Shown here: in pieces, positions 1-64,000 of the stretch
Layout of the letters: each line of letters starts with the position of its first letter
Numbering within the stretch: the stretch's first letter is position 1
Assembly (NCBI GenBank): GCA_903851035.1
Contig: CAINND010000024.1
Coordinates: 62,001-126,000 of the forward strand
Origin: an uncultured Acidobacteriota bacterium
Lineage (GTDB): Bacteria > Acidobacteriota > Terriglobia > Terriglobales > Acidobacteriaceae
Reading direction: 5' to 3'
Length of the DNA: 64,000 bases
Translations under genes and position numbers: made by a program
Notes under the pieces: generated by a model
Databases searched by the model: none
What the model was told of the DNA's origin: nothing
What the model saw: the letters and a program-made list of their open reading frames with translations, nothing else

Positions 1-789
1 TCCACCTCGCTGGGCATCGGCATCGGCTACCACCGCCTGCTCACGCATCGCGGCTTCACCACGCCCAAGTGGCTGGAGTACTTCCTCACCGTCTGCGGCA
101 CGCTGGCCCTTGAGGGCGGACCGATCTTCTGGGTCGGCATTCACCGCATCCATCACCAGCTCACCGACCGCCCCGGCGATCCGCACTCTCCGCGCGACGG
201 CAAATGGTGGTCGCACATGGGATGGGTGCTGACCGGCGAAGCTCTGCACGATGGCACCGAGCAGCTTGCTCCCTACGTACCTGACCTGCGCCGCGACCGC
301 TTCTACCTGTGGCTCAGCAAGTATCACTGGATTACACAGGCGGTGGTGGGCGTGGCCGTGATGGCCGCCTTCGGCTGGAAGGTGACCCTGTGGGCCGTCT
401 TTTTGCGCACCGTCGTGGGATTGCATGGTACCTGGCTGGTGAACTCCGCCACGCACCTGTGGGGCACGCAGCGCTGGGCCACCGGAGACGATTCCACCAA
501 CAACTTTCTTATCGCGCTCCTCAGTTGGGGCGAGGGCTGGCACAACAATCACCACGCCCACCCCAGCAGCGCCCGCCACGGACTGCGCTGGTGGGAGGTG
601 GACACCAACTGGTACGTCATACAGTGCCTGCACTCCGTTGGACTGGTGAAGAACATCAAGCTGCCGAGGGCCGACAGCCGCATCCGCGAGATCGGCGAGG
701 CCGTGCCGGTGGCACAATCCACAGAGAAGCCCGTCGCTGCCGATCCCCAGGCAGAGATGCAACCCGAACTGATCGCCGCCGGCAACTGA
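1..789 (+). CDS. Acyl-CoA / fatty acid desaturase, 5' truncated by window
   Basis: The frame is open from base 1 to the TGA at 787-789, so the N-terminus lies outside the window. All three histidine boxes of the membrane-bound delta-9 desaturase family are visible: HRLLTH (31-48), HRIHH (142-156) and HNNHH (541-555). These ligate the di-iron centre that inserts a cis double bond into acyl chains at the cytoplasmic membrane. Hydrophobic stretches lie between the second and third boxes. The last ~40 residues are a low-complexity Ala/Glu/Gln tail outside the catalytic core. A strong intrinsic terminator follows 25 bases after the stop. Confidence 0.93.
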   Translation, partial: STSLGIGIGYHRLLTHRGFTTPKWLEYFLTVCGTLALEGGPIFWVGIHRIHHQLTDRPGDPHSPRDGKWWSHMGWVLTGEALHDGTEQLAPYVPDLRRDRFYLWLSKYHWITQAVVGVAVMAAFGWKVTLWAVFLRTVVGLHGTWLVNSATHLWGTQRWATGDDSTNNFLIALLSWGEGWHNNHHAHPSSARHGLRWWEVDTNWYVIQCLHSVGLVKNIKLPRADSRIREIGEAVPVAQSTEKPVAADPQAEMQPELIAAGN

Positions 790-813
790 CCGGCAATAGA
801 CCGCTCCAACCTT

Positions 814-842
814 GCCCCGGCGAATATGGCCGGGGCTTTTTT
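814..842 (+). terminator. Intrinsic terminator of the desaturase gene
   Basis: A perfect 8-bp stem GCCCCGGC/GCCGGGGC (814-821 with 829-836), with a 7-nt loop, is followed directly by six T. Confidence 0.9.
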
Positions 843-901
843 ATCACGCGGAATTTACCCCGCTGCAGACTGCTGAAAACCCAGGGAATGCTCAAACTTA
901 C

Positions 902-1033
902 GAAATGTCATGGTGAGCGCAGCGCCCGCTGTTTGGGCGCGGAGTCGAACCACCCTTTGTTTCTGGGTAGAGCAAGACAAACAAAAGGTCGCTCCACTAC
1001 GCGCCTGCGGCGCTTCGGTCGCAATGACATTTC
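902..1033. repeat. Imperfect palindromic intergenic repeat with GAAATGTCAT ends
   Basis: This ~132-bp unit begins GAAATGTCAT and ends ATGACATTTC. The flanking parts (GAGCGCAGCG near the left end, CGCTTCGGTCGCA near the right) are also roughly complementary. It fills the gap between the desaturase terminator and the histidine kinase. Its look (GAGCGNAGCG, CTCCACTACGCGCCTGCGGCGC) resembles the high-copy intergenic palindromes common in acidobacterial genomes, but no second copy is in this window, so its repeat status is inferred. Short open frames across it are not genes. Confidence 0.5.
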
Positions 1034-1210
1034 CTTTATGCAATTTTTTCATCAAATAAAGCGGGATTTGCCACCAAGCGCCTGCGGTGGGTAACGCACT
1101 TGCAGCGCTGTCAGTCGCAGACACCAGGACTCCGCAGGCGCTTGGGCTTTACCTTCCTCCCTGCTCTCACTACCATGTTCTTCATCCGCCGGGAGCGGAC
1201 GAAGCTCATC

Positions 1211-2101
1211 ATGCCCATCTCACGCAACAAGGCCATCGCGTTTGTCATCGTCGTCGGCTCGCTCTCCGTGGCCCTGGCGCTGGCCCTGAATATCACATGG
1301 CTGATTCGCTGGCGCGAGGTCGGCATGGTGGTGCTGGGCATCATCTTCTTCGGCTTTGTCATCGCCGGCGTTACCCTGAACACCATCTTCCTGGTGCGGG
1401 AGATGCGCCGCAACGAGCAGCACGACAGCTTCATCAACGCCGTCAGCCACGAGCTGAAAACGCCCATCGCCAGCATCCGCCTTTATCTGGAGACACTTCA
1501 GCAGCGCGAGCTGAGCGCCGAACAGCGCCAGCGCTTCTACCAGACCATGCTGGCCGACGTGGAGCGCCTGACCCACACCGTGGAAGAAGTCCTGCGCGCA
1601 GGGCAACTGGGACAAAAGGGGCACGCCAGCTTCCTTCGCCTCGACCTCGCCGAGCTGGTGCGTGAATCCGCCGCGCTGGCCCGCACCCGTCACCGCCTTG
1701 CCGAGGAGGACATCCGCGTCAGCGAGCAGGCGCTGGAGCCGCCCTTTGTGCAGGGCGACGCCGAGGAGCTGCGCTCGGCCATCAGCAACCTGCTGGATAA
1801 CGCCATCAAATATTCGCCCGGCCGCAAGGAAATCGTCGTCGAACTGGTGGAAGAGGGCGACGACCTGCTGGTCAAGGTCATCGACCAGGGCCAGGGCATT
1901 CCGCGCGGTGAGCTGAAGCGTATCTTCCGCCGCTTCTACCGGGTCAACCAGCGGCTGCGCCAGCGCATCAAGGGCACCGGCCTCGGACTGTTCATCGTCT
2001 ATGGCATCGCCCGCCGCCACGGTGGACGCGCCTACGCCTTCAGCGAAGGTGAAGGCCGCGGCGCCACCATCACGCTGCGCCTGCCGCGCGACAAGGGCTG
2101 A
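1211..2101 (+). CDS. Membrane sensor histidine kinase (orphan)
   Basis: The 296-residue protein has two membrane helices (about residues 8-32 and 38-62) joined by a very short loop, so there is almost no periplasmic sensor. A HisKA domain follows, with H-box SHELKTP (H80), then a HATPase_c domain with N-box NLLDNAIKYSP, G1 DQGQGIP and G2 GTGLGLFIV. It should autophosphorylate and pass phosphate to a response regulator, but no regulator gene lies nearby. An in-frame ATG at 1175 and an upstream one at 1100 also exist. 1211 was chosen because hydrophobicity starts right after it, but no start has a convincing Shine-Dalgarno. Confidence 0.9.
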   Translation: MPISRNKAIAFVIVVGSLSVALALALNITWLIRWREVGMVVLGIIFFGFVIAGVTLNTIFLVREMRRNEQHDSFINAVSHELKTPIASIRLYLETLQQRELSAEQRQRFYQTMLADVERLTHTVEEVLRAGQLGQKGHASFLRLDLAELVRESAALARTRHRLAEEDIRVSEQALEPPFVQGDAEELRSAISNLLDNAIKYSPGRKEIVVELVEEGDDLLVKVIDQGQGIPRGELKRIFRRFYRVNQRLRQRIKGTGLGLFIVYGIARRHGGRAYAFSEGEGRGATITLRLPRDKG

Positions 2102-2208
2102 GCTTTTTCTCCCCGCCGCATCCTCCTCCCGCGCAATCCGCGTTACCATAGACCGTTGCCGCGCGCGCCACGCACCAACATGCGCGCCGCAGATCATGGT
2201 GCCCTCCT

Positions 2209-3222
2209 ATGAAAGAGTTCTACATTCGCGACGCCGCCCAGCAGGAAAACAAGGTCATCACCACCAGCTTTGTCGTCGCCAGCAAGCAGACCAAGAGCAA
2301 GAAAAGCGGCGAGCCCTATCTTGACCTGACCCTGATGGATCGCACCGGCACCATCCAGGCCAAGATGTGGGACAACGTCGAGGAGTGCACCAACAGCTTC
2401 GAGCAGGATGACATCGTCAAGATCAAGGGGCTCGTCAACCGCTATAACCAGCGCTGGCAGCTCACCCTCCACAAGGTCCGCAAAATGGACGAGAGCGAAA
2501 TTGACTTTGGCGACTATCTGCCCAAGACCACGCGCAACGTGGATGAGCTATGGCAGGAGCTCGCGGTCTTTGTGGCCAGCATGCAGGACGCGCACCTGCG
2601 CCGGTTGCTCGAACTCTTCATGGCCGATCCCGAGATCGAGAAAGCCTATCGCAACGCTCCGGCGGCCAAGACCATGCACCACGCCTTCATCGGCGGCCTG
2701 CTTGACCACGTCTGCTCGCTCTTCCGCGTCTGCGACCTGGCGGCGCGCAACTATGCGTTCATCAACCGCGACCTGCTGCTGACCGGCGCCTTTCTGCACG
2801 ACATTGGCAAGGTGCGCGAGCTCAGCTACGCGCGCAGCTTCGGCTACACCGACGAGGGCCAGCTCCTCGGCCACCTCATCATTGATCTGGAGATGCTGCA
2901 CGCCAAGCTGGCGCAGATCGCCGACTTCCCTACAGAGCTCAAGCTGCTGGTCGAGCACCTCATCATCAGCCACCACGGCCAGTACGACTTCGGCTCGCCC
3001 AAGCTGCCCATGTTCCCCGAGGCGCTGATGCTGCACTACCTGGACGACCTGGACAGCAAGATGGAGGCCATGCGCGGCCAGTTCGAGCGCGACGCCGAAC
3101 TCGACACCCCCTGGACGGCCTACAATCCCGCGCTGGGCCGGCCGCTGCTCAACACGGAAAAATTCCTGCGTCAGGCCGCCGAGCGTAAGGCCACGGCGGA
3201 AAAGACGCCCTCCGAAGGCTAA
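2209..3222 (+). CDS. YhaM-type 3'-5' exoribonuclease (OB-fold plus HD domain)
   Basis: The 337-residue protein has an N-terminal OB-fold nucleic-acid-binding domain (about 15-95, including LDLTLMDRTGTIQAKMWDN). A central HD phosphohydrolase domain follows, with HHAFIGGLLDH and FLHDIGK supplying the metal-binding His/Asp pairs and LIISHHG completing the site. This architecture and length match Bacillus YhaM/CbfA, which degrades single-stranded RNA or DNA from the 3' end. The last ~20 residues are a charged tail. The ATG has no obvious Shine-Dalgarno. The gene stands alone between the sensor kinase and the AT-rich insert. Confidence 0.87.
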   Translation: MKEFYIRDAAQQENKVITTSFVVASKQTKSKKSGEPYLDLTLMDRTGTIQAKMWDNVEECTNSFEQDDIVKIKGLVNRYNQRWQLTLHKVRKMDESEIDFGDYLPKTTRNVDELWQELAVFVASMQDAHLRRLLELFMADPEIEKAYRNAPAAKTMHHAFIGGLLDHVCSLFRVCDLAARNYAFINRDLLLTGAFLHDIGKVRELSYARSFGYTDEGQLLGHLIIDLEMLHAKLAQIADFPTELKLLVEHLIISHHGQYDFGSPKLPMFPEALMLHYLDDLDSKMEAMRGQFERDAELDTPWTAYNPALGRPLLNTEKFLRQAAERKATAEKTPSEG

Positions 3223-3324
3223 GTATATAGCATTGGGACTGACAGCAATAGACTATATTTTTTGTGCTAAAATCCGCACTTCTACCAAACTCATGTTGTT
3301 ATCACATGGACCATTGAGGCCTAA

Positions 3325-3981
3325 ATGTTGACACCAGAGGAACGCCAGCGAATTGAAGATGAAGAGAGTAGGAGAATCGCTGAGGAACATTACCGAGAGG
3401 AAGTGCGGGCTAGACTGCAAGGCAAGTTGAAACCATCTGAAGAAAATACCCCTTCTAGTAACAAATGGATTATTGTCATTGCCATCGCTTTGGTAGGAAT
3501 AATTTGTTTGGTTGTCTTGGCTAATCAATACAATAAGCCTAGTAATAGTGGCAACAAAGAAGATGCTGCGACAACCACTCCTCTCCCCATACCTAAAACT
3601 CGTTATATTCCAATCACTCAGAAAATTGCTTCTGGGCAGATCACTGTAAGGGCAGGTGGTGAAATTCCTTACAGAGTTACAATCACTCCCGATATGGTGG
3701 ATCCGGTTGTAACTGGTAATTTCACAGCTTATGGCGGAAGTGGAAACGACATACAGGCCGTCTTCGCAGATCAAATGAATTACACCAATTGGTCAAACGG
3801 TCATCAAGCACAAGTACTCTGGGGCACACAGGGCAAGCAGACAACAGGTAATATTGAGGTGAAGTTTATTCAACCTGGAGAGTACTACCTTGCCTTCAGT
3901 AATAGATTCTCTGTGTTCACCGATAAGCAGGTGTCACTGGAAGTCGAATTAAATTATAAAAAAGCAGAGACTTATTATTGA
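3325..3981 (+). CDS. Unknown single-pass membrane protein in AT-rich insert
   Basis: The 218-residue protein is not recognised. It has a charged Glu/Arg-rich cytoplasmic N-terminus (1-45), one transmembrane helix (about 49-70, WIIVIAIALVGIICLVVL), a Ser/Thr/Pro linker, and a ~120-residue beta-rich C-terminal domain. That domain ends PGEYYLAFSNRFSVFTDKQV and resembles GOLD-like or lectin-like extracytoplasmic beta-sandwiches; this is a weak analogy. A GAGG motif precedes the ATG. Codon use is markedly AT-richer than the flanking genes (many TTA, AAT and ATA codons), which suggests recent acquisition. Confidence 0.75.
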   Translation: MLTPEERQRIEDEESRRIAEEHYREEVRARLQGKLKPSEENTPSSNKWIIVIAIALVGIICLVVLANQYNKPSNSGNKEDAATTTPLPIPKTRYIPITQKIASGQITVRAGGEIPYRVTITPDMVDPVVTGNFTAYGGSGNDIQAVFADQMNYTNWSNGHQAQVLWGTQGKQTTGNIEVKFIQPGEYYLAFSNRFSVFTDKQVSLEVELNYKKAETYY

Positions 3982-4028
3982 GAATTTGGGCGCTATATGA
4001 ATTTGTATTTATTGCTGGAGGCTAATGA

Positions 4029-4469
4029 ATGCGGCGTTTGGTGTTAATCCTTGTTTTAATCTATTCCTCATATCTGACAGCACAAAGGATGCCGGTTAAT
4101 GAGGCTTATGCTGTCGGGGCAGTGCGTGTCATTGTGACTGCTGAGAACACGTATGCTTCGTCTTACCCAAATTATGGATATACATGTGATATCGCACGAT
4201 TGGGAGGCTCAACTGGAACTCCGAATGCTTTCCATGCAGATTTAATTGGCGTGGAATTGGCATCAGGCATAAAAGATGGTTATCGTTTCACACTTCGCAA
4301 TTGCGTACGGAAGGGCAAAACTATCTTTTCCTATTCCATTGTCGCGTATCCTTTAGAGCCTGGTCGGTCAGGGGTACATATATTTTGTTCAGATCAAACT
4401 GGTGTGATTCGCATCCAGAATGGTGGAAGAGCTGAGACATGCGGCCCAAATAGCAGGCCATTGCAGTGA
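4029..4469 (+). CDS. Secreted pilin-like hypothetical protein
   Basis: The 146-residue protein has a signal peptide (about 1-18, hydrophobic VLILVLIYSSYL), then NEAYAVGAVRVIVTAENTYA and YTCDIARLGG, and near the end HIFCSDQTGVIRIQNGG. This order (a helix with an alanine-rich repeat register, a paired-Cys beta domain, and a terminal CSDQTGVIR strand) resembles the globular part of type IV pilin-like proteins common in acidobacteria. There is no prepilin peptidase site, so assembly into a pilus is unlikely. A GGAG lies 8 nt before the ATG. It shares the AT-rich composition of its upstream neighbour and may be co-transcribed with it. Confidence 0.7.
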   Translation: MRRLVLILVLIYSSYLTAQRMPVNEAYAVGAVRVIVTAENTYASSYPNYGYTCDIARLGGSTGTPNAFHADLIGVELASGIKDGYRFTLRNCVRKGKTIFSYSIVAYPLEPGRSGVHIFCSDQTGVIRIQNGGRAETCGPNSRPLQ

Positions 4470-4532
4470 CATACGCTATGTGCAATGTGTCTGTTCTTGA
4501 GGTCAAACATTCGAAGCTAAAGATAATTCCGT

Positions 4533-4538
4533 TACAAT
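4533..4538 (+). promoter_or_regulatory. -10 box of aroC, probably leaderless
   Basis: TACAAT lies exactly 6 nt before the aroC ATG (4545), so transcription would begin at or next to the start codon. No Shine-Dalgarno is present. A weak -35 candidate, TTCGAA, lies at 4510-4515 with a 17-nt spacer. Confidence 0.6.
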
Positions 4539-4544
4539 AAATAG

Positions 4545-5741
4545 ATGCTGCGATTTTTTACCGCCGGTGAGTCGCACGGCGAAGCCCTGATTGCCAACGT
4601 CTCTGGCCTGCCGGCTGGTGTGCCGGTCGCGGAGGCGACGATTGACCGCGAGCTGTGGCGGCGCCAGCAGGGCTATGGCCGTGGCGGTCGCATGAAGATC
4701 GAACGCGACCACGCCCGCATCCTCAGCGGCGTGCGCCACGGGCTCACCATCGGCTCGCCCATCGCCATGCTGCTGGAAAACCGCGACTGGCAGAACTGGA
4801 GCGAGTCGCTTCCCGTCGGCCAGGGTGACTCGGAAAAGCACAAGCCCGTAAAGTCTCCGCGCCCCGGGCACGCCGATTTAGCCGGAGCCCTCAAGTACAA
4901 CCTGCCGGAGGCGCGTTACATTCTGGAGCGGGCCAGCGCCCGTGAGACCGCGGCACGCGTTGCCGCCGGAGCGGTAGCCAAGCAACTGCTCGCAACACTC
5001 GATATCGAAGTCCTCAGCCACGTGGTGCAGGTGGGCCATGAGCGTTTGTCGCGCTCGGTCAGCTTTGCCGAACTGCAAGCCCTGGCCGCGCGCGAAGAGG
5101 TTCTGCTCAACTGCGCTGACGAGGAGAGCGAGCAGCGCATGAAGGCCGAGGTGGACGCCGTGCTGCGTACCGGTGACACCGTTGGCGGAATCTTTGAAGT
5201 CGTTGCCCGCAACGTGCCTCCCGGGCTGGGCACCTACGCCAACTGGGATGAGCGCCTCGATGGCCGTCTGGCGCAGGCCGTCATGAGCATTCAGGCCGTA
5301 AAGGCCGTGGAGATTGGTGATGGCGTTCTGGGGGCCTCCAGCTTTGGCACCAGTGCGCAGGACGAGATCGGCTACGCGCGCACCGCGGAAGAGACCGCCG
5401 CGCTGGCATCAAAGTTTACGAAGTTCACCCGCGCGGGCAATCACGCGGGTGGCCTTGAAGGCGGCATCAGCAATGGCAGTGACGTGGTGGTGCGCGGGCA
5501 TCTGAAGCCCATCTCGACCCTGCGCCGCCCGCTGGCGTCGGTGGATTTCACTACCCGCGAGCCGGTGAAGGCCGCCTACGAGCGCAGTGACGTGTGTGCC
5601 GTGCCCGCTGCTGGAGTGGTGGGCGAGGCCATGGTGGCCCTTACGCTGGCCGCCGCAGCCCTGGAAAAGTTTGGTGGCGATTCGCTCACCGAGCTGCGCC
5701 GCAACTACGAAGGTTACTGCGAGCAGTTGCGCAACTTTTAG
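4545..5741 (+). CDS. aroC: Chorismate synthase
   Basis: AroC converts 5-enolpyruvylshikimate-3-phosphate to chorismate using reduced FMN, the last step of the shikimate pathway. The 398-residue protein has the family signatures GESHGEALIANVSGLPAG near the N-terminus, GYGRGGRMKIE, the PGHADLAG segment, and ERASARETAARVAAGAVAK. The distal Arg-rich region KPISTLRRPL is also present. Length is typical. It precedes def by 66 bases. A second shikimate-pathway gene (the AroDE fusion) lies 24 kb away, so the pathway is scattered. Confidence 0.97.
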   Translation: MLRFFTAGESHGEALIANVSGLPAGVPVAEATIDRELWRRQQGYGRGGRMKIERDHARILSGVRHGLTIGSPIAMLLENRDWQNWSESLPVGQGDSEKHKPVKSPRPGHADLAGALKYNLPEARYILERASARETAARVAAGAVAKQLLATLDIEVLSHVVQVGHERLSRSVSFAELQALAAREEVLLNCADEESEQRMKAEVDAVLRTGDTVGGIFEVVARNVPPGLGTYANWDERLDGRLAQAVMSIQAVKAVEIGDGVLGASSFGTSAQDEIGYARTAEETAALASKFTKFTRAGNHAGGLEGGISNGSDVVVRGHLKPISTLRRPLASVDFTTREPVKAAYERSDVCAVPAAGVVGEAMVALTLAAAALEKFGGDSLTELRRNYEGYCEQLRNF

Positions 5742-5807
5742 TCACACCGCCGCGCCGGCTCTGTGGCCGGGCGACGCAAGAATCAAGCCAGGAAGCGAAG
5801 ACCTAAG

Positions 5808-6317
5808 ATGATCTACCCGATTGTGAAATATGGCGACCCGGTGCTGGAGACTCCGGCGCCCCCCGTCACCGAGTTTGACGACAAGCTCAAAAAGCTGGTC
5901 GAGGATATGTTCGAGTCCATGTATGAGGCGCAGGGCGTGGGCCTGGCCGCGCCGCAGATCGGCATCAGTCTGCACCTGGCCGTCATCGACACCACATTCA
6001 AAGAGGACCCCGAAGCGAGACTGGTGCTGGCCAATCCCGAGGTCATCAGCACGGAGGGCAAGCAGAGCGGCCACGAGGGCTGCCTCTCTCTCCCCGACTT
6101 CCGCGAGACGCTCGCCCGCGCCAAAAAGGTCACCATCCGCGCCCAGGACATTAACGGCAAATGGTACGAGAAGACCGGCGAAGACCTGCTGGCCCGCGCC
6201 TTTCAACATGAGATCGACCACCTGAACGGCACGCTCTACATCCATCACCTCTCGGCGCTCAAGCGCGACATGATGCGCCGAAAGATCAAACGCCTAATAA
6301 GAGAGGGCGAGTGGTAG
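5808..6317 (+). CDS. def: Peptide deformylase
   Basis: The enzyme removes the N-formyl group from nascent proteins. All three metalloprotease motifs are present: GVGLAAPQIG, EGCLSLP (Cys ligand) and QHEIDHL (two His ligands and catalytic Glu). The ATG at 5808 gives 169 residues, the usual size. The longer frame from 5763 would add a 15-residue basic leader not expected in the family. An AGGAAG lies about 14 nt upstream. Its metabolic partner fmt, which adds the formyl group to Met-tRNA, is the next gene, but a terminator and a repeat array separate the two. Confidence 0.96.
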   Translation: MIYPIVKYGDPVLETPAPPVTEFDDKLKKLVEDMFESMYEAQGVGLAAPQIGISLHLAVIDTTFKEDPEARLVLANPEVISTEGKQSGHEGCLSLPDFRETLARAKKVTIRAQDINGKWYEKTGEDLLARAFQHEIDHLNGTLYIHHLSALKRDMMRRKIKRLIREGEW

Positions 6318-6324
6318 AAGAGCG

Positions 6325-6478
6325 AGTTTCAAAGTTTCAGAGGTTTCAAGGTTTCAAAGTTTAGCGGCGCACCGTGCGCCGCTTTTTCCTGCCCTTTCGA
6401 TGACACTACACAGTGCTCTTAACCTCCGAAACCTCCGAAACATCCGTTACCTCCGAAACATCCCGCTCCCCGAAACCT
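6325..6478. repeat. Facing octamer arrays between def and fmt
   Basis: The left array (6325-6362) contains RGTTTCAA-type octamers (AGTTTCAA, AGTTTCAG, GGTTTCAA, GGTTTCAA, AGTTT). The right array (6422-6478) carries diverged units on the other strand, with CCTCCGAAA repeated and ending CCGAAACC. The ~60 bases between contain the def terminator and no gene. The right array runs to within 2 bases of the fmt -10 box. Family members also occur near 26.6, 37.7, 55.3 and 60.9 kb. Confidence 0.75.
6364..6387 (+). terminator. Intrinsic terminator after def
   Basis: A perfect stem GCGGCGCA/TGCGCCGC (6364-6371 with 6375-6382) with a 3-nt loop is followed by TTTTT. It lies inside the interval bounded by the two octamer arrays. 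Confidence 0.85.
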
Positions 6479-6479
6479 T

Positions 6480-6485
6480 TACAAT
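6480..6485 (+). promoter_or_regulatory. -10 box of fmt, probably leaderless
   Basis: TACAAT sits exactly 6 nt before the GTG start of fmt. There is no Shine-Dalgarno. The promoter spacer and -35 region would lie within the diverged right octamer array. Confidence 0.6.
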
Positions 6486-6491
6486 GAGACT

Positions 6492-7427
6492 GTGAAGCTC
6501 ATTTACTGCGGCACTCCGCAATTCGCCGTTCCATCCCTACAGGCGCTGGTCGCCGCCGGGCACGACGTACAACTGGTCGTCACGCAGCCCGACCGCCCCA
6601 AGGGACGCGGCATGGAACTGGCCGCCTCGCCCGTCAAGCAGGCGGCGCTCGCGCTCGGGTTGCCCATCGCGCAGCCGGAGAAGATCAAGCTCAACGCCGA
6701 ATTCCGCGCGCAGATTGAAGCCATTGCGCCCGAGGCGATCATTATCGTCGGCTATGGACGCATCATTCCCGGTTGGATGCTCGATCTGCCGCGCCACGGC
6801 AATATCAATCTGCACGCCTCTCTGCTGCCCAAGTATCGCGGCGCCGCGCCCATCCAGTGGGCCATCGCCAGCGGAGAGCGCGTGACCGGCAACACCACCA
6901 TGCGTATCAATGAAGGCCTCGACACGGGCGACATCCTTTTGCAGCGCGAGATGGCGATTGCCGATGACGATACCTCCGTCACGCTGGCTCCGCGGCTGGC
7001 AGCCATGGGTGCCACGCTGCTGGTGGAAACCGTCGCCGTGCTCGCTTCCGGTGGCATCACCGCGCGCCCGCAGAACCATGCCGAAGCCACGCTCGCTCCC
7101 ATCCTGACCCGCGAAGATGGCCGCGTGGACTTCTCCCGCACGGCCGCCGAGATCAACAATCGCCTGCGCGGATTCCAGCCCTGGCCCGCGGCCTTTACTA
7201 CCTTCCGCACGCGCCAGCTCACGCTGCACGCAATCCTTCCAGCTACCAACGCGCCTGCCCTCGCTCCGGGAGAGATCGCCGCGCGCGACGGCCACATTTT
7301 CGTTGGCTGCGGCAACCACACGGCCATTGAAATTCTTGCGCTGCAACCCGAAGGCAAGCGCCGCGTAACGGCCGTCGAGTGGATCAACGGCCACCAGCCC
7401 AAGCCCGGCGAGCGCCTTGGCGAATAA
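6492..7427 (+). CDS. fmt: Methionyl-tRNA formyltransferase
   Basis: Fmt formylates initiator Met-tRNA using 10-formyltetrahydrofolate. The 311-residue protein has the N-terminal formyltransferase fold starting MKLIYCGTPQFAVPSL, the catalytic region NLHASLLPKYRGAAPIQWAI, a D in GLDTGDIL, and the C-terminal OB-like tRNA-binding domain beginning around FQPWPAAFT. The start is GTG. The ATG 8 bases upstream runs into a stop, so it is excluded. The 3' end overlaps rsmB by 11 bases, indicating translational coupling. Confidence 0.96.
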   Translation: MKLIYCGTPQFAVPSLQALVAAGHDVQLVVTQPDRPKGRGMELAASPVKQAALALGLPIAQPEKIKLNAEFRAQIEAIAPEAIIIVGYGRIIPGWMLDLPRHGNINLHASLLPKYRGAAPIQWAIASGERVTGNTTMRINEGLDTGDILLQREMAIADDDTSVTLAPRLAAMGATLLVETVAVLASGGITARPQNHAEATLAPILTREDGRVDFSRTAAEINNRLRGFQPWPAAFTTFRTRQLTLHAILPATNAPALAPGEIAARDGHIFVGCGNHTAIEILALQPEGKRRVTAVEWINGHQPKPGERLGE

Positions 7428-8889
7428 CGTGGCTAACTCGAAAAAACTTTCGCCTCCGCCTGCAAGCACCACGCCGAAACCCAATCAGCGCGCGCCCATC
7501 TCTCCCGCTCGCCGCGAGGCTTACGCCATTCTGCTGCGCGTGGAGCGCGATGCGGCCTACGCCAGCGAGTTGCTGAACGCGCCGTCGATGGAGAAACTTT
7601 CGCGCGAGGATCGCTCGCTCACCTACGAATTGGTGATGACCACCCTGCGCTGGCAGTCCGTGCTCGACGCGGCTATTGCGCGCTACTCCTCGCAAAAGCT
7701 CAAGCGGCTGGACGTGGAGGTGCTCATCGCCCTGCGCCTGGCCGCCTGCCAGTTGCTGCGCCTCACCCGCATCCCGGCGCACGCCGCCGTGCATGAGAGC
7801 GTCGAGTTGGCTAAGCAGAGTGGCAAGCGCTCGTCCGCGCCCTTCGTCAACGCCGTGCTGCGCAAGCTGGTGGCGGAGGCCAAGGCCGCGCCGCCGCAAG
7901 CTCCGGCAGGTGACTCCGCGCTGAGTGATTCCGCACCACACACGGCCGCCGTACTGGCCACGAAATTTGCCCATCCGGAGTGGCTGGTAATCCGATGGAT
8001 TGACATGTATGGATACAGCACGGCGCGTGCCATCTGCCAGGCCGGCCAGCAGGCTCCGCCACAGGCTCTGCGCCTTGCCACGTCCGAGGTGGAAGCCGAG
8101 TTGTCCGCCGCCGGCGTCACGCTCATCCCCGGATTGCTGCTGCGCTCGGCGCGACGCGTCGAAACCGGCGACCTCATCCACAGTGAAGCCTTCCGCACCG
8201 GCCACGTCGCCATTCAGGACGAAGCCTCACAACTGCTGGCCGCGCTCATCGCCATGCACGACAACGGCCATCATATTCTGGATTGCTGTGCCGCGCCGGG
8301 CGGCAAAGCGGCGGCCATCGCCGCCCGCCTGCCCCAGGCCCACATCACGGCCGTCGAGCTGCATCCCCACCGCGCCCGCCTGATGCGCCAGCGCGTGCCC
8401 GTCACGGTGGAGATCGTCGAGGGCGACATCCGCACACTCAACTTCGACGCACCCTTCGACGCCATCCTCGCCGACGTGCCCTGCAGCGGCACCGGAACCC
8501 TCAGCGCACACCCGGAGATCAAGTGGCGCCTGAAGGCGGACGCACTGCCCGGCCTGCAAGATTTACAACTGTCAATCTTGCAGGCAGCCGCGCGCTGGCT
8601 CGCACCCGGCGGCCGACTAGTCTACTCCACCTGCTCGCTTGAGCCGGAGGAGGGCGAAGCCGTCATCGAGAAGTTCCTCGCCTCCACCACGGGCTTTGCC
8701 GTAGTGGACTGCGCCAGCGTTCTCGACGAGTTGCGCCGCGCGGGCGAGTTGACCTGGCATGGCGCGCCGCTCACTCGCGGCCCCTACCTGCGCACGTTGC
8801 CCGGCCCGCCGCCGAATGCAACGCATACCGCACCCAGCACGACGCACCCCTGCGACGGCTTTTTCGCCGCCGTGCTCACCCGCCACTAA
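7417..8889 (+). CDS. rsmB: 16S rRNA (cytosine-967-C5)-methyltransferase
   Basis: The 490-residue protein has a NusB-like N-terminal RNA-binding domain (about 25-165) and a C-terminal Rossmann methyltransferase. Motif I is CCAAPGGKAAAIAARL, motif IV is ADVPCSGTGTL with its Cys, and motif VI is YSTCSLEPEEGE with the nucleophilic Cys. These two cysteines define m5C RNA methyltransferases. The listed start is a TTG overlapping fmt; a GTG at 7429 is the alternative, and both sit in a poorly conserved leader. The fmt-rsmB order is common in bacteria. Confidence 0.93.
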   Translation: MANNVANSKKLSPPPASTTPKPNQRAPISPARREAYAILLRVERDAAYASELLNAPSMEKLSREDRSLTYELVMTTLRWQSVLDAAIARYSSQKLKRLDVEVLIALRLAACQLLRLTRIPAHAAVHESVELAKQSGKRSSAPFVNAVLRKLVAEAKAAPPQAPAGDSALSDSAPHTAAVLATKFAHPEWLVIRWIDMYGYSTARAICQAGQQAPPQALRLATSEVEAELSAAGVTLIPGLLLRSARRVETGDLIHSEAFRTGHVAIQDEASQLLAALIAMHDNGHHILDCCAAPGGKAAAIAARLPQAHITAVELHPHRARLMRQRVPVTVEIVEGDIRTLNFDAPFDAILADVPCSGTGTLSAHPEIKWRLKADALPGLQDLQLSILQAAARWLAPGGRLVYSTCSLEPEEGEAVIEKFLASTTGFAVVDCASVLDELRRAGELTWHGAPLTRGPYLRTLPGPPPNATHTAPSTTHPCDGFFAAVLTRH

Positions 8890-8935
8890 ATTTTGTCGAA
8901 GATATTTCTTGGATCGCGCAGGCTCCGAACTTTGC

Positions 8936-9655
8936 TTACGGCCTTGCCACCTGGAAGCTGACCGGCATCCCGGCCACAACCCGGCTGCCCGCCGCAGGCG
9001 ATTGCCCGATCACCACCGGGCCGGAGGTGCCAATGGCGTTGGCTGGAGCCGTCGTGGCCGACACCACCTTCAGTCCCACACCGGCCGCCCTTGCCGCCGC
9101 CTCGGTCAGCGGCAGTCCGGTCAGGTCGGGCATCACCCAGGCTTTTTCCGCCGGTTCGGCGGCATACAGCAGGCTCACTCGAGGCGACGCCACGCCCTGC
9201 GCGCCGGGCTGCGGAGTCTGCGCCAGTATCGACTGCGGCGCGGCAACGTCGGTGGGCAGTTCGCTGGGCTGGCCCAGCTCCAGTCCACGTCGGCGCAGGT
9301 TGATCTCGGCCGCGCGCGGGCTCATGGCCAGCACGTTGGGAATCTCCATCATCTGCGGTCCCAGGCTCTCGGCGGCCTGCACGCGCCAGCCCCGCCGCAC
9401 CCTTGTGCCTGGCTCCGGCTGCTGGCTTACAATGCGCCCGGCGGGCACGGTGGCCGAGTAGAAGCGGTCGCTGCGTCCCAGTTCCAACCCATTCTGGAAG
9501 GCCAGCCGATCGGCATCCGCCGGAGTCATCCCGCGCATCTCCGGCACCTTCACCTCGCGGCCGTGGATAGCAAAGCGCATGCTCACCAGGGCCGAGGCCA
9601 TAGCCACGATCACCAGCACCAGTATCTGGGCAACCACGCGGAAGAAGCGAGCCAT
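8936..9655 (-). CDS. Membrane-anchored protein with three PASTA domains
   Basis: The 239-residue protein has one N-terminal transmembrane helix (about 5-27) followed by three PASTA repeats (about 36-100, 105-172 and 178-239; e.g. VPEMRGMTPADADRLAFQNG and MPDLTGLPLTEAAARAAGVG). PASTA domains bind peptidoglycan fragments and usually hang on Ser/Thr kinases or penicillin-binding proteins. Here no kinase or transpeptidase domain is attached. Start 9655 was chosen over 9730 because a TACAGT box lies 6 nt before it and the helix starts immediately after. It is convergent with rsmB. Confidence 0.88.
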   Translation of the reverse strand: MARFFRVVAQILVLVIVAMASALVSMRFAIHGREVKVPEMRGMTPADADRLAFQNGLELGRSDRFYSATVPAGRIVSQQPEPGTRVRRGWRVQAAESLGPQMMEIPNVLAMSPRAAEINLRRRGLELGQPSELPTDVAAPQSILAQTPQPGAQGVASPRVSLLYAAEPAEKAWVMPDLTGLPLTEAAARAAGVGLKVVSATTAPANAIGTSGPVVIGQSPAAGSRVVAGMPVSFQVARP

Positions 9656-9661
9656 TCCCAC

Positions 9662-9667
9662 ACTGTA
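9662..9667 (-). promoter_or_regulatory. -10 box of the PASTA gene, probably leaderless
   Basis: On the minus strand TACAGT lies exactly 6 nt before the ATG at 9655. TTGTCC (9690-9685) is a -35 candidate with a 17-nt spacer. Confidence 0.55.
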
Positions 9668-9737
9668 GCCGTCCCGGGCGCCGTGGACAAGTGACCTCCG
9701 GGGCGCATTGTCGCGCCCGGATATTGTCACAGCAAGG

Positions 9738-9753
9738 CGTGATGTATGTCACA
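9738..9753. promoter_or_regulatory. CRP/FNR-like palindromic operator
   Basis: CGTGATGTATGTCACA matches the CRP family pattern TGTGA-N6-TCACA at 9 of 10 fixed positions. It extends to a 7-bp inverted repeat GTGATGT/ACATCAC (9739-9757). It lies in the divergent region between the PASTA gene and the cyclic-nucleotide-domain gene. A perfect-consensus relative lies at 14466. Confidence 0.55.
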
Positions 9754-9805
9754 TCACGATGTTTGCCAGATTGGTAGAACGGATGCAACAAGAGGTGAGG
9801 GAACC

Positions 9806-10309
9806 GTGGAAATCAATTGTCAAATCAGCATGCCCGGCACGGGCGCGTGGGCGCAGCCTGCGCCGCCGGAGCTGGCCCAGGCCCTGACCCAGGCCGGCCA
9901 GGCCCGCCAGTGGGAGACCGGACAGCGCCTCTTCGGTTTTGGCGACCACGCCGAGGGCGTCTATCTCATTCTGCGCGGCAAGGCCCATGCGGCCCTGCCC
10001 GGCGGCACGGGAAAAGAGCTGATGCGGCTCACCGCCGGTCCCGGCTCGCTGCTGGGCCTGCCCAGCGCGCTGTGCAGCAAAAGCTATCAGTTTGACGTGG
10101 TGGCCCTGGAGCCGGTCGCGGCCGCCTATCTTCCGGTGGAGGAGATAAACCGCCTGCTGCGTGAGCGTCCCGAACTGGGCATGCAGGCCATGTCCATGAT
10201 GTGCGCCGAGATGGACACTCTGCGCCTGACCCGCGAGCACATGAGCCGCTGCCAGAACAGCGCCTGCGGACTGCATGGCTACTGCATTCAGGCCTCGCAA
10301 CCGGCCTGA
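9806..10309 (+). CDS. Cyclic-nucleotide-binding-domain protein without HTH
   Basis: The 167-residue protein has a Crp/Fnr-type cNMP-binding beta-roll (about 25-120, e.g. GVYLILRGKAHAAL, the GSLLGLPSALCSK region and the helix beginning VEEINRLL). It then ends with a short helix and a Cys-containing tail, CQNSACGLHGYC. No DNA-binding helix-turn-helix follows, so it is not a normal transcription factor. The GTG at 9806 is preferred because GAGGTGAGG lies 5 nt upstream; the ATG at 9746 overlaps the operator palindrome. The tail Cys spacing (x4, x5) could bind metal or form disulfides; this is inferred. Confidence 0.8.
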   Translation: MEINCQISMPGTGAWAQPAPPELAQALTQAGQARQWETGQRLFGFGDHAEGVYLILRGKAHAALPGGTGKELMRLTAGPGSLLGLPSALCSKSYQFDVVALEPVAAAYLPVEEINRLLRERPELGMQAMSMMCAEMDTLRLTREHMSRCQNSACGLHGYCIQASQPA

Positions 10310-10586
10310 CGCGATCTGTCAACAATTTATCTTTTCAGTCAAATGGCCGGTACAGGCTCACCGTTCGCAGCCACATTGGGTTTTTCTGTCAACTCCCATT
10401 TGGGAGATAAATTCCGCGCCGTCCTCTTCCCCCTTGTCTTTTTCCCGCATCACTTGAACACTCTTTGCTTTCAGCAATCATCCACGTTATTGTAGGCGGA
10501 AGATTTTTCGTTATTTTCGTACCAATCAGCTTTTCAATCAGTGCAGGATTGCCGCCTGCGGCAACCCACCCGGAGGAACTTTCGCA

Positions 10587-13500
10587 ATGAGCGTGACCAT
10601 GAATCGCAGAGCGAGTCGGCTGACCTTCCCGACAGGTGTGATGTCTTTCCGCAAGTCCCTGCTGCTGGCTCTGTTGCTGGCGCTACTGGTGGCCGTGCAG
10701 ATGCCGGCCTTTGCCTCCGGGCTGCCCAACCGCATTGCCATGAACACGGCCTCGTCCGCGACGCTGGTCAAGCTCACGGGCACGGTACATCCGGGCGTCC
10801 ACCGCGGCATAGACCTTGGCGCCACGGACGCCAACAAAGCGCTGGATTACATGACCCTGCACATCCTGCCCAGCGCGGCGCAAAAGGCCGATCTGGAAAA
10901 TCTGCTGGCTGGGCAGCAGGATCCCACATCGCCGCTCTACCACCAGTGGCTGACGCAGCAGGAGTACGGCGCGCGCTTCGGCCTCAGTGATGACGACCTG
11001 GCCGCGCTCTCCACCTGGCTTGCCTCGCAGGGCTTCAGCGTCCGCGAGGTCTCGCCTTCGCGCAATCTGATCAGCTTCAGCGGCAACGTGGGTCAGGCCG
11101 AGTCGGCCTTCCACACCTCGATCCACGACTTTCAGATCGACGGCGCGGTGCGCCATGCCAACGTCACCGACATTTCGCTGCCCAAGTCCATCAGCGGCGT
11201 GGTGGGTTATGTCACGGGACTCCACGGCTTCCGTCCCAAGGGACACCTCAAGCCCACCAACCCGGAGTTCACTTCACATACCAGCGGCAACCATTTCCTC
11301 TCTCCCGGCGACTGGGCCACCATCTATAACGTCACCCCCATCTACACGGCGGGCTACACCGGCACCGGCATGCATGTCGGCATCGTCGGCCAGACCTACA
11401 TCCCACAAACGGACGTGGACTACTTCCGCTCCGCCGCCGGATTGCCCAGCACGCTGCTGACCTACAAATGCATCACGGCCAGCACCTGCACCGCCAGCAC
11501 CGATGAGAGCGTGGGCGACGTGGCTGAGGCCGACATTGACGTGCAATGGGCCGGCGGCATCGCCAAGAACGCCACCGTGGATTACGTCTATACCAGCGCC
11601 GCCTCCACCAGCGAGGGCGTTTATGACGCACTGGTCTATGCCATCACCACCTACACCGTCAGCGGCAGCGTGGTACCCGTCATCAGCATGAGCTACGGCA
11701 GTTGCGAGACGCATTTGACGGGAACTGCCGGCAACATCGCCTACCGGCAATCCATGGACACTTATTTTGCCCAGGCCGCCAGCCAGGGCCAGTCGCTGCT
11801 GAACTCCTCGGGTGACGATGGCGCTGCCGAGTGCGACTACGGAGCCACCACGGCCAGCCACGGCCTGGTCGTCAGCTGGCCCGCCTCCAGCCCCCTGTAC
11901 ACCGGCGTCGGCGGCACGGAGTTCAGCGGCGACGGCACCGATACCTATAGCGACCAGTATTGGACCTCCAGCACCACCACTGACATCATCAGCTCGGCCC
12001 TGCAGTACATTCCGGAGACGAGTTGGAACGACACCACATCTACGAGTGGGCTTTCCGCCACCGGCGGCGGCGTCAGCCTGATTTATCCGCTGCCCACCTG
12101 GCAGTGGGCGCCCAGCAACTACACAGGCACCAGTATGCGTTTCTCGCCGGACATCAGCTTTACGGCCTCGCCCGACCACGACGCCTACCTGGTATGCACC
12201 CAGAACTTCACCGGCAAAACGGTGAACACCTCTACCGGCTCCACCTGCACCAATGGATTCCGCAACGGCAGCGGCTACCTGACCGCCTACGGCGGCACCT
12301 CGTGCAGTTCGCCCAGCTTCGCCGGGCTGCTGACCCTGGCCGTGCAGGCGGGCGGCAAACTCGGCAATATCAATAAGAAGCTCTACACCCTGGCCGGCAA
12401 CAGCTCCAGCTACGCCAGCATCTTCCACGACATCACCACCGGCTCAAACATCGTGCCCTGCACCACGGGATCCACCAATTGCACCACCGGCAGCCTCGGC
12501 TACTCAGCCACGACCGGATACGACCTGGTCACCGGCCTCGGCTCGGCCAACGGCCTCAACCTGCACAATGCCCTCACCAGCACTCTGAGCCCCAGCACCA
12601 CCGCGCTGCAGTTGAGCACCGGCTCGGTCACCCTGAACGGCAGCATCACCCTGACGGCCAACGTAACTTCAACCGTCACCGGCACGCCCACCGGCACGGT
12701 GCAGTTCTATGTGGGCAACACCAGCCTGGGTAGCCCGGTCACCCTGGACGGCAGCGCCACGGCCACCCTCAGCAACGTGGCTGTCACCACGACCAACGGC
12801 TTCAGCGCGGGTACCGACTCGCTGACCGCCGTCTACTCCGGTGACACAACCTATGCCACCTCCACCTCTTCGGCGCAGTCGCTGACGGTCAACGGCCTGA
12901 CCACCACGCTGACGCCGAGCGCCACCACGAACCCGATCACTATCGGCCAAACGGAAACCTTTACCGCCACCCTGGGCACCACGGCCGCCACCGGCACGGT
13001 GACCTTCAAGATCGGCAATACCACCCTGGGCACGGGCACGGTAAGCAACGGCGTGGCCACCCTGCAGATTGCGGCCAGCGTGGCCAACGGCTTCAGCGCG
13101 CCCTCGGTCACCATCACCATGAACTACAGCGGTGACAGCAGCTATAACGCGGAAAGCAACACCCTCGCGTTGACGGTCAACAAGGCCAGCACTACCACCG
13201 CATTGGGAACGTTGACGGCCTCCACACTGGGCAGCTCGGTTACCCTCAGCGCCACGGTCGCGGGCGCCTACGGCGGCACGCCCACCGGCACCGTCACCTT
13301 CTACGCCAACGGCAACAGCCTGGGCAACGCCACACTCAGCAGCAACACGGCCAGCCTCACGGTAACCGCCAGCACCGCCAGCGGTTTCGTGCTGGGCAGC
13401 AACAGCATTACCGCCACCTACAACGGAGATGGCAACTACAACACCTCCAACAGCTCTACCGGAACCCTGGCCCTTACGGCCGCCACCACCACGTCGGTCA

Positions 13501-14276
13501 GCGTGGGCACCAATCCCATTGCGCTGGGCGCCAGCAAAGCCACCGAAAGCTTCACGGCCACGGTGACTTCCACCAGCGGCACGCCAACCGGCACGGTCAC
13601 CTTCAGCATGACCAACCCAGTGAACAATGTTTCGTTCAGCCTGGGCACGGTCACGCTTGTCGGAGGACAGGCCACGCTGAGCAGCATCGCGCCCAGCTCT
13701 GCCAATGACTTTGCTGTCGGCACCGATACGGTGACGGCCACCTACAATCCCGCAACGGGCAGCAACTTCAACACCAGCAACGGCAGCAACACCTTCACCG
13801 TCGGCGCGCCGGCCTATACCATCGCGCCGGCTTCCACCTCGGTCACACTCACCCCCGGCAGCTCCTCCAGTGTGGGGGTGACGCTGACCTCAACCACCTT
13901 TGCCGGCAGCACCAGTTGGACGGCCACTCCCAGCTCCGGGCTGATCACGGTCTCGCCCTCGTCGGGCACCGCGACGCTCTCGGCTGGCGGCACGGCCACC
14001 ATCAACCTGCAAATCACGGCCTCCAACTCGGCCAGCAACCGCCATCCGCACCTGCCCTGGACGATTGGCGGAGGGCTCTTTGCCGCCATGCTTGCCGGAC
14101 TGCCTCTTGTACGCCGCCGTAAGCGCGTGGCGGCCATCCTGCTGACGGCCCTGGCCGTCGCCTCGCTGGCCTTTGCCCTCTCCTGCAGCAGCGGCAGCAA
14201 GGCTCCGCGCAGCTACACGGTCTCCATTGCCGGCACGGGAGGCATCAGCAGCACCATCAGCGTCACGGTCAACTAG
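10587..14276 (+). CDS. Secreted S53 (sedolisin/kumamolisin) peptidase with bacterial Ig repeats
   Basis: The 1229-residue protein has a signal peptide (cleavage after about residue 44), an activation pro-domain (~55-215), and a sedolisin catalytic domain (~225-665). The catalytic set is visible: E314 and D318 in AEADIDVQW, oxyanion D410 in SSGDDG and nucleophile S572 in GGTSCSSP. A Ca-site region (HDITTGSN, GYDLVTGLGS) closes the domain. Four Ig-like repeats (~672-1070, each with PTGTVxF and a GDxxY-type end) and a fifth beta domain follow. Near the C-terminus are hydrophobic segments around LPLVRRRKR and a Cys in LSCSSGS, then a final beta strand. S53 enzymes are acid-active endopeptidases. 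GGAGG precedes the ATG. Confidence 0.93.
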   Translation: MSVTMNRRASRLTFPTGVMSFRKSLLLALLLALLVAVQMPAFASGLPNRIAMNTASSATLVKLTGTVHPGVHRGIDLGATDANKALDYMTLHILPSAAQKADLENLLAGQQDPTSPLYHQWLTQQEYGARFGLSDDDLAALSTWLASQGFSVREVSPSRNLISFSGNVGQAESAFHTSIHDFQIDGAVRHANVTDISLPKSISGVVGYVTGLHGFRPKGHLKPTNPEFTSHTSGNHFLSPGDWATIYNVTPIYTAGYTGTGMHVGIVGQTYIPQTDVDYFRSAAGLPSTLLTYKCITASTCTASTDESVGDVAEADIDVQWAGGIAKNATVDYVYTSAASTSEGVYDALVYAITTYTVSGSVVPVISMSYGSCETHLTGTAGNIAYRQSMDTYFAQAASQGQSLLNSSGDDGAAECDYGATTASHGLVVSWPASSPLYTGVGGTEFSGDGTDTYSDQYWTSSTTTDIISSALQYIPETSWNDTTSTSGLSATGGGVSLIYPLPTWQWAPSNYTGTSMRFSPDISFTASPDHDAYLVCTQNFTGKTVNTSTGSTCTNGFRNGSGYLTAYGGTSCSSPSFAGLLTLAVQAGGKLGNINKKLYTLAGNSSSYASIFHDITTGSNIVPCTTGSTNCTTGSLGYSATTGYDLVTGLGSANGLNLHNALTSTLSPSTTALQLSTGSVTLNGSITLTANVTSTVTGTPTGTVQFYVGNTSLGSPVTLDGSATATLSNVAVTTTNGFSAGTDSLTAVYSGDTTYATSTSSAQSLTVNGLTTTLTPSATTNPITIGQTETFTATLGTTAATGTVTFKIGNTTLGTGTVSNGVATLQIAASVANGFSAPSVTITMNYSGDSSYNAESNTLALTVNKASTTTALGTLTASTLGSSVTLSATVAGAYGGTPTGTVTFYANGNSLGNATLSSNTASLTVTASTASGFVLGSNSITATYNGDGNYNTSNSSTGTLALTAATTTSVSVGTNPIALGASKATESFTATVTSTSGTPTGTVTFSMTNPVNNVSFSLGTVTLVGGQATLSSIAPSSANDFAVGTDTVTATYNPATGSNFNTSNGSNTFTVGAPAYTIAPASTSVTLTPGSSSSVGVTLTSTTFAGSTSWTATPSSGLITVSPSSGTATLSAGGTATINLQITASNSASNRHPHLPWTIGGGLFAAMLAGLPLVRRRKRVAAILLTALAVASLAFALSCSSGSKAPRSYTVSIAGTGGISSTISVTVN

Positions 14277-14302
14277 CGGCCGCTGCGCTTTCAATCCAAA
14301 GG

Positions 14303-14328
14303 GCCACGTCTTCGGGCGTGGCCTTTTG
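14303..14328 (+). terminator. Intrinsic terminator after the S53 peptidase
   Basis: A 7-bp stem GGCCACG/CGTGGCC (14303-14309 with 14318-14324) is followed by TTTT. Confidence 0.75.
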
Positions 14329-14465
14329 CTGCCCCAGGGAAAGTCTCTTTTTGGGCTGAAGCGGCGCCGATGACTGGCCGATGAAAATCACTGTGACACA
14401 AGGTGTTGCAAACGCCTTCCCACGGTGCCCTGTCACGTTTCCGGCGTAGCCAAATCAAGTGAATT

Positions 14466-14481
14466 TGTGACGTGTATCACA
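14466..14481. promoter_or_regulatory. Consensus CRP-like operator before the transcarboxylase operon
   Basis: TGTGACGTGTATCACA matches TGTGA-N6-TCACA at every fixed position. It lies 85 bases before the first ATG of the operon. A further TGTGACACA (14392) and a TGTCACG (14431) lie upstream, so several half-sites cluster here. It suggests carbon-state control by a CRP/FNR-family factor. Confidence 0.65.
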
Positions 14482-14566
14482 GCCCCGCGCCCTTGCCGGG
14501 CGCACCCTAGTAAGGAAGGCTAGTTTTTTCTTCATGACGCACTTTTTCTTATAAGGAAGCGCAATT

Positions 14567-16066
14567 ATGACTCGTATTCTGGAAGTCACTGACCTGATTC
14601 TGCGCGATGCGCATCAGTCCCTTATGGCGACACGCATGGCGATGGAAGACATGGTGCCGGCCTGCGAAGACCTGGACAACGCCGGCTTCTGGTCCCTGGA
14701 ATGCTGGGGCGGAGCCACCTTCGACTCCTGCATCCGGTTCCTCAACGAAGATCCCTGGGAGCGGCTGAAGACCTTCCGCAAGCTGCTGCCCAAGACAAAG
14801 TTACAGATGCTGCTGCGCGGCCAGAACCTGCTCGGCTACCGGCACTACGAGGACACGGTCGTCGAGCGCTTCGTGGCCAAGGCCGCCGAGCATGGCATGG
14901 ACGTCTTCCGCGTCTTTGACGCACTCAACGACATCCGCAACCTGCAAACCTCCATCAAGGCCGTCAAAAAGAGCGGCAAGCACGCCCAGGGCACCATCTG
15001 CTACACGGTCAGCCCGCTGCACACCGTCGAGGCCTTTGTGGACATGGCGCAGCGGCTCAAGGAGATGGGCTGTGACTCGATCTGCATCAAGGACATGGCG
15101 GCCCTTCTGAAGCCGCAACCGGCCTACGACCTGGTCAAGGGCATCAAGGAGAAGTGCGGCAAGGACACGCTCGTCCACCTGCACTGCCACTCCACCACGG
15201 GCGTGACGCTGGTCAGCTACATGAAGGCCATCGAAGCCGGCTGCGACATCGTGGACACGGCCATCAGCTCGCTCTCCCTTGGCCCCGGCCACAACCCGAC
15301 CGAAAGCCTGGTGGAGATGCTGGAAGGTACGGGTATTGAGACGCGTCTGGACATGGCTCGCCTGCTGAAGGCGCGCAACTACTTCAAGACGATTCGTCCG
15401 CGCTACAAGGAGTTCCTCTCCGACATCACGGGCGTCGAGACCGAGATCTTCCAGAGCCAGATTCCCGGCGGCATGATCAGCAACATGGAAAGCCAGCTCA
15501 AGCAGCAGGGTGCCGGAGACAAGTTGCAGGAAGTGCTGCTGGAAGTTCCGCGCGTGCGCAAGGTCAGTGGCTTCCCGCCGCTGGTCACGCCCAGCTCGCA
15601 GATTGTGGGCACGCAGGCGGTCTTCAACGTTCTCATGGGCCCCTACAAGGTTCTGACCGGCGAGTTTGCCGACCTGATGCTGGGCTACTACGGTGAGACG
15701 ATCGGCCCCAAGGATCCGGAAGTGATGGAGAAAGCCCGGGTTCACGCCAAGAAAGAGGCCATCACCTGCCGTCCCGCCGAGCTGCTGAAGCCCGAGTGGG
15801 AGCATTTGCGCGCCGACGCGCTGTCGGCCAAGGCCAACGGCACCGATGAGGATGTGCTGACCTTCGCCATGTTCCCGCAGGTGGCGCCAAAGTTCTTTGC
15901 CACGCGCGACCAGGGACCGAAGAACCTGGGCAAGGATCCGGCGGCCACGCCTGCCGCAGCCGCGGCCCCGGCGGCGGCCACGCCCACCAAGCCCACCGGT
16001 CCGCAGAAGTACGCGGTCACCATCAACGGACAGGTGCACAACGTCACCGTCGCGGCAGCGCGATAG
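14567..16066 (+). CDS. Transcarboxylase 5S-type carboxyltransferase subunit (pyruvate/oxaloacetate)
   Basis: The 499-residue protein begins with TRILEVTDLILRDAHQS, the DRE-TIM/HMGL-like barrel signature of 5S transcarboxylase, pyruvate carboxylase CT domain and oxaloacetate decarboxylase alpha. The metal-site HLHCHS (H206, H208) and the Lys in CIKDMA (K175), which is carboxylated in this family, are present. It transfers CO2 between biotin and pyruvate/oxaloacetate. It ends with an Ala/Pro linker and a short beta hairpin but no biotinylation motif; the carrier is a separate gene downstream. Length matches the Propionibacterium 5S subunit. AAGGAAG precedes the ATG. Confidence 0.9.
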   Translation: MTRILEVTDLILRDAHQSLMATRMAMEDMVPACEDLDNAGFWSLECWGGATFDSCIRFLNEDPWERLKTFRKLLPKTKLQMLLRGQNLLGYRHYEDTVVERFVAKAAEHGMDVFRVFDALNDIRNLQTSIKAVKKSGKHAQGTICYTVSPLHTVEAFVDMAQRLKEMGCDSICIKDMAALLKPQPAYDLVKGIKEKCGKDTLVHLHCHSTTGVTLVSYMKAIEAGCDIVDTAISSLSLGPGHNPTESLVEMLEGTGIETRLDMARLLKARNYFKTIRPRYKEFLSDITGVETEIFQSQIPGGMISNMESQLKQQGAGDKLQEVLLEVPRVRKVSGFPPLVTPSSQIVGTQAVFNVLMGPYKVLTGEFADLMLGYYGETIGPKDPEVMEKARVHAKKEAITCRPAELLKPEWEHLRADALSAKANGTDEDVLTFAMFPQVAPKFFATRDQGPKNLGKDPAATPAAAAAPAAATPTKPTGPQKYAVTINGQVHNVTVAAAR

Positions 16067-16083
16067 AGGAAAGGATCGAATTT

Positions 16084-17661
16084 ATGGCTACGACGGTTTC
16101 CGAAAAGCCCAAGGCAAAAAACATGGAGGAGCGCATCCAGGCGCTCAAGGAAAAGCGCGCCACCATCGAGAAAGGTGGCGGGCAGAAGCGCATTGACAAG
16201 CAGCACGAGCAGGGCAAGATGACCAGCCGCGAGCGCGTTGCGAAGCTGGTGGATGAAGACAGCTTCCAGGAAGTGGGAGCCTTTGCCACCCACCGCGCCA
16301 CGCTCTTCGGCATGGAAGGCAAGGACCTGCCCGCCGACGGCATCGTCACCGGCTGCGCCCGCGTGGACGGCCGACTGATTCACCTGGCCAGCCAGGACTT
16401 CACGGTCGCCGGTGGCGCGGCCGGAGAAGTGCACTCCGACAAGGCGGTGGAGATGATGAAGGCCTCGCTCAAAACGGGCTCGCCTTTCGTCTTCATCAAC
16501 GACTCGGGCGGCGCGCGCATCCAGGAGGGCATTGACGCCCTCGGCGGATACGGCCGCGTCTTCTTCAACAACGTCATGCTCAGCGGCACCGTGCCGCAGA
16601 TCTCGCTGATCTGCGGACCCTGTGCGGGCGGCGCGGTGTACAGCCCGGCGCTCACCGACTTCATCATCCAGACCAAGCATGCCCACCTGTTCATCACCGG
16701 GCCGTCGGTCATCAAGCAGGTCACCGGAGAGACGGTAAGCGCCGACGACCTGGGCGGACCGATGGCGCACATGGTGCACTCCGGCGTCGTGCACTTCGTG
16801 GCGGAAAACGACGAAGACGCGCTCTTCACCTGCCGCCGCCTGCTCAGCTTCCTGCCCTCCAACAACCTGGAGGATCCGCCGCGGCTGGACTACGAGTTCC
16901 CCATGGAGGATGACCCGTCACTGAACGGCATCGTCCCGGTGGAGCACAAACAGAGCTACGACGTGCGGGAGATTCTGACCCGCATCCTCGACCACGCCGA
17001 CTTCATGGAAGTGCAGGCCGGTTACGCACCCAACATCGTCATCGGCTTCGGACGCATCCAGGGCCGCTCCATCGGCATTGTGGCCAACCAGCCCAACGTG
17101 CTGGCCGGTGCTTTGGATATCAACGCCAGTGACAAGGCGGCGCGCTTCGTCCGCTTCCTGAACGCCTTTAATATTCCCATCGTCACCTTCGTGGACGTTC
17201 CGGGCTTCTTGCCGGGCGTGCAGCAGGAGTACGGCGGCATTATCCGCCACGGCGCCAAGTTGCTGTTTGCCTACTCGGCTGCCACCGTGCCAAAAGTCAC
17301 GGTCATCCTGCGCAAGGCCTACGGCGGCGCATACATCGCCATGTGCTGCAAGGACCTAGGCGCCGACCGCGTGCTCGCCTGGCCCACCGCCGAAGTCGCC
17401 GTCATGGGCGCCGAAGGCGCGGCCGAGATCGTCTTCCGCAAGGAGATGGACGCGGCTGAGGACAAGAACGCCAAGCGCCAGGAGCTGATCGACACCTATC
17501 GCGAGGCCTTCGCCAACCCGTTTGTCGCCGCCGGACGCCGTCTGGTGGATGACGTTATTGAGCCGGCAACCACTCGCCACGCTCTTGCCGACGCGCTCAA
17601 CGCTCTGGAAACCAAGCGTGAAATGCGTCCCGGCAAGAAGCACGGACTGATCCCGCTTTAA
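16084..17661 (+). CDS. Transcarboxylase 12S-type / propionyl-CoA carboxylase beta subunit
   Basis: The 525-residue acyl-CoA carboxyltransferase contains two crotonase-like halves, with NDSGGARIQEGIDALGGYG in the N half and FVDVPGFLPGVQQEYGGIIR and AYGGAYIAM in the C half. This family moves carboxyl between methylmalonyl-CoA (or propionyl-CoA) and carboxybiotin. It lies 17 bases after the 5S-type gene. No biotin carboxylase and no polytopic decarboxylase beta subunit occurs in the operon. That favours a soluble transcarboxylase over an ATP-dependent carboxylase or a sodium pump. Confidence 0.92.
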   Translation: MATTVSEKPKAKNMEERIQALKEKRATIEKGGGQKRIDKQHEQGKMTSRERVAKLVDEDSFQEVGAFATHRATLFGMEGKDLPADGIVTGCARVDGRLIHLASQDFTVAGGAAGEVHSDKAVEMMKASLKTGSPFVFINDSGGARIQEGIDALGGYGRVFFNNVMLSGTVPQISLICGPCAGGAVYSPALTDFIIQTKHAHLFITGPSVIKQVTGETVSADDLGGPMAHMVHSGVVHFVAENDEDALFTCRRLLSFLPSNNLEDPPRLDYEFPMEDDPSLNGIVPVEHKQSYDVREILTRILDHADFMEVQAGYAPNIVIGFGRIQGRSIGIVANQPNVLAGALDINASDKAARFVRFLNAFNIPIVTFVDVPGFLPGVQQEYGGIIRHGAKLLFAYSAATVPKVTVILRKAYGGAYIAMCCKDLGADRVLAWPTAEVAVMGAEGAAEIVFRKEMDAAEDKNAKRQELIDTYREAFANPFVAAGRRLVDDVIEPATTRHALADALNALETKREMRPGKKHGLIPL

Positions 17662-17680
17662 TCGCGGCAAGGAGACGACC

Positions 17681-17992
17681 ATGGCACCATCCGCAATGGC
17701 ATCAAAAACCGCGACCATAGACGTGGAAGCAGCGCTCAAGCAGTTGCAGGCCGAACTGGCGGCGGTGAAGCAGGACTTCACCGCGCGCCTGGCAGCCCTG
17801 GAAGCGCACCTGGCCCCCGTGCCCGCCGAAGAACCCATCACCCCGGAGTTGCTCGTGGTGATCGCGGCGGCCGTGACCAGCTTCCTCGGCGTCAAGGTGA
17901 AGATCCGCTCGGTACACCACATGCCCACGCCCAATACCTGGGCGCAGTCGGGCAGGGCCATCGTGCAGGCATCGCACAACCTGAAGCGCTAG
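17681..17992 (+). CDS. Small conserved subunit of the carboxyltransferase operon
   Basis: The 103-residue protein has an N-terminal amphipathic, probably coiled-coil segment (14-45) and a compact C-terminal region with ITPELLVVIAAAVTSFLG, then VKIRSV and WAQSGRAIVQASHNLKR. Similar small proteins lie beside acyl-CoA carboxyltransferase subunits in other bacteria, so a structural role in the complex is likely but unproven. It is not an OadG-type membrane gamma subunit: the hydrophobic stretch is short and lies mid-protein. GGAG precedes the first ATG; a second ATG five codons on is possible. Confidence 0.75.
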   Translation: MAPSAMASKTATIDVEAALKQLQAELAAVKQDFTARLAALEAHLAPVPAEEPITPELLVVIAAAVTSFLGVKVKIRSVHHMPTPNTWAQSGRAIVQASHNLKR

Positions 17993-18112
17993 GCAGATTG
18001 CACCCGGGAGCGCGGCCGGTTTCATCCGGCCGCCACCGGCCGCAAGCCTCGCGCGCGGCGCTCCCCACCACCCGCCCGGCCCCATCGTGGACCAGGCGCA
18101 AGGAGAACGACA

Positions 18113-18505
18113 TTGAAGCTCAAGATTGGAATTGACGGTAAGTCCTACGAGGTGGAAGTCGAGATCACGGAAGACGACTCCGCCCCCAAGCCACACTACA
18201 TTCCCGCGCAGGCGCCCATCGTGCTCAGCGCCGCTCCGCTGCCCGGCGCCGCCGCACCCCGCCCCGCAGCCGACGAGGGTCCGGTGGACGAAGCCAAGGT
18301 CTGCCGTTCGCCCATCGCCGGCATGGTCACCCGCGTCAACGTGCATGAGGGACAGCAGATCCGGCCCAACGACCTGCTGCTGGTGCTGGAGGCCATGAAG
18401 ATGGAGACCAACGTCACCTCGCCGGTGGCCGGCACGGTCAAAAAGGTTCGCGTGGCGCAGAGCGACGGTGTGCAGTTGCACCAGATCCTGGTGGAGTTCG
18501 AGTAA
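18113..18505 (+). CDS. Biotin carboxyl carrier protein (1.3S-type)
   Basis: The 130-residue protein has an N-terminal beta segment (MKLKIGIDGKSYEVEVEI), an Ala/Pro-rich flexible linker (~30-65), and a biotinyl domain with EAMKMET. K96 should be biotinylated, letting the arm swing between the 5S and 12S active sites. The start is TTG, 5 nt after AGGAGAACG; no ATG or GTG fits before the conserved start. It overlaps the next gene by one base (TAATG). A 120-base spacer rich in GC palindromes separates it from the preceding small subunit. Confidence 0.92.
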   Translation: MKLKIGIDGKSYEVEVEITEDDSAPKPHYIPAQAPIVLSAAPLPGAAAPRPAADEGPVDEAKVCRSPIAGMVTRVNVHEGQQIRPNDLLLVLEAMKMETNVTSPVAGTVKKVRVAQSDGVQLHQILVEFE

Positions 18506-18993
18506 TGAGCACAACCATCGATCACCAGACAATCCCCGCCGAACTCAAGGATGTGCCCGGCGTTGAGTTCATCGATCACTTCGCCATCAGCGTGCCCCAG
18601 GGCCAGCTTGACGCCATGGTGGCCGCCTACGCCCTGCTCGGCTTCCAGGAGATTCACCGCGAGGAAGTCCACGGCAAGGACATGGTTCGCGAAGCCCTGC
18701 TGCAGATCGGCAACGGCCCCAACCTCATCCAGTTGCTGGAGCCGCTCAGCCCGGAGAGTCCGGTGCAGAAGCTGATTGAAAAAAGCGGCGGCCGCGGCGG
18801 ATTCGCTCACGTCGCCTTCCGCGTCAAAAGCGCGCAGAAGGCCTTTGATTACATGAAGGCCAACGGCTTCACCATCATCGACGCCGCGCCCCGCCCCGGC
18901 TCGCGCGGCACCACCGTCTTCTTCCTGCATCCTAAGTCGCGGGCGGAAAACCCATTTGGCTTCCTCATTGAGATTGTCGAGGACCCCAGTTAG
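18505..18993 (+). CDS. mce: Methylmalonyl-CoA epimerase
   Basis: The 162-residue VOC-fold protein interconverts (R)- and (S)-methylmalonyl-CoA. Paired beta-alpha-beta modules start at FIDHFAISVP and FAHVAFRV, whose His residues (DHFAI, AHVAF) are metal ligands; the distal Glu in FLIEIVED completes the site. The first ~18 residues are extra relative to the family. Its presence in the carboxyltransferase operon links that operon to methylmalonyl-CoA rather than to acetyl- or pyruvate-only chemistry. The mutase that would complete the route to succinyl-CoA is not in this window. Confidence 0.9.
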   Translation: MSTTIDHQTIPAELKDVPGVEFIDHFAISVPQGQLDAMVAAYALLGFQEIHREEVHGKDMVREALLQIGNGPNLIQLLEPLSPESPVQKLIEKSGGRGGFAHVAFRVKSAQKAFDYMKANGFTIIDAAPRPGSRGTTVFFLHPKSRAENPFGFLIEIVEDPS

Positions 18994-19170
18994 TTTTCCA
19001 GCAAACTTTCCACCCGGGCGCGGACAAAATCCGCGCCCATTTTCTTTGCGCCGTTTGCCGAATACAACGGTACAATTCCTAGCCGTACGTCAGCACTCCC
19101 TGGGCGCGCAGGCGGAGTATGCGACAGGTTCTTGCGCCGCCGCCAACGCCGGGGAACCGGAGGCACCGGG

Positions 19171-20463
19171 ATGACATCCCCGAGTACATTGGAAGCCGCA
19201 ACTTACCGTAAAGTTGATCTCCGCATTGTTCCTTTCTTATTCCTCTGCTACATCCTGGCCTATCTGGACCGGGTCAACGTGGGCTTTGCCAAGCTGCAGA
19301 TGCTGAAGGCGCTCAACCTGAGCGATGCCGCCTTCGCCACTGGCGCCGGCATCTTCTTCATCGGCTACTTCTTCTTCGAGGTGCCGAGTAACGTAGCGCT
19401 AAAAAAGTTCGGCGCGCGCAAGTGGATTGCCCGCATCATGGTGAGCTGGGGCATCGTCAGTGCCTGCATGATCTTTGTGACCAACGCTTTCACCTTCAAC
19501 GCCCTGCGCTTTTTGCTGGGCATCGCAGAGGCCGGATTCTTCCCCGGCGTCATCTTCTACCTCACCCTCTGGTACCCCTCGCGCATGAGGGCGACGCGTA
19601 CCGCATGGTTCGTCTCCGCCATCGCCGTCAGCGGCGTCATCGGCAATCCCATCAGCGGCCTCATCATGGACAAGCTGAGCGGACTGCATGGCCTGGCCGG
19701 CTGGCAGTGGCTCTTCATTGCGGAAGGCATCCCCAGCATTCTGGTCGGCATCTGGGTCATCTTCTTCCTCGATAGCAGCATCAACGAGGCGAATTGGCTC
19801 ACCGACGAACAGAAAGAGTTGCTGGCCAAAAACCTGGCCGCCGAGGAGACGACCAAGAGCCAGCACCGCCTCTCCGATGCATTCAAGAGCGGCACGGTCT
19901 GGGTGCTGTGCTTCATCTACTTCACCCTGATGATCGGACTCTACGGCATCGCCTTCTGGCTGCCCACCATCGTCAAGGCCTTTGGCGTCAAGGGCTATCT
20001 CGATGTCGGACTCATCACGGCCATTCCTTACGGTGTGGCCGTCATCGGCATGATCATCCTCAGCTATCACTCGGATAAGACCGGCGAGCGCCGCCTGCAC
20101 TATGTATGCAACACCATCGCCGGCGCCGCGGGACTGGTACTCAGCGGCGTTTACGCCAGCAATCCATACCTGGCCATCACCTTCCTCAGCATTGGAACCC
20201 TCGGCGTCATCGGCTCCATGCCGCTCTTCTGGCCGCTGCCTTCGGCCTTCCTTACCGGCACGGCCGCGGCGGCGGGCATTGGCTGGGTCAACTCGGTGGG
20301 CAACCTCGGCGGATACATCGGCCCCAATGTGCCGGTGTGGGCCAAGGCCATCTCCACCGATAAGAGCGCGGCGCTTTACATCATTGCCGCGGTGCTGGTG
20401 CTGGGCGCGCTGGTCACCTTCTTCTTCATCCCCAAGAACCTGCGTGTGAAGATAGGCCTATAA
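19171..20463 (+). CDS. MFS transporter, ACS (anion:cation symporter) family
   Basis: The 430-residue protein has 12 predicted membrane helices. The family signature YLDRVNVGFAKLQM lies in the first loop, LRFLLGIAEAGFFPGVIFYLTLWYP follows, and a long charged central loop (INEANWLTDEQKELLAKNLAAEE) separates the halves. These are typical of the ACS family, which takes up organic anions such as tartrate, phthalate or hexuronates with protons; the substrate cannot be read here. Start 19171 has GGAGG 8 nt upstream, so the 13-residue basic extension from 19132 is rejected. Confidence 0.9.
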   Translation: MTSPSTLEAATYRKVDLRIVPFLFLCYILAYLDRVNVGFAKLQMLKALNLSDAAFATGAGIFFIGYFFFEVPSNVALKKFGARKWIARIMVSWGIVSACMIFVTNAFTFNALRFLLGIAEAGFFPGVIFYLTLWYPSRMRATRTAWFVSAIAVSGVIGNPISGLIMDKLSGLHGLAGWQWLFIAEGIPSILVGIWVIFFLDSSINEANWLTDEQKELLAKNLAAEETTKSQHRLSDAFKSGTVWVLCFIYFTLMIGLYGIAFWLPTIVKAFGVKGYLDVGLITAIPYGVAVIGMIILSYHSDKTGERRLHYVCNTIAGAAGLVLSGVYASNPYLAITFLSIGTLGVIGSMPLFWPLPSAFLTGTAAAAGIGWVNSVGNLGGYIGPNVPVWAKAISTDKSAALYIIAAVLVLGALVTFFFIPKNLRVKIGL

Positions 20464-20476
20464 CACTTCACCGCAA

Positions 20477-20514
20477 AACAACAGGAGCGTGGCCTCGGCC
20501 GCGCTCCTGTTGTT
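20477..20514 (+). terminator. Intrinsic terminator after the MFS gene
   Basis: A long stem, AACAACAGGAGCG paired with CGCTCCTGTTGTT (20477-20489 with 20502-20514), encloses GGCC/GGCC. It is A-rich on the left and T-rich on the right, so it may also stop transcription of the minus-strand genes. Confidence 0.85.
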
Positions 20515-20545
20515 TACAGTAAATCCCGCGCACTACTTTTTTCGG

Positions 20546-20809
20546 CTAACTGTTGGCATCCGCCGCTTGCTGCCGCAGCATCGCCCACAGGCTGATGGCC
20601 ACCCAGGCAAATTCCAGAATGACGAAGCCCAGCTTGAATGGGTGCAGCGCCACATAGCCGAGGATGGCGCTGCCGATGGCGTTGAGCAGGTTATACATCG
20701 CAGAGCGCGGACTCATTCGTCCAAACTGGTGGCCGGCGTAAGCGATAAGAATCATCAGCGCGCCGGCGAAGGAAAACAACTGCATCGGGTCGTGCAACAT
20801 CTCAAACAT
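20546..20809 (-). CDS. Small CBU_0592-family membrane protein
   Basis: The 87-residue protein has three hydrophobic helices (about 9-24, 40-55 and 60-78), with GxxxxLxxYxGHQ-like and YNLLNAIGSAILGYVAL motifs. These resemble the CBU_0592-like domain, a short membrane domain of unknown function. It follows nrnA by 27 bases in the same direction and may belong to the rbfA-nrnA transcript. Confidence 0.8.
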   Translation of the reverse strand: MFEMLHDPMQLFSFAGALMILIAYAGHQFGRMSPRSAMYNLLNAIGSAILGYVALHPFKLGFVILEFAWVAISLWAMLRQQAADANS

Positions 20810-20836
20810 TCTTCACTGCCTTTATAGGGAAAATTA

Positions 20837-21823
20837 TTAGCGAGCCAGGCTGCCGGCCTGCTCATTCTGACTGTTCTGTTCCAGCCCGGCACGCAATGCG
20901 CCCAGCACACTGCGCGTGGCATCGTGGAAGCTGCCCTCCACGCCCAGGCCGCTGGCGCAACTGTGCCCGCCACCGCCAAAGCCCGCCGCGATGGCCGCCA
21001 CATCCACGCGCCCTTTGCTGCGCAGGCTTACGCGGTACTGCCCCGGCGAAGCCTCACGGAAGAAGGCCGTCGCCTCAACGCCATGAATGCTGAGCGCCCA
21101 GTTCACCAGTCCCTCGCAGTCCAGTTCGCTGGCGCCGCACTTCCGCATGTCGGACTCGGTGACGTGCATCCAACTGATGCCGTCTTCCACCTGCAGCGTG
21201 CTGAGGGCGCAGCCCAGCAGGCGCATCTTGCCCGCCGGGTTGGAAAAGTACACCTGCTGCGCAATCTCCGCCGGATTGGCACCGGCCAGCACCATCTCGC
21301 GGGCAAAGGCAAAGGTCTGCGCCGTGGTGCCGCGATAGCAGAACGAGCCCGTGTCGGTCAGCACCGCCGTGTATAGGCTGGTGGCTATCTCCGCCGTAAT
21401 GGGAACGCCTGCGGCCAGCGCCAGGTGATAGACCAGCTCACTGCATGCCGCTGCGGTGGGAACAATGTAGTTCAGGTTGGCGAATTCGCAGGAGCCCTCG
21501 TGGTGGTCGACGTTGATGCTGAACAGTCCGCTCAGCCCCTTCAGTCCGGTGCGGCGGAAGCTGTCGCACTCCAGCACAAATGCGCCGTCATACTCACCGG
21601 CTTCGACGGGAGTGGTGCGAATCTCGCTGGCGCCCGGCAGTTCTCGGTACAGGAAGGGAACGCCGTCGGCCAGGTATCCATCGGCCTTTTTGCCCATGGC
21701 GCGCAGAATCTGCACGCAGCCCAGCACGCTGCCCACGGCGTCGCCGTCCGGACGGGCGTGGCTGGTCACAAGCCAGCGCTGGCGCGCCCGGATGGCCGCG
21801 ACGATTTCGTCCAGTCGATTCAC
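20837..21823 (-). CDS. nrnA: DHH-DHHA1 phosphoesterase, NrnA type (oligoribonuclease / pAp phosphatase)
   Basis: The 328-residue protein has the DHH motifs SHARPDGDAVGS (I), LECDSF (II), NVDHHEGS (III) and a late D in AVLTDTGSF (IV), then the DHHA1 domain ending GFGGGGHSCASG. NrnA degrades 2-5 nt RNA and dephosphorylates pAp. Its ATG overlaps the stop of rbfA (ATGA), an rbfA-nrnA pair widely conserved in bacteria, which supports the assignment. Confidence 0.93.
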   Translation of the reverse strand: MNRLDEIVAAIRARQRWLVTSHARPDGDAVGSVLGCVQILRAMGKKADGYLADGVPFLYRELPGASEIRTTPVEAGEYDGAFVLECDSFRRTGLKGLSGLFSINVDHHEGSCEFANLNYIVPTAAACSELVYHLALAAGVPITAEIATSLYTAVLTDTGSFCYRGTTAQTFAFAREMVLAGANPAEIAQQVYFSNPAGKMRLLGCALSTLQVEDGISWMHVTESDMRKCGASELDCEGLVNWALSIHGVEATAFFREASPGQYRVSLRSKGRVDVAAIAAGFGGGGHSCASGLGVEGSFHDATRSVLGALRAGLEQNSQNEQAGSLAR

Positions 21824-22194
21824 GGCTTGCGCTTCCTCGCGCGCTTCTCAATGCGGGTCAGCAACTGCTCCACCCGCGCGCCATGCAGCACGCTGGTGTC
21901 GGCCACAAAGTGCACATCAGGCGACACGCGCAGGCTCAGTGCATCCGCCAGCTGGTGGCGGATATATCCGATGGCGTCGTTCAGCGCGGAGAGGCTCTGC
22001 TTCTGCTCTTTCTCGTCGCCCTCCAGGCTCACATAGATGCGCGCGCTCTTGCCGCCCGGCGCCATCACCACCTCCTGCACGGTGACCAGCCCGATTCGCG
22101 GGTCGTTGAGCTCGCCGGTGACGATCAGCACCAGCTCCTCTTTGATGGCCTCCACCTGGCGGTCCTTGTGATGTTGCGCGCTGCGATTCTCCAC
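21820..22194 (-). CDS. rbfA: 30S ribosome-binding factor A
   Basis: The 124-residue KH-like protein assists late 30S assembly. Recognisable features are the N-terminal basic helix (QVEAIKEELVLIVTGELNDPRIGLVTVQEV), ARIYVSL, and the C-terminal LRVSPDVHFVADTSVLHGARVEQLL. The start is GTG with AGGAGCAGGA upstream. It overlaps nrnA by four bases. Between it and the MBL gene upstream is a hairpin (22233-22260) without a T run. Confidence 0.94.
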   Translation of the reverse strand: MENRSAQHHKDRQVEAIKEELVLIVTGELNDPRIGLVTVQEVVMAPGGKSARIYVSLEGDEKEQKQSLSALNDAIGYIRHQLADALSLRVSPDVHFVADTSVLHGARVEQLLTRIEKRARKRKP

Positions 22195-22337
22195 GATTCC
22201 TGCTCCTTGCCGTTCACTTCACAAAGCTCAATACCCGGCCCACATCGTGCGTGGCCGGGTAAACGTTTTAGGTTATCACAGTGGAATCCGTGGCGCGAGG
22301 GTCTGCGGCCAACGGAAAAAGAAGTTGCCCGGGAAAA

Positions 22338-23156
22338 TTACAGGTCGATAATCAGGCCTTCTTTGGCGGCGCGCACGCTGGGGAAATACTCGCCGGCGCT
22401 CTTCACAATGTTGTCAATGCACTGGTCATCATGGTCGGGGTCGTGGTGGTAGAGGATCAATTCCTTGGCGCCGCTCTGCATCACAATGTTCACCGCCTCG
22501 CGCCAGTGGCTGTGTCCCCAGCCGCGCCGCTTGGCCTCGTACTCCTCAGGCAAATACTGCGCGTCGTAGATGAGCACGTCGGCGCCCTCGGCCAGCTTGC
22601 GCACGTTGCGGTCAAACACCGGATGGCCGGGCTCGTTGTCCGTGGCGTACACAAAGATTCCGTTGGCGGTCTCCAGGCGGAAGCCGAGACAGCCCTGGGG
22701 ATGGTTCAGCCACATGGATTGAATCGTGCAGTCGTCGAATTCGACGCGCTCTTCTTCCATGTCGTAGAAGTTGCAGTGCGCCGCCATCTCCGTCATGTCC
22801 ACCGGAAAGTACGGATCGGCCATCTGCTCTTCAATGGCGCGCTGCAGCCCGCGGGTGCGGCTGCTGCTGTGGAAGAAGAAATAGTTGTCGCTGTTTTCAT
22901 ACAGCGGCTGAAAGAACGGAATGCCCTGGATGTGATCCCAGTGGAAGTGCGAGAGGAAGACGTGGGCAAAGATCGGATCCGTGCCGTGATCCAGCATCAT
23001 CTGCTTGCCCAGGTTGCGGAAGCCCGTGCCGCAGTCAAAGATGTAGACGTGATCATTGACCTGCACCTCCACACAGGAGGTGTTGCCGCCGTATTGCATG
23101 TTCTCCACTTGCGGAGTGGGAGTGGAACCGCGCACCCCCCAGAACTTAATTCTCAT
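22338..23156 (-). CDS. MBL-fold metallohydrolase
   Basis: The 272-residue protein has the metallo-beta-lactamase HxHxDH motif in LSHFHWDHIQGIPFF, further metal ligands in the ATDNEPGH region, and a late HSHWREAV and YHHDP. The opening RIKFWGVRGSTPTP is typical of a broad bacterial group related to phosphodiesterase PdeA/RNase Z-like hydrolases acting on phosphodiesters, including cyclic nucleotides. The substrate is unknown. GAGGGTGC precedes the ATG. It lies upstream of rbfA, but a 143-base gap makes co-transcription uncertain. Confidence 0.88.
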   Translation of the reverse strand: MRIKFWGVRGSTPTPQVENMQYGGNTSCVEVQVNDHVYIFDCGTGFRNLGKQMMLDHGTDPIFAHVFLSHFHWDHIQGIPFFQPLYENSDNYFFFHSSSRTRGLQRAIEEQMADPYFPVDMTEMAAHCNFYDMEEERVEFDDCTIQSMWLNHPQGCLGFRLETANGIFVYATDNEPGHPVFDRNVRKLAEGADVLIYDAQYLPEEYEAKRRGWGHSHWREAVNIVMQSGAKELILYHHDPDHDDQCIDNIVKSAGEYFPSVRAAKEGLIIDL

Positions 23157-23422
23157 GCACCCTCAACCAGAAACGGCCCGCGCCTGAAGAACAAAAAATA
23201 ACCGGCACCAAGGTTCTGAGAAGTATACGGCAGTAGGCCCGGTGCAACAATGCAACCGATACCTTCCTATACACTGTCCCAACGGAGAGGGCCGCCGGCA
23301 TCTGGCCCGGACACCACTGGCCTTGACTCGCCTTTCCAGCATGGCCTCTTTCCCCCGCCAGGGGACATTCCCTTGCCGGGCACCCGGTTACCTTGGCCCG
23401 GGGGGGTATATGAACTAGTGAC
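23157..23422. other. Intergenic stretch between divergent MBL and PilZ genes
   Basis: It holds GC-rich runs, including a G7 run at 23400-23406, and several short palindromes. No reading frame has a credible start, and no RNA gene was recognised. The minus-strand side must carry the MBL promoter; none is clear by eye. Confidence 0.4.
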
Positions 23423-23450
23423 TTGACACTTTCGGGTGTGGACGTAAGCT
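23423..23450 (+). promoter_or_regulatory. Sigma-70-like promoter of the PilZ gene
   Basis: A perfect -35 TTGACA (23423-23428) and a TAAGCT -10 (23445-23450) are separated by 16 nt. The predicted start lies next to the AAGGAG (23458-23463), giving a very short leader. Confidence 0.5.
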
Positions 23451-23470
23451 GTAATGCAAGGAGCCATGCG

Positions 23471-23842
23471 ATGAACGAGCCATCCGGGCCGGAGAAACGC
23501 GCCATACCACGCTTTGCCCTGGAGTTGCCGGTCAAGGTGAACACCCCTGCGGGCGAAGTGGCGCCGACGGCGGCAAAAACCAAGGACGTCAGCTCTCTCG
23601 GCGTCTGCTTCACCTGTGACTCGGCCGTGGAAAAGGACTCGGAGATCGAGTTCACCCTGACCCTGCCCGCCTCCATCACCATGACCGAGCCGATTAGCGT
23701 GCACTGTGTCGGTAAGGTGGTGCGCGTCGGCGGCGACAAGGGCGCCTTTGAAGTCGCAGCGGCCATCCAGAGCTACGAGTTCATCGCCGACGACAAGGTA
23801 CAGAACGTCTACCCCCCGATCGACACACCGCCCCAGTCGTGA
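23471..23842 (+). CDS. PilZ-domain protein
   Basis: The 123-residue protein begins EKRAIPRFALELPVKV and contains TKDVSSLGVCF, a pattern like the PilZ RxxxR...(D/N)xSxxG c-di-GMP-binding signature. The R of KRAIPR and the D/S of DVSSLG are present, so ligand binding is plausible. It is a single domain with a short acidic tail. AAGGAG lies 7 nt before the ATG. Its stop overlaps the start of the next gene, so the two are a translationally coupled pair. Confidence 0.8.
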   Translation: MNEPSGPEKRAIPRFALELPVKVNTPAGEVAPTAAKTKDVSSLGVCFTCDSAVEKDSEIEFTLTLPASITMTEPISVHCVGKVVRVGGDKGAFEVAAAIQSYEFIADDKVQNVYPPIDTPPQS

Positions 23843-24741
23843 TGCGAAAGTCCTTCCCCGGCCGCCGCTGGCCGCTCGCACTCCTGCTGCTGGCGGCCAC
23901 GCCCCTGTTGGCGCAAAAACCCATCGGTGAACTGATTGCCGAAGGCGCCAGCGTGCGCGGCATGGTCAGCCTGGAGGGCGGTGGCACCCGCGTCCTGGGC
24001 GGCTCGCAGATTACCGCCGGCGAGGCCGCGGCCCGCCTGCACCTGGTACGCGGAGGAGACATCCGCGTCTGCCCCAAGACGAGCCTCTCGGTCAACGCCG
24101 ATGTTGAGGGCAAGGCCATGGTCTTCGGCCTCAACGGCGGCGCGCTGGAGGTGGATTACCCTCTTGGCGGCGGCTCGGACTCCCTGCTGACGCCCGACTT
24201 CCGCGTGCAACTCATCGGGCCAGGAAATTTTCACTTCGCCATCAGCGTCAGCCCCGCCGGAGACACCTGCCTGCGCCCGCTCGCGGGCAACGACGCCTCG
24301 CTGTTTTTGGCCGAGATGATGGGTAGTGACAGCTACCAGCTCACCCCGGGCAAAAGCGTGCTCTTCAAGGGCGGACGCATCAGCCAGGCCACCACGGCCC
24401 CGGCCGCCTGCGGTTGCCCCGCCACCGCCGCGCCGCCCAAACCCGCTCCGGAGCCGGTGCACCCGAACACCGTGCTGGAGACGAACCTTGTGCCCGCCAG
24501 CCAGCCGGAGACGCACCTCAAGGCCGATACCACCTTTACCTACTATGGCAAGGACGAGAGCCAGGACGTAACTGTAACGGTGGCAAGGCTTTCCGCCTCT
24601 CGTGACGATTCCCACCTGACACTGGCCATGCTGCCCCGGGTTATCCCCCCGGCCACGGCCGCAGCAACGCCCAAACCGGAGAAAAAACAGCGTTTATGGC
24701 AGCGGCTGGGTGGCATGATGAACCGCCTGCTGGGGAAATAG
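23842..24741 (+). CDS. Secreted protein with FecR-like beta domain, function unknown
   Basis: The 299-residue protein has a signal peptide (cleavage near LLAQ, about residue 24). A beta-rich domain (~30-175: GASVRGMVSLEGG, AARLHLVRGGDIRVCPKTSLSVN, FGLNGGALEVDY) resembles FecR/LPS-assembly-like folds. A Pro/Ala linker with ACGCPA follows, and a basic amphipathic C-terminus (KKQRLWQRLGGMMNRLLGK) might contact membrane. The ATG overlaps the PilZ stop (TGATG). Function cannot be assigned. Coupling to PilZ suggests envelope or surface regulation; this is inference only. Confidence 0.75.
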   Translation: MRKSFPGRRWPLALLLLAATPLLAQKPIGELIAEGASVRGMVSLEGGGTRVLGGSQITAGEAAARLHLVRGGDIRVCPKTSLSVNADVEGKAMVFGLNGGALEVDYPLGGGSDSLLTPDFRVQLIGPGNFHFAISVSPAGDTCLRPLAGNDASLFLAEMMGSDSYQLTPGKSVLFKGGRISQATTAPAACGCPATAAPPKPAPEPVHPNTVLETNLVPASQPETHLKADTTFTYYGKDESQDVTVTVARLSASRDDSHLTLAMLPRVIPPATAAATPKPEKKQRLWQRLGGMMNRLLGK

Positions 24742-24888
24742 GGGTGTCGAAAAGTTAAAAAAGCTTCTTTCAGTCCCCTACTTTTTTTCGGCGAGAGCGT
24801 GGTAAACTCCCTTTTGCCAACGTTTTAACCTTGCGAGCCTGGCCCGGCAGGGGTTGCACGAATTCCGCCAACACGGAGATACAAGAAC

Positions 24889-25209
24889 ATGACGAAAGCC
24901 GATCTCATCGAAGAAGTTTCACGCTTGGCCGAGTTGACCCGCAAGGACAGCGAAGTCATTGTAGAGACCATCTTCGACAGTGTGGTGCGGGCGTTGCGTT
25001 CTGGCGATAAGATTGAAATTCGCGGATTTGGCAGCTTCCGCACCCGCCAGCGCAAGCCGCGCGTGGGACGCAATCCCAAAACCGGCGACCGCGTCGAAGT
25101 GCCGCCCAAAAAGATTCCCTTCTTCAAGCCCAGTAAGGAGTTGAAGGACATGGTGAACCGCGACGGCGTGGCCGCTGCGGCCGAAGCTGTGCCTCCGGCG
25201 CAGGCCTGA
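24889..25209 (+). CDS. HU/IHF-family DNA-binding protein
   Basis: The 106-residue nucleoid protein has the N-terminal helices MTKADLIEEVSRLAELTRKDSE. It then has the DNA-binding arm signature IRGFGSFRTRQRKPRVGRNPKTG, including the proline-containing RNPKTG tip, and PPKKIPFFKPSKELKDMVN. The spacing favours the IHF-like branch. The last ~17 residues (Ala/Pro/Glu) extend beyond the usual 90-residue HU. CGGAG precedes the ATG, and a 147-base upstream gap with T-rich runs should carry the promoter. Confidence 0.93.
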   Translation: MTKADLIEEVSRLAELTRKDSEVIVETIFDSVVRALRSGDKIEIRGFGSFRTRQRKPRVGRNPKTGDRVEVPPKKIPFFKPSKELKDMVNRDGVAAAAEAVPPAQA

Positions 25210-25300
25210 GCCAGCCACCTTGCCCGCGCCAAAGGCATTGCCGGAAGCGCGGGCCGCAGACAGCAACATTCGGCCGTTGTGGGTCGAACCATCCTCTCCC

Positions 25301-25888
25301 GTGAACTTGCCGAATACCATCACGTTGGCGCGCATCGCATGCGTGCCATTGTTTTTGTGGGCGCTGGCCACCACGCGCCTTTCTGCGCCTTACGGACGCC
25401 AGGAGCTGGTGGCCGCATTCCTGTTTCTACTCGGCTCGGTCACCGACGGACTCGACGGCCAGATTGCGCGCCGCATGGGCAAGGTCACCGTGCTCGGCGG
25501 CCTGCTCTCTCCGCTGGCGGATAAGCTGCTGGTCTCCACCGCTTTTGTGGCGCTGGTCTTTTTTGCGCCGGAGCTGGTCGCCCCCTGGGTGGCCATCATC
25601 ATCGTCGCCCGTGAGTTCCTGGTCACTACCCTGCAATCGGTGGCCACGCAGCAGAACATGGAGTTGCGCTACGTGGACATTGGCAAGTACAAGACCGTGG
25701 TGCAATCGGTCACCGTCATCAGCATCCTGTTGGCGCATGCCTGGCCGATTTGGTTCGGCGACGTCTCCGGCATACTGGTGGCGCGCGCGAGCATCTGGGT
25801 GCTGATTACCGTCTCCGTGCTGACCAGCGTGGCCAGCCTGCGCTTCTTCCTCGCCGAGGTGGTCCGTCAACTCGGCGGAGAAATGTAG
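25301..25888 (+). CDS. pgsA: CDP-diacylglycerol-glycerol-3-phosphate 3-phosphatidyltransferase (altered motif)
   Basis: The 195-residue membrane enzyme would make phosphatidylglycerol phosphate from CDP-diacylglycerol. It starts VNLPNTITLARI, typical of PgsA, and has about five helices. The CDP-alcohol phosphotransferase motif is D49xxDG..AR...G...S70...D74: the third acidic residue of DGx2ARx8Gx3Dx3D is Ser (TCT at 25508-25510). This may impair or change metal binding. The GTG at 25301 is preferred to the TTG at 25220, whose 27 extra residues are not conserved-looking. It follows the HU gene and precedes amrA. Confidence 0.85.
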   Translation: MNLPNTITLARIACVPLFLWALATTRLSAPYGRQELVAAFLFLLGSVTDGLDGQIARRMGKVTVLGGLLSPLADKLLVSTAFVALVFFAPELVAPWVAIIIVAREFLVTTLQSVATQQNMELRYVDIGKYKTVVQSVTVISILLAHAWPIWFGDVSGILVARASIWVLITVSVLTSVASLRFFLAEVVRQLGGEM

Positions 25889-25917
25889 ATTCGTCTTCAC
25901 CGAGGAGGATTTTTGCC

Positions 25918-26550
25918 ATGAGCGCTGCGTCTGACGATTCCACCACCAGCCAATCCACCTCTGCCAATACAACCGGTGAGTACTCCCCGGCCGAGCGACG
26001 CTGGCTGCTGCAACTGGCGCACACGGCCATCCGCGCGGCGGTCACCGGGCGCGAGGTTGATCCGAATTCTGCGCCGGCCTCATCACCGGCAACCCCGCAC
26101 CTGCACCAGCCCCGCGGAGCCTTCGTCACCCTGCATGAGGACGGACAACTGCGCGGCTGCATTGGCAGCATCACGGCCTATGCGCCGCTCGATGAGACCG
26201 TCCAGCACATGGCCCTGGCCGCCGCCCTGGAGGACCCTCGCTTTCAGCCCGTCGGCGAAGACGAACTCGACAAACTGCAACTGGAGATCAGCGTGCTGAC
26301 GCCGATGTTCCCCATCGCGCCGGAGGATGTCGTCGTCGGCCGCCACGGCTTGATGATCACGCACGGCGGACATCGCGGCCTGCTGCTGCCGCAGGTTCCG
26401 CTGGAATGGGGATGGGATCGCGAGAAGTTTTTAGCGCAAACCTGCCGCAAGGCCGGACTGCCGGAAGATCAGTGGAAGAAAGGCGCCCAGCTGGAAGCCT
26501 TCACCGCTGAGGTCTTCGGCGAGAGTTCGCCGGGAGAGAGTTTGCGGTAG
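25918..26550 (+). CDS. amrA: AMMECR1-domain protein (AmmeMemoRadiSam system A)
   Basis: The 210-residue protein is a full AMMECR1 domain: RGAFVTLHEDGQLRGCIGSI near the N-terminus (the LRGCIG signature), MALAAALEDPRF, LQLEISVLTP, and GLLLPQVPLEWGW with a late Cys (QTCRKAGL). These proteins often cluster with a Memo-like protein and a radical SAM enzyme, but neither partner is here. The biochemical role is unknown. A GAGGAGG lies before the ATG. Octamer repeats begin 3 bases after the stop. Confidence 0.92.
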   Translation: MSAASDDSTTSQSTSANTTGEYSPAERRWLLQLAHTAIRAAVTGREVDPNSAPASSPATPHLHQPRGAFVTLHEDGQLRGCIGSITAYAPLDETVQHMALAAALEDPRFQPVGEDELDKLQLEISVLTPMFPIAPEDVVVGRHGLMITHGGHRGLLLPQVPLEWGWDREKFLAQTCRKAGLPEDQWKKGAQLEAFTAEVFGESSPGESLR

Positions 26551-26552
26551 AA

Positions 26553-26780
26553 GGTTTCAAGGTTGCGCAGGTTTCAAAGTTTCAAGGTTTCAAAGTTTCG
26601 CAGGTTTCGAAGCTGCGCAGGTTTTGAAGCTGCCAATGCTGTAAGAGCTTAAGGTCACCTGGTTGCATCTTTGCTTCGCGATTGCCACTGTGAGTGCAGA
26701 GCACCTCGCCCGTTTCGCTCAAGGTTCTTGCTCTTGGTTTTCACCTTTGAAACTTTGAAACCTTGCTACCTTGAAACCTG
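26553..26780. repeat. Facing octamer arrays between amrA and permease genes
   Basis: The left array (26553-26630) contains GGTTTCAA AGTTTCAA GGTTTCAA in register, then degenerate GTTTCGCAG, GTTTCGAAG and CTGCGCAG units. The right array (26743-26780) reads GGTTTCAA GGTAGCAA GGTTTCAA AGTTTCAA on the other strand. About 110 bases between them hold no gene. The right array overlaps the 3' end of the permease gene by 15 bases and supplies its stop codon. Confidence 0.78.
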
Positions 26781-28064
26781 TTTTCTCCCCGGCCCCGCAT
26801 AGTACCCCACCACGCCCAGCGCGATCAGCACCACGCCCACCATCAGCGCACTGACCGGGCCAATCTGCTCGCTGCGGCTGCGCACGCAACTGATGATGAT
26901 GAGCACCGTCGGCGGCACGCTGACCAATGCGAGTCCAACGCCGCCAAATGGCACGCGGAAGGGTCTCGGCAAATTCGGCTCGCGGCGGCGCAGCATAATC
27001 AGCGCGACAAACTCCAGCAGAATGCTCAGCCCAGTCAGCAGCACATCCAGAATCACCGTGCGCTCAAAGCCCAAGCCCATGGCCAAGCCCCACAGCACGG
27101 AGCAGACGACGATGGCCACCCACGGCGCGCCCGCCTGATTTTCGCGCGCGAAGATCTTCGGCAAGTAGCCGTCGCGCGCCATGGCGTAGGGCAGCCGCGA
27201 CAAGCTCATCACCAGCGCGTTGAAGGTGCTGAAGGCGGCCAGCATTCCGGCGGCGGTCATCAGGGCCGCCAGCCGTTGCCCGCCGAAAAGGGCCGCAATG
27301 TTCACCCACGATCCGGTCTCCCACGCCTGTTGCGGCACGTTGGCCCGCCATGCGGCGGCAATGGGCAGCAGGTAGCTGGCCACCACCACGGCTACGCTGA
27401 TGGCCATGGCGCGGGTGTAGGTCTTGCGCGCGTTCTCCACCTCGCCGGCAATGGTGCTGGCGTTGTCCCACCCCATGTAGTTCCACATGGCAATCAGGAT
27501 GCCGCCCATCAGGTCGCTGCGCGTGACGTGCGGATGCACGGCCGCAGCGTGCGGAGCGTTCATCGCCAGCCATACAAGAAACGCAAACGGCGCCAGCAGC
27601 AGTAGCACAAAGAAAATGCTGCCGCGCCCCACGAATCCCGCGCCAAACAGATTCATCACCACGCAGACGGAGATCATCGCCACGCCCAGCACCAGCGGCC
27701 AATGTCCCTCGCCCAGAGCGGGCAGCAGGTGGCCGAGATAGGCGGCGAACAATATCGGGTACACGGCCATGTCAAAGACCGAGCCGAGAAATGTCAGCCA
27801 GGATTCCTGGAATCCCCAGAAGGGGCCCATGGCGCGGCGCACCCACACGTAAAAGCCGCCGGTCTCCGGCATGGCGCTGGCGAGTTCGCTGACCATCAGC
27901 GTGGTGGGCAATGCCCACACGAGCGGGGTAAGGCAAAGGATGAGGATGGTGCGCGAGTAGCCGTTATGGCCGACGATCTCTTCCAGGCCGAAGGGGCCGC
28001 CGCTGACCATGGCGTACGTTGAGGCCACCAGGGCCAGCAGTCCGAGCTTGCGGGAGTGCTTCAA
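26766..28064 (-). CDS. APC-superfamily amino acid permease
   Basis: The 432-residue protein has about 12 membrane helices. Family features are GGPFGLEEIVG in helix 1 (unwound substrate-binding segment), MPETGGFYVWVRRAMGPFWGFQ, and AMWNYMGWDNASTIAGEVENARKTYTRA (the APC consensus around helix 6). Substrate is probably an amino acid or polyamine. The gene starts 4 bases after the stop of the upstream secreted protein, so both share a transcript. The final residues VSR and the stop codon are encoded inside an octamer array (26766-26780). Confidence 0.92.
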   Translation of the reverse strand: MKHSRKLGLLALVASTYAMVSGGPFGLEEIVGHNGYSRTILILCLTPLVWALPTTLMVSELASAMPETGGFYVWVRRAMGPFWGFQESWLTFLGSVFDMAVYPILFAAYLGHLLPALGEGHWPLVLGVAMISVCVVMNLFGAGFVGRGSIFFVLLLLAPFAFLVWLAMNAPHAAAVHPHVTRSDLMGGILIAMWNYMGWDNASTIAGEVENARKTYTRAMAISVAVVVASYLLPIAAAWRANVPQQAWETGSWVNIAALFGGQRLAALMTAAGMLAAFSTFNALVMSLSRLPYAMARDGYLPKIFARENQAGAPWVAIVVCSVLWGLAMGLGFERTVILDVLLTGLSILLEFVALIMLRRREPNLPRPFRVPFGGVGLALVSVPPTVLIIISCVRSRSEQIGPVSALMVGVVLIALGVVGYYAGPGRKQVSR

Positions 28065-28067
28065 CCC

Positions 28068-29057
28068 TTACTTGGCGGGCTTGCAGCCGCCCAAAAAGAT
28101 GCGGTGACGCAGGCGGTCCACCAGCTTGCAGGGCTCCGGCGTGCTGGCACTCGCGGAAGAGGCTGGCGCGTTGCCCGGGCCTTCACTCTCCAGCACGTCA
28201 CCCAGTTGCACCTCGGCCACGGCGCGGACCACCATCGCGGTGGAGCTGCGCTCGGTGACCGAGAGAACCAGCACCTCGCCCAGCACATGCGAGGGCAGAT
28301 GCTTGATGGACTTCAGCGGAGCCTGGTGCACGGCGCCGGGGTCCAACCCGCGCGGCAGCAGTTCGCTGGCCTGGTCGATCTTGTTCAGTTCCTTGTCGCC
28401 GTAGCCGCGGCGGATGTAGAGATAATCGCCGGGCTTGGCTCCCTTGGTGGCGCCGAAATCGGTGTAGATGATGTTGCCGCGCCCCATCAGCTCGACAAAG
28501 TCCTTCGTGCCCAGGATGTGGCCCTTGGGGCCGCCGGATGCGGGCAGGTACGGGTCGAGCGGCGGATCGAATTCGCGCGTGGGCGGCGTGGGCTTTTCTT
28601 CAAAGGGAACGAGGATATCGCCGGGCACGGCCGGATCGCAGGAAAAGCCGATTTTGGCCACGGCTACGTCCTTCTGCAAGCTGCTGACGGTGACCCAGCC
28701 GATCTCCTTGTAAAGGTGCCCCAGGCGCTTGAAGCGGTGCGCCTGCTCGGGAGAGGACATCTCGATGTTGGGGTCCACCACCTCGCGGACGATGCTGTAG
28801 CGCTCGCCTGCCTTGAGGTTCGGCCCGCCCAGGAAGACAGTCTCGCCCATGGGAAATTGATCCACATGGGGGGCTTCCTTGCTGGCGATGACGAAGTTCT
28901 TGCGCGGCAGCGTGCGGTGGTAAACAAAGCCCGCGCAATACATCTGCGTGTAGCCGGGGATCAGGCTTTTGCTGGGGGCAGGCGCCGGCGCCGTGGGTGC
29001 GCTTTGCGCCCACAGGCTGCCGCAAACCAGAATGGCGATGACAGACAGGCGTTTCAT
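28068..29057 (-). CDS. Secreted protein of unknown function
   Basis: The 329-residue protein has a signal peptide (1-17, cleavage near LWAQ) and a Pro/Ala linker. A first beta-rich segment (PGYTQMYCAGFV, GETVFLGGPNLKAGERYSIVREV) and a second one (GDYLYIRRGYG, HVLGEVLVLSVTERSSTAMVVRAV) look like a duplicated beta-barrel module, each centred on a GxxY(S/L)I-type strand. Similar secreted proteins occur in acidobacteria, but no function is known to me. Four Cys could form disulfides. It precedes the permease by 3 bases, which is unexpected for a secreted protein. Confidence 0.78.
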   Translation of the reverse strand: MKRLSVIAILVCGSLWAQSAPTAPAPAPSKSLIPGYTQMYCAGFVYHRTLPRKNFVIASKEAPHVDQFPMGETVFLGGPNLKAGERYSIVREVVDPNIEMSSPEQAHRFKRLGHLYKEIGWVTVSSLQKDVAVAKIGFSCDPAVPGDILVPFEEKPTPPTREFDPPLDPYLPASGGPKGHILGTKDFVELMGRGNIIYTDFGATKGAKPGDYLYIRRGYGDKELNKIDQASELLPRGLDPGAVHQAPLKSIKHLPSHVLGEVLVLSVTERSSTAMVVRAVAEVQLGDVLESEGPGNAPASSASASTPEPCKLVDRLRHRIFLGGCKPAK

Positions 29058-29237
29058 TTTTGCTCCCTTGCCGCGCTACCTTGACGCACAGTACCCGCAG
29101 GCCACGGCGCGGCCTTCGCGCATGGGCCGCGCGCAACGGGGATTCTTCCGGAAGCTAACAAAGCGCGTATCCGGGGTCAAGTAACGAAAGAGAAAGACGT
29201 TAACTGAAAGGGCACTTTCCGGAATTTCTGCAATAAT

Positions 29238-31193
29238 ATGGAAGAAAAGCCGCCCCGGGCATTGCAACCTGAGGCAAGGCTCATTACCATTGTGCCCCTG
29301 ATGACTGACTCATCCATGAATTACGTTGCCCGTTCTCTACGCCTGCGCATCCCGCGTATTTGTGTCACTTTAACGGCCAGCGACCCGGCGGAACTGCTGG
29401 ACACCGCCGAGGCCGTTCTGCGCGAAAATACCTTGATTGAACTCCGCCTGGACTACCTGGCACAGCCGCTGGCGGCCATTCCGCGCATCCGCCGCCTGAT
29501 GGAGGTGCGGCCGGACGCCATACTCATCGCCACCTGCCGCCGCCAGGCCGCCGGAGGACAGTTCCGCGGCTCTGTGGCCAGTGAGCTGGAGGTGCTGCAA
29601 AAGGCCGCCGAGGCCGGCTGCCCCGCGCTCGACATTTCCATTGAGACCGCCGAGGCCATCAAAGAATCCGCCTGGGAGAAGTTGCGCGCCCAAGCCGCCA
29701 TTATCCTGAGCAGCCATAACTTTAAAAACACCACCAAGCTGGAAGAGTGCTTTGAGCGCATGCGCGCCTACACCGCTGACTTCTACAAGGTGGTTGGCAC
29801 CGCCACCTGCCTGCACGATAACGTCGTCATGGCGCGCTTCCTGGAAAAGTACTGTTCGGAGTATCCGATGGTGGGCATGTGCATGGGCGACCAGGGCATA
29901 CTCAGCCGCATCCTGGCCATCCGCGCCGGGGCCGCCTTCACCTTCGGCGCCGCCGAGGCCGGCAAGGAGACCGCTCCCGGCCAGCCCACCTTCCGCGTGC
30001 TGCGCGACTTCTACCGCGTCGAGCAGATCGACTCGGTCACCAAGTTCTACGGCATCGCCGGCAACCCGGTCAGCCACAGCATGTCGCCCTGGGTGCTGAA
30101 TGCGGCCTTCCGGCGCGAAAACGTCAACGCGGTTTATGTGCCGCTGTATGCCCGCACGCTGGATGACCTGCTGGCCACCACCACTGATCTGCCACTCGAC
30201 GGCCTCAGCGTGACCATGCCCTACAAGCAGTCCGTGGTGGAGCACCTGGACAACAGCGACGTGCTGACCCAGCGCACCGGCGCCTGCAACACAATCGTGC
30301 GCGGCAAGGATGGCCGCCTGTTTGGCTTTAATACGGACGTTTATGGCGTGGCCGCCGCGCTGGATTCCCGCGTGCCGCTGAATGGCGCCCGCGTGTTGGT
30401 GCTGGGAGCGGGCGGCGCCGCCCGGGCTGCCGTCTTCGGCCTGCGCGCCCGCGGCGCGGAGGTCTTCATCCTGAACCGCACACCGGCCACCGCGCAGGGT
30501 CTTGCCAAGCAGAGCGGCTCCAAGTCCATCAAGCGCACCGATGTGGCCAAGATGAGCTTCGATGTCATCTTCAACGCCACGCCGGTGGGCATGGGCAATG
30601 ACAAGCACACTCCGCTCGAGGAAAACGAGCTGAACACCGTGTGGGTCTTCGATTCGGTGTACAACCCGATTGAGACCAAGCTGATTAAGATGGCGCAGGC
30701 CAAGGGCCTGGGTACAATCAGCGGCGTGGAAATGTTCGTCCACCAGGCGGCTCGGCAGTTCGAGATCTGGACCGGCAAGCCCGCTCCGCTCGACGTCATG
30801 CGCCAGGTGCTGCTGCGCCAGCTGGGAGCGGTCGGCGTCGAGGGCGCACCGCCCATTCCTACCGTGGTGCTACCCAAAAACCGTGTGCTCTCCAACGCTC
30901 CGGTGACGGTGGTTGCTGAAAGCGTGGTCGCGGCGGCGGAAACGCAGCCCACACCCCCCGCTGCGGGCAAGGGAGCGGCCGCTAAGGCGGCTGCCAAGCC
31001 CCCGGCCAAGGTAGCAGCCCCCAAAGTGGCCGCAAAGCCCTCTAAGGCCCCGGTAAAGGCCACGGCGAAGGCAAAGACGGTCGCCAAGCCGGCCACCAAG
31101 GCAGCCGCAAAACCAAAGGCTGTGCAAAAGTCGGCCAAAAAGAGCGCATCACCGGCCAAGAAGGCCGCTGCGCCAAAGAAGAAAAAGCGCTAA
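29238..31193 (+). CDS. aroDE: Fused 3-dehydroquinate dehydratase / shikimate dehydrogenase with lysine-rich tail
   Basis: The 651-residue bifunctional shikimate-pathway enzyme has a type I dehydroquinase (~38-245), with ELRLDYL, catalytic His in SSHNF and Schiff-base Lys in FYKVVGTA. A shikimate dehydrogenase (~265-535) follows, with GNPVSHSMSPWVLNAAF, TMPYKQ, NTD and NADP-binding GAGGAARA. A ~75-residue tail of AAKP/KKA repeats ends PKKKKR, resembling histone H1. The same fusion without a tail is known from plants and some bacteria. The start is uncertain: 29238 overlaps an AT-rich TAATAT, and GTG 29292 or ATG 29301 or 29316 are reasonable. Confidence 0.93.
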   Translation: MEEKPPRALQPEARLITIVPLMTDSSMNYVARSLRLRIPRICVTLTASDPAELLDTAEAVLRENTLIELRLDYLAQPLAAIPRIRRLMEVRPDAILIATCRRQAAGGQFRGSVASELEVLQKAAEAGCPALDISIETAEAIKESAWEKLRAQAAIILSSHNFKNTTKLEECFERMRAYTADFYKVVGTATCLHDNVVMARFLEKYCSEYPMVGMCMGDQGILSRILAIRAGAAFTFGAAEAGKETAPGQPTFRVLRDFYRVEQIDSVTKFYGIAGNPVSHSMSPWVLNAAFRRENVNAVYVPLYARTLDDLLATTTDLPLDGLSVTMPYKQSVVEHLDNSDVLTQRTGACNTIVRGKDGRLFGFNTDVYGVAAALDSRVPLNGARVLVLGAGGAARAAVFGLRARGAEVFILNRTPATAQGLAKQSGSKSIKRTDVAKMSFDVIFNATPVGMGNDKHTPLEENELNTVWVFDSVYNPIETKLIKMAQAKGLGTISGVEMFVHQAARQFEIWTGKPAPLDVMRQVLLRQLGAVGVEGAPPIPTVVLPKNRVLSNAPVTVVAESVVAAAETQPTPPAAGKGAAAKAAAKPPAKVAAPKVAAKPSKAPVKATAKAKTVAKPATKAAAKPKAVQKSAKKSASPAKKAAAPKKKKR

Positions 31194-31218
31194 CCACCTG
31201 CGCTTTCATCATCAAAGA

Positions 31219-31268
31219 GCCCCGTCCTCCGGATGCCTGCCAGGGTCCACGGAGGGCGGGGCTTCTTA
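31219..31268 (+). terminator. Intrinsic terminator after aroDE
   Basis: A 13-bp stem GCCCCGTCCTCCG/CGGAGGGCGGGGC (31219-31231 with 31250-31262) is followed by TTCTTATTTT. Confidence 0.85.
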
Positions 31269-31587
31269 TTTTCTATTCGTTTGCACCACAGGAAGGGCAA
31301 TGCGGGGCGCAAATGAGCATTCGGAATCGCCATTCAGTGTGATTTATTCCGCTTTCCATTGCCATTTCGACACTTTCGATTTACGATTTAACTGATACGT
31401 ACACGTCGTTTTATAGCGATTTTGGACTTGAAGAGCAGAGCAACTGAAGTCGAGTAGCGCAGGCATTCATCCTGGTACCTTTATGGCTTACCTACCCAAG
31501 AATAGCTGCCCTCTAGATTTTCATTTCAGTTAAACCTGTTTCAGATTTCCTGGCACATTTGCGCCGGGGGTCGCTGGAGAACCAAAG
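31269..31587. other. Intergenic stretch before the gvpL/F-like gene
   Basis: It is AT-richer than its surroundings. A possible promoter is TTAACT (31388-31393) with TATAGC (31412-31417) at an 18-nt spacing, which would leave a leader of about 160 nt. No reading frame or known RNA was seen. Confidence 0.35.
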
Positions 31588-32328
31588 ATGGCGTGGTACG
31601 CGTACTGCATCAGCGAGCAGTCTAGCTTCCAACAGGGCCGGGTTCGCCGGCCATTCCTCATCGAATCCCTGAAAGGCATCAACCGGGCTCCGGTTCGTGG
31701 CTTCCCCTGCGGCGAATTTGTCGTCATCGTCAGCGAGATGGAGCACGGACAGGCCCTGAGCCAGCAATCGGCCATGGAGCACGCCCGGGTCATCGGCGAG
31801 TGCTTCAAGGTCTCTACCCTGCTGCCGTTTAAGTTCGGCACGGTCTTTGATGGCGACGAAGCGCTCCGCCAGGCCATCCGCAACAATAAGAAAACATTTG
31901 CCGAAAGCATTGCCCACCTGCGCGGCAAGGCGGAAATGCATATCAAGGTGACCGTCCGCGAGGGCGCCTGCGTAGCCGAGCTGCTGGAGCTGCCCGCGCA
32001 CAAGGCCGGCGGCGAGTACCTGACCCGCCTGAAGGAACAGGCCTCCCGCGACCGCGAGCGCCAGTCGCGCGCCCGCGCCCTGAGCGTGCAGGTCAGCCGC
32101 CTGCTCAGCCCGCTGCAGGAGGAGATCAGCTGCCGCAAGAATGAGAGCGGCATGGTGCTGGACATCGCCCACCTGATCGAATCCGATGGCGTCGAGCGCT
32201 ACCAGAGCCGCTACTCCAACGCGCTGCGGCAGTTCAAAGGCGTGGAAATCACACTCAGCGGCCCCTGGCCTCCGTACCACTTCATGCCAGAGCCCGGGAA
32301 GGTGCGCACGGTGGTCAACCACGTTTAG
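31588..32328 (+). CDS. GvpL/GvpF-family protein, orphan
   Basis: The 246-residue protein matches the gas-vesicle GvpL/F pattern: opening WYAYCIS, HARVIGE, the hallmark LLPFKFGTVF, then LRGKAEMHIKVTV, a helical region with EYLTRLKEQ, and the late GVEITLSGPWPPYHF. GvpF/L proteins sit at the inside of gas-vesicle shells or chaperone GvpA. No gvpA, gvpN or other gas-vesicle gene is present here, so the role may differ. GGAG precedes the ATG. A clear terminator follows, so it is a single-gene unit. Confidence 0.85.
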   Translation: MAWYAYCISEQSSFQQGRVRRPFLIESLKGINRAPVRGFPCGEFVVIVSEMEHGQALSQQSAMEHARVIGECFKVSTLLPFKFGTVFDGDEALRQAIRNNKKTFAESIAHLRGKAEMHIKVTVREGACVAELLELPAHKAGGEYLTRLKEQASRDRERQSRARALSVQVSRLLSPLQEEISCRKNESGMVLDIAHLIESDGVERYQSRYSNALRQFKGVEITLSGPWPPYHFMPEPGKVRTVVNHV

Positions 32329-32354
32329 TTTTACCGGCAGATTTGCCACTGAAG

Positions 32355-32378
32355 GGCCGGCCGGGTGCCGGCCTTTTT
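32355..32378 (+). terminator. Intrinsic terminator after the GvpL/F gene
   Basis: The stem GGCCGGC/GCCGGCC (32355-32361 with 32367-32373) is followed by TTTTT. Confidence 0.88.
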
Positions 32379-32479
32379 CGCGCCTGTCAGTATTTTGTCG
32401 TCGAAATAAACCGCCGGTGCGCTGCTAACTCATTCATGGCATGAGGTTTGTGGCTGCCGGAAATAAATAAAATTTTTCT

Positions 32480-32671
32480 GCTTCGCCGCGCCGCCTGCGG
32501 CATCCAACCGGGTAACAAAGAGGCCAAACTCAACATGGAAGTTCCTTTCCAGAAGTTTCAACTTCACATGGCTGCCTCCACAACGCGGGGCAGTATCAAG
32601 AATTCTGCGTAGTACGGTTCCCTCCCTCTTAGCCTCTTTCAAGAAGCGACCCCGCGTGGGGTCGCTTTTTC
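32480..32671 (+). ncRNA. Candidate structured small RNA
   Basis: A strong intrinsic terminator at 32645-32671 has no coding sequence before it. Upstream, GAGGC (32520) pairs with GCCTC (32574), CATG (32534) with CATG (32567), and GAAGTT (32538) with AACTTC (32560), forming a long interrupted hairpin. TAAAAT at 32468-32473 could be a -10, giving an RNA of about 190 nt. I cannot match it to a known family; 6S RNA has this size but its pairing was not evident. Confidence 0.4.
32645..32671 (+). terminator. Orphan intrinsic terminator
   Basis: A perfect 10-bp stem AAGCGACCCC/GGGGTCGCTT with a 4-nt loop is followed by a T run. No gene ends before it, so it probably terminates a small RNA. Confidence 0.85.
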
Positions 32672-32842
32672 GTTGTGTTTCGCGACTGACGGCAGATTCC
32701 CGCTTGCGAACGTTGTTCCCGGCGCGAAGGATGAAGGCCCCCGCGACCATCATCCGTTGACCGCCGCGCGGCGCCGGAATAATATCTACTGCTTTGGCAA
32801 GACGCGCCCGGCAAGACGGCGGCGGGAACTGGATTGAGTTTT

Positions 32843-33214
32843 ATGGACACGACACGGCTGCAACACTTTCGCACCCTGCTGGAAGAAAAGCGCCGCACCC
32901 TGCGCGCCACCGTGGCCCGCACCGAAGAGGATGGCCGCGCGGCCCAGGCGTCGGACAGCGCGCAGGACATCATCGACCGCGCCAGCGGCAGCTACCAGAA
33001 GGAGTTTCTGTTTGCGCGCAGCAACAACGACCGCCAGTTTTTGCAGATGGTGGAGCGCGCCCTCAGCAGCATTACCGAGGGCACGTACGGCGAGTGCGAA
33101 CAGTGCGGCGAGGCGATCAACCAGCGCCGCCTGGAAGCCGTGCCCTGGGCGCGCCACTGCATAGGTTGCCAGGAAAAATTGGAGCGCGGCGAACTGGAGC
33201 CGGCAACGGAGTAG
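32843..33214 (+). CDS. DksA/TraR-type zinc-finger protein
   Basis: The 123-residue protein has an N-terminal helical hairpin (coiled-coil, ~1-75) and a C-terminal C4 zinc finger, with CEQCGEAI and CIGCQEK (CxxC-x17-CxxC). DksA enters the RNA polymerase secondary channel and works with ppGpp. The coiled-coil tip region DSAQDIIDRASGSYQKE contains acidic residues, though not an exact DxxDxA. ATG 32843 is preferred to the TTG at 32834. A stem-loop (33243-33270) follows. Confidence 0.9.
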   Translation: MDTTRLQHFRTLLEEKRRTLRATVARTEEDGRAAQASDSAQDIIDRASGSYQKEFLFARSNNDRQFLQMVERALSSITEGTYGECEQCGEAINQRRLEAVPWARHCIGCQEKLERGELEPATE

Positions 33215-33242
33215 AGCTGCGGCGCGTCAATTAGACAGCATC

Positions 33243-33276
33243 ACAAAGCCAAAGCAAAATTTGGCTTTGTAATTTT
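33243..33276. terminator. Bidirectional terminator between dksA-like and membrane-protein genes
   Basis: A perfect 11-bp stem ACAAAGCCAAA/TTTGGCTTTGT (33243-33253 with 33260-33270) is followed by AATTTTC. It lies between convergent genes. Confidence 0.75.
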
Positions 33277-33328
33277 CGTTGGATTTTCAGCAATTAATTT
33301 AGAGTGCTTTGTCCATCCGCCCGCCGCG

Positions 33329-33766
33329 CTACGCAGTGGGTTTGTTGTTTGGCGCGTCGTCTTTTTCGGGGAAGAAAATCTCCTGCATTTTGCGCCGCAG
33401 GATGGAGCCTCCGAAGGCTCCGGCGCAGCCCGGCAACGCCACCAGGAACGAGCCTCCGATGCTGGCGCGGGTGAAGTGCGCCGTCGGCATCAGGTACATG
33501 GCGGCGAAGATGGCCAGCGGCACGGGGCCGCCCACCAGCACAACCCATCGCCACGGACGCGCCGGGCGCAGCACGCCCAGCAGCATGGTGCAACTGGTCA
33601 CGGCCAGCGCGCTCAGCAGCGGATCGGGCTCTTCCAGGCTCTCCACGGCAACGTGCAGCAGGCCGCAGCCCACGCCCAGCACAAGGGCGAAGAGGCAGAA
33701 CAATACTGTGTAACGTTCCCTGGGCGACTGCGCTTTGAGTGTGTCTGTCATTGGCGATTCGGTCAT
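33329..33766 (-). CDS. Four-helix membrane protein, unknown
   Basis: The 145-residue protein has four hydrophobic segments (about 20-40, 50-65, 73-92 and 103-120), a short N-terminal cytosolic stretch and a polar C-terminal tail (FFPEKDDAPNNKPTA). No family is recognised. It is divergent from dinB. On its strand a TACAAT (33795-33790) lies 23 nt before the ATG, so the two genes share a promoter region. An in-frame ATG at 33751 is an alternative. Confidence 0.75.
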   Translation of the reverse strand: MTESPMTDTLKAQSPRERYTVLFCLFALVLGVGCGLLHVAVESLEEPDPLLSALAVTSCTMLLGVLRPARPWRWVVLVGGPVPLAIFAAMYLMPTAHFTRASIGGSFLVALPGCAGAFGGSILRRKMQEIFFPEKDDAPNNKPTA

Positions 33767-33827
33767 AAGCGTTAAGTTCCCGCGCTGCGATTGTATCGCA
33801 CGAGGGCCAGCGTGCGGGTGGCCGCGC

Positions 33828-33857
33828 TTGCACCGTTGCCATACTCGCGGCTATGCT
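33828..33857 (+). promoter_or_regulatory. Promoter of dinB, probably leaderless
   Basis: TTGCAC (33828-33833) and TATGCT (33852-33857) are 18 nt apart. The -10 box ends 6 nt before the ATG at 33864. No Shine-Dalgarno is visible. Confidence 0.6.
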
Positions 33858-33863
33858 GTCGCC

Positions 33864-34343
33864 ATGCATCACACAGAAGATTTTCTGAAAGTATGGGAGA
33901 TGGAGAGCCTGTCTACGCTCAAAGTCTTCGCGGCGCTCACCGACGCCACTCTGCAGCAGAGCGTAGTGCCCGGCGGATACACCCTGCAGTCGCTGGCATG
34001 GCACATCACCACCGCTGCGGCCATGCTACCAGCGCAGGGAGGACTGGTACCGATTCCAGAGCGGGGCCCCGCCCCACCCACGGTGGCGGAGATCGTCGCC
34101 GCTTACCATAAGAATTCCCTGGCGCTGGTGGCAGCCGTGCGCGACCAGACCACGGACGCCGCGCTGGCCGAGCAGGTTCAGTTCTTTGGGCGTACGCTGC
34201 GCCGCGGGGCTCTGCTCTCATTCACCATCATGCACCAGGCGCACCACCGCGCCCAGATGACGGTGCTGATGAAGCAGGCGGGACTAAAGGTGCCCGGCGT
34301 GTATGGGCCATCCGAGGACGACCAGAAGGCCGCCAAGAAGTAG
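33864..34343 (+). CDS. DinB-superfamily protein
   Basis: The 159-residue four-helix protein has the metal-binding histidines of the DinB/YfiT fold in LAWHITTA and in the late MHQAHHRAQMTVLM helix (HxxxH). Related enzymes are thiol-dependent S-transferases (bacillithiol or mycothiol) or damage-induced proteins; the substrate is unknown. The family length (150-170) supports the start at 33864, not the long extension from 33735, which would run through the promoter. Confidence 0.88.
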   Translation: MHHTEDFLKVWEMESLSTLKVFAALTDATLQQSVVPGGYTLQSLAWHITTAAAMLPAQGGLVPIPERGPAPPTVAEIVAAYHKNSLALVAAVRDQTTDAALAEQVQFFGRTLRRGALLSFTIMHQAHHRAQMTVLMKQAGLKVPGVYGPSEDDQKAAKK

Positions 34344-34450
34344 GCGCGCCGCATTGGATGTTTCTAATCCCGGCTGGTGGTTGGATTGCTCCCTTTACCT
34401 GCGAGGCACGCCGCGCTGCGGCGCCAACCAATCCCCAGGCAGGAGCGATC

Positions 34451-34741
34451 ATGTCCATTCCCAGCATCACCCACGGAACGGCGACACAGGGCGCCTATCC
34501 ACTCACGCAAACAGCCAGGAACACCGGCAACAAGTCTCAGTCCAAAGGTAGCGACCCCGAGGACACACTCACCTTGAACAGCACACAGGCCACCAGCGCA
34601 GGCCATGCGCCCGTGCCGGTGACTCCGCCAACCACCATCCAGCCTGTCAGCGGCCCCAGCTTTCCCCTGATGCCGGTGACTCCGCCGGTCTTCTCCATCC
34701 CCATCAATCCGCCGCTGCCCCCGCGCGGTGGAGGTCAGTAG
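34451..34741 (+). CDS. Small Pro/Thr-rich hypothetical protein
   Basis: The 96-residue protein has no signal peptide and no fold pattern. It is rich in Thr, Ser and Pro, and the C-terminal half repeats PVTPP (twice) and ends PPLPPRGGGQ. AGGAG lies 6 nt before the ATG and a strong terminator follows, so it is probably expressed. Function is unknown. Confidence 0.55.
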   Translation: MSIPSITHGTATQGAYPLTQTARNTGNKSQSKGSDPEDTLTLNSTQATSAGHAPVPVTPPTTIQPVSGPSFPLMPVTPPVFSIPINPPLPPRGGGQ

Positions 34742-34758
34742 GCACCCAAAATACAAAC

Positions 34759-34790
34759 GGCCCACACGCTGATGTAACGTGTGGGCCTTT
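34759..34790 (+). terminator. Intrinsic terminator
   Basis: A 10-bp stem GGCCCACACG/CGTGTGGGCC (34759-34768 with 34778-34787) is followed by TTTG. It separates convergent genes and may act on both strands. Confidence 0.75.
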
Positions 34791-34804
34791 GCGCCTTTGG
34801 CGCG

Positions 34805-35656
34805 CTACTCGTATTTGTAGAAGCCGCGACCGCTCTTGCGGCCCAGCCAGCCGGCGTCCACCATGCGAACCAGCAGCGGGCAGGGACGGTACTTGGAATC
34901 TCCCAAGCCGCTGTGCAGCACGCGCATGATGTCCAGGCAAACGTCGAGGCCGATGAAGTCGGCCAGCGTCAGCGGTCCCATGGGGTGCGCCATGCCCAGC
35001 TTGAAGACCTCATCGACGGCCTCCGGCGTGGCCACGCCTTCCATCACGGCGTAGATGGCTTCGTTGATCATGGGCAGCAGAATGCGGTTGGCGGCAAAGC
35101 CCGGTGCGTCGTTGACGAGCACGGGCGTTTTGCCCAGCTTTTCGCTGGTGCTCTTCACGGCCTCGAAGGTCGCGTCACTGGTGGCAATGCCGCGAATCAC
35201 CTCAACCAGCTTCATCATCGGCACGGGATTGAAGAAGTGCATGCCGATAACACGGTCAGGACGCTTGGTCTGCCCGGCCAGTTTTGTAATGGAGATGGAC
35301 GAGGTGTTGCTGGCGAGAATCGTCTCCTGGGGGCAGATCTCGTCAAGTTCACGGAAGAGCTGCTGCTTGATCTCGAATTTTTCGCTGGCGGCTTCCACCA
35401 CAAGCTGGCAGGCGGCAAGGTCCTTGCGATCGAGCGAGGGATGAATACGGGCCAGCGCCGCATCACGATCCGTGGCCGTGAGCTTTCCCTTCTCCACCTC
35501 GCGCGCCAGGTTCTTGGTGATGGTGGCCAGGCCGCGATCCAGGAAGCGCTGCTCCACTTCCACCAGCACTACCTTGTAGCCGCTCTTGGCGCAAACATGG
35601 GCAATGCCGTTGCCCATGGTTCCAGCGCCGATGACGCCAATCGTATCGAGATTCAT
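34805..35656 (-). CDS. hbd: 3-hydroxybutyryl-CoA / 3-hydroxyacyl-CoA dehydrogenase
   Basis: The 283-residue NAD-dependent dehydrogenase has [15 protein letters not shown] (Rossmann Gly motif), SNTSSISI, the catalytic region [16 protein letters not shown] (His), [12 protein letters not shown] and [18 protein letters not shown]. It oxidises L-3-hydroxyacyl-CoA in beta-oxidation or butyrate metabolism. ATG 35656 follows GGAGAGG and begins right at the Rossmann fold. The open frame continues upstream to 36001 but runs across the atp terminator, so that extension is rejected. Confidence 0.95.
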
Positions 35657-35735
35657 AAGATGCCTCTCCCGTTCTAGATGAACCAAGCAGTTTATCAACA
35701 ATGCCGAACAGGTGCATGGGGATTGTGCGCCAAGC

Positions 35736-35762
35736 AAAACGCCCCGGAGTGAGTCCGGGGCG
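35736..35762 (-). terminator. Terminator of the atp operon
   Basis: On the minus strand the stem CGCCCCGGA/TCCGGGGCG (35762-35754 with 35748-35740) is followed by TTTTG. It lies 37 bases after the atpC stop. Confidence 0.8.
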
Positions 35763-35798
35763 AATGGTGAAAATGTTTGGTGGAAAGTGCCGAAAGGC

Positions 35799-36203
35799 TT
35801 ACTGCTGCTTGGCCACGGCCAGGCGGGTTTCCGCACGGGCCAGGGCGGCGGCGGCTTCTTCGTAAGCGGCGCTGTCCTCGGCTTCCTTGATGCGCTGCTG
35901 GGCGCGGGCAAGAGCTGCCTCGGCCCTGGGCACGTCAATGTCGGCGGCCAGTTCGGCGGTCTCCGCCAGGATGGTAATCTTCTCCGGCAGCACCTCGGCA
36001 AAACCCCAAGCCACGCTCAGCCGCGTGGTGGCGCTGCCGTGCTTGTAGGTAATCTCACCGACGGCGAGCTCGCTGATGAGTGGCGCGTGGCCGGGCAAAA
36101 TACCCAGGTATCCGCCGCGGCCGGGGATCTGCACCGACTCGGCGCGATCCTTTACCACCAGCCGCTCCGGAGTGACGATTTCGAGTTCGATAGTCTCTGC
36201 CAT
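35799..36203 (-). CDS. atpC: ATP synthase F1 subunit epsilon
   Basis: The 134-residue protein has the N-terminal beta-sandwich ([40 protein letters not shown]) and a C-terminal two-helix, Ala-rich domain ([24 protein letters not shown]) that can inhibit rotation. It is the last gene of the cluster, 60 bases after atpD. Confidence 0.95.
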
Positions 36204-36263
36204 GGGTTTATCCGTGCTCCGCGCGCGAGCCTATAGCTGGCCCGCGCGGGAGCCGTTGATTTC

Positions 36264-37947
<1,684 letters not shown>

Positions 37948-37953
37948 TTGCTC

Positions 37954-38988
37954 TTACAGCGCGGCGGCGCCGCTGACGATCTCGATGATTTCCTTGGTGA
38001 TGGCCGCCTGGCGTGCGCGGTTCATCGTCAGGGTCAGCGAGTCAATCAGCTCACCGGCGTTGTTCGTGGCCGAATCCATGGCCGTCATGCGGGCGGCGTG
38101 CTCGGCGGCAACCGACTCCAGCATGGAGCGATAGATTTGCGCGATGACGTACTTGGGCAGCAGCTCGCGGAACAACTGCGCGGCCGGCTGCTCGTAGATG
38201 TAATCCACATGGCCATCCACAAAGCCCGCGGCATGACGATCCACCTCGGTGGTGTCCTGCGGCTTCAGGCTGACGCCGCTGGTAACGGCGGCCTCGCCCG
38301 CGGCCTCGCGCTCTTCCAGCGAGAGCTCGACTGCCTGCTCAATGTTGTGCTCGCCCAGCTTGCCGACGGGCAGAACCTGCTCCACCACAAGGCGCTGTGC
38401 AATGACCGACTTAAACTCGTTGAAGACCACATAAACGGCATCCACTTCACCGCGGCTGTAACGCTCGATGATGTCTTCGGCGATGGGCGCCACGGTGCTG
38501 AACTGTGGAACCTTCAGGATGCCCAGGTGCTCGCCGGTGACACGCACCGGGCTGGTACGCGCCTCCTCGGCGGACTGCCCCGGAACGCGGCGGCGGAAGT
38601 AGTCGCGGCCCTTGCGGCCCACGCACTCGATATCCACGTTGAGTCCGCTCTTCGAGTCCAAAAAGCGCTGTGCCGCCTTCAGCAGGTTGCTGTTAAAGCC
38701 GCCCGCCAAACCGCGATCTCCGGTGACGACCACCACCACGATGTTGCGCTCCGGACGCGATTCCAACAGGGGATGCTTGGCCAGTCCGGTATCGGGGTCG
38801 GTTACGTCGGCACGCAGGTACAGCGACTTCAACACGTTGGTCAGCATCTGCGCATACGGACGCGCCGCCAGGGCACGCTCCTGCGCGCGGCGCAGCTTTG
38901 CCGCCGAGACCATTTTCATGGCCTTGGTGATCTGCCGCGTGCTCTTCACGCTGCGGATGCGCCGACGGATGTCCAGAACGTTTGCCAT
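37954..38988 (-). CDS. atpG: ATP synthase F1 subunit gamma
   Basis: The 344-residue central stalk has N-terminal helix MANVLDIRRRIRSVKSTRQITKAMKMVSAAKL and C-terminal helix EHAARMTAMDSATNNAGELIDSLTLTMNRARQAAITKEIIEIVSGAAAL, both highly typical. It is longer than the usual 285-300 residues because of extra loops (about 62-78 and 235-265), in the globular domain rather than the coiled-coil shaft. Its stop lies 6 bases from the right octamer array. Confidence 0.95.
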   Translation of the reverse strand: MANVLDIRRRIRSVKSTRQITKAMKMVSAAKLRRAQERALAARPYAQMLTNVLKSLYLRADVTDPDTGLAKHPLLESRPERNIVVVVVTGDRGLAGGFNSNLLKAAQRFLDSKSGLNVDIECVGRKGRDYFRRRVPGQSAEEARTSPVRVTGEHLGILKVPQFSTVAPIAEDIIERYSRGEVDAVYVVFNEFKSVIAQRLVVEQVLPVGKLGEHNIEQAVELSLEEREAAGEAAVTSGVSLKPQDTTEVDRHAAGFVDGHVDYIYEQPAAQLFRELLPKYVIAQIYRSMLESVAAEHAARMTAMDSATNNAGELIDSLTLTMNRARQAAITKEIIEIVSGAAAL

Positions 38989-39013
38989 GTCTTATCAGTC
39001 TCCGGGCGTCGCC

Positions 39014-40555
<1,542 letters not shown>

Positions 40556-40668
40556 TCAGCCTTGCCGGCGGACGTAACTGCCCGCGCGGTGAAAAATCAA
40601 AATAGAACCTGAAACCATCCGCCGCGCCATTCCCGAGGGAATCGCACCGCGTTGCTGCAAAATCCGTT

Positions 40669-41214
40669 TTAGTTTTCCGTCAACTGGCGGCGCATGCGCT
40701 GCAACTGCCCACGCACGCTGCCGTCGTAAATCGTGCTGCCCACCTTTACCACCACTCCACCCAGCAATCCGGGATCGGTGGTGTAACCGGCGGCGACATG
40801 CTTGCCGGTCAGGCGGGCAATCTCCGCCACCAGGCTCTGGCGCTGCTCCTCGCCCAACTCGCGGGCGCTCACAATGCTGGCTTCCACGCGGCCGGCGCGA
40901 TGATTCAACTCCTCGGCCAGTTCGCGCGCAATCGCCGGCAGCAGGCCAATGCGATCCTGATCAATCAGCACGGCAATAAAGTTGCGCACCGGGCGATCCG
41001 TGACGCCGACGCGCTGGGCCAGAACATCCAGCACCTTGCGCTTCTGCTCCACGGGAATGGCCGGGCTCTCCCAAACCTCGCGCAGTTCCTTGCTGATCTC
41101 AAAGGCGGCGGCCAGGGAATTTACCTGCTCCTGGGCGCGCGCCGCGTCCAGCTTGGAGCCGGCAATCACATCGGCAAAGGCGCGGGCATAACGGCTGCTG
41201 ACGACGGAGGCCAT
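40669..41214 (-). CDS. atpH: ATP synthase F1 subunit delta
   Basis: The 181-residue peripheral-stalk protein has N-terminal helical bundle RYARAFADVIAGSKLDAARAQEQVNSLAAAF and C-terminal GGVVVKVGSTIYDGSVRGQLQRMRRQL. Both are standard OSCP/delta features. It overlaps atpF by one base. Confidence 0.95.
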   Translation of the reverse strand: MASVVSSRYARAFADVIAGSKLDAARAQEQVNSLAAAFEISKELREVWESPAIPVEQKRKVLDVLAQRVGVTDRPVRNFIAVLIDQDRIGLLPAIARELAEELNHRAGRVEASIVSARELGEEQRQSLVAEIARLTGKHVAAGYTTDPGLLGGVVVKVGSTIYDGSVRGQLQRMRRQLTEN

Positions 41215-41957
41215 TACTTGCCATCCTTTCCGAGCTGGGCGGCAAAGCCCGTCACCAGCGCCTTGTCGGTGGCGTCATCCACATGAATCTTTTTCTCCGC
41301 CAGGTCCACGGCCAATCCGGCGGCAAAGCTCTTCAGGTCGCGCTGCGCCACGCGGGCGGCGGCGGCGATTTCCTGCTCGGCGGCCACCACGATGTTGCGC
41401 GCGTCTTCTTCGGCTGCAGCCTTGATGCGCTGCTCTTCCACGCTGAAGTCGGCTTCCGCCGTGGTCTTCAACGCCGTGATTTCCTCGTCCAGATGGCTCA
41501 GGCGGCCTTCGATTTCGGTCAGCCGCGCGCTGGCTTCGGCGCTGGCCTTGCGCGCATCTTCAATACCCTTCTGAATCTCAGCCGTGCGCGGTGCAAAGCC
41601 CTGCGGCATCACCTTCTTCACCACCCAGGCCAATCCCCAGGCCAGGATCACGAAGTTGATGACCATGAAGACCCAGTAGATGGCTTCCTTGCTGAGGCCG
41701 GTGGCCTTGGCCACCTTCTGGACGATGCCGGCGTACTTGAATTCTGCGTTCTCCTCTTCCTCTTCCTCAACCGGCTTGCCAGCTTTTTTGGCGGCCACGG
41801 GAGCTTCCGCGGGCTTGGCAGCCTCAGCGGCGGGGGTGGCTTGTGCGGGAGCAGAGACGGAAGGATTGGCGGCGGGCTGTGCGGTGGTTTGCGACCACAG
41901 CAACAGCGGCAACAGAAGAACGGCGGCAAAGATACAGATGCGAATTGATTTTGGCAT
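41214..41957 (-). CDS. atpF: ATP synthase F0 subunit b with signal-peptide-like and acidic N-terminal extension
   Basis: The 247-residue protein is much longer than a usual b subunit (~160-170). Residues 1-25 look like a signal peptide (IFAAVLLLPLLLWSQ). An Ala/Pro-rich linker and a Glu run (EEEEEE) follow. Only then comes the normal b-subunit membrane helix (~90-112, IYWVFMVINFVILAWGLAWVV) and the long right-handed helical stalk. The N-terminal part may place the acidic linker outside the membrane. It overlaps its neighbours by one base on each side. Confidence 0.9.
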   Translation of the reverse strand: MPKSIRICIFAAVLLLPLLLWSQTTAQPAANPSVSAPAQATPAAEAAKPAEAPVAAKKAGKPVEEEEEENAEFKYAGIVQKVAKATGLSKEAIYWVFMVINFVILAWGLAWVVKKVMPQGFAPRTAEIQKGIEDARKASAEASARLTEIEGRLSHLDEEITALKTTAEADFSVEEQRIKAAAEEDARNIVVAAEQEIAAAARVAQRDLKSFAAGLAVDLAEKKIHVDDATDKALVTGFAAQLGKDGK

Positions 41958-42430
41958 TATCGCCCGCCCACACTGGCCGGAGCGGAGCCGGCGGACTTGA
42001 GTACGGATTGAATGATCTGGTTGGCGATGGCCTCGCTGCTGCTGCCCAGGATGGCGCGGGCGGCGGAGGTGTCCTGCTCCAGTTGCGCCTTGGCGGCCGC
42101 TACCTGCTGCGCGGCTGTTTCACGGGCGGCAGCCACGGCGGCGGAACGAGCATCCAGAGCCTGCTTGCGGCGGTTGTCCAGGGCCTTGAAAACGGCCAGA
42201 CGAGCCTCACGCAGGCGCTCCTCGTACTCGGTTGCCCGCTGCGCGGCCAGGGCGATGTCGGCCTTGGCCTTCTCCACGGCTCCCTGGGTGCGGGCGCGGC
42301 GCTCGGCCAGCACCGCCTCCAGGGGCTTGTGCAGCAGAAAGGTGTACAGACCATACAGCGTCAGCAGCAGCACCATCGTGGGGATGGCGCCAAGCAGTAA
42401 TTGACCTAGTTGCCTAAGGGTCTCTTCCAT
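41957..42430 (-). CDS. ATP synthase F0 subunit b' (second b-type subunit)
   Basis: The 157-residue protein has an N-terminal membrane helix (~13-32, GAIPTMVLLLTLYGLYTFLL), the junction KPLEAVLAERRARTQG, and an Ala/Arg/Glu-rich helical stalk. It differs in sequence from the next gene, so the peripheral stalk is probably a b/b' heterodimer, as in cyanobacteria and some other phyla. It is the first gene of this cluster. Subunits a and c are absent upstream. Confidence 0.92.
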   Translation of the reverse strand: MEETLRQLGQLLLGAIPTMVLLLTLYGLYTFLLHKPLEAVLAERRARTQGAVEKAKADIALAAQRATEYEERLREARLAVFKALDNRRKQALDARSAAVAAARETAAQQVAAAKAQLEQDTSAARAILGSSSEAIANQIIQSVLKSAGSAPASVGGR

Positions 42431-42488
42431 CTCAGTATCGTGGGTGCGAACACCGGAATTTATGCGCTGGGTTACAGGGAACTACTGA

Positions 42489-42517
42489 AGCTAACATTCC
42501 CAATTTTCATTGTCAAT
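42489..42517 (-). promoter_or_regulatory. Promoter of the atp cluster
   Basis: On the minus strand TTGACA (42517-42512) and TAGCTT (42494-42489) are separated by 17 nt. This leaves a leader of about 50 nt before the b' ATG at 42430. Confidence 0.5.
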
Positions 42518-42812
42518 CAAACACTTACAGAGCATGCCAACGGACCGAATCGGACCGGAAAGTGTCAGAATTTGTGCCATCCGGCTGCGTTTGCTTGACA
42601 GCCGCCCCGCTAGCGCTACCATGACCCCATCGCCTTGGATCCGTTCCGGATCCGAATGGGCCTCTGGTCGAGGAATTCGTGCCACTCCTCACGCCATAGG
42701 CCTATTTAATTTTCTTATGGATTTAATTGCAAGAAGTTTCTTACGCGTGGGATGAGATTGGCTTCGAACTTGCCCTCAGCAGGCGGAATTGCCCTCAATC
42801 TTGAGCAATGCT
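42518..42812. other. Intergenic stretch between the atp cluster and hflX
   Basis: It contains a perfect GGATCC/GGATCC hairpin near 42636 and AT-rich segments. There is no credible reading frame and no recognisable hflX terminator. Confidence 0.35.
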
Positions 42813-44222
42813 TCAGCGTTTTGTCCGTTTTTTTGCCACCGCGCTCTTACTGCGCGCCTTGCCCGGCTCCGCCACGCGGAACTCCGCCAGCCGCCGCAAA
42901 ATGCTCTCCGGAGCGTTCACCTCAAGCTCCACCCAGTCGCCATCGCCGCCGTACTCCCGCCGCAGGATGACGGCATGCGCCTCCATCTGCGCCAGGGCGC
43001 GGCCCTCGCTCTGTGGAATGCGCAGCCAGGCATGCTCCACCGGGTCCTCGGTCAGGCGCTCGTCCATGCAGGCCAGCAGGCGATTCAGTCCCTGCCCGCG
43101 CGCGGCGCTGATGTAAACCTTCTCCGGCGAATCGCGCAGGTCCCTTTGCGCCTCGGCGTCAAGCAGGTCGAGCTTGTTCAGCACATGAATCTGCGGCTTG
43201 TTCTGTGCGTCCAGTTCGCGCAACACGTGCTCCACCTGTGCCATCTGCTCGGCTGCCGTGGGGCTGCTTACGTCGGTTACGTGCAGCAGCAGGCTGGCCC
43301 GCTGCACCTCTTCCAGCGTGGCGCGGAAGGCCGAGACCAGCGTTGTGGGCAGGTTGCGGATGAATCCCACGGTGTCGCTGAGCACCACCTCACGCCGCGA
43401 AGGCAAAGTCACGCCGCGCAGAGTGGGGTCCAACGTGGCGAACATGCGCGAGCTTTCCAGCACTCCGGCTCGGGTCAGCGCGTTGAAGAGCGTGCTTTTG
43501 CCCGCGTTGGTGTAGCCCACCAGGGCCACCACCGGCACGGGCACACTCTCTCGCCGCTGCCGCTGCTGATGGCGGACGCGGCGCACTTCCTCGATCTGTT
43601 CTTTGACGTGTTTGACGCGGCGGTGAATCTTCCGGCGGTCGGTTTCCAACTGCGTTTCGCCCGGACCGCGGGTGCCGATGCCGCCGCCCAACTGGCTCAT
43701 GGCGCTGCCGCGCCCGGCCAACCTTGGCAGCATGTACTCCAACTGCGCCAGCTCCACCTGCAACTGACCTTCGCGGGTGCGGGCGTGGGCGGCAAAAATA
43801 TCCAGGATGAGCTGCGTGCGGTCCAGCACGCGGCAGCCGAGCTCGCGCTCCAGATTGCGCTGCTGGCTGGGGCTGAGTTCGTAATCAAAGATGACCAGTG
43901 CTGCCTCGGCCATCTTGGCCGCCGCCGTAACCTCTTCCACCTTGCCGCGGCCAATCAGCGTGGCGGCATCGGGACGGTCGCGGCGCTGCATCAGCTCACC
44001 GACGATGAGCGCCCCGGCGCTCTCGGCCAGCTCGCGCAACTCGGCCAGGCTCTCGGCGGCATTGAACGGGACGGTGTGCTCTTCGGCCTGCAGGCGCACG
44101 GGCTGGGATGCCTCTCGCGCGCGGCGGGCCTGCGGCGGAATGGGATTTACGCGGCGGGACTCCGCCGAGGGCTCGGCGTCCTGGCCCGGCGCAAAGCGGC
44201 GCGAGTGGAACTCGACGCCCAC
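42813..44222 (-). CDS. hflX: Ribosome-associated GTPase HflX
   Basis: The 469-residue protein has the HflX N-terminal domain ([51 protein letters not shown]). It then has the Gly-rich linker [15 protein letters not shown] and a G domain with G1 [10 protein letters not shown]3 DTVGFI and G4 NKLD. HflX rescues or splits stalled ribosomes. The in-frame GTG at 44222 cuts the conserved N-terminus: the frame upstream still encodes ERAFLV before GVEF, back to the hfq stop, without any ATG, GTG or TTG. The true start is therefore probably non-canonical (ATC 44312 or CTG 44288). Confidence 0.92.
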
Positions 44223-44315
44223 CAGGAAGGCGCGCTCCCTCGGGTCGCGGGGACCGCGCGCGGCGGCCTCGACGGCCTTTTCAAGCAGCGTGGCGGAGCG
44301 ACGCTCAGCGATGGC

Positions 44316-44609
44316 TCACCCCTGCGAACTGACCGGCGTAACGGCGGCCGGCGCTGCGGCCGTGACCGTCCCCCCGTGCGAGGGGCGATCCAGGTGCGGC
44401 GCACGCGACATGACCACCGTTGAAATGGCGTGCTTGAAGATCAACTGCTCCTGGTTGTTCGTCTCCAGCACAACGGAGTACTTGTCAAAGGAGCGGATGC
44501 GGCCACTCAGCTTGACGCCGCTCAGCAGGTAAATGGTAATCACGGACTTGTCTTTGCGCGCCGTGTTGAGGAACGAATCCTGTATGTTTTGTGCCGGCTT
44601 GCCTTCCAT
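44316..44609 (-). CDS. hfq: RNA chaperone Hfq
   Basis: The 97-residue protein has a complete Sm fold: [40 protein letters not shown] (Sm1) and [12 protein letters not shown] (Sm2 with the KH motif). The tail of ~25 residues (THGG/AAAP-rich) is disordered. AAGGAG precedes the ATG. hfq-hflX is a widely conserved pair. Confidence 0.97.
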
Positions 44610-44831
44610 CGGTCACTTTCTCCTTCCAAAGAAACAGCCATAAAGCCAATCGCGCATCGCCTTCCCTGCTGCCCCACAGGCGCGCGCAAGCGGCCGGGCG
44701 TGGGAACTTCGCGTCACCCGGTCAGCCATTACGATACGGCTAAGACCGCGCAATTTCAACTTGGATGGAGATTTCCGGCTGCCATTCTTTTGCGGATTCG
44801 CCCACTCGGGGCCGGGGCAGTTTGCCGGACG

Positions 44832-44868
44832 GTCAAAATAAAACCGGGGAGCCACTAGGGCTCCCCGG
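44832..44868 (-). terminator. Terminator after TonB receptor 1
   Basis: On the minus strand the 10-bp stem CCGGGGAGCC/GGCTCCCCGG (44868-44859 with 44853-44844) is followed by GTTTTATTTT. Confidence 0.8.
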
Positions 44869-44889
44869 GAATTACCGCAAAAGCTCAAG

Positions 44890-47800
44890 TTAGAACGTGT
44901 ACTTGAGGTTGAACCGCACGGTGCGGGCCGCCTGGAAGGAGCGCGGCGTACCGTAGGTGCTGTTGAGGATGATGGCATCATCGTTCAACAGGGACTTCCA
45001 GTCATAGTAATGCTCAAAGGCAGAGTAGGCTGCGCCGCTGCCAATGGCATAACCGCCCGGATACAGAGCATTGCCATAATTCGGAGAGTTGATTGCCGAA
45101 TTGTAGGAAGTGACCGAGCGCTGGTTGAAGAGGTTCGTAACGGTGACCCCGAAGCTCACCACCTGCGCCGAGTTGTTCGCGTTGATCTTCACGTCCTGCA
45201 GTAAGCTCGCATCCGACTGGATATACCAGGGGGTGCGGCGCACGCCGACGCTGGTGACCGTGATGTCACCCGTGCTCTGGTCCTGTACCAGATTGGCCCA
45301 CTTGCCACGGCCTTCCGGATATACCGGGTATCCGCCAGCTGCGCCCACATCAATGTAGCTGCTCAGCGGCGTGCCCTGGTACATGGTCTGGAAGATGCCA
45401 ACACTGGTGGTGGCGCGTTTGTGTGCCCAAGGTTGCTGATAGTACGCATAACCCTTGAAGGTATTCGGACGATCCGTTCCCAGCGGGCCGCTCGAGCTTT
45501 TGCCATAAGCGTCGTACTGGAAGTAGGTTTCGTCAAACGCACGGCTGTTGTTCGGTGAGTTGCGTCCGCCACCACCATCGGCCAGATCGGTGCTGGTCAG
45601 GCCGGAGTAGTTGCCGCGCAGGTTGCTATAGGTGTAGCTGAACATGCCAAACCAGTTGTGATCTAGCGACTTGGTTACGCGCAGTTCCAGTCCATCGTAG
45701 CTGCGTGCAGCCTTGATGTTGTTCGGGCAGTCCGGGCAATCAGTGTTGGTTGAGTTCGGTCCATAACCGGGGTTGACGATCTCAAACACTTCGTTGCCCT
45801 GGCTGAACAGTGCCGCATCCTCGATCACGCGATCCAGGCGACGGCGATCCCAGCGGGCTTCAAACGCCAGGTGCTTGCGGAGTTGGTAGTCGGCGCCCAG
45901 CACTTCTTCATGCTGGCGGTATGGCTTCAGACCGGGGACCACACCTTCGTTTCCACGGAAGTTGATGTTGTCCACAAAGACGTTCTGCGTGGAGCTGTAG
46001 GTGTTGCCGTTGACGGTGCTGGAGGTCGGAGTCAAAAGTGCCCCCAGCGTCGTGTCATTGGCACCGTTAGAGTTCTGGCAATAACGGGCATTGGCATCCG
46101 GAGCGGCGACGATGTCCTTGTAGTTCGGATCGAAGAGCTCGTAGGTGCAATTATCCCAATACTGGCCGCCAAAGGAGCTGATGGCCAGGTTAAGTTTCAT
46201 CATGTCGTTGAACACGCCGTGGCTTCCGAAGACCTTGAGCTTGCCATCCTGGAAGACATCCCACGCAAAGCCAACGCGAGGAGCGACCTTGGAGCCCCAT
46301 CCGAAGTTGATCGGATTGGTGGCTTGTAAGCCCTCGGTGTTGTTCTCCGAAGGAACGTTCTCGTGCTCCACGCGGATACCGGCAACGATGGTCACGCCCT
46401 TGCCGATGGTCCAGGAGTCCTGCGCGAAGAACGCATGGTTGTAACTCGTCGCCTGTCCCTTGGTGCCAAAGTCCTGCACCGTGGCCGCGCCGTATGGTCC
46501 AGCCACGTTCGTGCCGTAGTAGTAGGAGTAGGCAGGGGCGCCCGGGAAGATTTCTACGGCCGGTGCATTCCAGCGCTGATAGATGTCGTTGGAGATGCGG
46601 TTCAACTGGTAGCCGAACTTGAAGTTGTGGGTACCAGCCAAGTTGCTCTTGAACCAGGCGATATCCTGGTCAAGCTGAAAGTGTTTATTGGAGTTCTTGA
46701 TGGTGTAGTTCTGGTCGTTGCCGGCCGTGAAATAGCCGTTCGGCTGGACCAGGCCGGCAGCGATCGAGGTGGGATCACTGGCAAGCGCCGTGCCCGTGCA
46801 ACTGGCAGATGTTGTGTTCACGCCCGTCGGGTCGAGAACGCCCGGAGTGCAGAGCTGGCCCGTGGTACCGGCCGTCTGGAACAGATAGATGGTGCCGGCC
46901 GTCGGGAATCCGAAGTCGTGATAATTCTCGAAGTAGTACCCGAAGCGGGTGGTTGAAATCAGCTTCGGGGTGATGGTGAAATCTGCACCGATATTAATGG
47001 TCAGGTTCGGTGCGGAGAAACCGTAGCCATGCCAGAAACCGACCAGCGGAGACGCCACGGAGACATTGGTCAGTCCATTGACGGCATCAGCAGCGGGCAA
47101 GTTTTCACCGGTCTGGCGCTGATACTGCGAGAGGTACGAACCGAAGACGCTCAGGCGCTTGGTTGCCTTCACGTCAATACGGGCCGTGGTGTAGTAGGTC
47201 TGCGTGTCGCGGTTGAAGCTCTGCACGCCGGCATTGTCGTCATTGGCGCCGAAGTTGACGCTGCGGTCCTGCGAGCTGTACTCCGGAGCAAATCCGAAGA
47301 ATCCAAAGACGCGATCCTTCACCAGCGGTCCGCCGATGATGAAGCCGGGCTGGATGTCGCGGGTGTGATCTTTCTTGGGCTGGTAGTACTGCGCGTCGTA
47401 ATCGAAGCGCGGCGGATCGGTAGGCAATGCTCCCACGGGGTATCCCACCGAACCGTTCGGATCGAAGCGGGTATAGGCCGACGGCGAGCCGTCCAGGAAG
47501 CCGGCTTCCGCCGCAACCGTGAAGGCGCCATGCCAGCTGTTGGTGCCACGTTTCATGAGGACGTTGATCACGCCACCCAGAGCACCGCCATGCTCGGCTT
47601 CAACACCCGAGGTCTTGACCTGCACTTCCTGAATGAACTCAAAGGGGACGTTGGTATGAGAATAGCCGCCAATCAGGTTGGCCGTGTCCTGGCCTTCCAC
47701 CAGGTACGAGTTCTCCGAGTCTGCGCCGCCGGCAACCGAGAAACCGAAACCGCCGCCGTTACCGCCGTTGCCCGGCGAGGTGCTGCCCGTGCCGGTTCCG

Positions 47801-48339
47801 CCAGCAGCGCCATAGGTGCCGGAACCCGCCAGAGGCTCATTGCGGGCCGAAGGTGCAAACTGAATCACCGACTGGAACGAACGTCCGTGCGGAACATCCT
47901 CAATCACGTCCGAGGTCACGTCGGTGGCGGTCGCCGTGGTTGTAACGTCAATCAGCGGAGCCGCCGACGTCACTTCCACAATGGTCTCCTGGCTGCCCAC
48001 CTTCAGGGTGAGTTCCAGACTCGGCAGGTGGCCGACCTCGATCGTGATGCCCTCACGCTTGAGCGTGGCGAAGCCCGCAGACTTCACGGTGACAACATAC
48101 ACACCGGGAGGCAGGTTGGCGAAACGATAGTAGCCCGACGCATCGGTGGACGAAGTTTTGCTGCCAACCAGCGCGGTGCCGGTCAACTCGACCTGCGCCT
48201 TCGCTACCAGGGCTCCCTTTTCGTCCTTCACTGTGCCCTGCAGGCCGCCCGTGGTTTCCTGGGCAAAGCTGAATGTCAGCAGGAAGACCATCATCATGGC
48301 CAGTGCTAACACCCTGCCGCTATATCGGATCAATCTCAT
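44890..48339 (-). CDS. TonB-dependent receptor, Oar-like, with CarboxypepD_reg domain (1)
   Basis: The 1149-residue outer-membrane protein has a signal peptide (1-26) and a carboxypeptidase-regulatory-like domain (~32-115; GLQGTVKDEKGALVAKAQVEL, GYYRFANLPPGVYVVTV). A plug domain (~125-300) follows, with a long Gly-rich insert, then a large beta-barrel ending FNLKYTF with the terminal aromatic typical of BAM substrates. No separate N-terminal TonB box was identified. Such receptors are numerous in acidobacteria and thought to import complex polymer fragments; substrate unknown. GGAGGAG precedes the ATG. It is a single-gene unit with its own terminator. Confidence 0.92.
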   Translation of the reverse strand: MRLIRYSGRVLALAMMMVFLLTFSFAQETTGGLQGTVKDEKGALVAKAQVELTGTALVGSKTSSTDASGYYRFANLPPGVYVVTVKSAGFATLKREGITIEVGHLPSLELTLKVGSQETIVEVTSAAPLIDVTTTATATDVTSDVIEDVPHGRSFQSVIQFAPSARNEPLAGSGTYGAAGGTGTGSTSPGNGGNGGGFGFSVAGGADSENSYLVEGQDTANLIGGYSHTNVPFEFIQEVQVKTSGVEAEHGGALGGVINVLMKRGTNSWHGAFTVAAEAGFLDGSPSAYTRFDPNGSVGYPVGALPTDPPRFDYDAQYYQPKKDHTRDIQPGFIIGGPLVKDRVFGFFGFAPEYSSQDRSVNFGANDDNAGVQSFNRDTQTYYTTARIDVKATKRLSVFGSYLSQYQRQTGENLPAADAVNGLTNVSVASPLVGFWHGYGFSAPNLTINIGADFTITPKLISTTRFGYYFENYHDFGFPTAGTIYLFQTAGTTGQLCTPGVLDPTGVNTTSASCTGTALASDPTSIAAGLVQPNGYFTAGNDQNYTIKNSNKHFQLDQDIAWFKSNLAGTHNFKFGYQLNRISNDIYQRWNAPAVEIFPGAPAYSYYYGTNVAGPYGAATVQDFGTKGQATSYNHAFFAQDSWTIGKGVTIVAGIRVEHENVPSENNTEGLQATNPINFGWGSKVAPRVGFAWDVFQDGKLKVFGSHGVFNDMMKLNLAISSFGGQYWDNCTYELFDPNYKDIVAAPDANARYCQNSNGANDTTLGALLTPTSSTVNGNTYSSTQNVFVDNINFRGNEGVVPGLKPYRQHEEVLGADYQLRKHLAFEARWDRRRLDRVIEDAALFSQGNEVFEIVNPGYGPNSTNTDCPDCPNNIKAARSYDGLELRVTKSLDHNWFGMFSYTYSNLRGNYSGLTSTDLADGGGGRNSPNNSRAFDETYFQYDAYGKSSSGPLGTDRPNTFKGYAYYQQPWAHKRATTSVGIFQTMYQGTPLSSYIDVGAAGGYPVYPEGRGKWANLVQDQSTGDITVTSVGVRRTPWYIQSDASLLQDVKINANNSAQVVSFGVTVTNLFNQRSVTSYNSAINSPNYGNALYPGGYAIGSGAAYSAFEHYYDWKSLLNDDAIILNSTYGTPRSFQAARTVRFNLKYTF

Positions 48340-48778
48340 CGAAATCTCCTCCGTCTTTACGGATTGCTGAGTCCAACAAAAAATAGAAATCTACCCTCTG
48401 GCCACATACCTGATTCCCAGGGGCACGTTTGACACTCGTTTACTTGCTTGACTCTTGAGTTCCTGCAGATCGCCGGTGTCGAAACTAACAAGCCACCTTC
48501 AACCGGCGAGTTTTTTCTTTCTAACAACATGCACGCCGGCTTCCAAAAGGAGGCGCACCTATCTCCCTGATTTGATTAGGAATGTAGTTTTTCCCGCAGG
48601 CTGCAATACGAAACTAGGTATTCTGCACAACTTCTATATATGACATTACGTAGAACATCTCGTTAATTCTTGATTTCATATATTATCATCAGTTTTCCTA
48701 ATATCACACTTAGGTGCCATAACGATTGGCAGGTGCAGAGGCGGTTAAGCGAGGCGAGCGCAGCGGGTGATTGCGGTG
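48340..48778. other. Long leader/intergenic region before TonB receptor 1
   Basis: It is strongly AT-rich around 48640-48715. The promoter of the receptor gene presumably lies here, but the box could not be fixed by eye. No reading frame or RNA gene was recognised. A composition shift from the GC-rich coding flanks is evident. Confidence 0.35.
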
Positions 48779-48812
48779 GGTAATAAAGAAGGGGGAGCCC
48801 GAAGGCTCCCCC
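48779..48812 (-). terminator. Terminator after TonB receptor 2
   Basis: On the minus strand the 9-bp stem GGGGGAGCC/GGCTCCCCC (48812-48804 with 48799-48791), with CTTCG-like TTCG loop, is followed by TTCTTTATT. Confidence 0.8.
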
Positions 48813-48834
48813 CATGTGTTGCGAACGGCTGAAG

Positions 48835-51800
48835 TTAGAACATGAACTTCAGGCCGAAGTCTACGTAGCGCGTACCAGACTTGATCTGCTGGATCTCGCT
48901 CGTGCCCGACACATCCAGGTTGTTGCCGATGATGCTGGCATTCTGGTGGTTGAAGATGTTAAAGATCTGGCTCCGGAACTGCATGCTGTACTTGTCGTTG
49001 AACTTGACGTTCTTCAGGATCTGAACGTCCAGGTTCCACGCCTTGGGGCCAGCAAACTGGTTGCGATGCCCAGGAGTCAGACCGGAGTTGGTCCACTGGC
49101 AATCCACATGGTACTGGTCGTTGCAAAGCGCCCAGCCAGAGGCATCGCCGTAGTTAATCGGACCAGGGATGGTGATGTAGTTGTAAACGCCGGCGCCCTC
49201 ATACGAGGACGAGCCAGCCTTCACGCCAGAGGTCGGAATCTTCTGACCGGCGTAAGGAACGTAGAACGGGCAAGTGGTGCCGTTGTAGTTGTCGCAATCC
49301 CAGATGGTGAAGGGGTTGCCGGACTGCGCGCTGAACGTGCCGCTCATAACCCAGCCCGCCAGTGCGTAACGCTCAATGGCATTCTTGCTGTTCTTCAGGT
49401 ACGGGATATCCCAGGAAGCAGTAGCGACCAGGCGATGGCGGGTATCGTAATCCGCATTGCCGTAATCAAGCTTCGGGTTGAAGGCATCCCAGTAACCGGT
49501 GCCGTAGTTGCTGGCGTTGCCGTCCGTGAAGGTGGACGACAGGTTGTCCAGCGTGTGCGACCACTGGTAGGTGGCATACACGTTGACGCCGGAGTGACGG
49601 ATGTTGTTCGCCTTGAAACTGGTGATCAACGCGTCGTAGTGGTTCCAGCCGCCGTCGCTGCGGTAGTTCATGGCGCCGTACTGCAGGTTGTTGCGGGTGT
49701 AAGCATGGCCATCCGGGTCAAAGTCATAGTAGTAGCCCGAATACGCCAGGTTCACGTTGCTGATGTCGTACTGGTGCACGCCGTGCGAACCGGCATACGA
49801 CAGGGTGAACAATGCATTGTTGAAGACCTTCTGCTCGACACCGAGGTTATAGGTGACGGCATAGGCGGTCTTCAGGTTCTGGTTGATGGCGCGCTGGCTG
49901 ACGGCCGGGAAGAAGTGCGTGCCCGAACCGGCCAGAGGACCGTAGTTGCTGGTGTAAACCGGCAGCGTCGGATAGTCGGCGCCTTCACCCTGCAAGCTCA
50001 GCACGCCGTAGTTCGGCGGGTTCTGAATTGCGTTGTAGGTGACGTTGCCAAAGTTACGCTCGTAGCCGATGCTGATGCCGCCACGGACGCTAGTCGTGCC
50101 CTTGCCGGTCGGATCCCAGGCAAAGCCCACGCGGGGTGCAAAGTTGCCGTACTGCGGACGCCAGAAGAAGCCGCCGTCCTTAGCCAGTTCCACGGCGCCG
50201 TTACGGAAGCGCTGCAGCTGGTTCATGCCGGGGCCCAGAACGAAGTTCGAATCCAGGCTCGGATCCGAGTTGTGCTGCACACCGTAGTACTCCCAGCGCA
50301 GACCGGCGTTGATGGTCAGGTGCGAGGTGGTCTTCCAGCTGTCCTGAATGTAAGCGGCAGCGTCGTTGTACTTGTAGTTGCGGCTGAACTTCGGCGAAGT
50401 GGCCGGCAGGCTCAGTGTGCAAGCCGGGGTCACGATACGGTTGCCGTTGGTGTCCAGGTAGCAGGGGTATTCGCCCTGCGGATTGATGGCGCCCGAGAAC
50501 GTGTAGATGTTGCCGTTGATCAAGTTCTTCATGGCGTCGCTGTAGGTCTTGCCCAGGGCTTCCACTGCGTTCTGATACGCGCCGAAGACGCGATTATCAC
50601 GCAGCTGGATGTACTGGCCGCCGATCTTGATCTGATGCTTGCCCTTGGAGATGGCAAGATCGTCGTAGATCTGGTACAGGTTCTGCGGTCCGCCGAAGGG
50701 GATCGCATTGCCCGGCGTGTACTGCGAGTAGCCCGGGAAGATCAGCTGCAAACCGCCAAAGCCGGGATACGGAGCGGAAGGAACCGTGCTGGTCGAGTAC
50801 ATCGTGGGGCCGACCGGAGCGGTAGCCAGCGGCTGCAACTGGTACAGGCGGTTGTAAACAACCTTGGCCGTGTTGATCACGGTGGGGCTGAAGCTGTGGG
50901 TCAGCGCCAGGGTGATGTTCTGGTTGAAGACGTTCTGGCCCGTATCATAGCCCGTATACGGCGATGAGTTGATGGTGCCGGCCAGGTACTGCTGGTGGAA
51001 ACCAGCGTAACGCGCCGACAGGCTGGTCTTGTTGGAGAGGTTGTAATCAACCTTGCTCACATCGTCCCAGGTGTTCTGCGAATTATCGCCGCCGGCATTC
51101 GCCTGGCCGAACCAATTCACCCAGTCGCAAGTCAGCGTTGAGCCGTAGCTGCTGGTGTTGCAAGGGCCGGTCGCCTTCAAATTCAGGCCGCTGCGCAGAT
51201 TCGCAAAGGCCGCGAAGTACGCCTGGCTATTGGCGCCCAACGAAGAGTAGGAACCCGGGTCAACGATTACCGCATTGTTGCTAACGCCAGTGCGGTGACG
51301 GATCCATTCCAGGTTCTCGAAGAAGAACAGCTTGTCCTTGATCACCGGGCCACCCAGAGAGAAGCCAAAGTTGTTGCGGGTGAATCTGCTGATAGGAAGG
51401 CCGTTCTGGTCGTTGTACTCGGTGTTGCTGGACAGCTTGGATACGCGGTTAAACTCGTACAGGCTGCCGTGGAAGTGGTTGGTGCCGCTCTTGGTGACGA
51501 CGTTGATGACACCACCGGAGGCGCGGCCAAACTCTGCGCCGAAGTTGCTGGTCAGAACGCTGAACTCCTGCATGGAGTCAAGCGGAACCGTCTGGCCGAT
51601 GGTGGCGGTAAAGGTGTTCACGTTCTCGGCGCCGTCCAGCAGTACGCTGGTGGAAGCCGAACGCTCGCCGTTCATGGCGTAGCCGGCGCCGCGGCCGGAG
51701 TTGCTGTCAGCCGCTACGTTGGTGGACAAGCCGACCAGGGCGTAGGGGTTGCGGTTCGCGTCGGTAGGCAGGGTGTCGAGATCTTTCGTGGTGATAACCG

Positions 51801-52209
51801 TCGAGATCGTCTGATTCTCGGTGTTGACGGCCACGTCGGAGGAGATTTCGGAAACCTCAACCACCGTTGAGCTGGTGCCCACCGCCAGGGTGGCGGAGAC
51901 GTCCACACTGCCGGCAACGTAAACTTCGGCCTTGCGCTCGAACTTGGCAAAACCAGCGGCCTCAATGGTGACCTTGTAGAGGGCGGGCTTCAAGCTCGGG
52001 AAGTTGTAGATACCGGATGAATTTGTGACACCGGTACGCGACACGTTGGTTTCAACGGCCGTAACGATGACCTTGGCATTGGCAACCACGGCGCCCGTCT
52101 TATCCTTGACGGTGCCCGAGATCTGACCGGTTTCGGTCTGGCCAAACGCGGCCACTGCCAGGCTGAGCAGAAGCAGAGAGAAGACCAACACTCTCGTTAG
52201 TTTTTGCAT
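48835..52209 (-). CDS. TonB-dependent receptor, Oar-like, with CarboxypepD_reg domain (2)
   Basis: The 1124-residue outer-membrane receptor has a signal peptide (1-23) and a CarboxypepD_reg domain (~28-110; GQISGTVKDKTGAVVANAKVIV, GIYNFPSLKPALYKVTIEAAGF). A plug (~115-270; VVTKSGTNHFHGSLYEFNR) and a beta-barrel ending VDFGLKFMF follow. The order matches the neighbouring receptor, but the sequences are clearly different, so this is not a recent duplication. GGGAGC precedes the ATG. Both receptors point the same way, each with its own promoter region and terminator. Confidence 0.92.
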   Translation of the reverse strand: MQKLTRVLVFSLLLLSLAVAAFGQTETGQISGTVKDKTGAVVANAKVIVTAVETNVSRTGVTNSSGIYNFPSLKPALYKVTIEAAGFAKFERKAEVYVAGSVDVSATLAVGTSSTVVEVSEISSDVAVNTENQTISTVITTKDLDTLPTDANRNPYALVGLSTNVAADSNSGRGAGYAMNGERSASTSVLLDGAENVNTFTATIGQTVPLDSMQEFSVLTSNFGAEFGRASGGVINVVTKSGTNHFHGSLYEFNRVSKLSSNTEYNDQNGLPISRFTRNNFGFSLGGPVIKDKLFFFENLEWIRHRTGVSNNAVIVDPGSYSSLGANSQAYFAAFANLRSGLNLKATGPCNTSSYGSTLTCDWVNWFGQANAGGDNSQNTWDDVSKVDYNLSNKTSLSARYAGFHQQYLAGTINSSPYTGYDTGQNVFNQNITLALTHSFSPTVINTAKVVYNRLYQLQPLATAPVGPTMYSTSTVPSAPYPGFGGLQLIFPGYSQYTPGNAIPFGGPQNLYQIYDDLAISKGKHQIKIGGQYIQLRDNRVFGAYQNAVEALGKTYSDAMKNLINGNIYTFSGAINPQGEYPCYLDTNGNRIVTPACTLSLPATSPKFSRNYKYNDAAAYIQDSWKTTSHLTINAGLRWEYYGVQHNSDPSLDSNFVLGPGMNQLQRFRNGAVELAKDGGFFWRPQYGNFAPRVGFAWDPTGKGTTSVRGGISIGYERNFGNVTYNAIQNPPNYGVLSLQGEGADYPTLPVYTSNYGPLAGSGTHFFPAVSQRAINQNLKTAYAVTYNLGVEQKVFNNALFTLSYAGSHGVHQYDISNVNLAYSGYYYDFDPDGHAYTRNNLQYGAMNYRSDGGWNHYDALITSFKANNIRHSGVNVYATYQWSHTLDNLSSTFTDGNASNYGTGYWDAFNPKLDYGNADYDTRHRLVATASWDIPYLKNSKNAIERYALAGWVMSGTFSAQSGNPFTIWDCDNYNGTTCPFYVPYAGQKIPTSGVKAGSSSYEGAGVYNYITIPGPINYGDASGWALCNDQYHVDCQWTNSGLTPGHRNQFAGPKAWNLDVQILKNVKFNDKYSMQFRSQIFNIFNHQNASIIGNNLDVSGTSEIQQIKSGTRYVDFGLKFMF

Positions 52210-52633
52210 TTGAGCTCCCTTTGGAACGTAATCAAACAGTTACAGGTGGACAAGCTATCAACGGCTCGAACTGATGGCTCCCCCGAAGGGTATCCATTCA
52301 GTTAGCCGTTGGACTTGCCTATATGTAGAGCAAGTGGCATACCAAACCCGCCCTCCGTTTGGAGACTATGGGAGTACAACTTCCAGAGATTCCACAGCTT
52401 GTGGGTAGCCCGGTTATTCCACCTTTGGAAAGCCAAGATGAAAATACTACTAAAAATGGAATAATTTATCGTCACTTTGGTTTTACGGAAAATTACTAAT
52501 TAGTAAACTATCTTACGATACTTTCTGCGGCCTGAATCGGCTCCGTCAGGAAGCTGACTGGTGGAAGAAAAGCCGCCGGCTGGTATCCGGAGAGGCAACG
52601 AAAAGGTTCGCGCAGCCGGGAGCAGAAGGCGGC
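52210..52633. other. Divergent AT-rich region between TonB receptor 2 and the small Cys-pair gene
   Basis: AT-rich runs occur at 52430-52520. It must carry the receptor promoter on the minus strand and the small gene promoter on the plus strand. A minus-strand open frame (52715-52500) overlaps the small gene and is not credible. Confidence 0.35.
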
Positions 52634-52639
52634 TATAAT
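52634..52639 (+). promoter_or_regulatory. Perfect -10 box of the Cys-pair gene
   Basis: TATAAT overlaps the ATG at 52638, which therefore cannot be the start. The next in-frame ATG (52650) lies 10 nt downstream, leaving a leader of only a few bases. Confidence 0.55.
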
Positions 52640-52649
52640 GAACGGCATT

Positions 52650-52922
52650 ATGGAAGAGCGGGAATATTACGACGAGCGCCAGGAAAGCAAGAAGCATCAG
52701 TTGATGTGTCCGCATTGCCGCCAGGAGAACGAGTACGAGGTGAACTGGCTGGTGCGGATGAAGAAAAAGTCATTGCCCGCCCGCGCCGACGAGCGCGACC
52801 GCGCCAAGTTCGCCAAGGCGCAAAGCTACATGGTGCGCAAAGACGACCTGCTGGCCTGCAAGAACATGCGCTGCCGCAAGCGCTTTGAGATCGCCGGCCT
52901 GCAGACGGTGGCTTTCCTGTAG
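52650..52922 (+). CDS. Small protein with two CxxC-like pairs, possible zinc ribbon
   Basis: The 90-residue protein contains CPHCRQENEYEV early and CKNMRCRKRFE late, so two Cys pairs (CxxC and CxxxxC) could bind one zinc ion. The middle is basic and charged (RMKKKSLPARADERDRAKFAKAQ). No catalytic domain is seen. Start 52650 is set by the promoter box that covers the earlier ATG. An intrinsic terminator follows at 52990. Confidence 0.7.
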   Translation: MEEREYYDERQESKKHQLMCPHCRQENEYEVNWLVRMKKKSLPARADERDRAKFAKAQSYMVRKDDLLACKNMRCRKRFEIAGLQTVAFL

Positions 52923-52989
52923 GCGGAAAACTGACGCCATCGGCAGCGGCCTCCTGCGCGCCGAGTGCACGCACGAATACTGCACACAC

Positions 52990-53020
52990 AATGGCGTCCT
53001 GACGGGCGCCATTTCCTTTG
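52990..53020 (+). terminator. Intrinsic terminator after the Cys-pair gene
   Basis: The stem AATGGCG/CGCCATT (52990-52996 with 53007-53013) is followed by TCCTTTG. The rest of the gap up to 53246 holds the etfB promoter region and no gene. Confidence 0.65.
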
Positions 53021-53246
53021 ATTTACTGTGATGTGCGGCCGACGGCCGCTGCCGTAAATTTCCCCACTGAATACCCATTCAGTTTTTGCCTTTCCCGGGA
53101 TATACTCTTTCGTCCTGCAACCAGCGGCCTGGGCGCGACGTTTGTTGTCGCCCACTTTTCGCCTGGTATGCCGGGCATGTGGGGAGCGCGGAGTGGGCCG
53201 CGTCCGCGCAATCTGATTTTTCTACATTCTTCCATCGAGGTGCAGG

Positions 53247-54017
53247 GTGAAGATCTTGGTGTGCATGAAGCAGGTTCCGCAGAAGGATGCGCCGCTGAAG
53301 TTGAACGAGCAGGCGACCTGGGTGCGGGAAGACGTGGGCTACGAGGTGAACGAGCCCGACGCGTATGCGCTGGAAGCGGCGCTGCAACTGAAGGAAAAAA
53401 ACGGCGGCGAGGTGGTGGTGATTTCCGCCGGCCCGGCGCGCGCGCAGCAGGTGCTGCGAGAGGCGCTGGCCAAGGGCGCCGATCGCGCCATCCATCTTGA
53501 GGACGACCGCTTTGTCACCCTCGATGCCTTCAACATTGCGCGCAGTTTTGCCGAGGCCATCAAGGACGAGAGCTTTGACCTGGTGTTTACCGGGCTGCAA
53601 TCGGACGACTACGGCTACGCGCAGACCGGCGTGCTGCTGGCCGAGCTGCTGGGCTGGGCGCACGCGACGATCATCATGCAGATTGAGCCGAAAGATGGCG
53701 GCATCCGAGTGAAGCGCGAACTCGAGAGCGGCTTCTTCCAGTACGTGGAGATGCCCTTGCCCTCGGTGCTGACCATTCAGTCGGGCATCAACAAGCTGCG
53801 CTACGCCACGCTGATCGGCATCAAGCAGGCGAAGAACAAGCCGCTGCGCAAGGTGACCTACGACGAGGTGGCCGCCGCGCTGAAGCCCAACCAGTTGACC
53901 ATCGAAAAGCTCTACGTGCCGGTAAAGACCAAGCAGACCGAGGTCATCACCGGAGCTCCGGGTGAGGTGGCCAAAAAGCTGGTGGCCAAGCTGCGCGACG
54001 AGCTTCGAGTGCTGTAA
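53247..54017 (+). CDS. etfB: Electron transfer flavoprotein subunit beta
   Basis: The 256-residue protein starts MKILVCMKQVPQKDAPLKLN and has VISAGPARAQQVLREALAKGADRAIHLED, then the ETF-beta signature VEMPLPSVLTIQSGINKLRYATLIGIKQAKNKP with its AMP site. EtfAB accepts electrons from acyl-CoA dehydrogenases. The start is GTG with GAGG upstream. It heads an operon with a small membrane protein, etfA and ETF:quinone oxidoreductase. Confidence 0.96.
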   Translation: MKILVCMKQVPQKDAPLKLNEQATWVREDVGYEVNEPDAYALEAALQLKEKNGGEVVVISAGPARAQQVLREALAKGADRAIHLEDDRFVTLDAFNIARSFAEAIKDESFDLVFTGLQSDDYGYAQTGVLLAELLGWAHATIIMQIEPKDGGIRVKRELESGFFQYVEMPLPSVLTIQSGINKLRYATLIGIKQAKNKPLRKVTYDEVAAALKPNQLTIEKLYVPVKTKQTEVITGAPGEVAKKLVAKLRDELRVL

Positions 54018-54047
54018 GACGGCGCACAAACAGGAAGGAGAAGCATC

Positions 54048-54275
54048 ATGACCGGAGTGAATCATCCCGCGGAGTTTGAAGAGCAGCGCGAGCGTGTGAA
54101 CGCCCTGCGCTTTTTGGGCGGGCTGCTGCTGACCGTGGCGTTGCTGCTGTTCTTCTTCCACCTGGCGGAGTCTCCGGCGGGGCACCACACGCTGGGCATC
54201 CTGGCGCTGGTGTTTGCCATTCCGGGCGTGCTGCTGCTGTTGTTGGGGCACCGAAAGCTACGCCAATTGCGCTGA
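54048..54275 (+). CDS. Small two-helix membrane protein within the etf operon
   Basis: The 75-residue protein has a charged N-terminus (1-20), two hydrophobic helices (about 21-40 and 48-66), and a basic end (GHRKLRQLR). It sits between etfB and etfA with a good Shine-Dalgarno (GGAAGGAG). The position suggests a role with the ETF complex at the membrane, but no domain family is recognised. Confidence 0.75.
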   Translation: MTGVNHPAEFEEQRERVNALRFLGGLLLTVALLLFFFHLAESPAGHHTLGILALVFAIPGVLLLLLGHRKLRQLR

Positions 54276-54366
54276 TTGAACTGACGAGGAAGAAACCGAC
54301 GAGATTGTATGCGCGCCCTGTGCGCGACGGCCGCCCGGCAAAGCGGGCGAGGCGAGGATAAGAGAG

Positions 54367-55341
54367 ATGGCTGAGACGATTCTGGTGATTGCAGAGCAGC
54401 GCGAGGGCAAGTTGAACCGCGTCTCGCTGGAGACAATTGTTGGCGCGCAGGCGCTGGCCAAGCAGACGGGCTGGACGGTGGAGGCCGCGCTGGTGAGCGG
54501 CGGCAACGCTCCCGTGGACGAGTTGAAGGCAGCCAAGCTGGCGCGGATTTACTCCGTGGAAGGCCCCGAGTTGGCGCAGTACACGCCGGATGGATTTGTG
54601 GGTGCGCTGAAAGCATTGATTGAGGCGAAGCGGCCGAAGCTGGTGCTGCTGCCGCACACTTACCAAGTGCGCGACTTCGCACCGAAGCTGGCGGCCACCT
54701 TTGGAGCCGTGCTGGTGAGCGACGCCACGGGCGCCAAGTTTGAAGGCGGCAAAGTGCTGTTCATGCGCCAGATGTTCCAGGGCAAATTCACGGCCGATGT
54801 AGCGCTGGCCGGCGATGGCCCGTGGTTCGTCAGCTTCCAGAGCGGCGCCTACCGGGCGGACCAGCTCGAAGCAGGCACGGCCGACGTGGAGACCATCGCG
54901 GCGGGTTCGGCCACCATCCGCACCAAGCCCGAGGCTCCTTTCCAGGAGGCGAAGCAGGCGGTGGACCTTTCGCAGGCGGAGATCATCGTCAGCGTGGGCC
55001 GCGGCATCAAGGAGCAGAAGAACATCGCGCTGGCGCAGGCCCTGGCCGACGCCTTGGGCGGAGAGATTGCCGCCTCGCGCCCTATCTGCGACGCCGGTTG
55101 GCTGCCCATGGAGCGGCAGGTCGGCTCCAGCGGCCAGACCGTGAGCCCGAAGCTATATCTTGCGCTGGGCATCAGCGGAGCTATTCAGCACATCGTCGGC
55201 ATGAAGGGATCGAAGAGCATCATCGCCATCAACAAGGACGCCGAGGCACCGATCTTCGAAGTGGCCGACGTGGCCGTGGTAGGCAATCTCTTCGACATTG
55301 TGCCCGCACTGACGGAAGAGATTAAGAAGGCAAAGGCGTAG
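54367..55341 (+). CDS. etfA: Electron transfer flavoprotein subunit alpha
   Basis: The 324-residue protein has an N-terminal ETF domain (LVIAEQREGKLNRVSLETIVGAQALAK) and the C-terminal FAD-binding domain, with SGQTVSPKLYLALGISGAIQHIVGM and INKDAEAPIFEVADVAVVGNLFDIVPAL. Length is typical. The stop is followed after 5 bases by the left octamer array. Confidence 0.97.
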   Translation: MAETILVIAEQREGKLNRVSLETIVGAQALAKQTGWTVEAALVSGGNAPVDELKAAKLARIYSVEGPELAQYTPDGFVGALKALIEAKRPKLVLLPHTYQVRDFAPKLAATFGAVLVSDATGAKFEGGKVLFMRQMFQGKFTADVALAGDGPWFVSFQSGAYRADQLEAGTADVETIAAGSATIRTKPEAPFQEAKQAVDLSQAEIIVSVGRGIKEQKNIALAQALADALGGEIAASRPICDAGWLPMERQVGSSGQTVSPKLYLALGISGAIQHIVGMKGSKSIIAINKDAEAPIFEVADVAVVGNLFDIVPALTEEIKKAKA

Positions 55342-55346
55342 GAGTG

Positions 55347-55852
55347 GGTTTCAAAGTTTCAAGGTTTCATAGTTTCAAAGTCGCCCAGACAAACCATCGC
55401 GTTAGTGTGCCCTGTTGTGGCAGAAGGTGGAGCAACGATTGGCAAACACATATCGTGATCTGCTGGTATGGCAGAAGGCGAAGGTAATAGCAATTAGGGT
55501 ATATCGAGCCACAGAGAGCTTTCCCAAAAGCGAGGTCTTCGGGCTGTGCTCGCAAATGCGGAGAGCGGCGGTCTCCGTGGTATCGAACATCGCCGAGGGT
55601 CAGGGCCGGGGCAGTAAGCCGGATTTTGCCAACTTTCTGTGCATGGCGCGTGGCTCGCTGCTGGAACTGGAAACGCAATTAGAAATCTCACGTGAATTGG
55701 GATTCGGCAAAGAGGCAGAACTACAGGATATTGAGTCCGATTGTTACCGGTTGCTGGGTTTATTGAATCGCCTGCTCGACACGCTGAGAAAGAAGCCTCT
55801 GGGCCGCGAGTGATCTGGCCTTGAAACCTGGAAACCTTGAAACTTTGAAACC
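55347..55852. mobile_element. Octamer-array inverted-repeat element carrying a four-helix-bundle gene
   Basis: The left array (55347-55380) reads GGTTTCAA AGTTTCAA GGTTTCAT AGTTTCAA AG. The right array (55819-55852) has the same order on the opposite strand and agrees at 30 of 34 positions. They bracket one gene in the etf operon. The outer flanks are the etfA stop and the ETF-QO Shine-Dalgarno. No transposase is encoded; mobility is inferred from its dispersed relatives. Confidence 0.75.
55439..55813 (+). CDS. Four-helix-bundle protein (S23/IVS, Avd-like family)
   Basis: The 124-residue protein has YRDLLVWQKAKVIAIRVYRATESFPKSE, then LCSQMRRAAVSVVSNIAEGQGRGS and a Leu-rich third and fourth helix (SLLELETQLEISRELGF, LLGLLNRLLDTLRK). 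This matches the family found in 23S rRNA intervening sequences and as Avd accessory proteins of diversity-generating retroelements. A TTG start at 55439 follows GGTGGAG by 6 nt; the longer frame from TTG 55415 lacks a site. It is enclosed by the inverted octamer arrays. Function of free-standing members is unknown. Confidence 0.88.
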   Translation: MANTYRDLLVWQKAKVIAIRVYRATESFPKSEVFGLCSQMRRAAVSVVSNIAEGQGRGSKPDFANFLCMARGSLLELETQLEISRELGFGKEAELQDIESDCYRLLGLLNRLLDTLRKKPLGRE

Positions 55853-55864
55853 TGAGAAGGAACC

Positions 55865-57571
55865 ATGATCTTTCGCACCCCACTAGAAGGCATCGAGCAT
55901 CCGGAGATGGAAGCCGATGTGGTTATCGTCGGCGGAGGGCCGGCCGGCATGAGCTGTGCGCTGCGCCTGTCGCAGCTCATTGACGAGCACAACGCCGCGC
56001 ATCCCGACTCCGCGCTGAGCAAGGAAAACATCTACGTGCTGGAAAAGGGGCGCGAGATTGGCATGCACTCGCTGAGCGGCGCGCTGCTCGACCCGCGCTC
56101 GATGAACGAGCTGCTGCCGGGCTGGGAAAACGAGGCTCCCATTGAGAGTCCCGTGACCAGCGACAGCCTGTACTACATGACGCGCACGGCGGCCTTCAAG
56201 GCTCCCATTACGCCGCCGCCCATGCAGGATCACGGCAATTACGTGATCAGCCTGAACCGCTTTACCAAGTGGCTGGGCGGCAAGGTGGAAGAGGCCGGCA
56301 TCACGGTGTTCAGCGGCTTTGCCGGCAGCGAACTGCTGTACGACGGCGACCGTGTGGCGGGCGTGCGCACCGACGACAAGGGTGTGGACAAGAACAACCA
56401 GCCCAAGGGCAACTTTGAGCCCGGCTACGATTTGAAGTCCAAGGTGACGGTGCTGGCCGAAGGGCCGCGCGGCTCGCTGACCAAGCAGCTCATCGCGCGC
56501 TTCGACCTGCTGAAAGACCGCAATCCGCAGACCTTTGGCGTGGGCGTGAAAGAGCTGTGGGAGCTGCCCGAGGGTCGCATCAAGCCGGGACAAGTCATCT
56601 ACACCATGGGCTGGCCGCTGACCACAGCCGAGTACGGCGGCGCGTGGATTTACGGCGGCAAGGACAACACAGTCTCGCTTGGCTTCGTCACCGGCCTGGA
56701 CTACCCGGACCCGCGCACTGACCCGCAACACGTTTTGCAGAGCTTCAAGCAGCACCCGATGGTGGCCAAGCTTTTGGAGGGCGGCAAGCTGGTGCGCTAC
56801 GGCGCCAAGACCATGCCCTACGGCGGCTGGTGGAGCCTGCCTCCGCTGGGCGGCGACGGATGGATGATTGTCGGCGACTCAGCGGGTTTCCTCAATTCGC
56901 AGCGGTTGAAGGGCGTGCATCTGGCCATCAAGAGCGGCATGCTGGCCGCGGAGACCGCCTTTGCCGCGCTCATCGGCGGAGACTCGTCGGCCAAGGCCCT
57001 CGGCGAATTCCAGAAGAAGGTAGATTCGAGCTGGATCAAGCAGGAACTTTACCCGGTACGCAACTTCCATCAGGGCTTTGAGCACGGATTCCTGGCTGGA
57101 ATGTTGAACACCGGCCTGCTGATGGCCACCGGCGGGCACGGACTGATGAATCGCTACGCAGGCCACCCCGGCCACACGCGCATGCTGCAGCTGTGGGACA
57201 TCATGGGCCACGGCGGCAATCGAGAGGCTCTGACCGGCCCGGCCAAGGGCGATGGCAAGCTCACGTTCGACAAACTGACCGACCTGTACCACAGCGGCAC
57301 GCGCCATGAGGAAGACCAGCCCGCGCACCTTGTGGTGATGGACACAGACCTGTGCGTGACGCGCTGCACAAAGGAGTACGGCAACCCGTGCCAGTTCTTT
57401 TGCCCGGCGAATGTGTATGAGATGGCAGAGGTGGAGGGCGGCGGCAAACGGCTGCACCTCAATCCCAGCAACTGCGTGCACTGCAAGACCTGCGACATCA
57501 TGGACCCCTACCAGATCATCAACTGGGTGCCACCCGAGGGCGGCGGCGGACCAAACTACGACGGCATGTAG
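55865..57571 (+). CDS. Electron transfer flavoprotein-ubiquinone oxidoreductase
   Basis: The 568-residue membrane-associated flavoprotein passes electrons from ETF to quinone. It has an N-terminal FAD site (VIVGGGPAGMSCALRL), a central region with GGWWSLPPLGGDGWMIVGDSAGFLN, and a C-terminal [4Fe-4S] module CTKEYGNPCQFFCPANVY plus SNCVHCKTCDIMDP. All expected Cys are present. GAGAAGGAA before the ATG abuts the right octamer array. With etfB and etfA it forms an acyl-CoA oxidation-to-respiration route. A terminator follows. Confidence 0.96.
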   Translation: MIFRTPLEGIEHPEMEADVVIVGGGPAGMSCALRLSQLIDEHNAAHPDSALSKENIYVLEKGREIGMHSLSGALLDPRSMNELLPGWENEAPIESPVTSDSLYYMTRTAAFKAPITPPPMQDHGNYVISLNRFTKWLGGKVEEAGITVFSGFAGSELLYDGDRVAGVRTDDKGVDKNNQPKGNFEPGYDLKSKVTVLAEGPRGSLTKQLIARFDLLKDRNPQTFGVGVKELWELPEGRIKPGQVIYTMGWPLTTAEYGGAWIYGGKDNTVSLGFVTGLDYPDPRTDPQHVLQSFKQHPMVAKLLEGGKLVRYGAKTMPYGGWWSLPPLGGDGWMIVGDSAGFLNSQRLKGVHLAIKSGMLAAETAFAALIGGDSSAKALGEFQKKVDSSWIKQELYPVRNFHQGFEHGFLAGMLNTGLLMATGGHGLMNRYAGHPGHTRMLQLWDIMGHGGNREALTGPAKGDGKLTFDKLTDLYHSGTRHEEDQPAHLVVMDTDLCVTRCTKEYGNPCQFFCPANVYEMAEVEGGGKRLHLNPSNCVHCKTCDIMDPYQIINWVPPEGGGGPNYDGM

Positions 57572-57598
57572 CGCGTTGGTGTGATGAAGAGGCAAAAA

Positions 57599-57624
57599 GG
57601 CCCGGGCAGCCGGGCCTTTTCTTT
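57599..57624 (+). terminator. Intrinsic terminator of the etf operon
   Basis: The stem GGCCCGG/CCGGGCC (57599-57605 with 57610-57616) is followed by TTTTCTTTT. Confidence 0.88.
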
Positions 57625-57721
57625 TGCGCAATAAGCCGAGGATGCACGGGGCAGAAAAGGCTCGAAGCCATGTGGCGGCGGCGCGCATCCAATCCTGCAG
57701 TGTTCAAAGGTAGTTTCCCCC

Positions 57722-58711
57722 ATGCCCCTTGTTGACTCTCACGGCCGCACAATCCGCGATCTCAGAATCTCCGTCACCGACCGCTGCAACTATCGCTGCG
57801 TGTACTGCCGCACGGGCGAGCACGGTGCGCAGTTTGCCGAACTGACTATGCCTGACTATCTGCGCATGGCGCGGGTCTTCGTCAGCCTGGGAATCACCAA
57901 GATTCGCCTGACCGGCGGCGAGCCGCTGCTGCGCAACGACCTTCTGGAATTAATCCGCGAGCTAGCAAAGCTGCGCACCGCCGAGGGCAAGGCTCCGGAG
58001 CTGGCGCTGACCACCAACGGGCATCTGCTGGCGGAGATGGCCGCGCCGCTGCGCCAGGCCGGGCTGACGCGCGTCACCATCAGCATGGACGCCGTCGAGC
58101 CCGAGCGCTTTGCCCGCATCACGCGCGTCAAGGGCAGCTACCAGGCGGTGCTGGAAGGGGTTCGCGCGGCGCGGCAGGCGGGGCTGGGGCCGGTCAAAAT
58201 CAATTGCGTGCTGCTGCGCGGCTTCAACGAGGATCAGGTGGAAGCCTTTGGCCGCTTCGCCCGCGACGAGCAGGTCGTGGTGCGCTTTATTGAGTTCATG
58301 CCGCTGGAAGAAGGCCGGGTGTGGAGTCCCGATGTGGTGGTGCCGCTTGCAGAGGTACTGCGGCGCATGCAGGGCTTTGCGCCCTTCCACGAGCTGGCGC
58401 ACGAAGCCAGCTCCACCGCGCGGCGCTATGCGTTTGACGATGGCCGCGGCGAGTTTGGCGTGATTGCGCCGGTCTCGCTTCCCTTCTGCGGCGCATGCTC
58501 GCGCATCCGGCTTACCAGCGACGGCAAGATACGCACATGCCTGTTCAGCCTGGGCGAATACGATCTGCACGCAGCCGTTCGCGAAGGCCGCAGCGACCTG
58601 GAGCTGGCGCGCATCATCGAGCACGCCGTGGCCCACAAGGAGGCGCGCCATCATATTGGCGAGCCGGGCTTTGTGCAGCCGGGGCGGACGATGGTTCACA
58701 TCGGCGGATAG
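57722..58711 (+). CDS. moaA: GTP 3',8-cyclase MoaA (molybdenum cofactor)
   Basis: The 329-residue radical SAM enzyme has CNYRCVYC for the first [4Fe-4S] cluster, GGEPLLR, and the second cluster FCGACSRIRLTSDGKIRTCLF. The C-terminus ends VHIGG, the two glycines important for catalysis. It converts GTP to 3',8-cH2GTP, the first step of molybdopterin synthesis. No other moa genes lie nearby. A TAGTTT box 5 nt before the ATG and no Shine-Dalgarno suggest a possible leaderless start, weaker than other cases here. Confidence 0.95.
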   Translation: MPLVDSHGRTIRDLRISVTDRCNYRCVYCRTGEHGAQFAELTMPDYLRMARVFVSLGITKIRLTGGEPLLRNDLLELIRELAKLRTAEGKAPELALTTNGHLLAEMAAPLRQAGLTRVTISMDAVEPERFARITRVKGSYQAVLEGVRAARQAGLGPVKINCVLLRGFNEDQVEAFGRFARDEQVVVRFIEFMPLEEGRVWSPDVVVPLAEVLRRMQGFAPFHELAHEASSTARRYAFDDGRGEFGVIAPVSLPFCGACSRIRLTSDGKIRTCLFSLGEYDLHAAVREGRSDLELARIIEHAVAHKEARHHIGEPGFVQPGRTMVHIGG

Positions 58712-58734
58712 ATATCTACGGCGAAAATACCCGG

Positions 58735-58962
58735 CTATTCGGAGTGGTGCTTCGCTGATTCAAGAACCTTGAAGCACCAAAATGCGGTGAGCGCAATCCA
58801 TCCGAACGCTGCAATCCAGTAGAAGCTGTCCGAGCGGCCTGCTTGATACAAAGTGATGTACTTGCCGATATAACCACCAGCGCAAAACGCCGTACTTATC
58901 GCCGCGAAAAGCCCCGTCCACACAGGAATGGGCTGCCCTTTTACCCCCGCGAACTTTCTCAT
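58735..58962 (-). CDS. Small two-helix membrane protein, unknown
   Basis: The 75-residue protein has two hydrophobic segments (about 12-34 and 45-65) and a polar C-terminus (KVLESAKHHSE). No family is recognised. It is convergent with moaA and divergent from nadA. Composition is less GC-rich than its neighbours. No Shine-Dalgarno precedes the ATG. Confidence 0.6.
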   Translation of the reverse strand: MRKFAGVKGQPIPVWTGLFAAISTAFCAGGYIGKYITLYQAGRSDSFYWIAAFGWIALTAFWCFKVLESAKHHSE

Positions 58963-59134
58963 AATCTATGAACCCCAATGAGAACCTACTGAATTGTCTT
59001 GCGCGCGAATTATATCTCCACTTGCCCAGATGGGCAGAATAGCGCCGCGTAAGGACCGTCCGGCGCCACTCTGCCCGTGTTTTTCTTGCCTCCTCCGGCG
59101 GAATTCATGCATCATTAACAACAGTACGCACCGC

Positions 59135-59281
59135 GGCTTCAACATCCCCGCGGATGGGGCCTCTGGAAAAATCGGAGGCAGTGCATCCGCTGGAGCCGGG
59201 GTAAAGGCTTTCAACATCCCCGTTCAGGCGTAGTTCCCGCGAAAAGAGAATTGCGGCCCGGACTGAAGGCAGAGAAAAAAC
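59135..59281 (+). promoter_or_regulatory. Tandem NAD+-I riboswitch (nadA RNA motif)
   Basis: Two similar domains lie in the nadA leader. Each opens with GGCTT(T)CAACATCCCCG (59135-59150 and 59206-59222) and closes with AGGCAG (59076-style end at 59076 is not meant: the closings are at 59176-59181 and 59267-59272). In domain 1, CATCC (59143-59147) pairs with GGATG (59152-59156) and GCCTC (59159-59163) with GAGGC (59175-59179). The closing AGGCAGAG of domain 2 is the nadA ribosome-binding region, 8-14 nt before the GTG, so ligand binding would hide it. This two-domain nadA motif is known from acidobacteria. Confidence 0.82.
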
Positions 59282-60400
59282 GTGGCTACATTGATCAGTA
59301 CGGCTGCATCGTGCTCGCTGGACAACTATCTTGTCCTGCCGGATCACACGATGGATGCGCGCATACGCTCCGCCCGCGAACGGCTGGGCGAAGAGTGTGT
59401 TGTGCTGGGGCACCACTACCAGCGCGACGAAGTGATTCAATTTGCCGACCACACGGGCGACAGTTGGCGTTTGAGCGACGTGGCCAGCAAGGCCCGCGGA
59501 CGCTACATCGTCTTTTGCGGCGTGCACTTTATGGCCGAATCGGCCGACGTGCTGGCGCGCCCGGAGCAGCAGATCATCCTGCCGGATTTGAACGCCGGCT
59601 GCTCCATGGCAGACATGGCGGAGATCGGCCAGGTGGAAGCCGCATGGGCGCAGTTCGTGCGCCTGGGGCTTTGCGATGAGAGCGGACAGGGCATCACTCC
59701 GCTGACCTACATGAACTCCGCCGCCGATATCAAAGCCTTTGTAGGCGAGCGCGGCGGAGCCGTCTGCACCAGCAGCAATGCCAGCGCGGCGCTTAAGTGG
59801 GGATTCGAGCGGAACGAGAAGATTTTCTTCCTGCCCGACCAGCATCTGGGACGCAACACGGGCTACGCCATGGGCATACCTCTGGACGAGATGGTGGTGT
59901 GGGATCCCTACCAGTTGCAAGGTGGACTGACCACGGAGCAGTTGCGCCGGGCACGGGTCATCCTGTGGAAGGGGCATTGCTCGGTGCATCAGAGATTTTT
60001 GCCGGAGCACGTGGAGCAGATGCGCGCGCGGCATGCGGGCATCAAGGTCATCGTGCATCCCGAGTGCCGCTGGGAGGTCTGCCAGAAGGCCGACGACACG
60101 GGCTCCACGGACAAACTGCGGCGGCTGGTGGCCGAGGCTCCGGCGGGGGCAAAGTTCGCCATCGGAACGGAGATTCACCTGGTCAACCGCCTGGCCAAGG
60201 AGCATCCCGACAAGATGGTTGTCACGCTGGACGACGCGGGCTGCCTGTGCACAACGATGTACCGCATCAGTCCGCAGCACCTGGCCTGGGCGCTGGAAAA
60301 CCTGGTCGAAGGCACTGTGGTCAACCGCATTACCGTGAAGCCGGAAGTGAAACGTTGGGCGCGGGTTGCGCTGGGGCGGATGCTGGAAATCCGCGACTGA
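59282..60400 (+). CDS. nadA: Quinolinate synthase
   Basis: The 372-residue enzyme condenses iminoaspartate with dihydroxyacetone phosphate to quinolinate in de novo NAD synthesis. It shows VLGHHYQRDEVIQFADHTGDS, VHFMAESADVL, and the three cluster Cys regions (NAGCSMAD, HPECRWEVC, GCLCTTMYR). Start is GTG; the AAGGCAG upstream is part of the riboswitch. No nadB or nadC is adjacent. Confidence 0.95.
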   Translation: MATLISTAASCSLDNYLVLPDHTMDARIRSARERLGEECVVLGHHYQRDEVIQFADHTGDSWRLSDVASKARGRYIVFCGVHFMAESADVLARPEQQIILPDLNAGCSMADMAEIGQVEAAWAQFVRLGLCDESGQGITPLTYMNSAADIKAFVGERGGAVCTSSNASAALKWGFERNEKIFFLPDQHLGRNTGYAMGIPLDEMVVWDPYQLQGGLTTEQLRRARVILWKGHCSVHQRFLPEHVEQMRARHAGIKVIVHPECRWEVCQKADDTGSTDKLRRLVAEAPAGAKFAIGTEIHLVNRLAKEHPDKMVVTLDDAGCLCTTMYRISPQHLAWALENLVEGTVVNRITVKPEVKRWARVALGRMLEIRD

Positions 60401-60419
60401 AAACGGACGAATTTCAAAG

Positions 60420-60425
60420 TAGAAT
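60420..60425 (+). promoter_or_regulatory. -10 box of the DUF2203 gene, probably leaderless
   Basis: TAGAAT lies exactly 6 nt before the ATG at 60432. CTGAAA (60397-60402) is a weak -35 at 17 nt. No Shine-Dalgarno is visible. Confidence 0.55.
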
Positions 60426-60431
60426 AGAGCC

Positions 60432-60848
60432 ATGCGAACCTTCACATTGCGCGAAGCACAGTCGATGCTGCCCATTCTGGAGAGCCTGCTGCGCAAGTCC
60501 ATTGAGGCGAAGGACCTGATCGAGACCGTGGATCAGGAGTTCAGCGAGCTGAGCGAACGCATCTTCCTGAGCGGCGGCCTGCTGGTGGACGTGCGGGCCG
60601 TGGCCCGCCGCAAGGCCGAGCGCGAAAAAGCCGTGCAGGTGGCCAAGGACACGCTCTCGGAAATCAACGCCATCGGCGTGCAGGTCAAAGACCTCGACAT
60701 CGGTCTGCTGGACTTCCCCTGCAAGATGAACGGCGAGATTGTGCTGCTGTGCTGGCGGATGGGCGAACCGCGCATCGGCTACTGGCACTCGACCGACGAA
60801 GGCTACTCCGGGCGGCAGCCGCTGGATGAGAGCATGATGGAAGAGTGA
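60432..60848 (+). CDS. DUF2203-family protein
   Basis: The 138-residue protein starts RTFTLREAQSMLPILESLL, has a long helical middle (~20-85), and ends GVQVKDLDIGLLDFPCKMNGEIVLLCWRMGEPRIGYWHSTDEGYSGRQPL. This closely follows the DUF2203 pattern (GVxxKDxxxGLxDFP, LCWxxGE, WH, GRQPL). The role is unknown. It follows nadA by 31 bases but has its own -10 box. Confidence 0.88.
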   Translation: MRTFTLREAQSMLPILESLLRKSIEAKDLIETVDQEFSELSERIFLSGGLLVDVRAVARRKAEREKAVQVAKDTLSEINAIGVQVKDLDIGLLDFPCKMNGEIVLLCWRMGEPRIGYWHSTDEGYSGRQPLDESMMEE

Positions 60849-60852
60849 ACAG

Positions 60853-60930
60853 GTTTCAACGTTTCAAAGTTTCAAAGACCTGGGGTTTCGGAGGTTTCTC
60901 ACGTTTCGGAAGTTTCGGAGGTTTGAGACC
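60853..60930 (+). repeat. Single octamer array after the DUF2203 gene
   Basis: Units GTTTCAAC, GTTTCAAA, GTTTCAAAG are followed by GTTTCGGAG, GTTTCTCAC, GTTTCGGAA and GTTTCGGAG. Unlike the other four loci, no facing array is seen downstream. It mixes CAA-type and CGG-type units, linking this array to the diverged right array at 6.4 kb. Confidence 0.7.
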
Positions 60931-60984
60931 CGGAAGTTCAGGATGACTCCGTACATCCGATAGAGATAAATCCACTAGCAATTA

Positions 60985-61018
60985 AAGAGCCCCGCCGGGA
61001 ACTCCGTGCGGGGCTTTC
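60985..61018. terminator. Bidirectional terminator between DUF2203 and aminotransferase genes
   Basis: The stem AGCCCCGC/GCGGGGCT (60988-60995 with 61008-61015) is followed by TTCC on the plus strand and by CTTTAATT on the minus strand. Confidence 0.75.
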
Positions 61019-61097
61019 CATTGCTACTCCGGATTGCTAATCGGCAGGGGTGCTGATTGCTCGCTCAGGCCGATTTCTACAAAACCAATTTCTACAA

Positions 61098-62243
61098 CTA
61101 AGCCGTTTCCTTCATCGCCTCGTCGAACTTGGCGAGGAAGCGGTCCACGCCGTCGTCGCTGGCGAGGGGGCCCATGATGCCGATGCGGAAGATTTTTCCG
61201 GCCAGCGGGCCGAAGCCACCGGCGATCTCAATGCCATGCTTTTCAAGCAGATAGGCGCGCACCTTGGCCTCGTTGACGCCCTCCGGAACCAGCACGGTGT
61301 TCAGGTTCCAGATGCGCTGGCCGGGGGCGACCAGCATCTTCAGGCCCAGGCGCTCAATGCCCGTGACAAAACGGTCGTGCGCGATCTTGTGGCGCTGCTG
61401 GCGCAGGTCGAGCGACTCCTCGTCAATCAGGGCCAGCGCCTCATGCAGCGCATAGAAGAGCGTGGCCGAGGCCGTGTGGTGGTAGCGATGCGATTCGCTG
61501 AGGTAATCGGCGATGAGCGATAGGTCGAAGTACCAACTGCGGTTGGGTGACTTGCGCTGCTTCAAGCGCTCGAGCGCGAGGGGTGAAACGGTGACCGGGC
61601 TGAGTCCCGGAGGCGCGCTAAGTCCTTTCTGTGTACAGCTATAGGCCACATCAATGCCGTTTTCGTCAATGTTAACGGGCATGGCGCCGAGCGAGGTGAC
61701 GCAATCGGCGATGACGATGGCGCCAACCTCATGCGCCGCCTCGCAGAGGGCACGGCTGCGCTGGAAGACGCCGGTGGAAGTCTCGGCCTGCACGAAGGCG
61801 ACGACCTGGGGACGCTCGCGGCGGATAAAATCAACCTGTTCTTCGGGGGTAAAGCTCTCTCCCCAGGGCTTTTCCAGGCGGACGATTTCGGCGCCGTGGC
61901 GGCGGGCCATTTCGCCGATGCGCTCGGCAAAGAAGCCGCTGACGAAGAGGGCCAGCTTGGTGCCGGGCTCGATGAAGTTGCTGACCGCCGTCTCCATGCC
62001 GCCGCTGCCGGTGGCGCTGATGGGCAGCGTCAGTTCATTGACGGTGCCAAAGACGGTGCGCAGGCCTTTCTGCACCTGCTGCGAAATCTGGAAGAAATAG
62101 GGGTCGAGGTGGCCGACGACGGGCTGGGCCATGGCCTGGTAGATGCGGGGATGGACCTGGCTGGGGCCGGGTCCGTAGAGAAGCCGCTTGGGGGCATGGA
62201 CGGAAATCCTGAAGCCGGCAGCGGTTTCAGTAAGATTGCTCAT
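61098..62243 (-). CDS. Class V aminotransferase (alanine-glyoxylate / serine type)
   Basis: The 381-residue PLP enzyme has LLYGPGPSQVHPRIYQAM at the start, ATGSGGMETAVSNF, DCVTSLGAMPVN and the PLP-lysine region YSCTQKGLSAPPGLSPV. This is the alanine-glyoxylate or serine-pyruvate aminotransferase branch. ATG 62243 has GGAG upstream and begins at the conserved N-terminus. The longer frame to 62633 enters a divergent promoter region and is rejected. Confidence 0.93.
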   Translation of the reverse strand: MSNLTETAAGFRISVHAPKRLLYGPGPSQVHPRIYQAMAQPVVGHLDPYFFQISQQVQKGLRTVFGTVNELTLPISATGSGGMETAVSNFIEPGTKLALFVSGFFAERIGEMARRHGAEIVRLEKPWGESFTPEEQVDFIRRERPQVVAFVQAETSTGVFQRSRALCEAAHEVGAIVIADCVTSLGAMPVNIDENGIDVAYSCTQKGLSAPPGLSPVTVSPLALERLKQRKSPNRSWYFDLSLIADYLSESHRYHHTASATLFYALHEALALIDEESLDLRQQRHKIAHDRFVTGIERLGLKMLVAPGQRIWNLNTVLVPEGVNEAKVRAYLLEKHGIEIAGGFGPLAGKIFRIGIMGPLASDDGVDRFLAKFDEAMKETA

Positions 62244-62547
62244 TGACGGACTCCTCAAAGATGGGTTGCGCAGGGGCAACAAAGTATTGATGTTACGCCC
62301 GGGGGGAGTATTTCGGAAGCAGAAACCCGGAGGGGCGGAGGCAGACGGCGCAAGAGAGAATAATGGCAGAACTGCTATTTTGAGACATAACCTCACTCGG
62401 TAAGGTAAAATTCCTTTATTCGCAATAGGTAAATCCACCTGTTTGGCCAAGTGGCCCGCGGGTGGGTTGTGGTCTGTCCGAGATATGATTCGGGCAGGAA
62501 GATTCAAGAAAATCGGACGGGGATATAGCTTCGTCCAGGGAGCTTGC
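62244..62547. other. Divergent intergenic region
   Basis: It separates the aminotransferase and lipoprotein genes. AT-rich around 62400-62435 (GTAAGGTAAAATTCC), which probably contains a promoter. No gene or RNA was recognised. Confidence 0.35.
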
Positions 62548-63726
62548 ATGAAGCGCTTGATCGGCTGCACTGCCGCACTTTGCCTGCTGGCAATGCTGGC
62601 ACTTATGGTGGGTTGCGGAGGCGTCACTAACACCGGAACTCTGGCCTACATCAGTAACTCCACCGGGACCGGCTTCACCGTCTATAACATCAACACCGAC
62701 GGCACGCTGACCAGGTCCAGCATCTCACCGCAGGATACGCCGGCCGCGCCCAAGATTTTGCAGTTCTCGCCGAACAGCAAGTGGGCGTACTTCCTGGATG
62801 CCTCCGGCACCAACATCTACGCCTACACGCGCGCCGGCAACGGCACTCTGCAGACCAAGATCGACAACTATCCGGTTGGGCCGAATGCCAGCTCGCTGGT
62901 GATCAACAGCGCCAGCACCTTCATGTATGTGGCGCTGCCCAACACCAAGATGCTGGCCATTTACTCGATTGACCCCTCGACGGGCATCCTGTCGCAGGTG
63001 GGCAGCAACATCACCATCGGATACGCGATCACGCAGCTGGTGCTTTCGCCGAGCGGTCCGGTGATGTACGGCTTGTCCCCCAGCCAGGGAACGATCGTCA
63101 GCTGGACGCTGAACAGCTCGTCCGGCCTGGCGACGCAGACCTCGGTCACCTCGGTGGGCATCAAGCCGAACTTCATGATCCTTTCCTCCAGCGGCGCCTA
63201 TCTTTACGTGACCGACAGCCAGTCCACCTATACGGTGCCGGGTTCGGGCGGCGCGACAACGCCAAACATCTTTGGCTTTAACACGTCGAGCACGGGCGTG
63301 CTGAATGCCATGCCGGATTCGCCATTCAATGAAAATGCCAGCCAGGTCAGCGGCATCTATCCGAGTGTTCCGGTGGGCGGGGCGACGAGCCACGACAACC
63401 GCTACCTGTTCATCGTGAACCAGGGCTCGAAGAACATTTCGGTGTTCAAGATCAACAGCACGACCGGCTCGCAGGGTGAACTGACCGAGGTGCTGGGTTC
63501 GTTAACGAACGGCGTATCGACGGCCTCTCCGTTTGACTGCGGCTCGGGCTGCTCAACGCCATCGTTCGGCCTTGTTGCACCGAGCAACAACGCCCTCTAC
63601 GTGATGGATGAGAACGCCAATATGATTTTCCAGTACGCGATTGACCAGAACACCGGCCGACTGCGCCAGATGAGTCCCGCTTCGGTCAGCGCCGAGGGTG
63701 GCCCGACCTGGATCACCGTTAAGTAG
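62548..63726 (+). CDS. Lipoprotein with lactonase-like beta-propeller
   Basis: The 392-residue protein has a lipoprotein signal peptide (1-22, lipobox LMVGC). It then has propeller blades with repeated YxxxxxTGT-type elements: LAYISNSTGTGFTVYNINTDGTL, AYFLDASGTNIYAYTRAGNGTL, MYVALPNTKMLAIYSIDPSTG and LYVMDENANMIFQYAIDQNTG. This resembles the 6-phosphogluconolactonase/YVTN propeller group. It is probably anchored to a membrane, and no catalytic residue can be assigned. GGGAG precedes the ATG. The next lipoprotein gene starts 10 bases after its stop. Confidence 0.85.
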   Translation: MKRLIGCTAALCLLAMLALMVGCGGVTNTGTLAYISNSTGTGFTVYNINTDGTLTRSSISPQDTPAAPKILQFSPNSKWAYFLDASGTNIYAYTRAGNGTLQTKIDNYPVGPNASSLVINSASTFMYVALPNTKMLAIYSIDPSTGILSQVGSNITIGYAITQLVLSPSGPVMYGLSPSQGTIVSWTLNSSSGLATQTSVTSVGIKPNFMILSSSGAYLYVTDSQSTYTVPGSGGATTPNIFGFNTSSTGVLNAMPDSPFNENASQVSGIYPSVPVGGATSHDNRYLFIVNQGSKNISVFKINSTTGSQGELTEVLGSLTNGVSTASPFDCGSGCSTPSFGLVAPSNNALYVMDENANMIFQYAIDQNTGRLRQMSPASVSAEGGPTWITVK

Positions 63727-63735
63727 GGGAGCGGA

Positions 63736-64000
63736 ATGAAAGGTTGGCTGCTGATAGTTACGATGGCGCTGGCTGCGCTGCTGGCGGGGTGTGGTTCCTC
63801 GTTCAGCACCAGCACCCAGCCGCCCGCGAATACCACATACTCGGTATCCGTGAACCCGGACCGCTTGCCGTTGAATGAAGGCGACTATGCCAGCATTTCG
63901 GCCATTGTTGACCAGTCTGTATTGAACTCGGCGCCGAAGGCGATGGCTCCGCAACCGACGCTCAAGTTTTACTCCTCGGACGCTCGGGTTACGATTTCTC
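63736..64000 (+). CDS. Lipoprotein with Ig-like domain, 3' truncated by window
   Basis: An open frame from ATG 63736 continues to the end. It encodes a lipoprotein signal peptide (MKGWLLIVTMALAALLAGC, lipobox LLAGC), a Ser/Thr/Pro linker, then YSVSVNPDRLPLNEGDYASISAIV, resembling the first strands of a Big_2-type bacterial Ig domain. GGGGAGCGG lies just upstream. The small gap to the preceding lipoprotein makes an operon likely. Confidence 0.82.
   Translation, partial: MKGWLLIVTMALAALLAGCGSSFSTSTQPPANTTYSVSVNPDRLPLNEGDYASISAIVDQSVLNSAPKAMAPQPTLKFYSSDARVTIS

Follow-up and report, generated by a model that had tools for sequence, protein, structure and literature searches.

A four-helix-bundle gene and its bracketing tandem repeats suggest a little-noticed self-spreading system in bacteria

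We found a gene of the four-helix-bundle family PF05635, the family of the 23S rRNA intervening-sequence (IVS) proteins, enclosed by two facing arrays of short tandem repeats in a 64,000-nucleotide stretch of DNA (the window) from an uncultured Acidobacteriota bacterium. The gene-array unit, its generality and a code that links each gene to its cognate repeat unit are well supported by the comparisons below. We consider it somewhat probable that the unit is a hairpin element of the IVS kind, with a pentameric protein that would recognise its own repeat and promote its copying, in the manner of the REP/RAYT systems and with no transposase. Genomes are referred to below by G numbers and loci or stretches of relatives by L numbers.

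Results

A PF05635 gene inside facing octamer arrays

The window element occupies the gap between two genes read from the sequence as etfA and ETF-QO, names that the first-pass annotation had also given them (Table 1). The left array reads GGTTTCAA AGTTTCAA GGTTTCAT AGTTTCAA AG, and the right array, read on the minus strand, GGTTTCAA AGTTTCAA GGTTTCCA GGTTTCAA GG. Compared by eye, the two 34-bp arms are identical at 30 of 34 positions, which confirms the earlier description of a PF05635 gene inside facing octamer arrays. The profile search placed the gene in PF05635 with an E-value of 1.9e-36, exceeding the curated cut-off, and the bAvd profile gave a sub-threshold match (E 1e-4). An ORF tool placed the start of the gene at 55415 and its stop codon ends at 55813; we prefer the TTG at 55439 as the likely start because, in our own reading, the congeneric copy begins there. 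It is the only PF05635 gene that the profile search found in the source genome.

The first-pass annotation had also proposed a hairpin whose loop holds the gene, and the predicted RNA fold supports this, with a long terminal stem, the gene in the loop and a free energy of -191.5 kcal/mol. None of 100 shuffled sequences was as stable (z -2.85). No Rfam matches were obtained within 52000-59000 of the window, and the element is not inside a 23S rRNA gene.

Table 1. Repeat arrays and the enclosed gene in the window; neighbour names are readings of the sequence.
Feature	Start	End	Strand	Remarks
Octamer array past a stop codon	6325	6365	+	minus-strand 9-mer array (GTTTCGGAG type) next to it, at about 6422-6486
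Gene-less facing array pair	26570	26778	.	from the pattern scan
Gene-less facing array pair	37721	37947	.	orthologous junction: no pair in G001 or G003, one array in G002
Whole insert	55342	55864	+	about 520 bp; follows putative etfA (54367-55341) and precedes putative ETF-QO (55865-57571)
Left arm	55347	55380	+	four RGTTTCAA octamers; begins 5 nt past the etfA stop codon
PF05635 four-helix-bundle gene (23S rRNA intervening-sequence protein)	55439	55813	+	profile match; homologue of PDB 2gsc (E 1e-24)
Right arm	55819	55852	-	four octamers in opposite orientation; ends 12 nt upstream of the ETF-QO start codon
Octamer array, then 9-mer array, past a stop codon	60852	60927	+	missing at the orthologous junction in G001 and in G002

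Most PF05635 genes are bracketed by facing repeats

Bracketing was scored by aligning the 200 bp upstream of a gene to the reverse complement of its downstream flank, with a cut-off of 25. The loci were drawn from 39 stretches of named genomes and from 30 and then 80 further stretches of relatives, and four more loci with a domain match were left out as their flanks were too short. A total of 136 of 147 PF05635 genes from several phyla scored at least 25, these being the best-scoring relatives, with 110 of the relatives' listed places, rather than a random sample. Four pairs of duplicates stand within the 147 (the window and L009, L026 and L124, L018 and L144, L015 and L138), all of them bracketed, and without them 132 of 143 distinct genes were bracketed. 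The same score was reached by 6.1% of 3,648 mispaired flanks and by 4 of 113 control ORFs from the same loci, the latter being crude longest-ORF calls of the kind also used for the array-edge distances below.

The repeats of the arms are tandem, mostly of 7 bp and sometimes of 8, and a period of 9 also occurs. The units themselves are diverse (AGTTCTC, AGTACCG, AGTGGCT, AGCTATC, AGGGACT, GTTTCAAG and others), with AG on the upstream strand in 102 of 120 consensus units and CT in 40. The octamer arrays of the first-pass annotation therefore hold for the window element and are too narrow as a description of the family, whose periods are 7, 8 and 9 and whose units are lineage-specific. True arms matched each other better than mispaired arms of the same unit by a modest excess (46.4 versus 41.1, p 0.003), and the true pairing scored highest in 29 of 67 cases. 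A second PF05635 domain match was observed a few kb from the first at L032, L044 and L039.

Plasmid loci were examined from 14 of 28 matching records, 13 cyanobacterial and one gemmatimonad, two of the 14 being an identical segment on two plasmids of one strain. Thirteen of the 14 scored at least 25, and 11 exceeded the 95th percentile of the mispairs (41.75), a percentile that comes from mispairs sharing units. The cyanobacterial-plasmid genes carry heptamer arms. The plasmid genes are nested between cas6 and cas4, between cas10 and cmr3 and between two ribonucleotide reductase genes, among others; the array-flanked genes between cas6/cas4 and cas10/cmr3 are those of L227, L232 and L234, all on cyanobacterial plasmids. 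A figure legend on CRISPR-linked proteins in PMC10910872 names a "23S rRNA IVP", and an inserted element would explain an IVS protein in such company.

The repeat unit follows the protein

Protein identity and unit similarity were correlated between genomes (r 0.35, 7,168 pairs, reached in 0 of 2,000 permutations). This comparison used 121 elements with a bracketing score of at least 28, with three identical proteins dropped and with bracketed genes only. Among pairs with at least 70% protein identity, 24 of 25 share the unit. Homologous flanks were present in 67 of 280 pairs at 60% identity or above, and part of the correlation is descent at one site. With the homologous-flank pairs removed, the correlation was 0.28 over 6,995 pairs (again 0 of 2,000 permutations), and 21 of 35 pairs with at least 65% identity share the unit. 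PF05635 copies within one genome share it in only 2 of 90 pairs. As judged from sequence comparison, the unit is tied to the lineage of the protein and not to the genome. Five genomes (G107, G098, G105, G026, G090) each hold 10 to 17 PF05635 matches; the copies that were read mostly have different units and low mutual identity, and so are not recent amplifications.

Presence and absence at the etfA/ETF-QO junction

An orthologue of ETF-QO was located in 24 of the 30 relatives. Six of these (G001, G006, G013, G023, G024, G028) have an element at the junction, with etfA out of reach in G023, and G021 holds a remnant that looks like the product of a deletion, the sole such case. A short empty gap was present in eight relatives (G002 43 bp, G003 17, G007 8, G014 5, G017 29, G008 21, G016 4, G022 96), and the remaining nine have other sequence at the junction or no etfA within reach. 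Two of the four congeneric genomes carry the element (the source genome and G001) and two lack it (G002 and G003). Empty-site alleles at this junction had been set beforehand as a test by the first-pass annotation and were thus observed.

Several of the resident copies have changed. The PF05635 copy of the congeneric G001 (L094/L180) has an in-frame stop, and this genome holds 8 octamer matches versus 39 in the source genome. The G006 copy is shortened. In G028 (L188) the gene is reversed inside arms that still face each other, and recombination between the arms could have flipped it.

The element stands at the same place in the named Acidobacteria loci L012, L014, L016 and L019 (L014 by its ETF-QO side only) and occupies the junction in several genera. 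The junction element is probably old and mostly vertical in descent, and an old insertion followed by repeated loss fits as well as repeated or recent gain, so that the mobility proposed at first pass would be one of two readings of this junction. The period of the junction arms is 8 in G000, G006, G024 and G028, 9 in G001, and 7 in G013, G023, L012, L014, L016 and L019. Both arms have the same period at 11 of 11 junction loci, as picked by a script whose choice for the right arm of G013 is weak. An equal period that differs between genomes points to concerted change of the two arms. The repeat editing that the first-pass annotation had envisaged was not seen; what was seen instead is arms keeping an equal period.

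Gene-less arrays in the window and the source genome

A two-unit octamer pattern with up to 2 mismatches matched the window 21 times versus 0.05 expected, a count reached in 0 of 100 shuffles. Chance or base composition as the source of the arrays is ruled out by these shuffles together with the low score of the control ORFs. The arrays without the gene that the first-pass annotation had placed elsewhere in the window are borne out at four sites (Table 1). Over the whole source genome, 39 exact two-unit matches were found versus 3 for a reversed-pattern control. At 2 mismatches the counts were 99 and 75, and this control is uninformative, since arrays of the opposite strand match the reversed pattern too. 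The octamer scan of the source genome located facing pairs no more than 500 bp apart at only four places, of which the window contains three.

By eye, two stretches consist of 9-mers of the GTTTCGGAG type rather than of octamers: the array at about 6422-6486 and the distal portion (60883-60927) of the one at 60852. The window thus has 9-mer arrays beside octamer arrays, and the element of the congeneric G001 has 9-mer arms; the second, 9-mer unit seems to have spread in the source genome too. Three of the five array sites of the window were comparable with congeners, and the gene-less arrays vary within the genus (sites 37722 and 60853). The interior of the former pair (37753-37915) is unlike the native gap of G001 or G003, and its score of 19 against the array-holding gap of G002 lies at the 95th percentile of shuffles.

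On the crude gene calls noted above, 23 of 30 scoreable arrays in the source genome lie within 30 nt of their outer neighbour, and the neighbour is on the same strand in 22 of 30. The commonest array length is four units (16 of 37 arrays). Long arrays of roughly 8 to 17 units, measured as runs of overlapping matches, were observed at G049:C102:4543-4742, G036:C10:199041-199121 and G017:C259:13668-13731, and such unusually long arrays are possibly sites of slippage growth.

Gene-less arrays in two further genomes

Twenty stretches of G029 and G004 were read for the anatomy of gene-less arrays, and 17 of their 33 arrays have four units. No five-unit array that would match a pentamer was seen as a preferred length, four being the mode. 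Ten of 12 G029 stretches have their gap filled by a facing pair, and 13 of the 16 arrays that could be scored there are no more than 30 nt away from the outer neighbour; the corresponding counts for G004 were only 1 of 8 stretches and 0 of 4 arrays. On the inner side only 1 of 22 arrays was within 30 nt. The G029 arrays abut start edges as well as stop edges. A target specific to stop codons, as hinted at by the source genome, was rejected on these start edges and on the absence of edge proximity in G004. We read the arrays as filling short intergenic gaps in some genomes.

Ten pairs were read in G029, and the nine that were compared (L244 was left out) have interiors that resemble each other no more than shuffled sequences do. 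For these nine, the idea that gene-less pairs are copies with a shared core is ruled out, and with it the single family of coding and empty members proposed in the first-pass annotation. Since the interiors are unrelated, at most the array itself is copied, which is mechanically hard to explain.

Dispersed arrays track the resident gene across genomes

We counted exact matches of five unit patterns in 120 relatives, 85 with PF05635 and 35 without. Cognate units were labelled from the reading of gene flanks with two exceptions: G069 was labelled from its array matches, with the arms confirmed later, and G088, whose unit was known from flanks, was labelled after the counts. For stretches L217-L224 the PF05635 arms were taken from L217, L218 and L223. 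The 17 cognate genome-unit pairs had a mean of 21.0 matches, a count that takes in the arrays beside the gene itself, versus a mean of 1.6 for PF05635 genomes as a whole; in the labelled genomes, the units not cognate to the gene had a mean of 0.6. None of 20,000 label permutations reached the cognate mean. This was equally so without the two labels set after the counts (20.9, 0 of 20,000) and for a wider set of labels (17.6, 0 of 20,000) that adds G028 and G006, which have octamer arms at the junction, and G083 and G050, which have mixed AGTACCG-type arms.

For AGTACCG and ACAGGG the labelled genomes hold exactly the top ranks, and for AGCRAGTC three of four are in the top ranks, with 0 matches in G022. 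The five labelled genomes rank 1, 3, 5, 10 and 15 for AGTTCTC, and the three for the octamer rank 1, 2 and 16. Low cognate counts were observed in G024, G004 and G007 (1, 3 and 4 matches). Many AGTTCTC matches with no cognate gene among the genes read were found in G009 and G030, and many such octamer matches in G007, G017, G049 and G071.

Of the 684 matches, the 85 gene-bearing genomes hold 676 and the 35 gene-less genomes hold 8. At least one of the five units was present in 51 of the 85 and in 3 of the 35 (p 8e-8), these three being G002, G035 and G041, with a few arrays each. Taken singly, AGTTCTC was present in 26 of 85 versus 0 of 35 (p 3e-5) and AGTACCG in 15 of 85 versus 0 of 35 (p 0.004), while the window octamer, in 16 of 85 versus 2 of 35, was not significant (p 0.054). 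Within the window's family the counts were 19 of 54 versus 0 of 18 for AGTTCTC (p 0.0016), 14 of 54 versus 0 of 18 for AGTACCG (p 0.011) and 16 of 54 versus 2 of 18 for the octamer (p 0.10). The enrichment of genomes with the gene in dispersed arrays of the cognate unit is well supported; dependence of the arrays on the gene is less so for the window unit alone. The scarcity of arrays in genomes lacking the gene, which the first-pass annotation had put forward as a check, accordingly held for the five units together and fell short for the octamer by itself.

Reverse transcriptase, Y1 and the structure of the protein

No RVT_1 match was found in the source genome (98.93% complete), which has two Y1 matches, both elsewhere and neither of them the bracketed gene. 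G036 has no RVT_1 and no Y1_Tnp match yet holds 27 matches of its cognate unit. PF05635 presence was associated with neither reverse transcriptase nor Y1 (p 0.41 and 0.78), and Y1 was commoner in genomes with arrays of three units (40 of 42 versus 62 of 78, p 0.03). A RAYT or a reverse transcriptase as a required partner is ruled out by G036, and the latter also by the source genome; a weak Y1 association remains.

The two nearest solved relatives of the window protein, 2gsc and 2rld, have five chains each. The Xanthomonas one among them is called a homopentamer in PMC4990558, and Xanthomonas campestris XCC0516 is a relative of the window protein. Seven residues of the aligned domain are conserved in at least 90% of members (R38, R39, N47, E50, G51, R54, E73) and are candidates for a binding surface.

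Discussion

Comparison with known systems

The window element resembles the IVSs of 23S rRNA in its PF05635 gene, its terminal inverted stem, the position of the gene in the loop and its similar size, and it has all the IVS features testable here except location in rRNA. It differs in lying between protein genes and in having cognate arrays genome-wide. The IVS of Coxiella has a 28-bp terminal stem, is excised by RNase III and carries two to three tandem GACAGAT heptamers before its ORF (PMC4990558), and this is the nearest publication on a link between gene and repeat. We found no published link of PF05635, S23 or four-helix-bundle genes to dispersed tandem repeats in open-access full texts, nor a description there of an IVS-type element that also has dispersed repeats in the manner of REP.

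In REP/RAYT systems a low-copy gene is bracketed by a paired repeat that has many gene-less intergenic copies, some of them inverted pairs, and the gene evolves slowly and the repeats fast. The window system is alike in that its repeats are dispersed and cognate to the bracketed gene. It is unlike in that its protein is a four-helix bundle and not a HUH nuclease, its arrays are tandem with units of 7-9 bp, and it can do without Y1 (G036). In function REP/RAYT is the closest parallel; the enzyme is where the two part.

Tandem heptanucleotides of cyanobacteria are known as STRR. These, the GGGAATC repeats of Xanthomonas and the TAACTGA repeats of Beggiatoaceae are intergenic tandem heptamers like the present arrays. 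Convergent pairs are frequent among the Xanthomonas repeats (70 and 75 cases), and four is their commonest number of units (PMC4692102). In the same source the Xanthomonas and Nostoc repeats are reported to have no association with recognised mobile elements and are connected to genomic stability, an argument against their rapid turnover in those genomes. No partner gene for the heptamers is named in the passages drawn on from PMC4692102 or from PMC4679880 on Beggiatoaceae, and the words "S23" and "four helix" have 0 occurrences in the full texts of both.

Avd, the accessory protein of diversity-generating retroelements, is homologous to PF05635 (PMC10053308), and the weak bAvd match of the window gene reflects a related four-helix bundle; unlike such a retroelement, the source genome has no reverse transcriptase match. 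The pairs are also unlike MITEs, as the nine G029 pairs have no conserved core between terminal repeats. The TRAP ring binds spaced NAG triplets. A ring with five chains per solved relative that bound its repeats would be akin to a TRAP-like binder.

A model for the element and its alternatives

We propose that the gene and its two facing arrays form one element. Once transcribed, the arms would pair into a long hairpin, as in the rRNA IVSs, and this hairpin could be cut out by RNase III. The pentameric ring would bind its own repeat in a TRAP-like manner with about one subunit per unit, the repeat being bound most probably as a single strand or within the arm of the hairpin, and binding would place or multiply cognate arrays in intergenic gaps. 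New arrays might arise via host replication or repair, which is a guess. The rRNA IVS would then be the case of an element that landed in 23S rRNA. Several results weigh against the model: the mode of four units where a simple pentamer would favour five, the facing pairs that prevail in G029 and not in G004, the unrelated interiors of gene-less pairs, the modest excess of true arms over mispairs, the low cognate counts of some genomes and the many matches of others with no cognate gene read, the few arrays kept by three gene-less genomes, the octamer association that by itself is not significant, the weak Y1 association, and the published report on the Xanthomonas and Nostoc repeats.

Part of the evidence can also be read as regulation, with the protein as a TRAP-like RNA-binding regulator, the arms autoregulating its own mRNA and the dispersed arrays as the targets of a regulon. 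The closeness of arrays to gene edges in the source genome (23 of 30) and in G029 (13 of 16), the four-unit commonest length and the cognate specificity all suit a regulator. Against it, the sites are unconserved, the 37722 and 60853 arrays being missing from congeneric orthologues; moreover, G029 has arrays at start and stop sides, none of four lies near an edge in G004, and the Xanthomonas and Nostoc repeats are not limited to particular gene classes (PMC4692102). We therefore judge a regulon unlikely.

The arrays might instead be moved in trans by a Y1 (RAYT-type) transposase or a reverse transcriptase, with the PF05635 protein as adaptor or passenger, and both the Y1 excess in array-bearing genomes (p 0.03) and the resemblance to Avd (PMC10053308) point that way. 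We hold this to be quite improbable, given a source genome without RVT_1, the 27 matches of G036 in the presence of neither enzyme and the lack of association of PF05635 with either. We disfavour still more, as very improbable, the reading of the arrays as passive simple-sequence repeats of the host, in which the gene merely sits or survives in repeat-rich gaps. Many bacterial genomes have an excess of heptamers (PMC4692102), and arrays do occur without the gene, but facing arms are usual at PF05635 genes and rare at control ORFs (4 of 113), the unit follows the protein and differs between copies in the same genome, and arrays are rarer in genomes without the gene. The IVS-like element with a protein that would recognise its own repeat is the reading we retain.

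The published heptamer repeats and the Coxiella rRNA IVS look like members of the same class. A broader proposal, which we advance tentatively and regard as slightly doubtful, is that selfish repeat systems without a nuclease, polymerase or transposase are widespread, in which a ring protein would read a lineage-specific code and seed arrays that often face each other, with IVSs and the cyanobacterial, GGGAATC and TAACTGA repeats as its products. The element would supply one testable cause for two matters: the role of the S23/IVS protein, for which rRNA inserts and a crystal structure are the main sources of knowledge, and the origin of the intergenic heptamers that separate reports describe from cyanobacteria, xanthomonads and Beggiatoaceae. 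A protein-repeat code readable from sequence is a prediction of this cause, which also suggests that an IVS protein beside cas genes is an inserted element and not a CRISPR component. The bracketed gene, together with the matching repeats that tend to be more numerous in genomes carrying it, suggests that a self-spreading system has gone largely unnoticed, one that may account for repeats in several bacterial groups.
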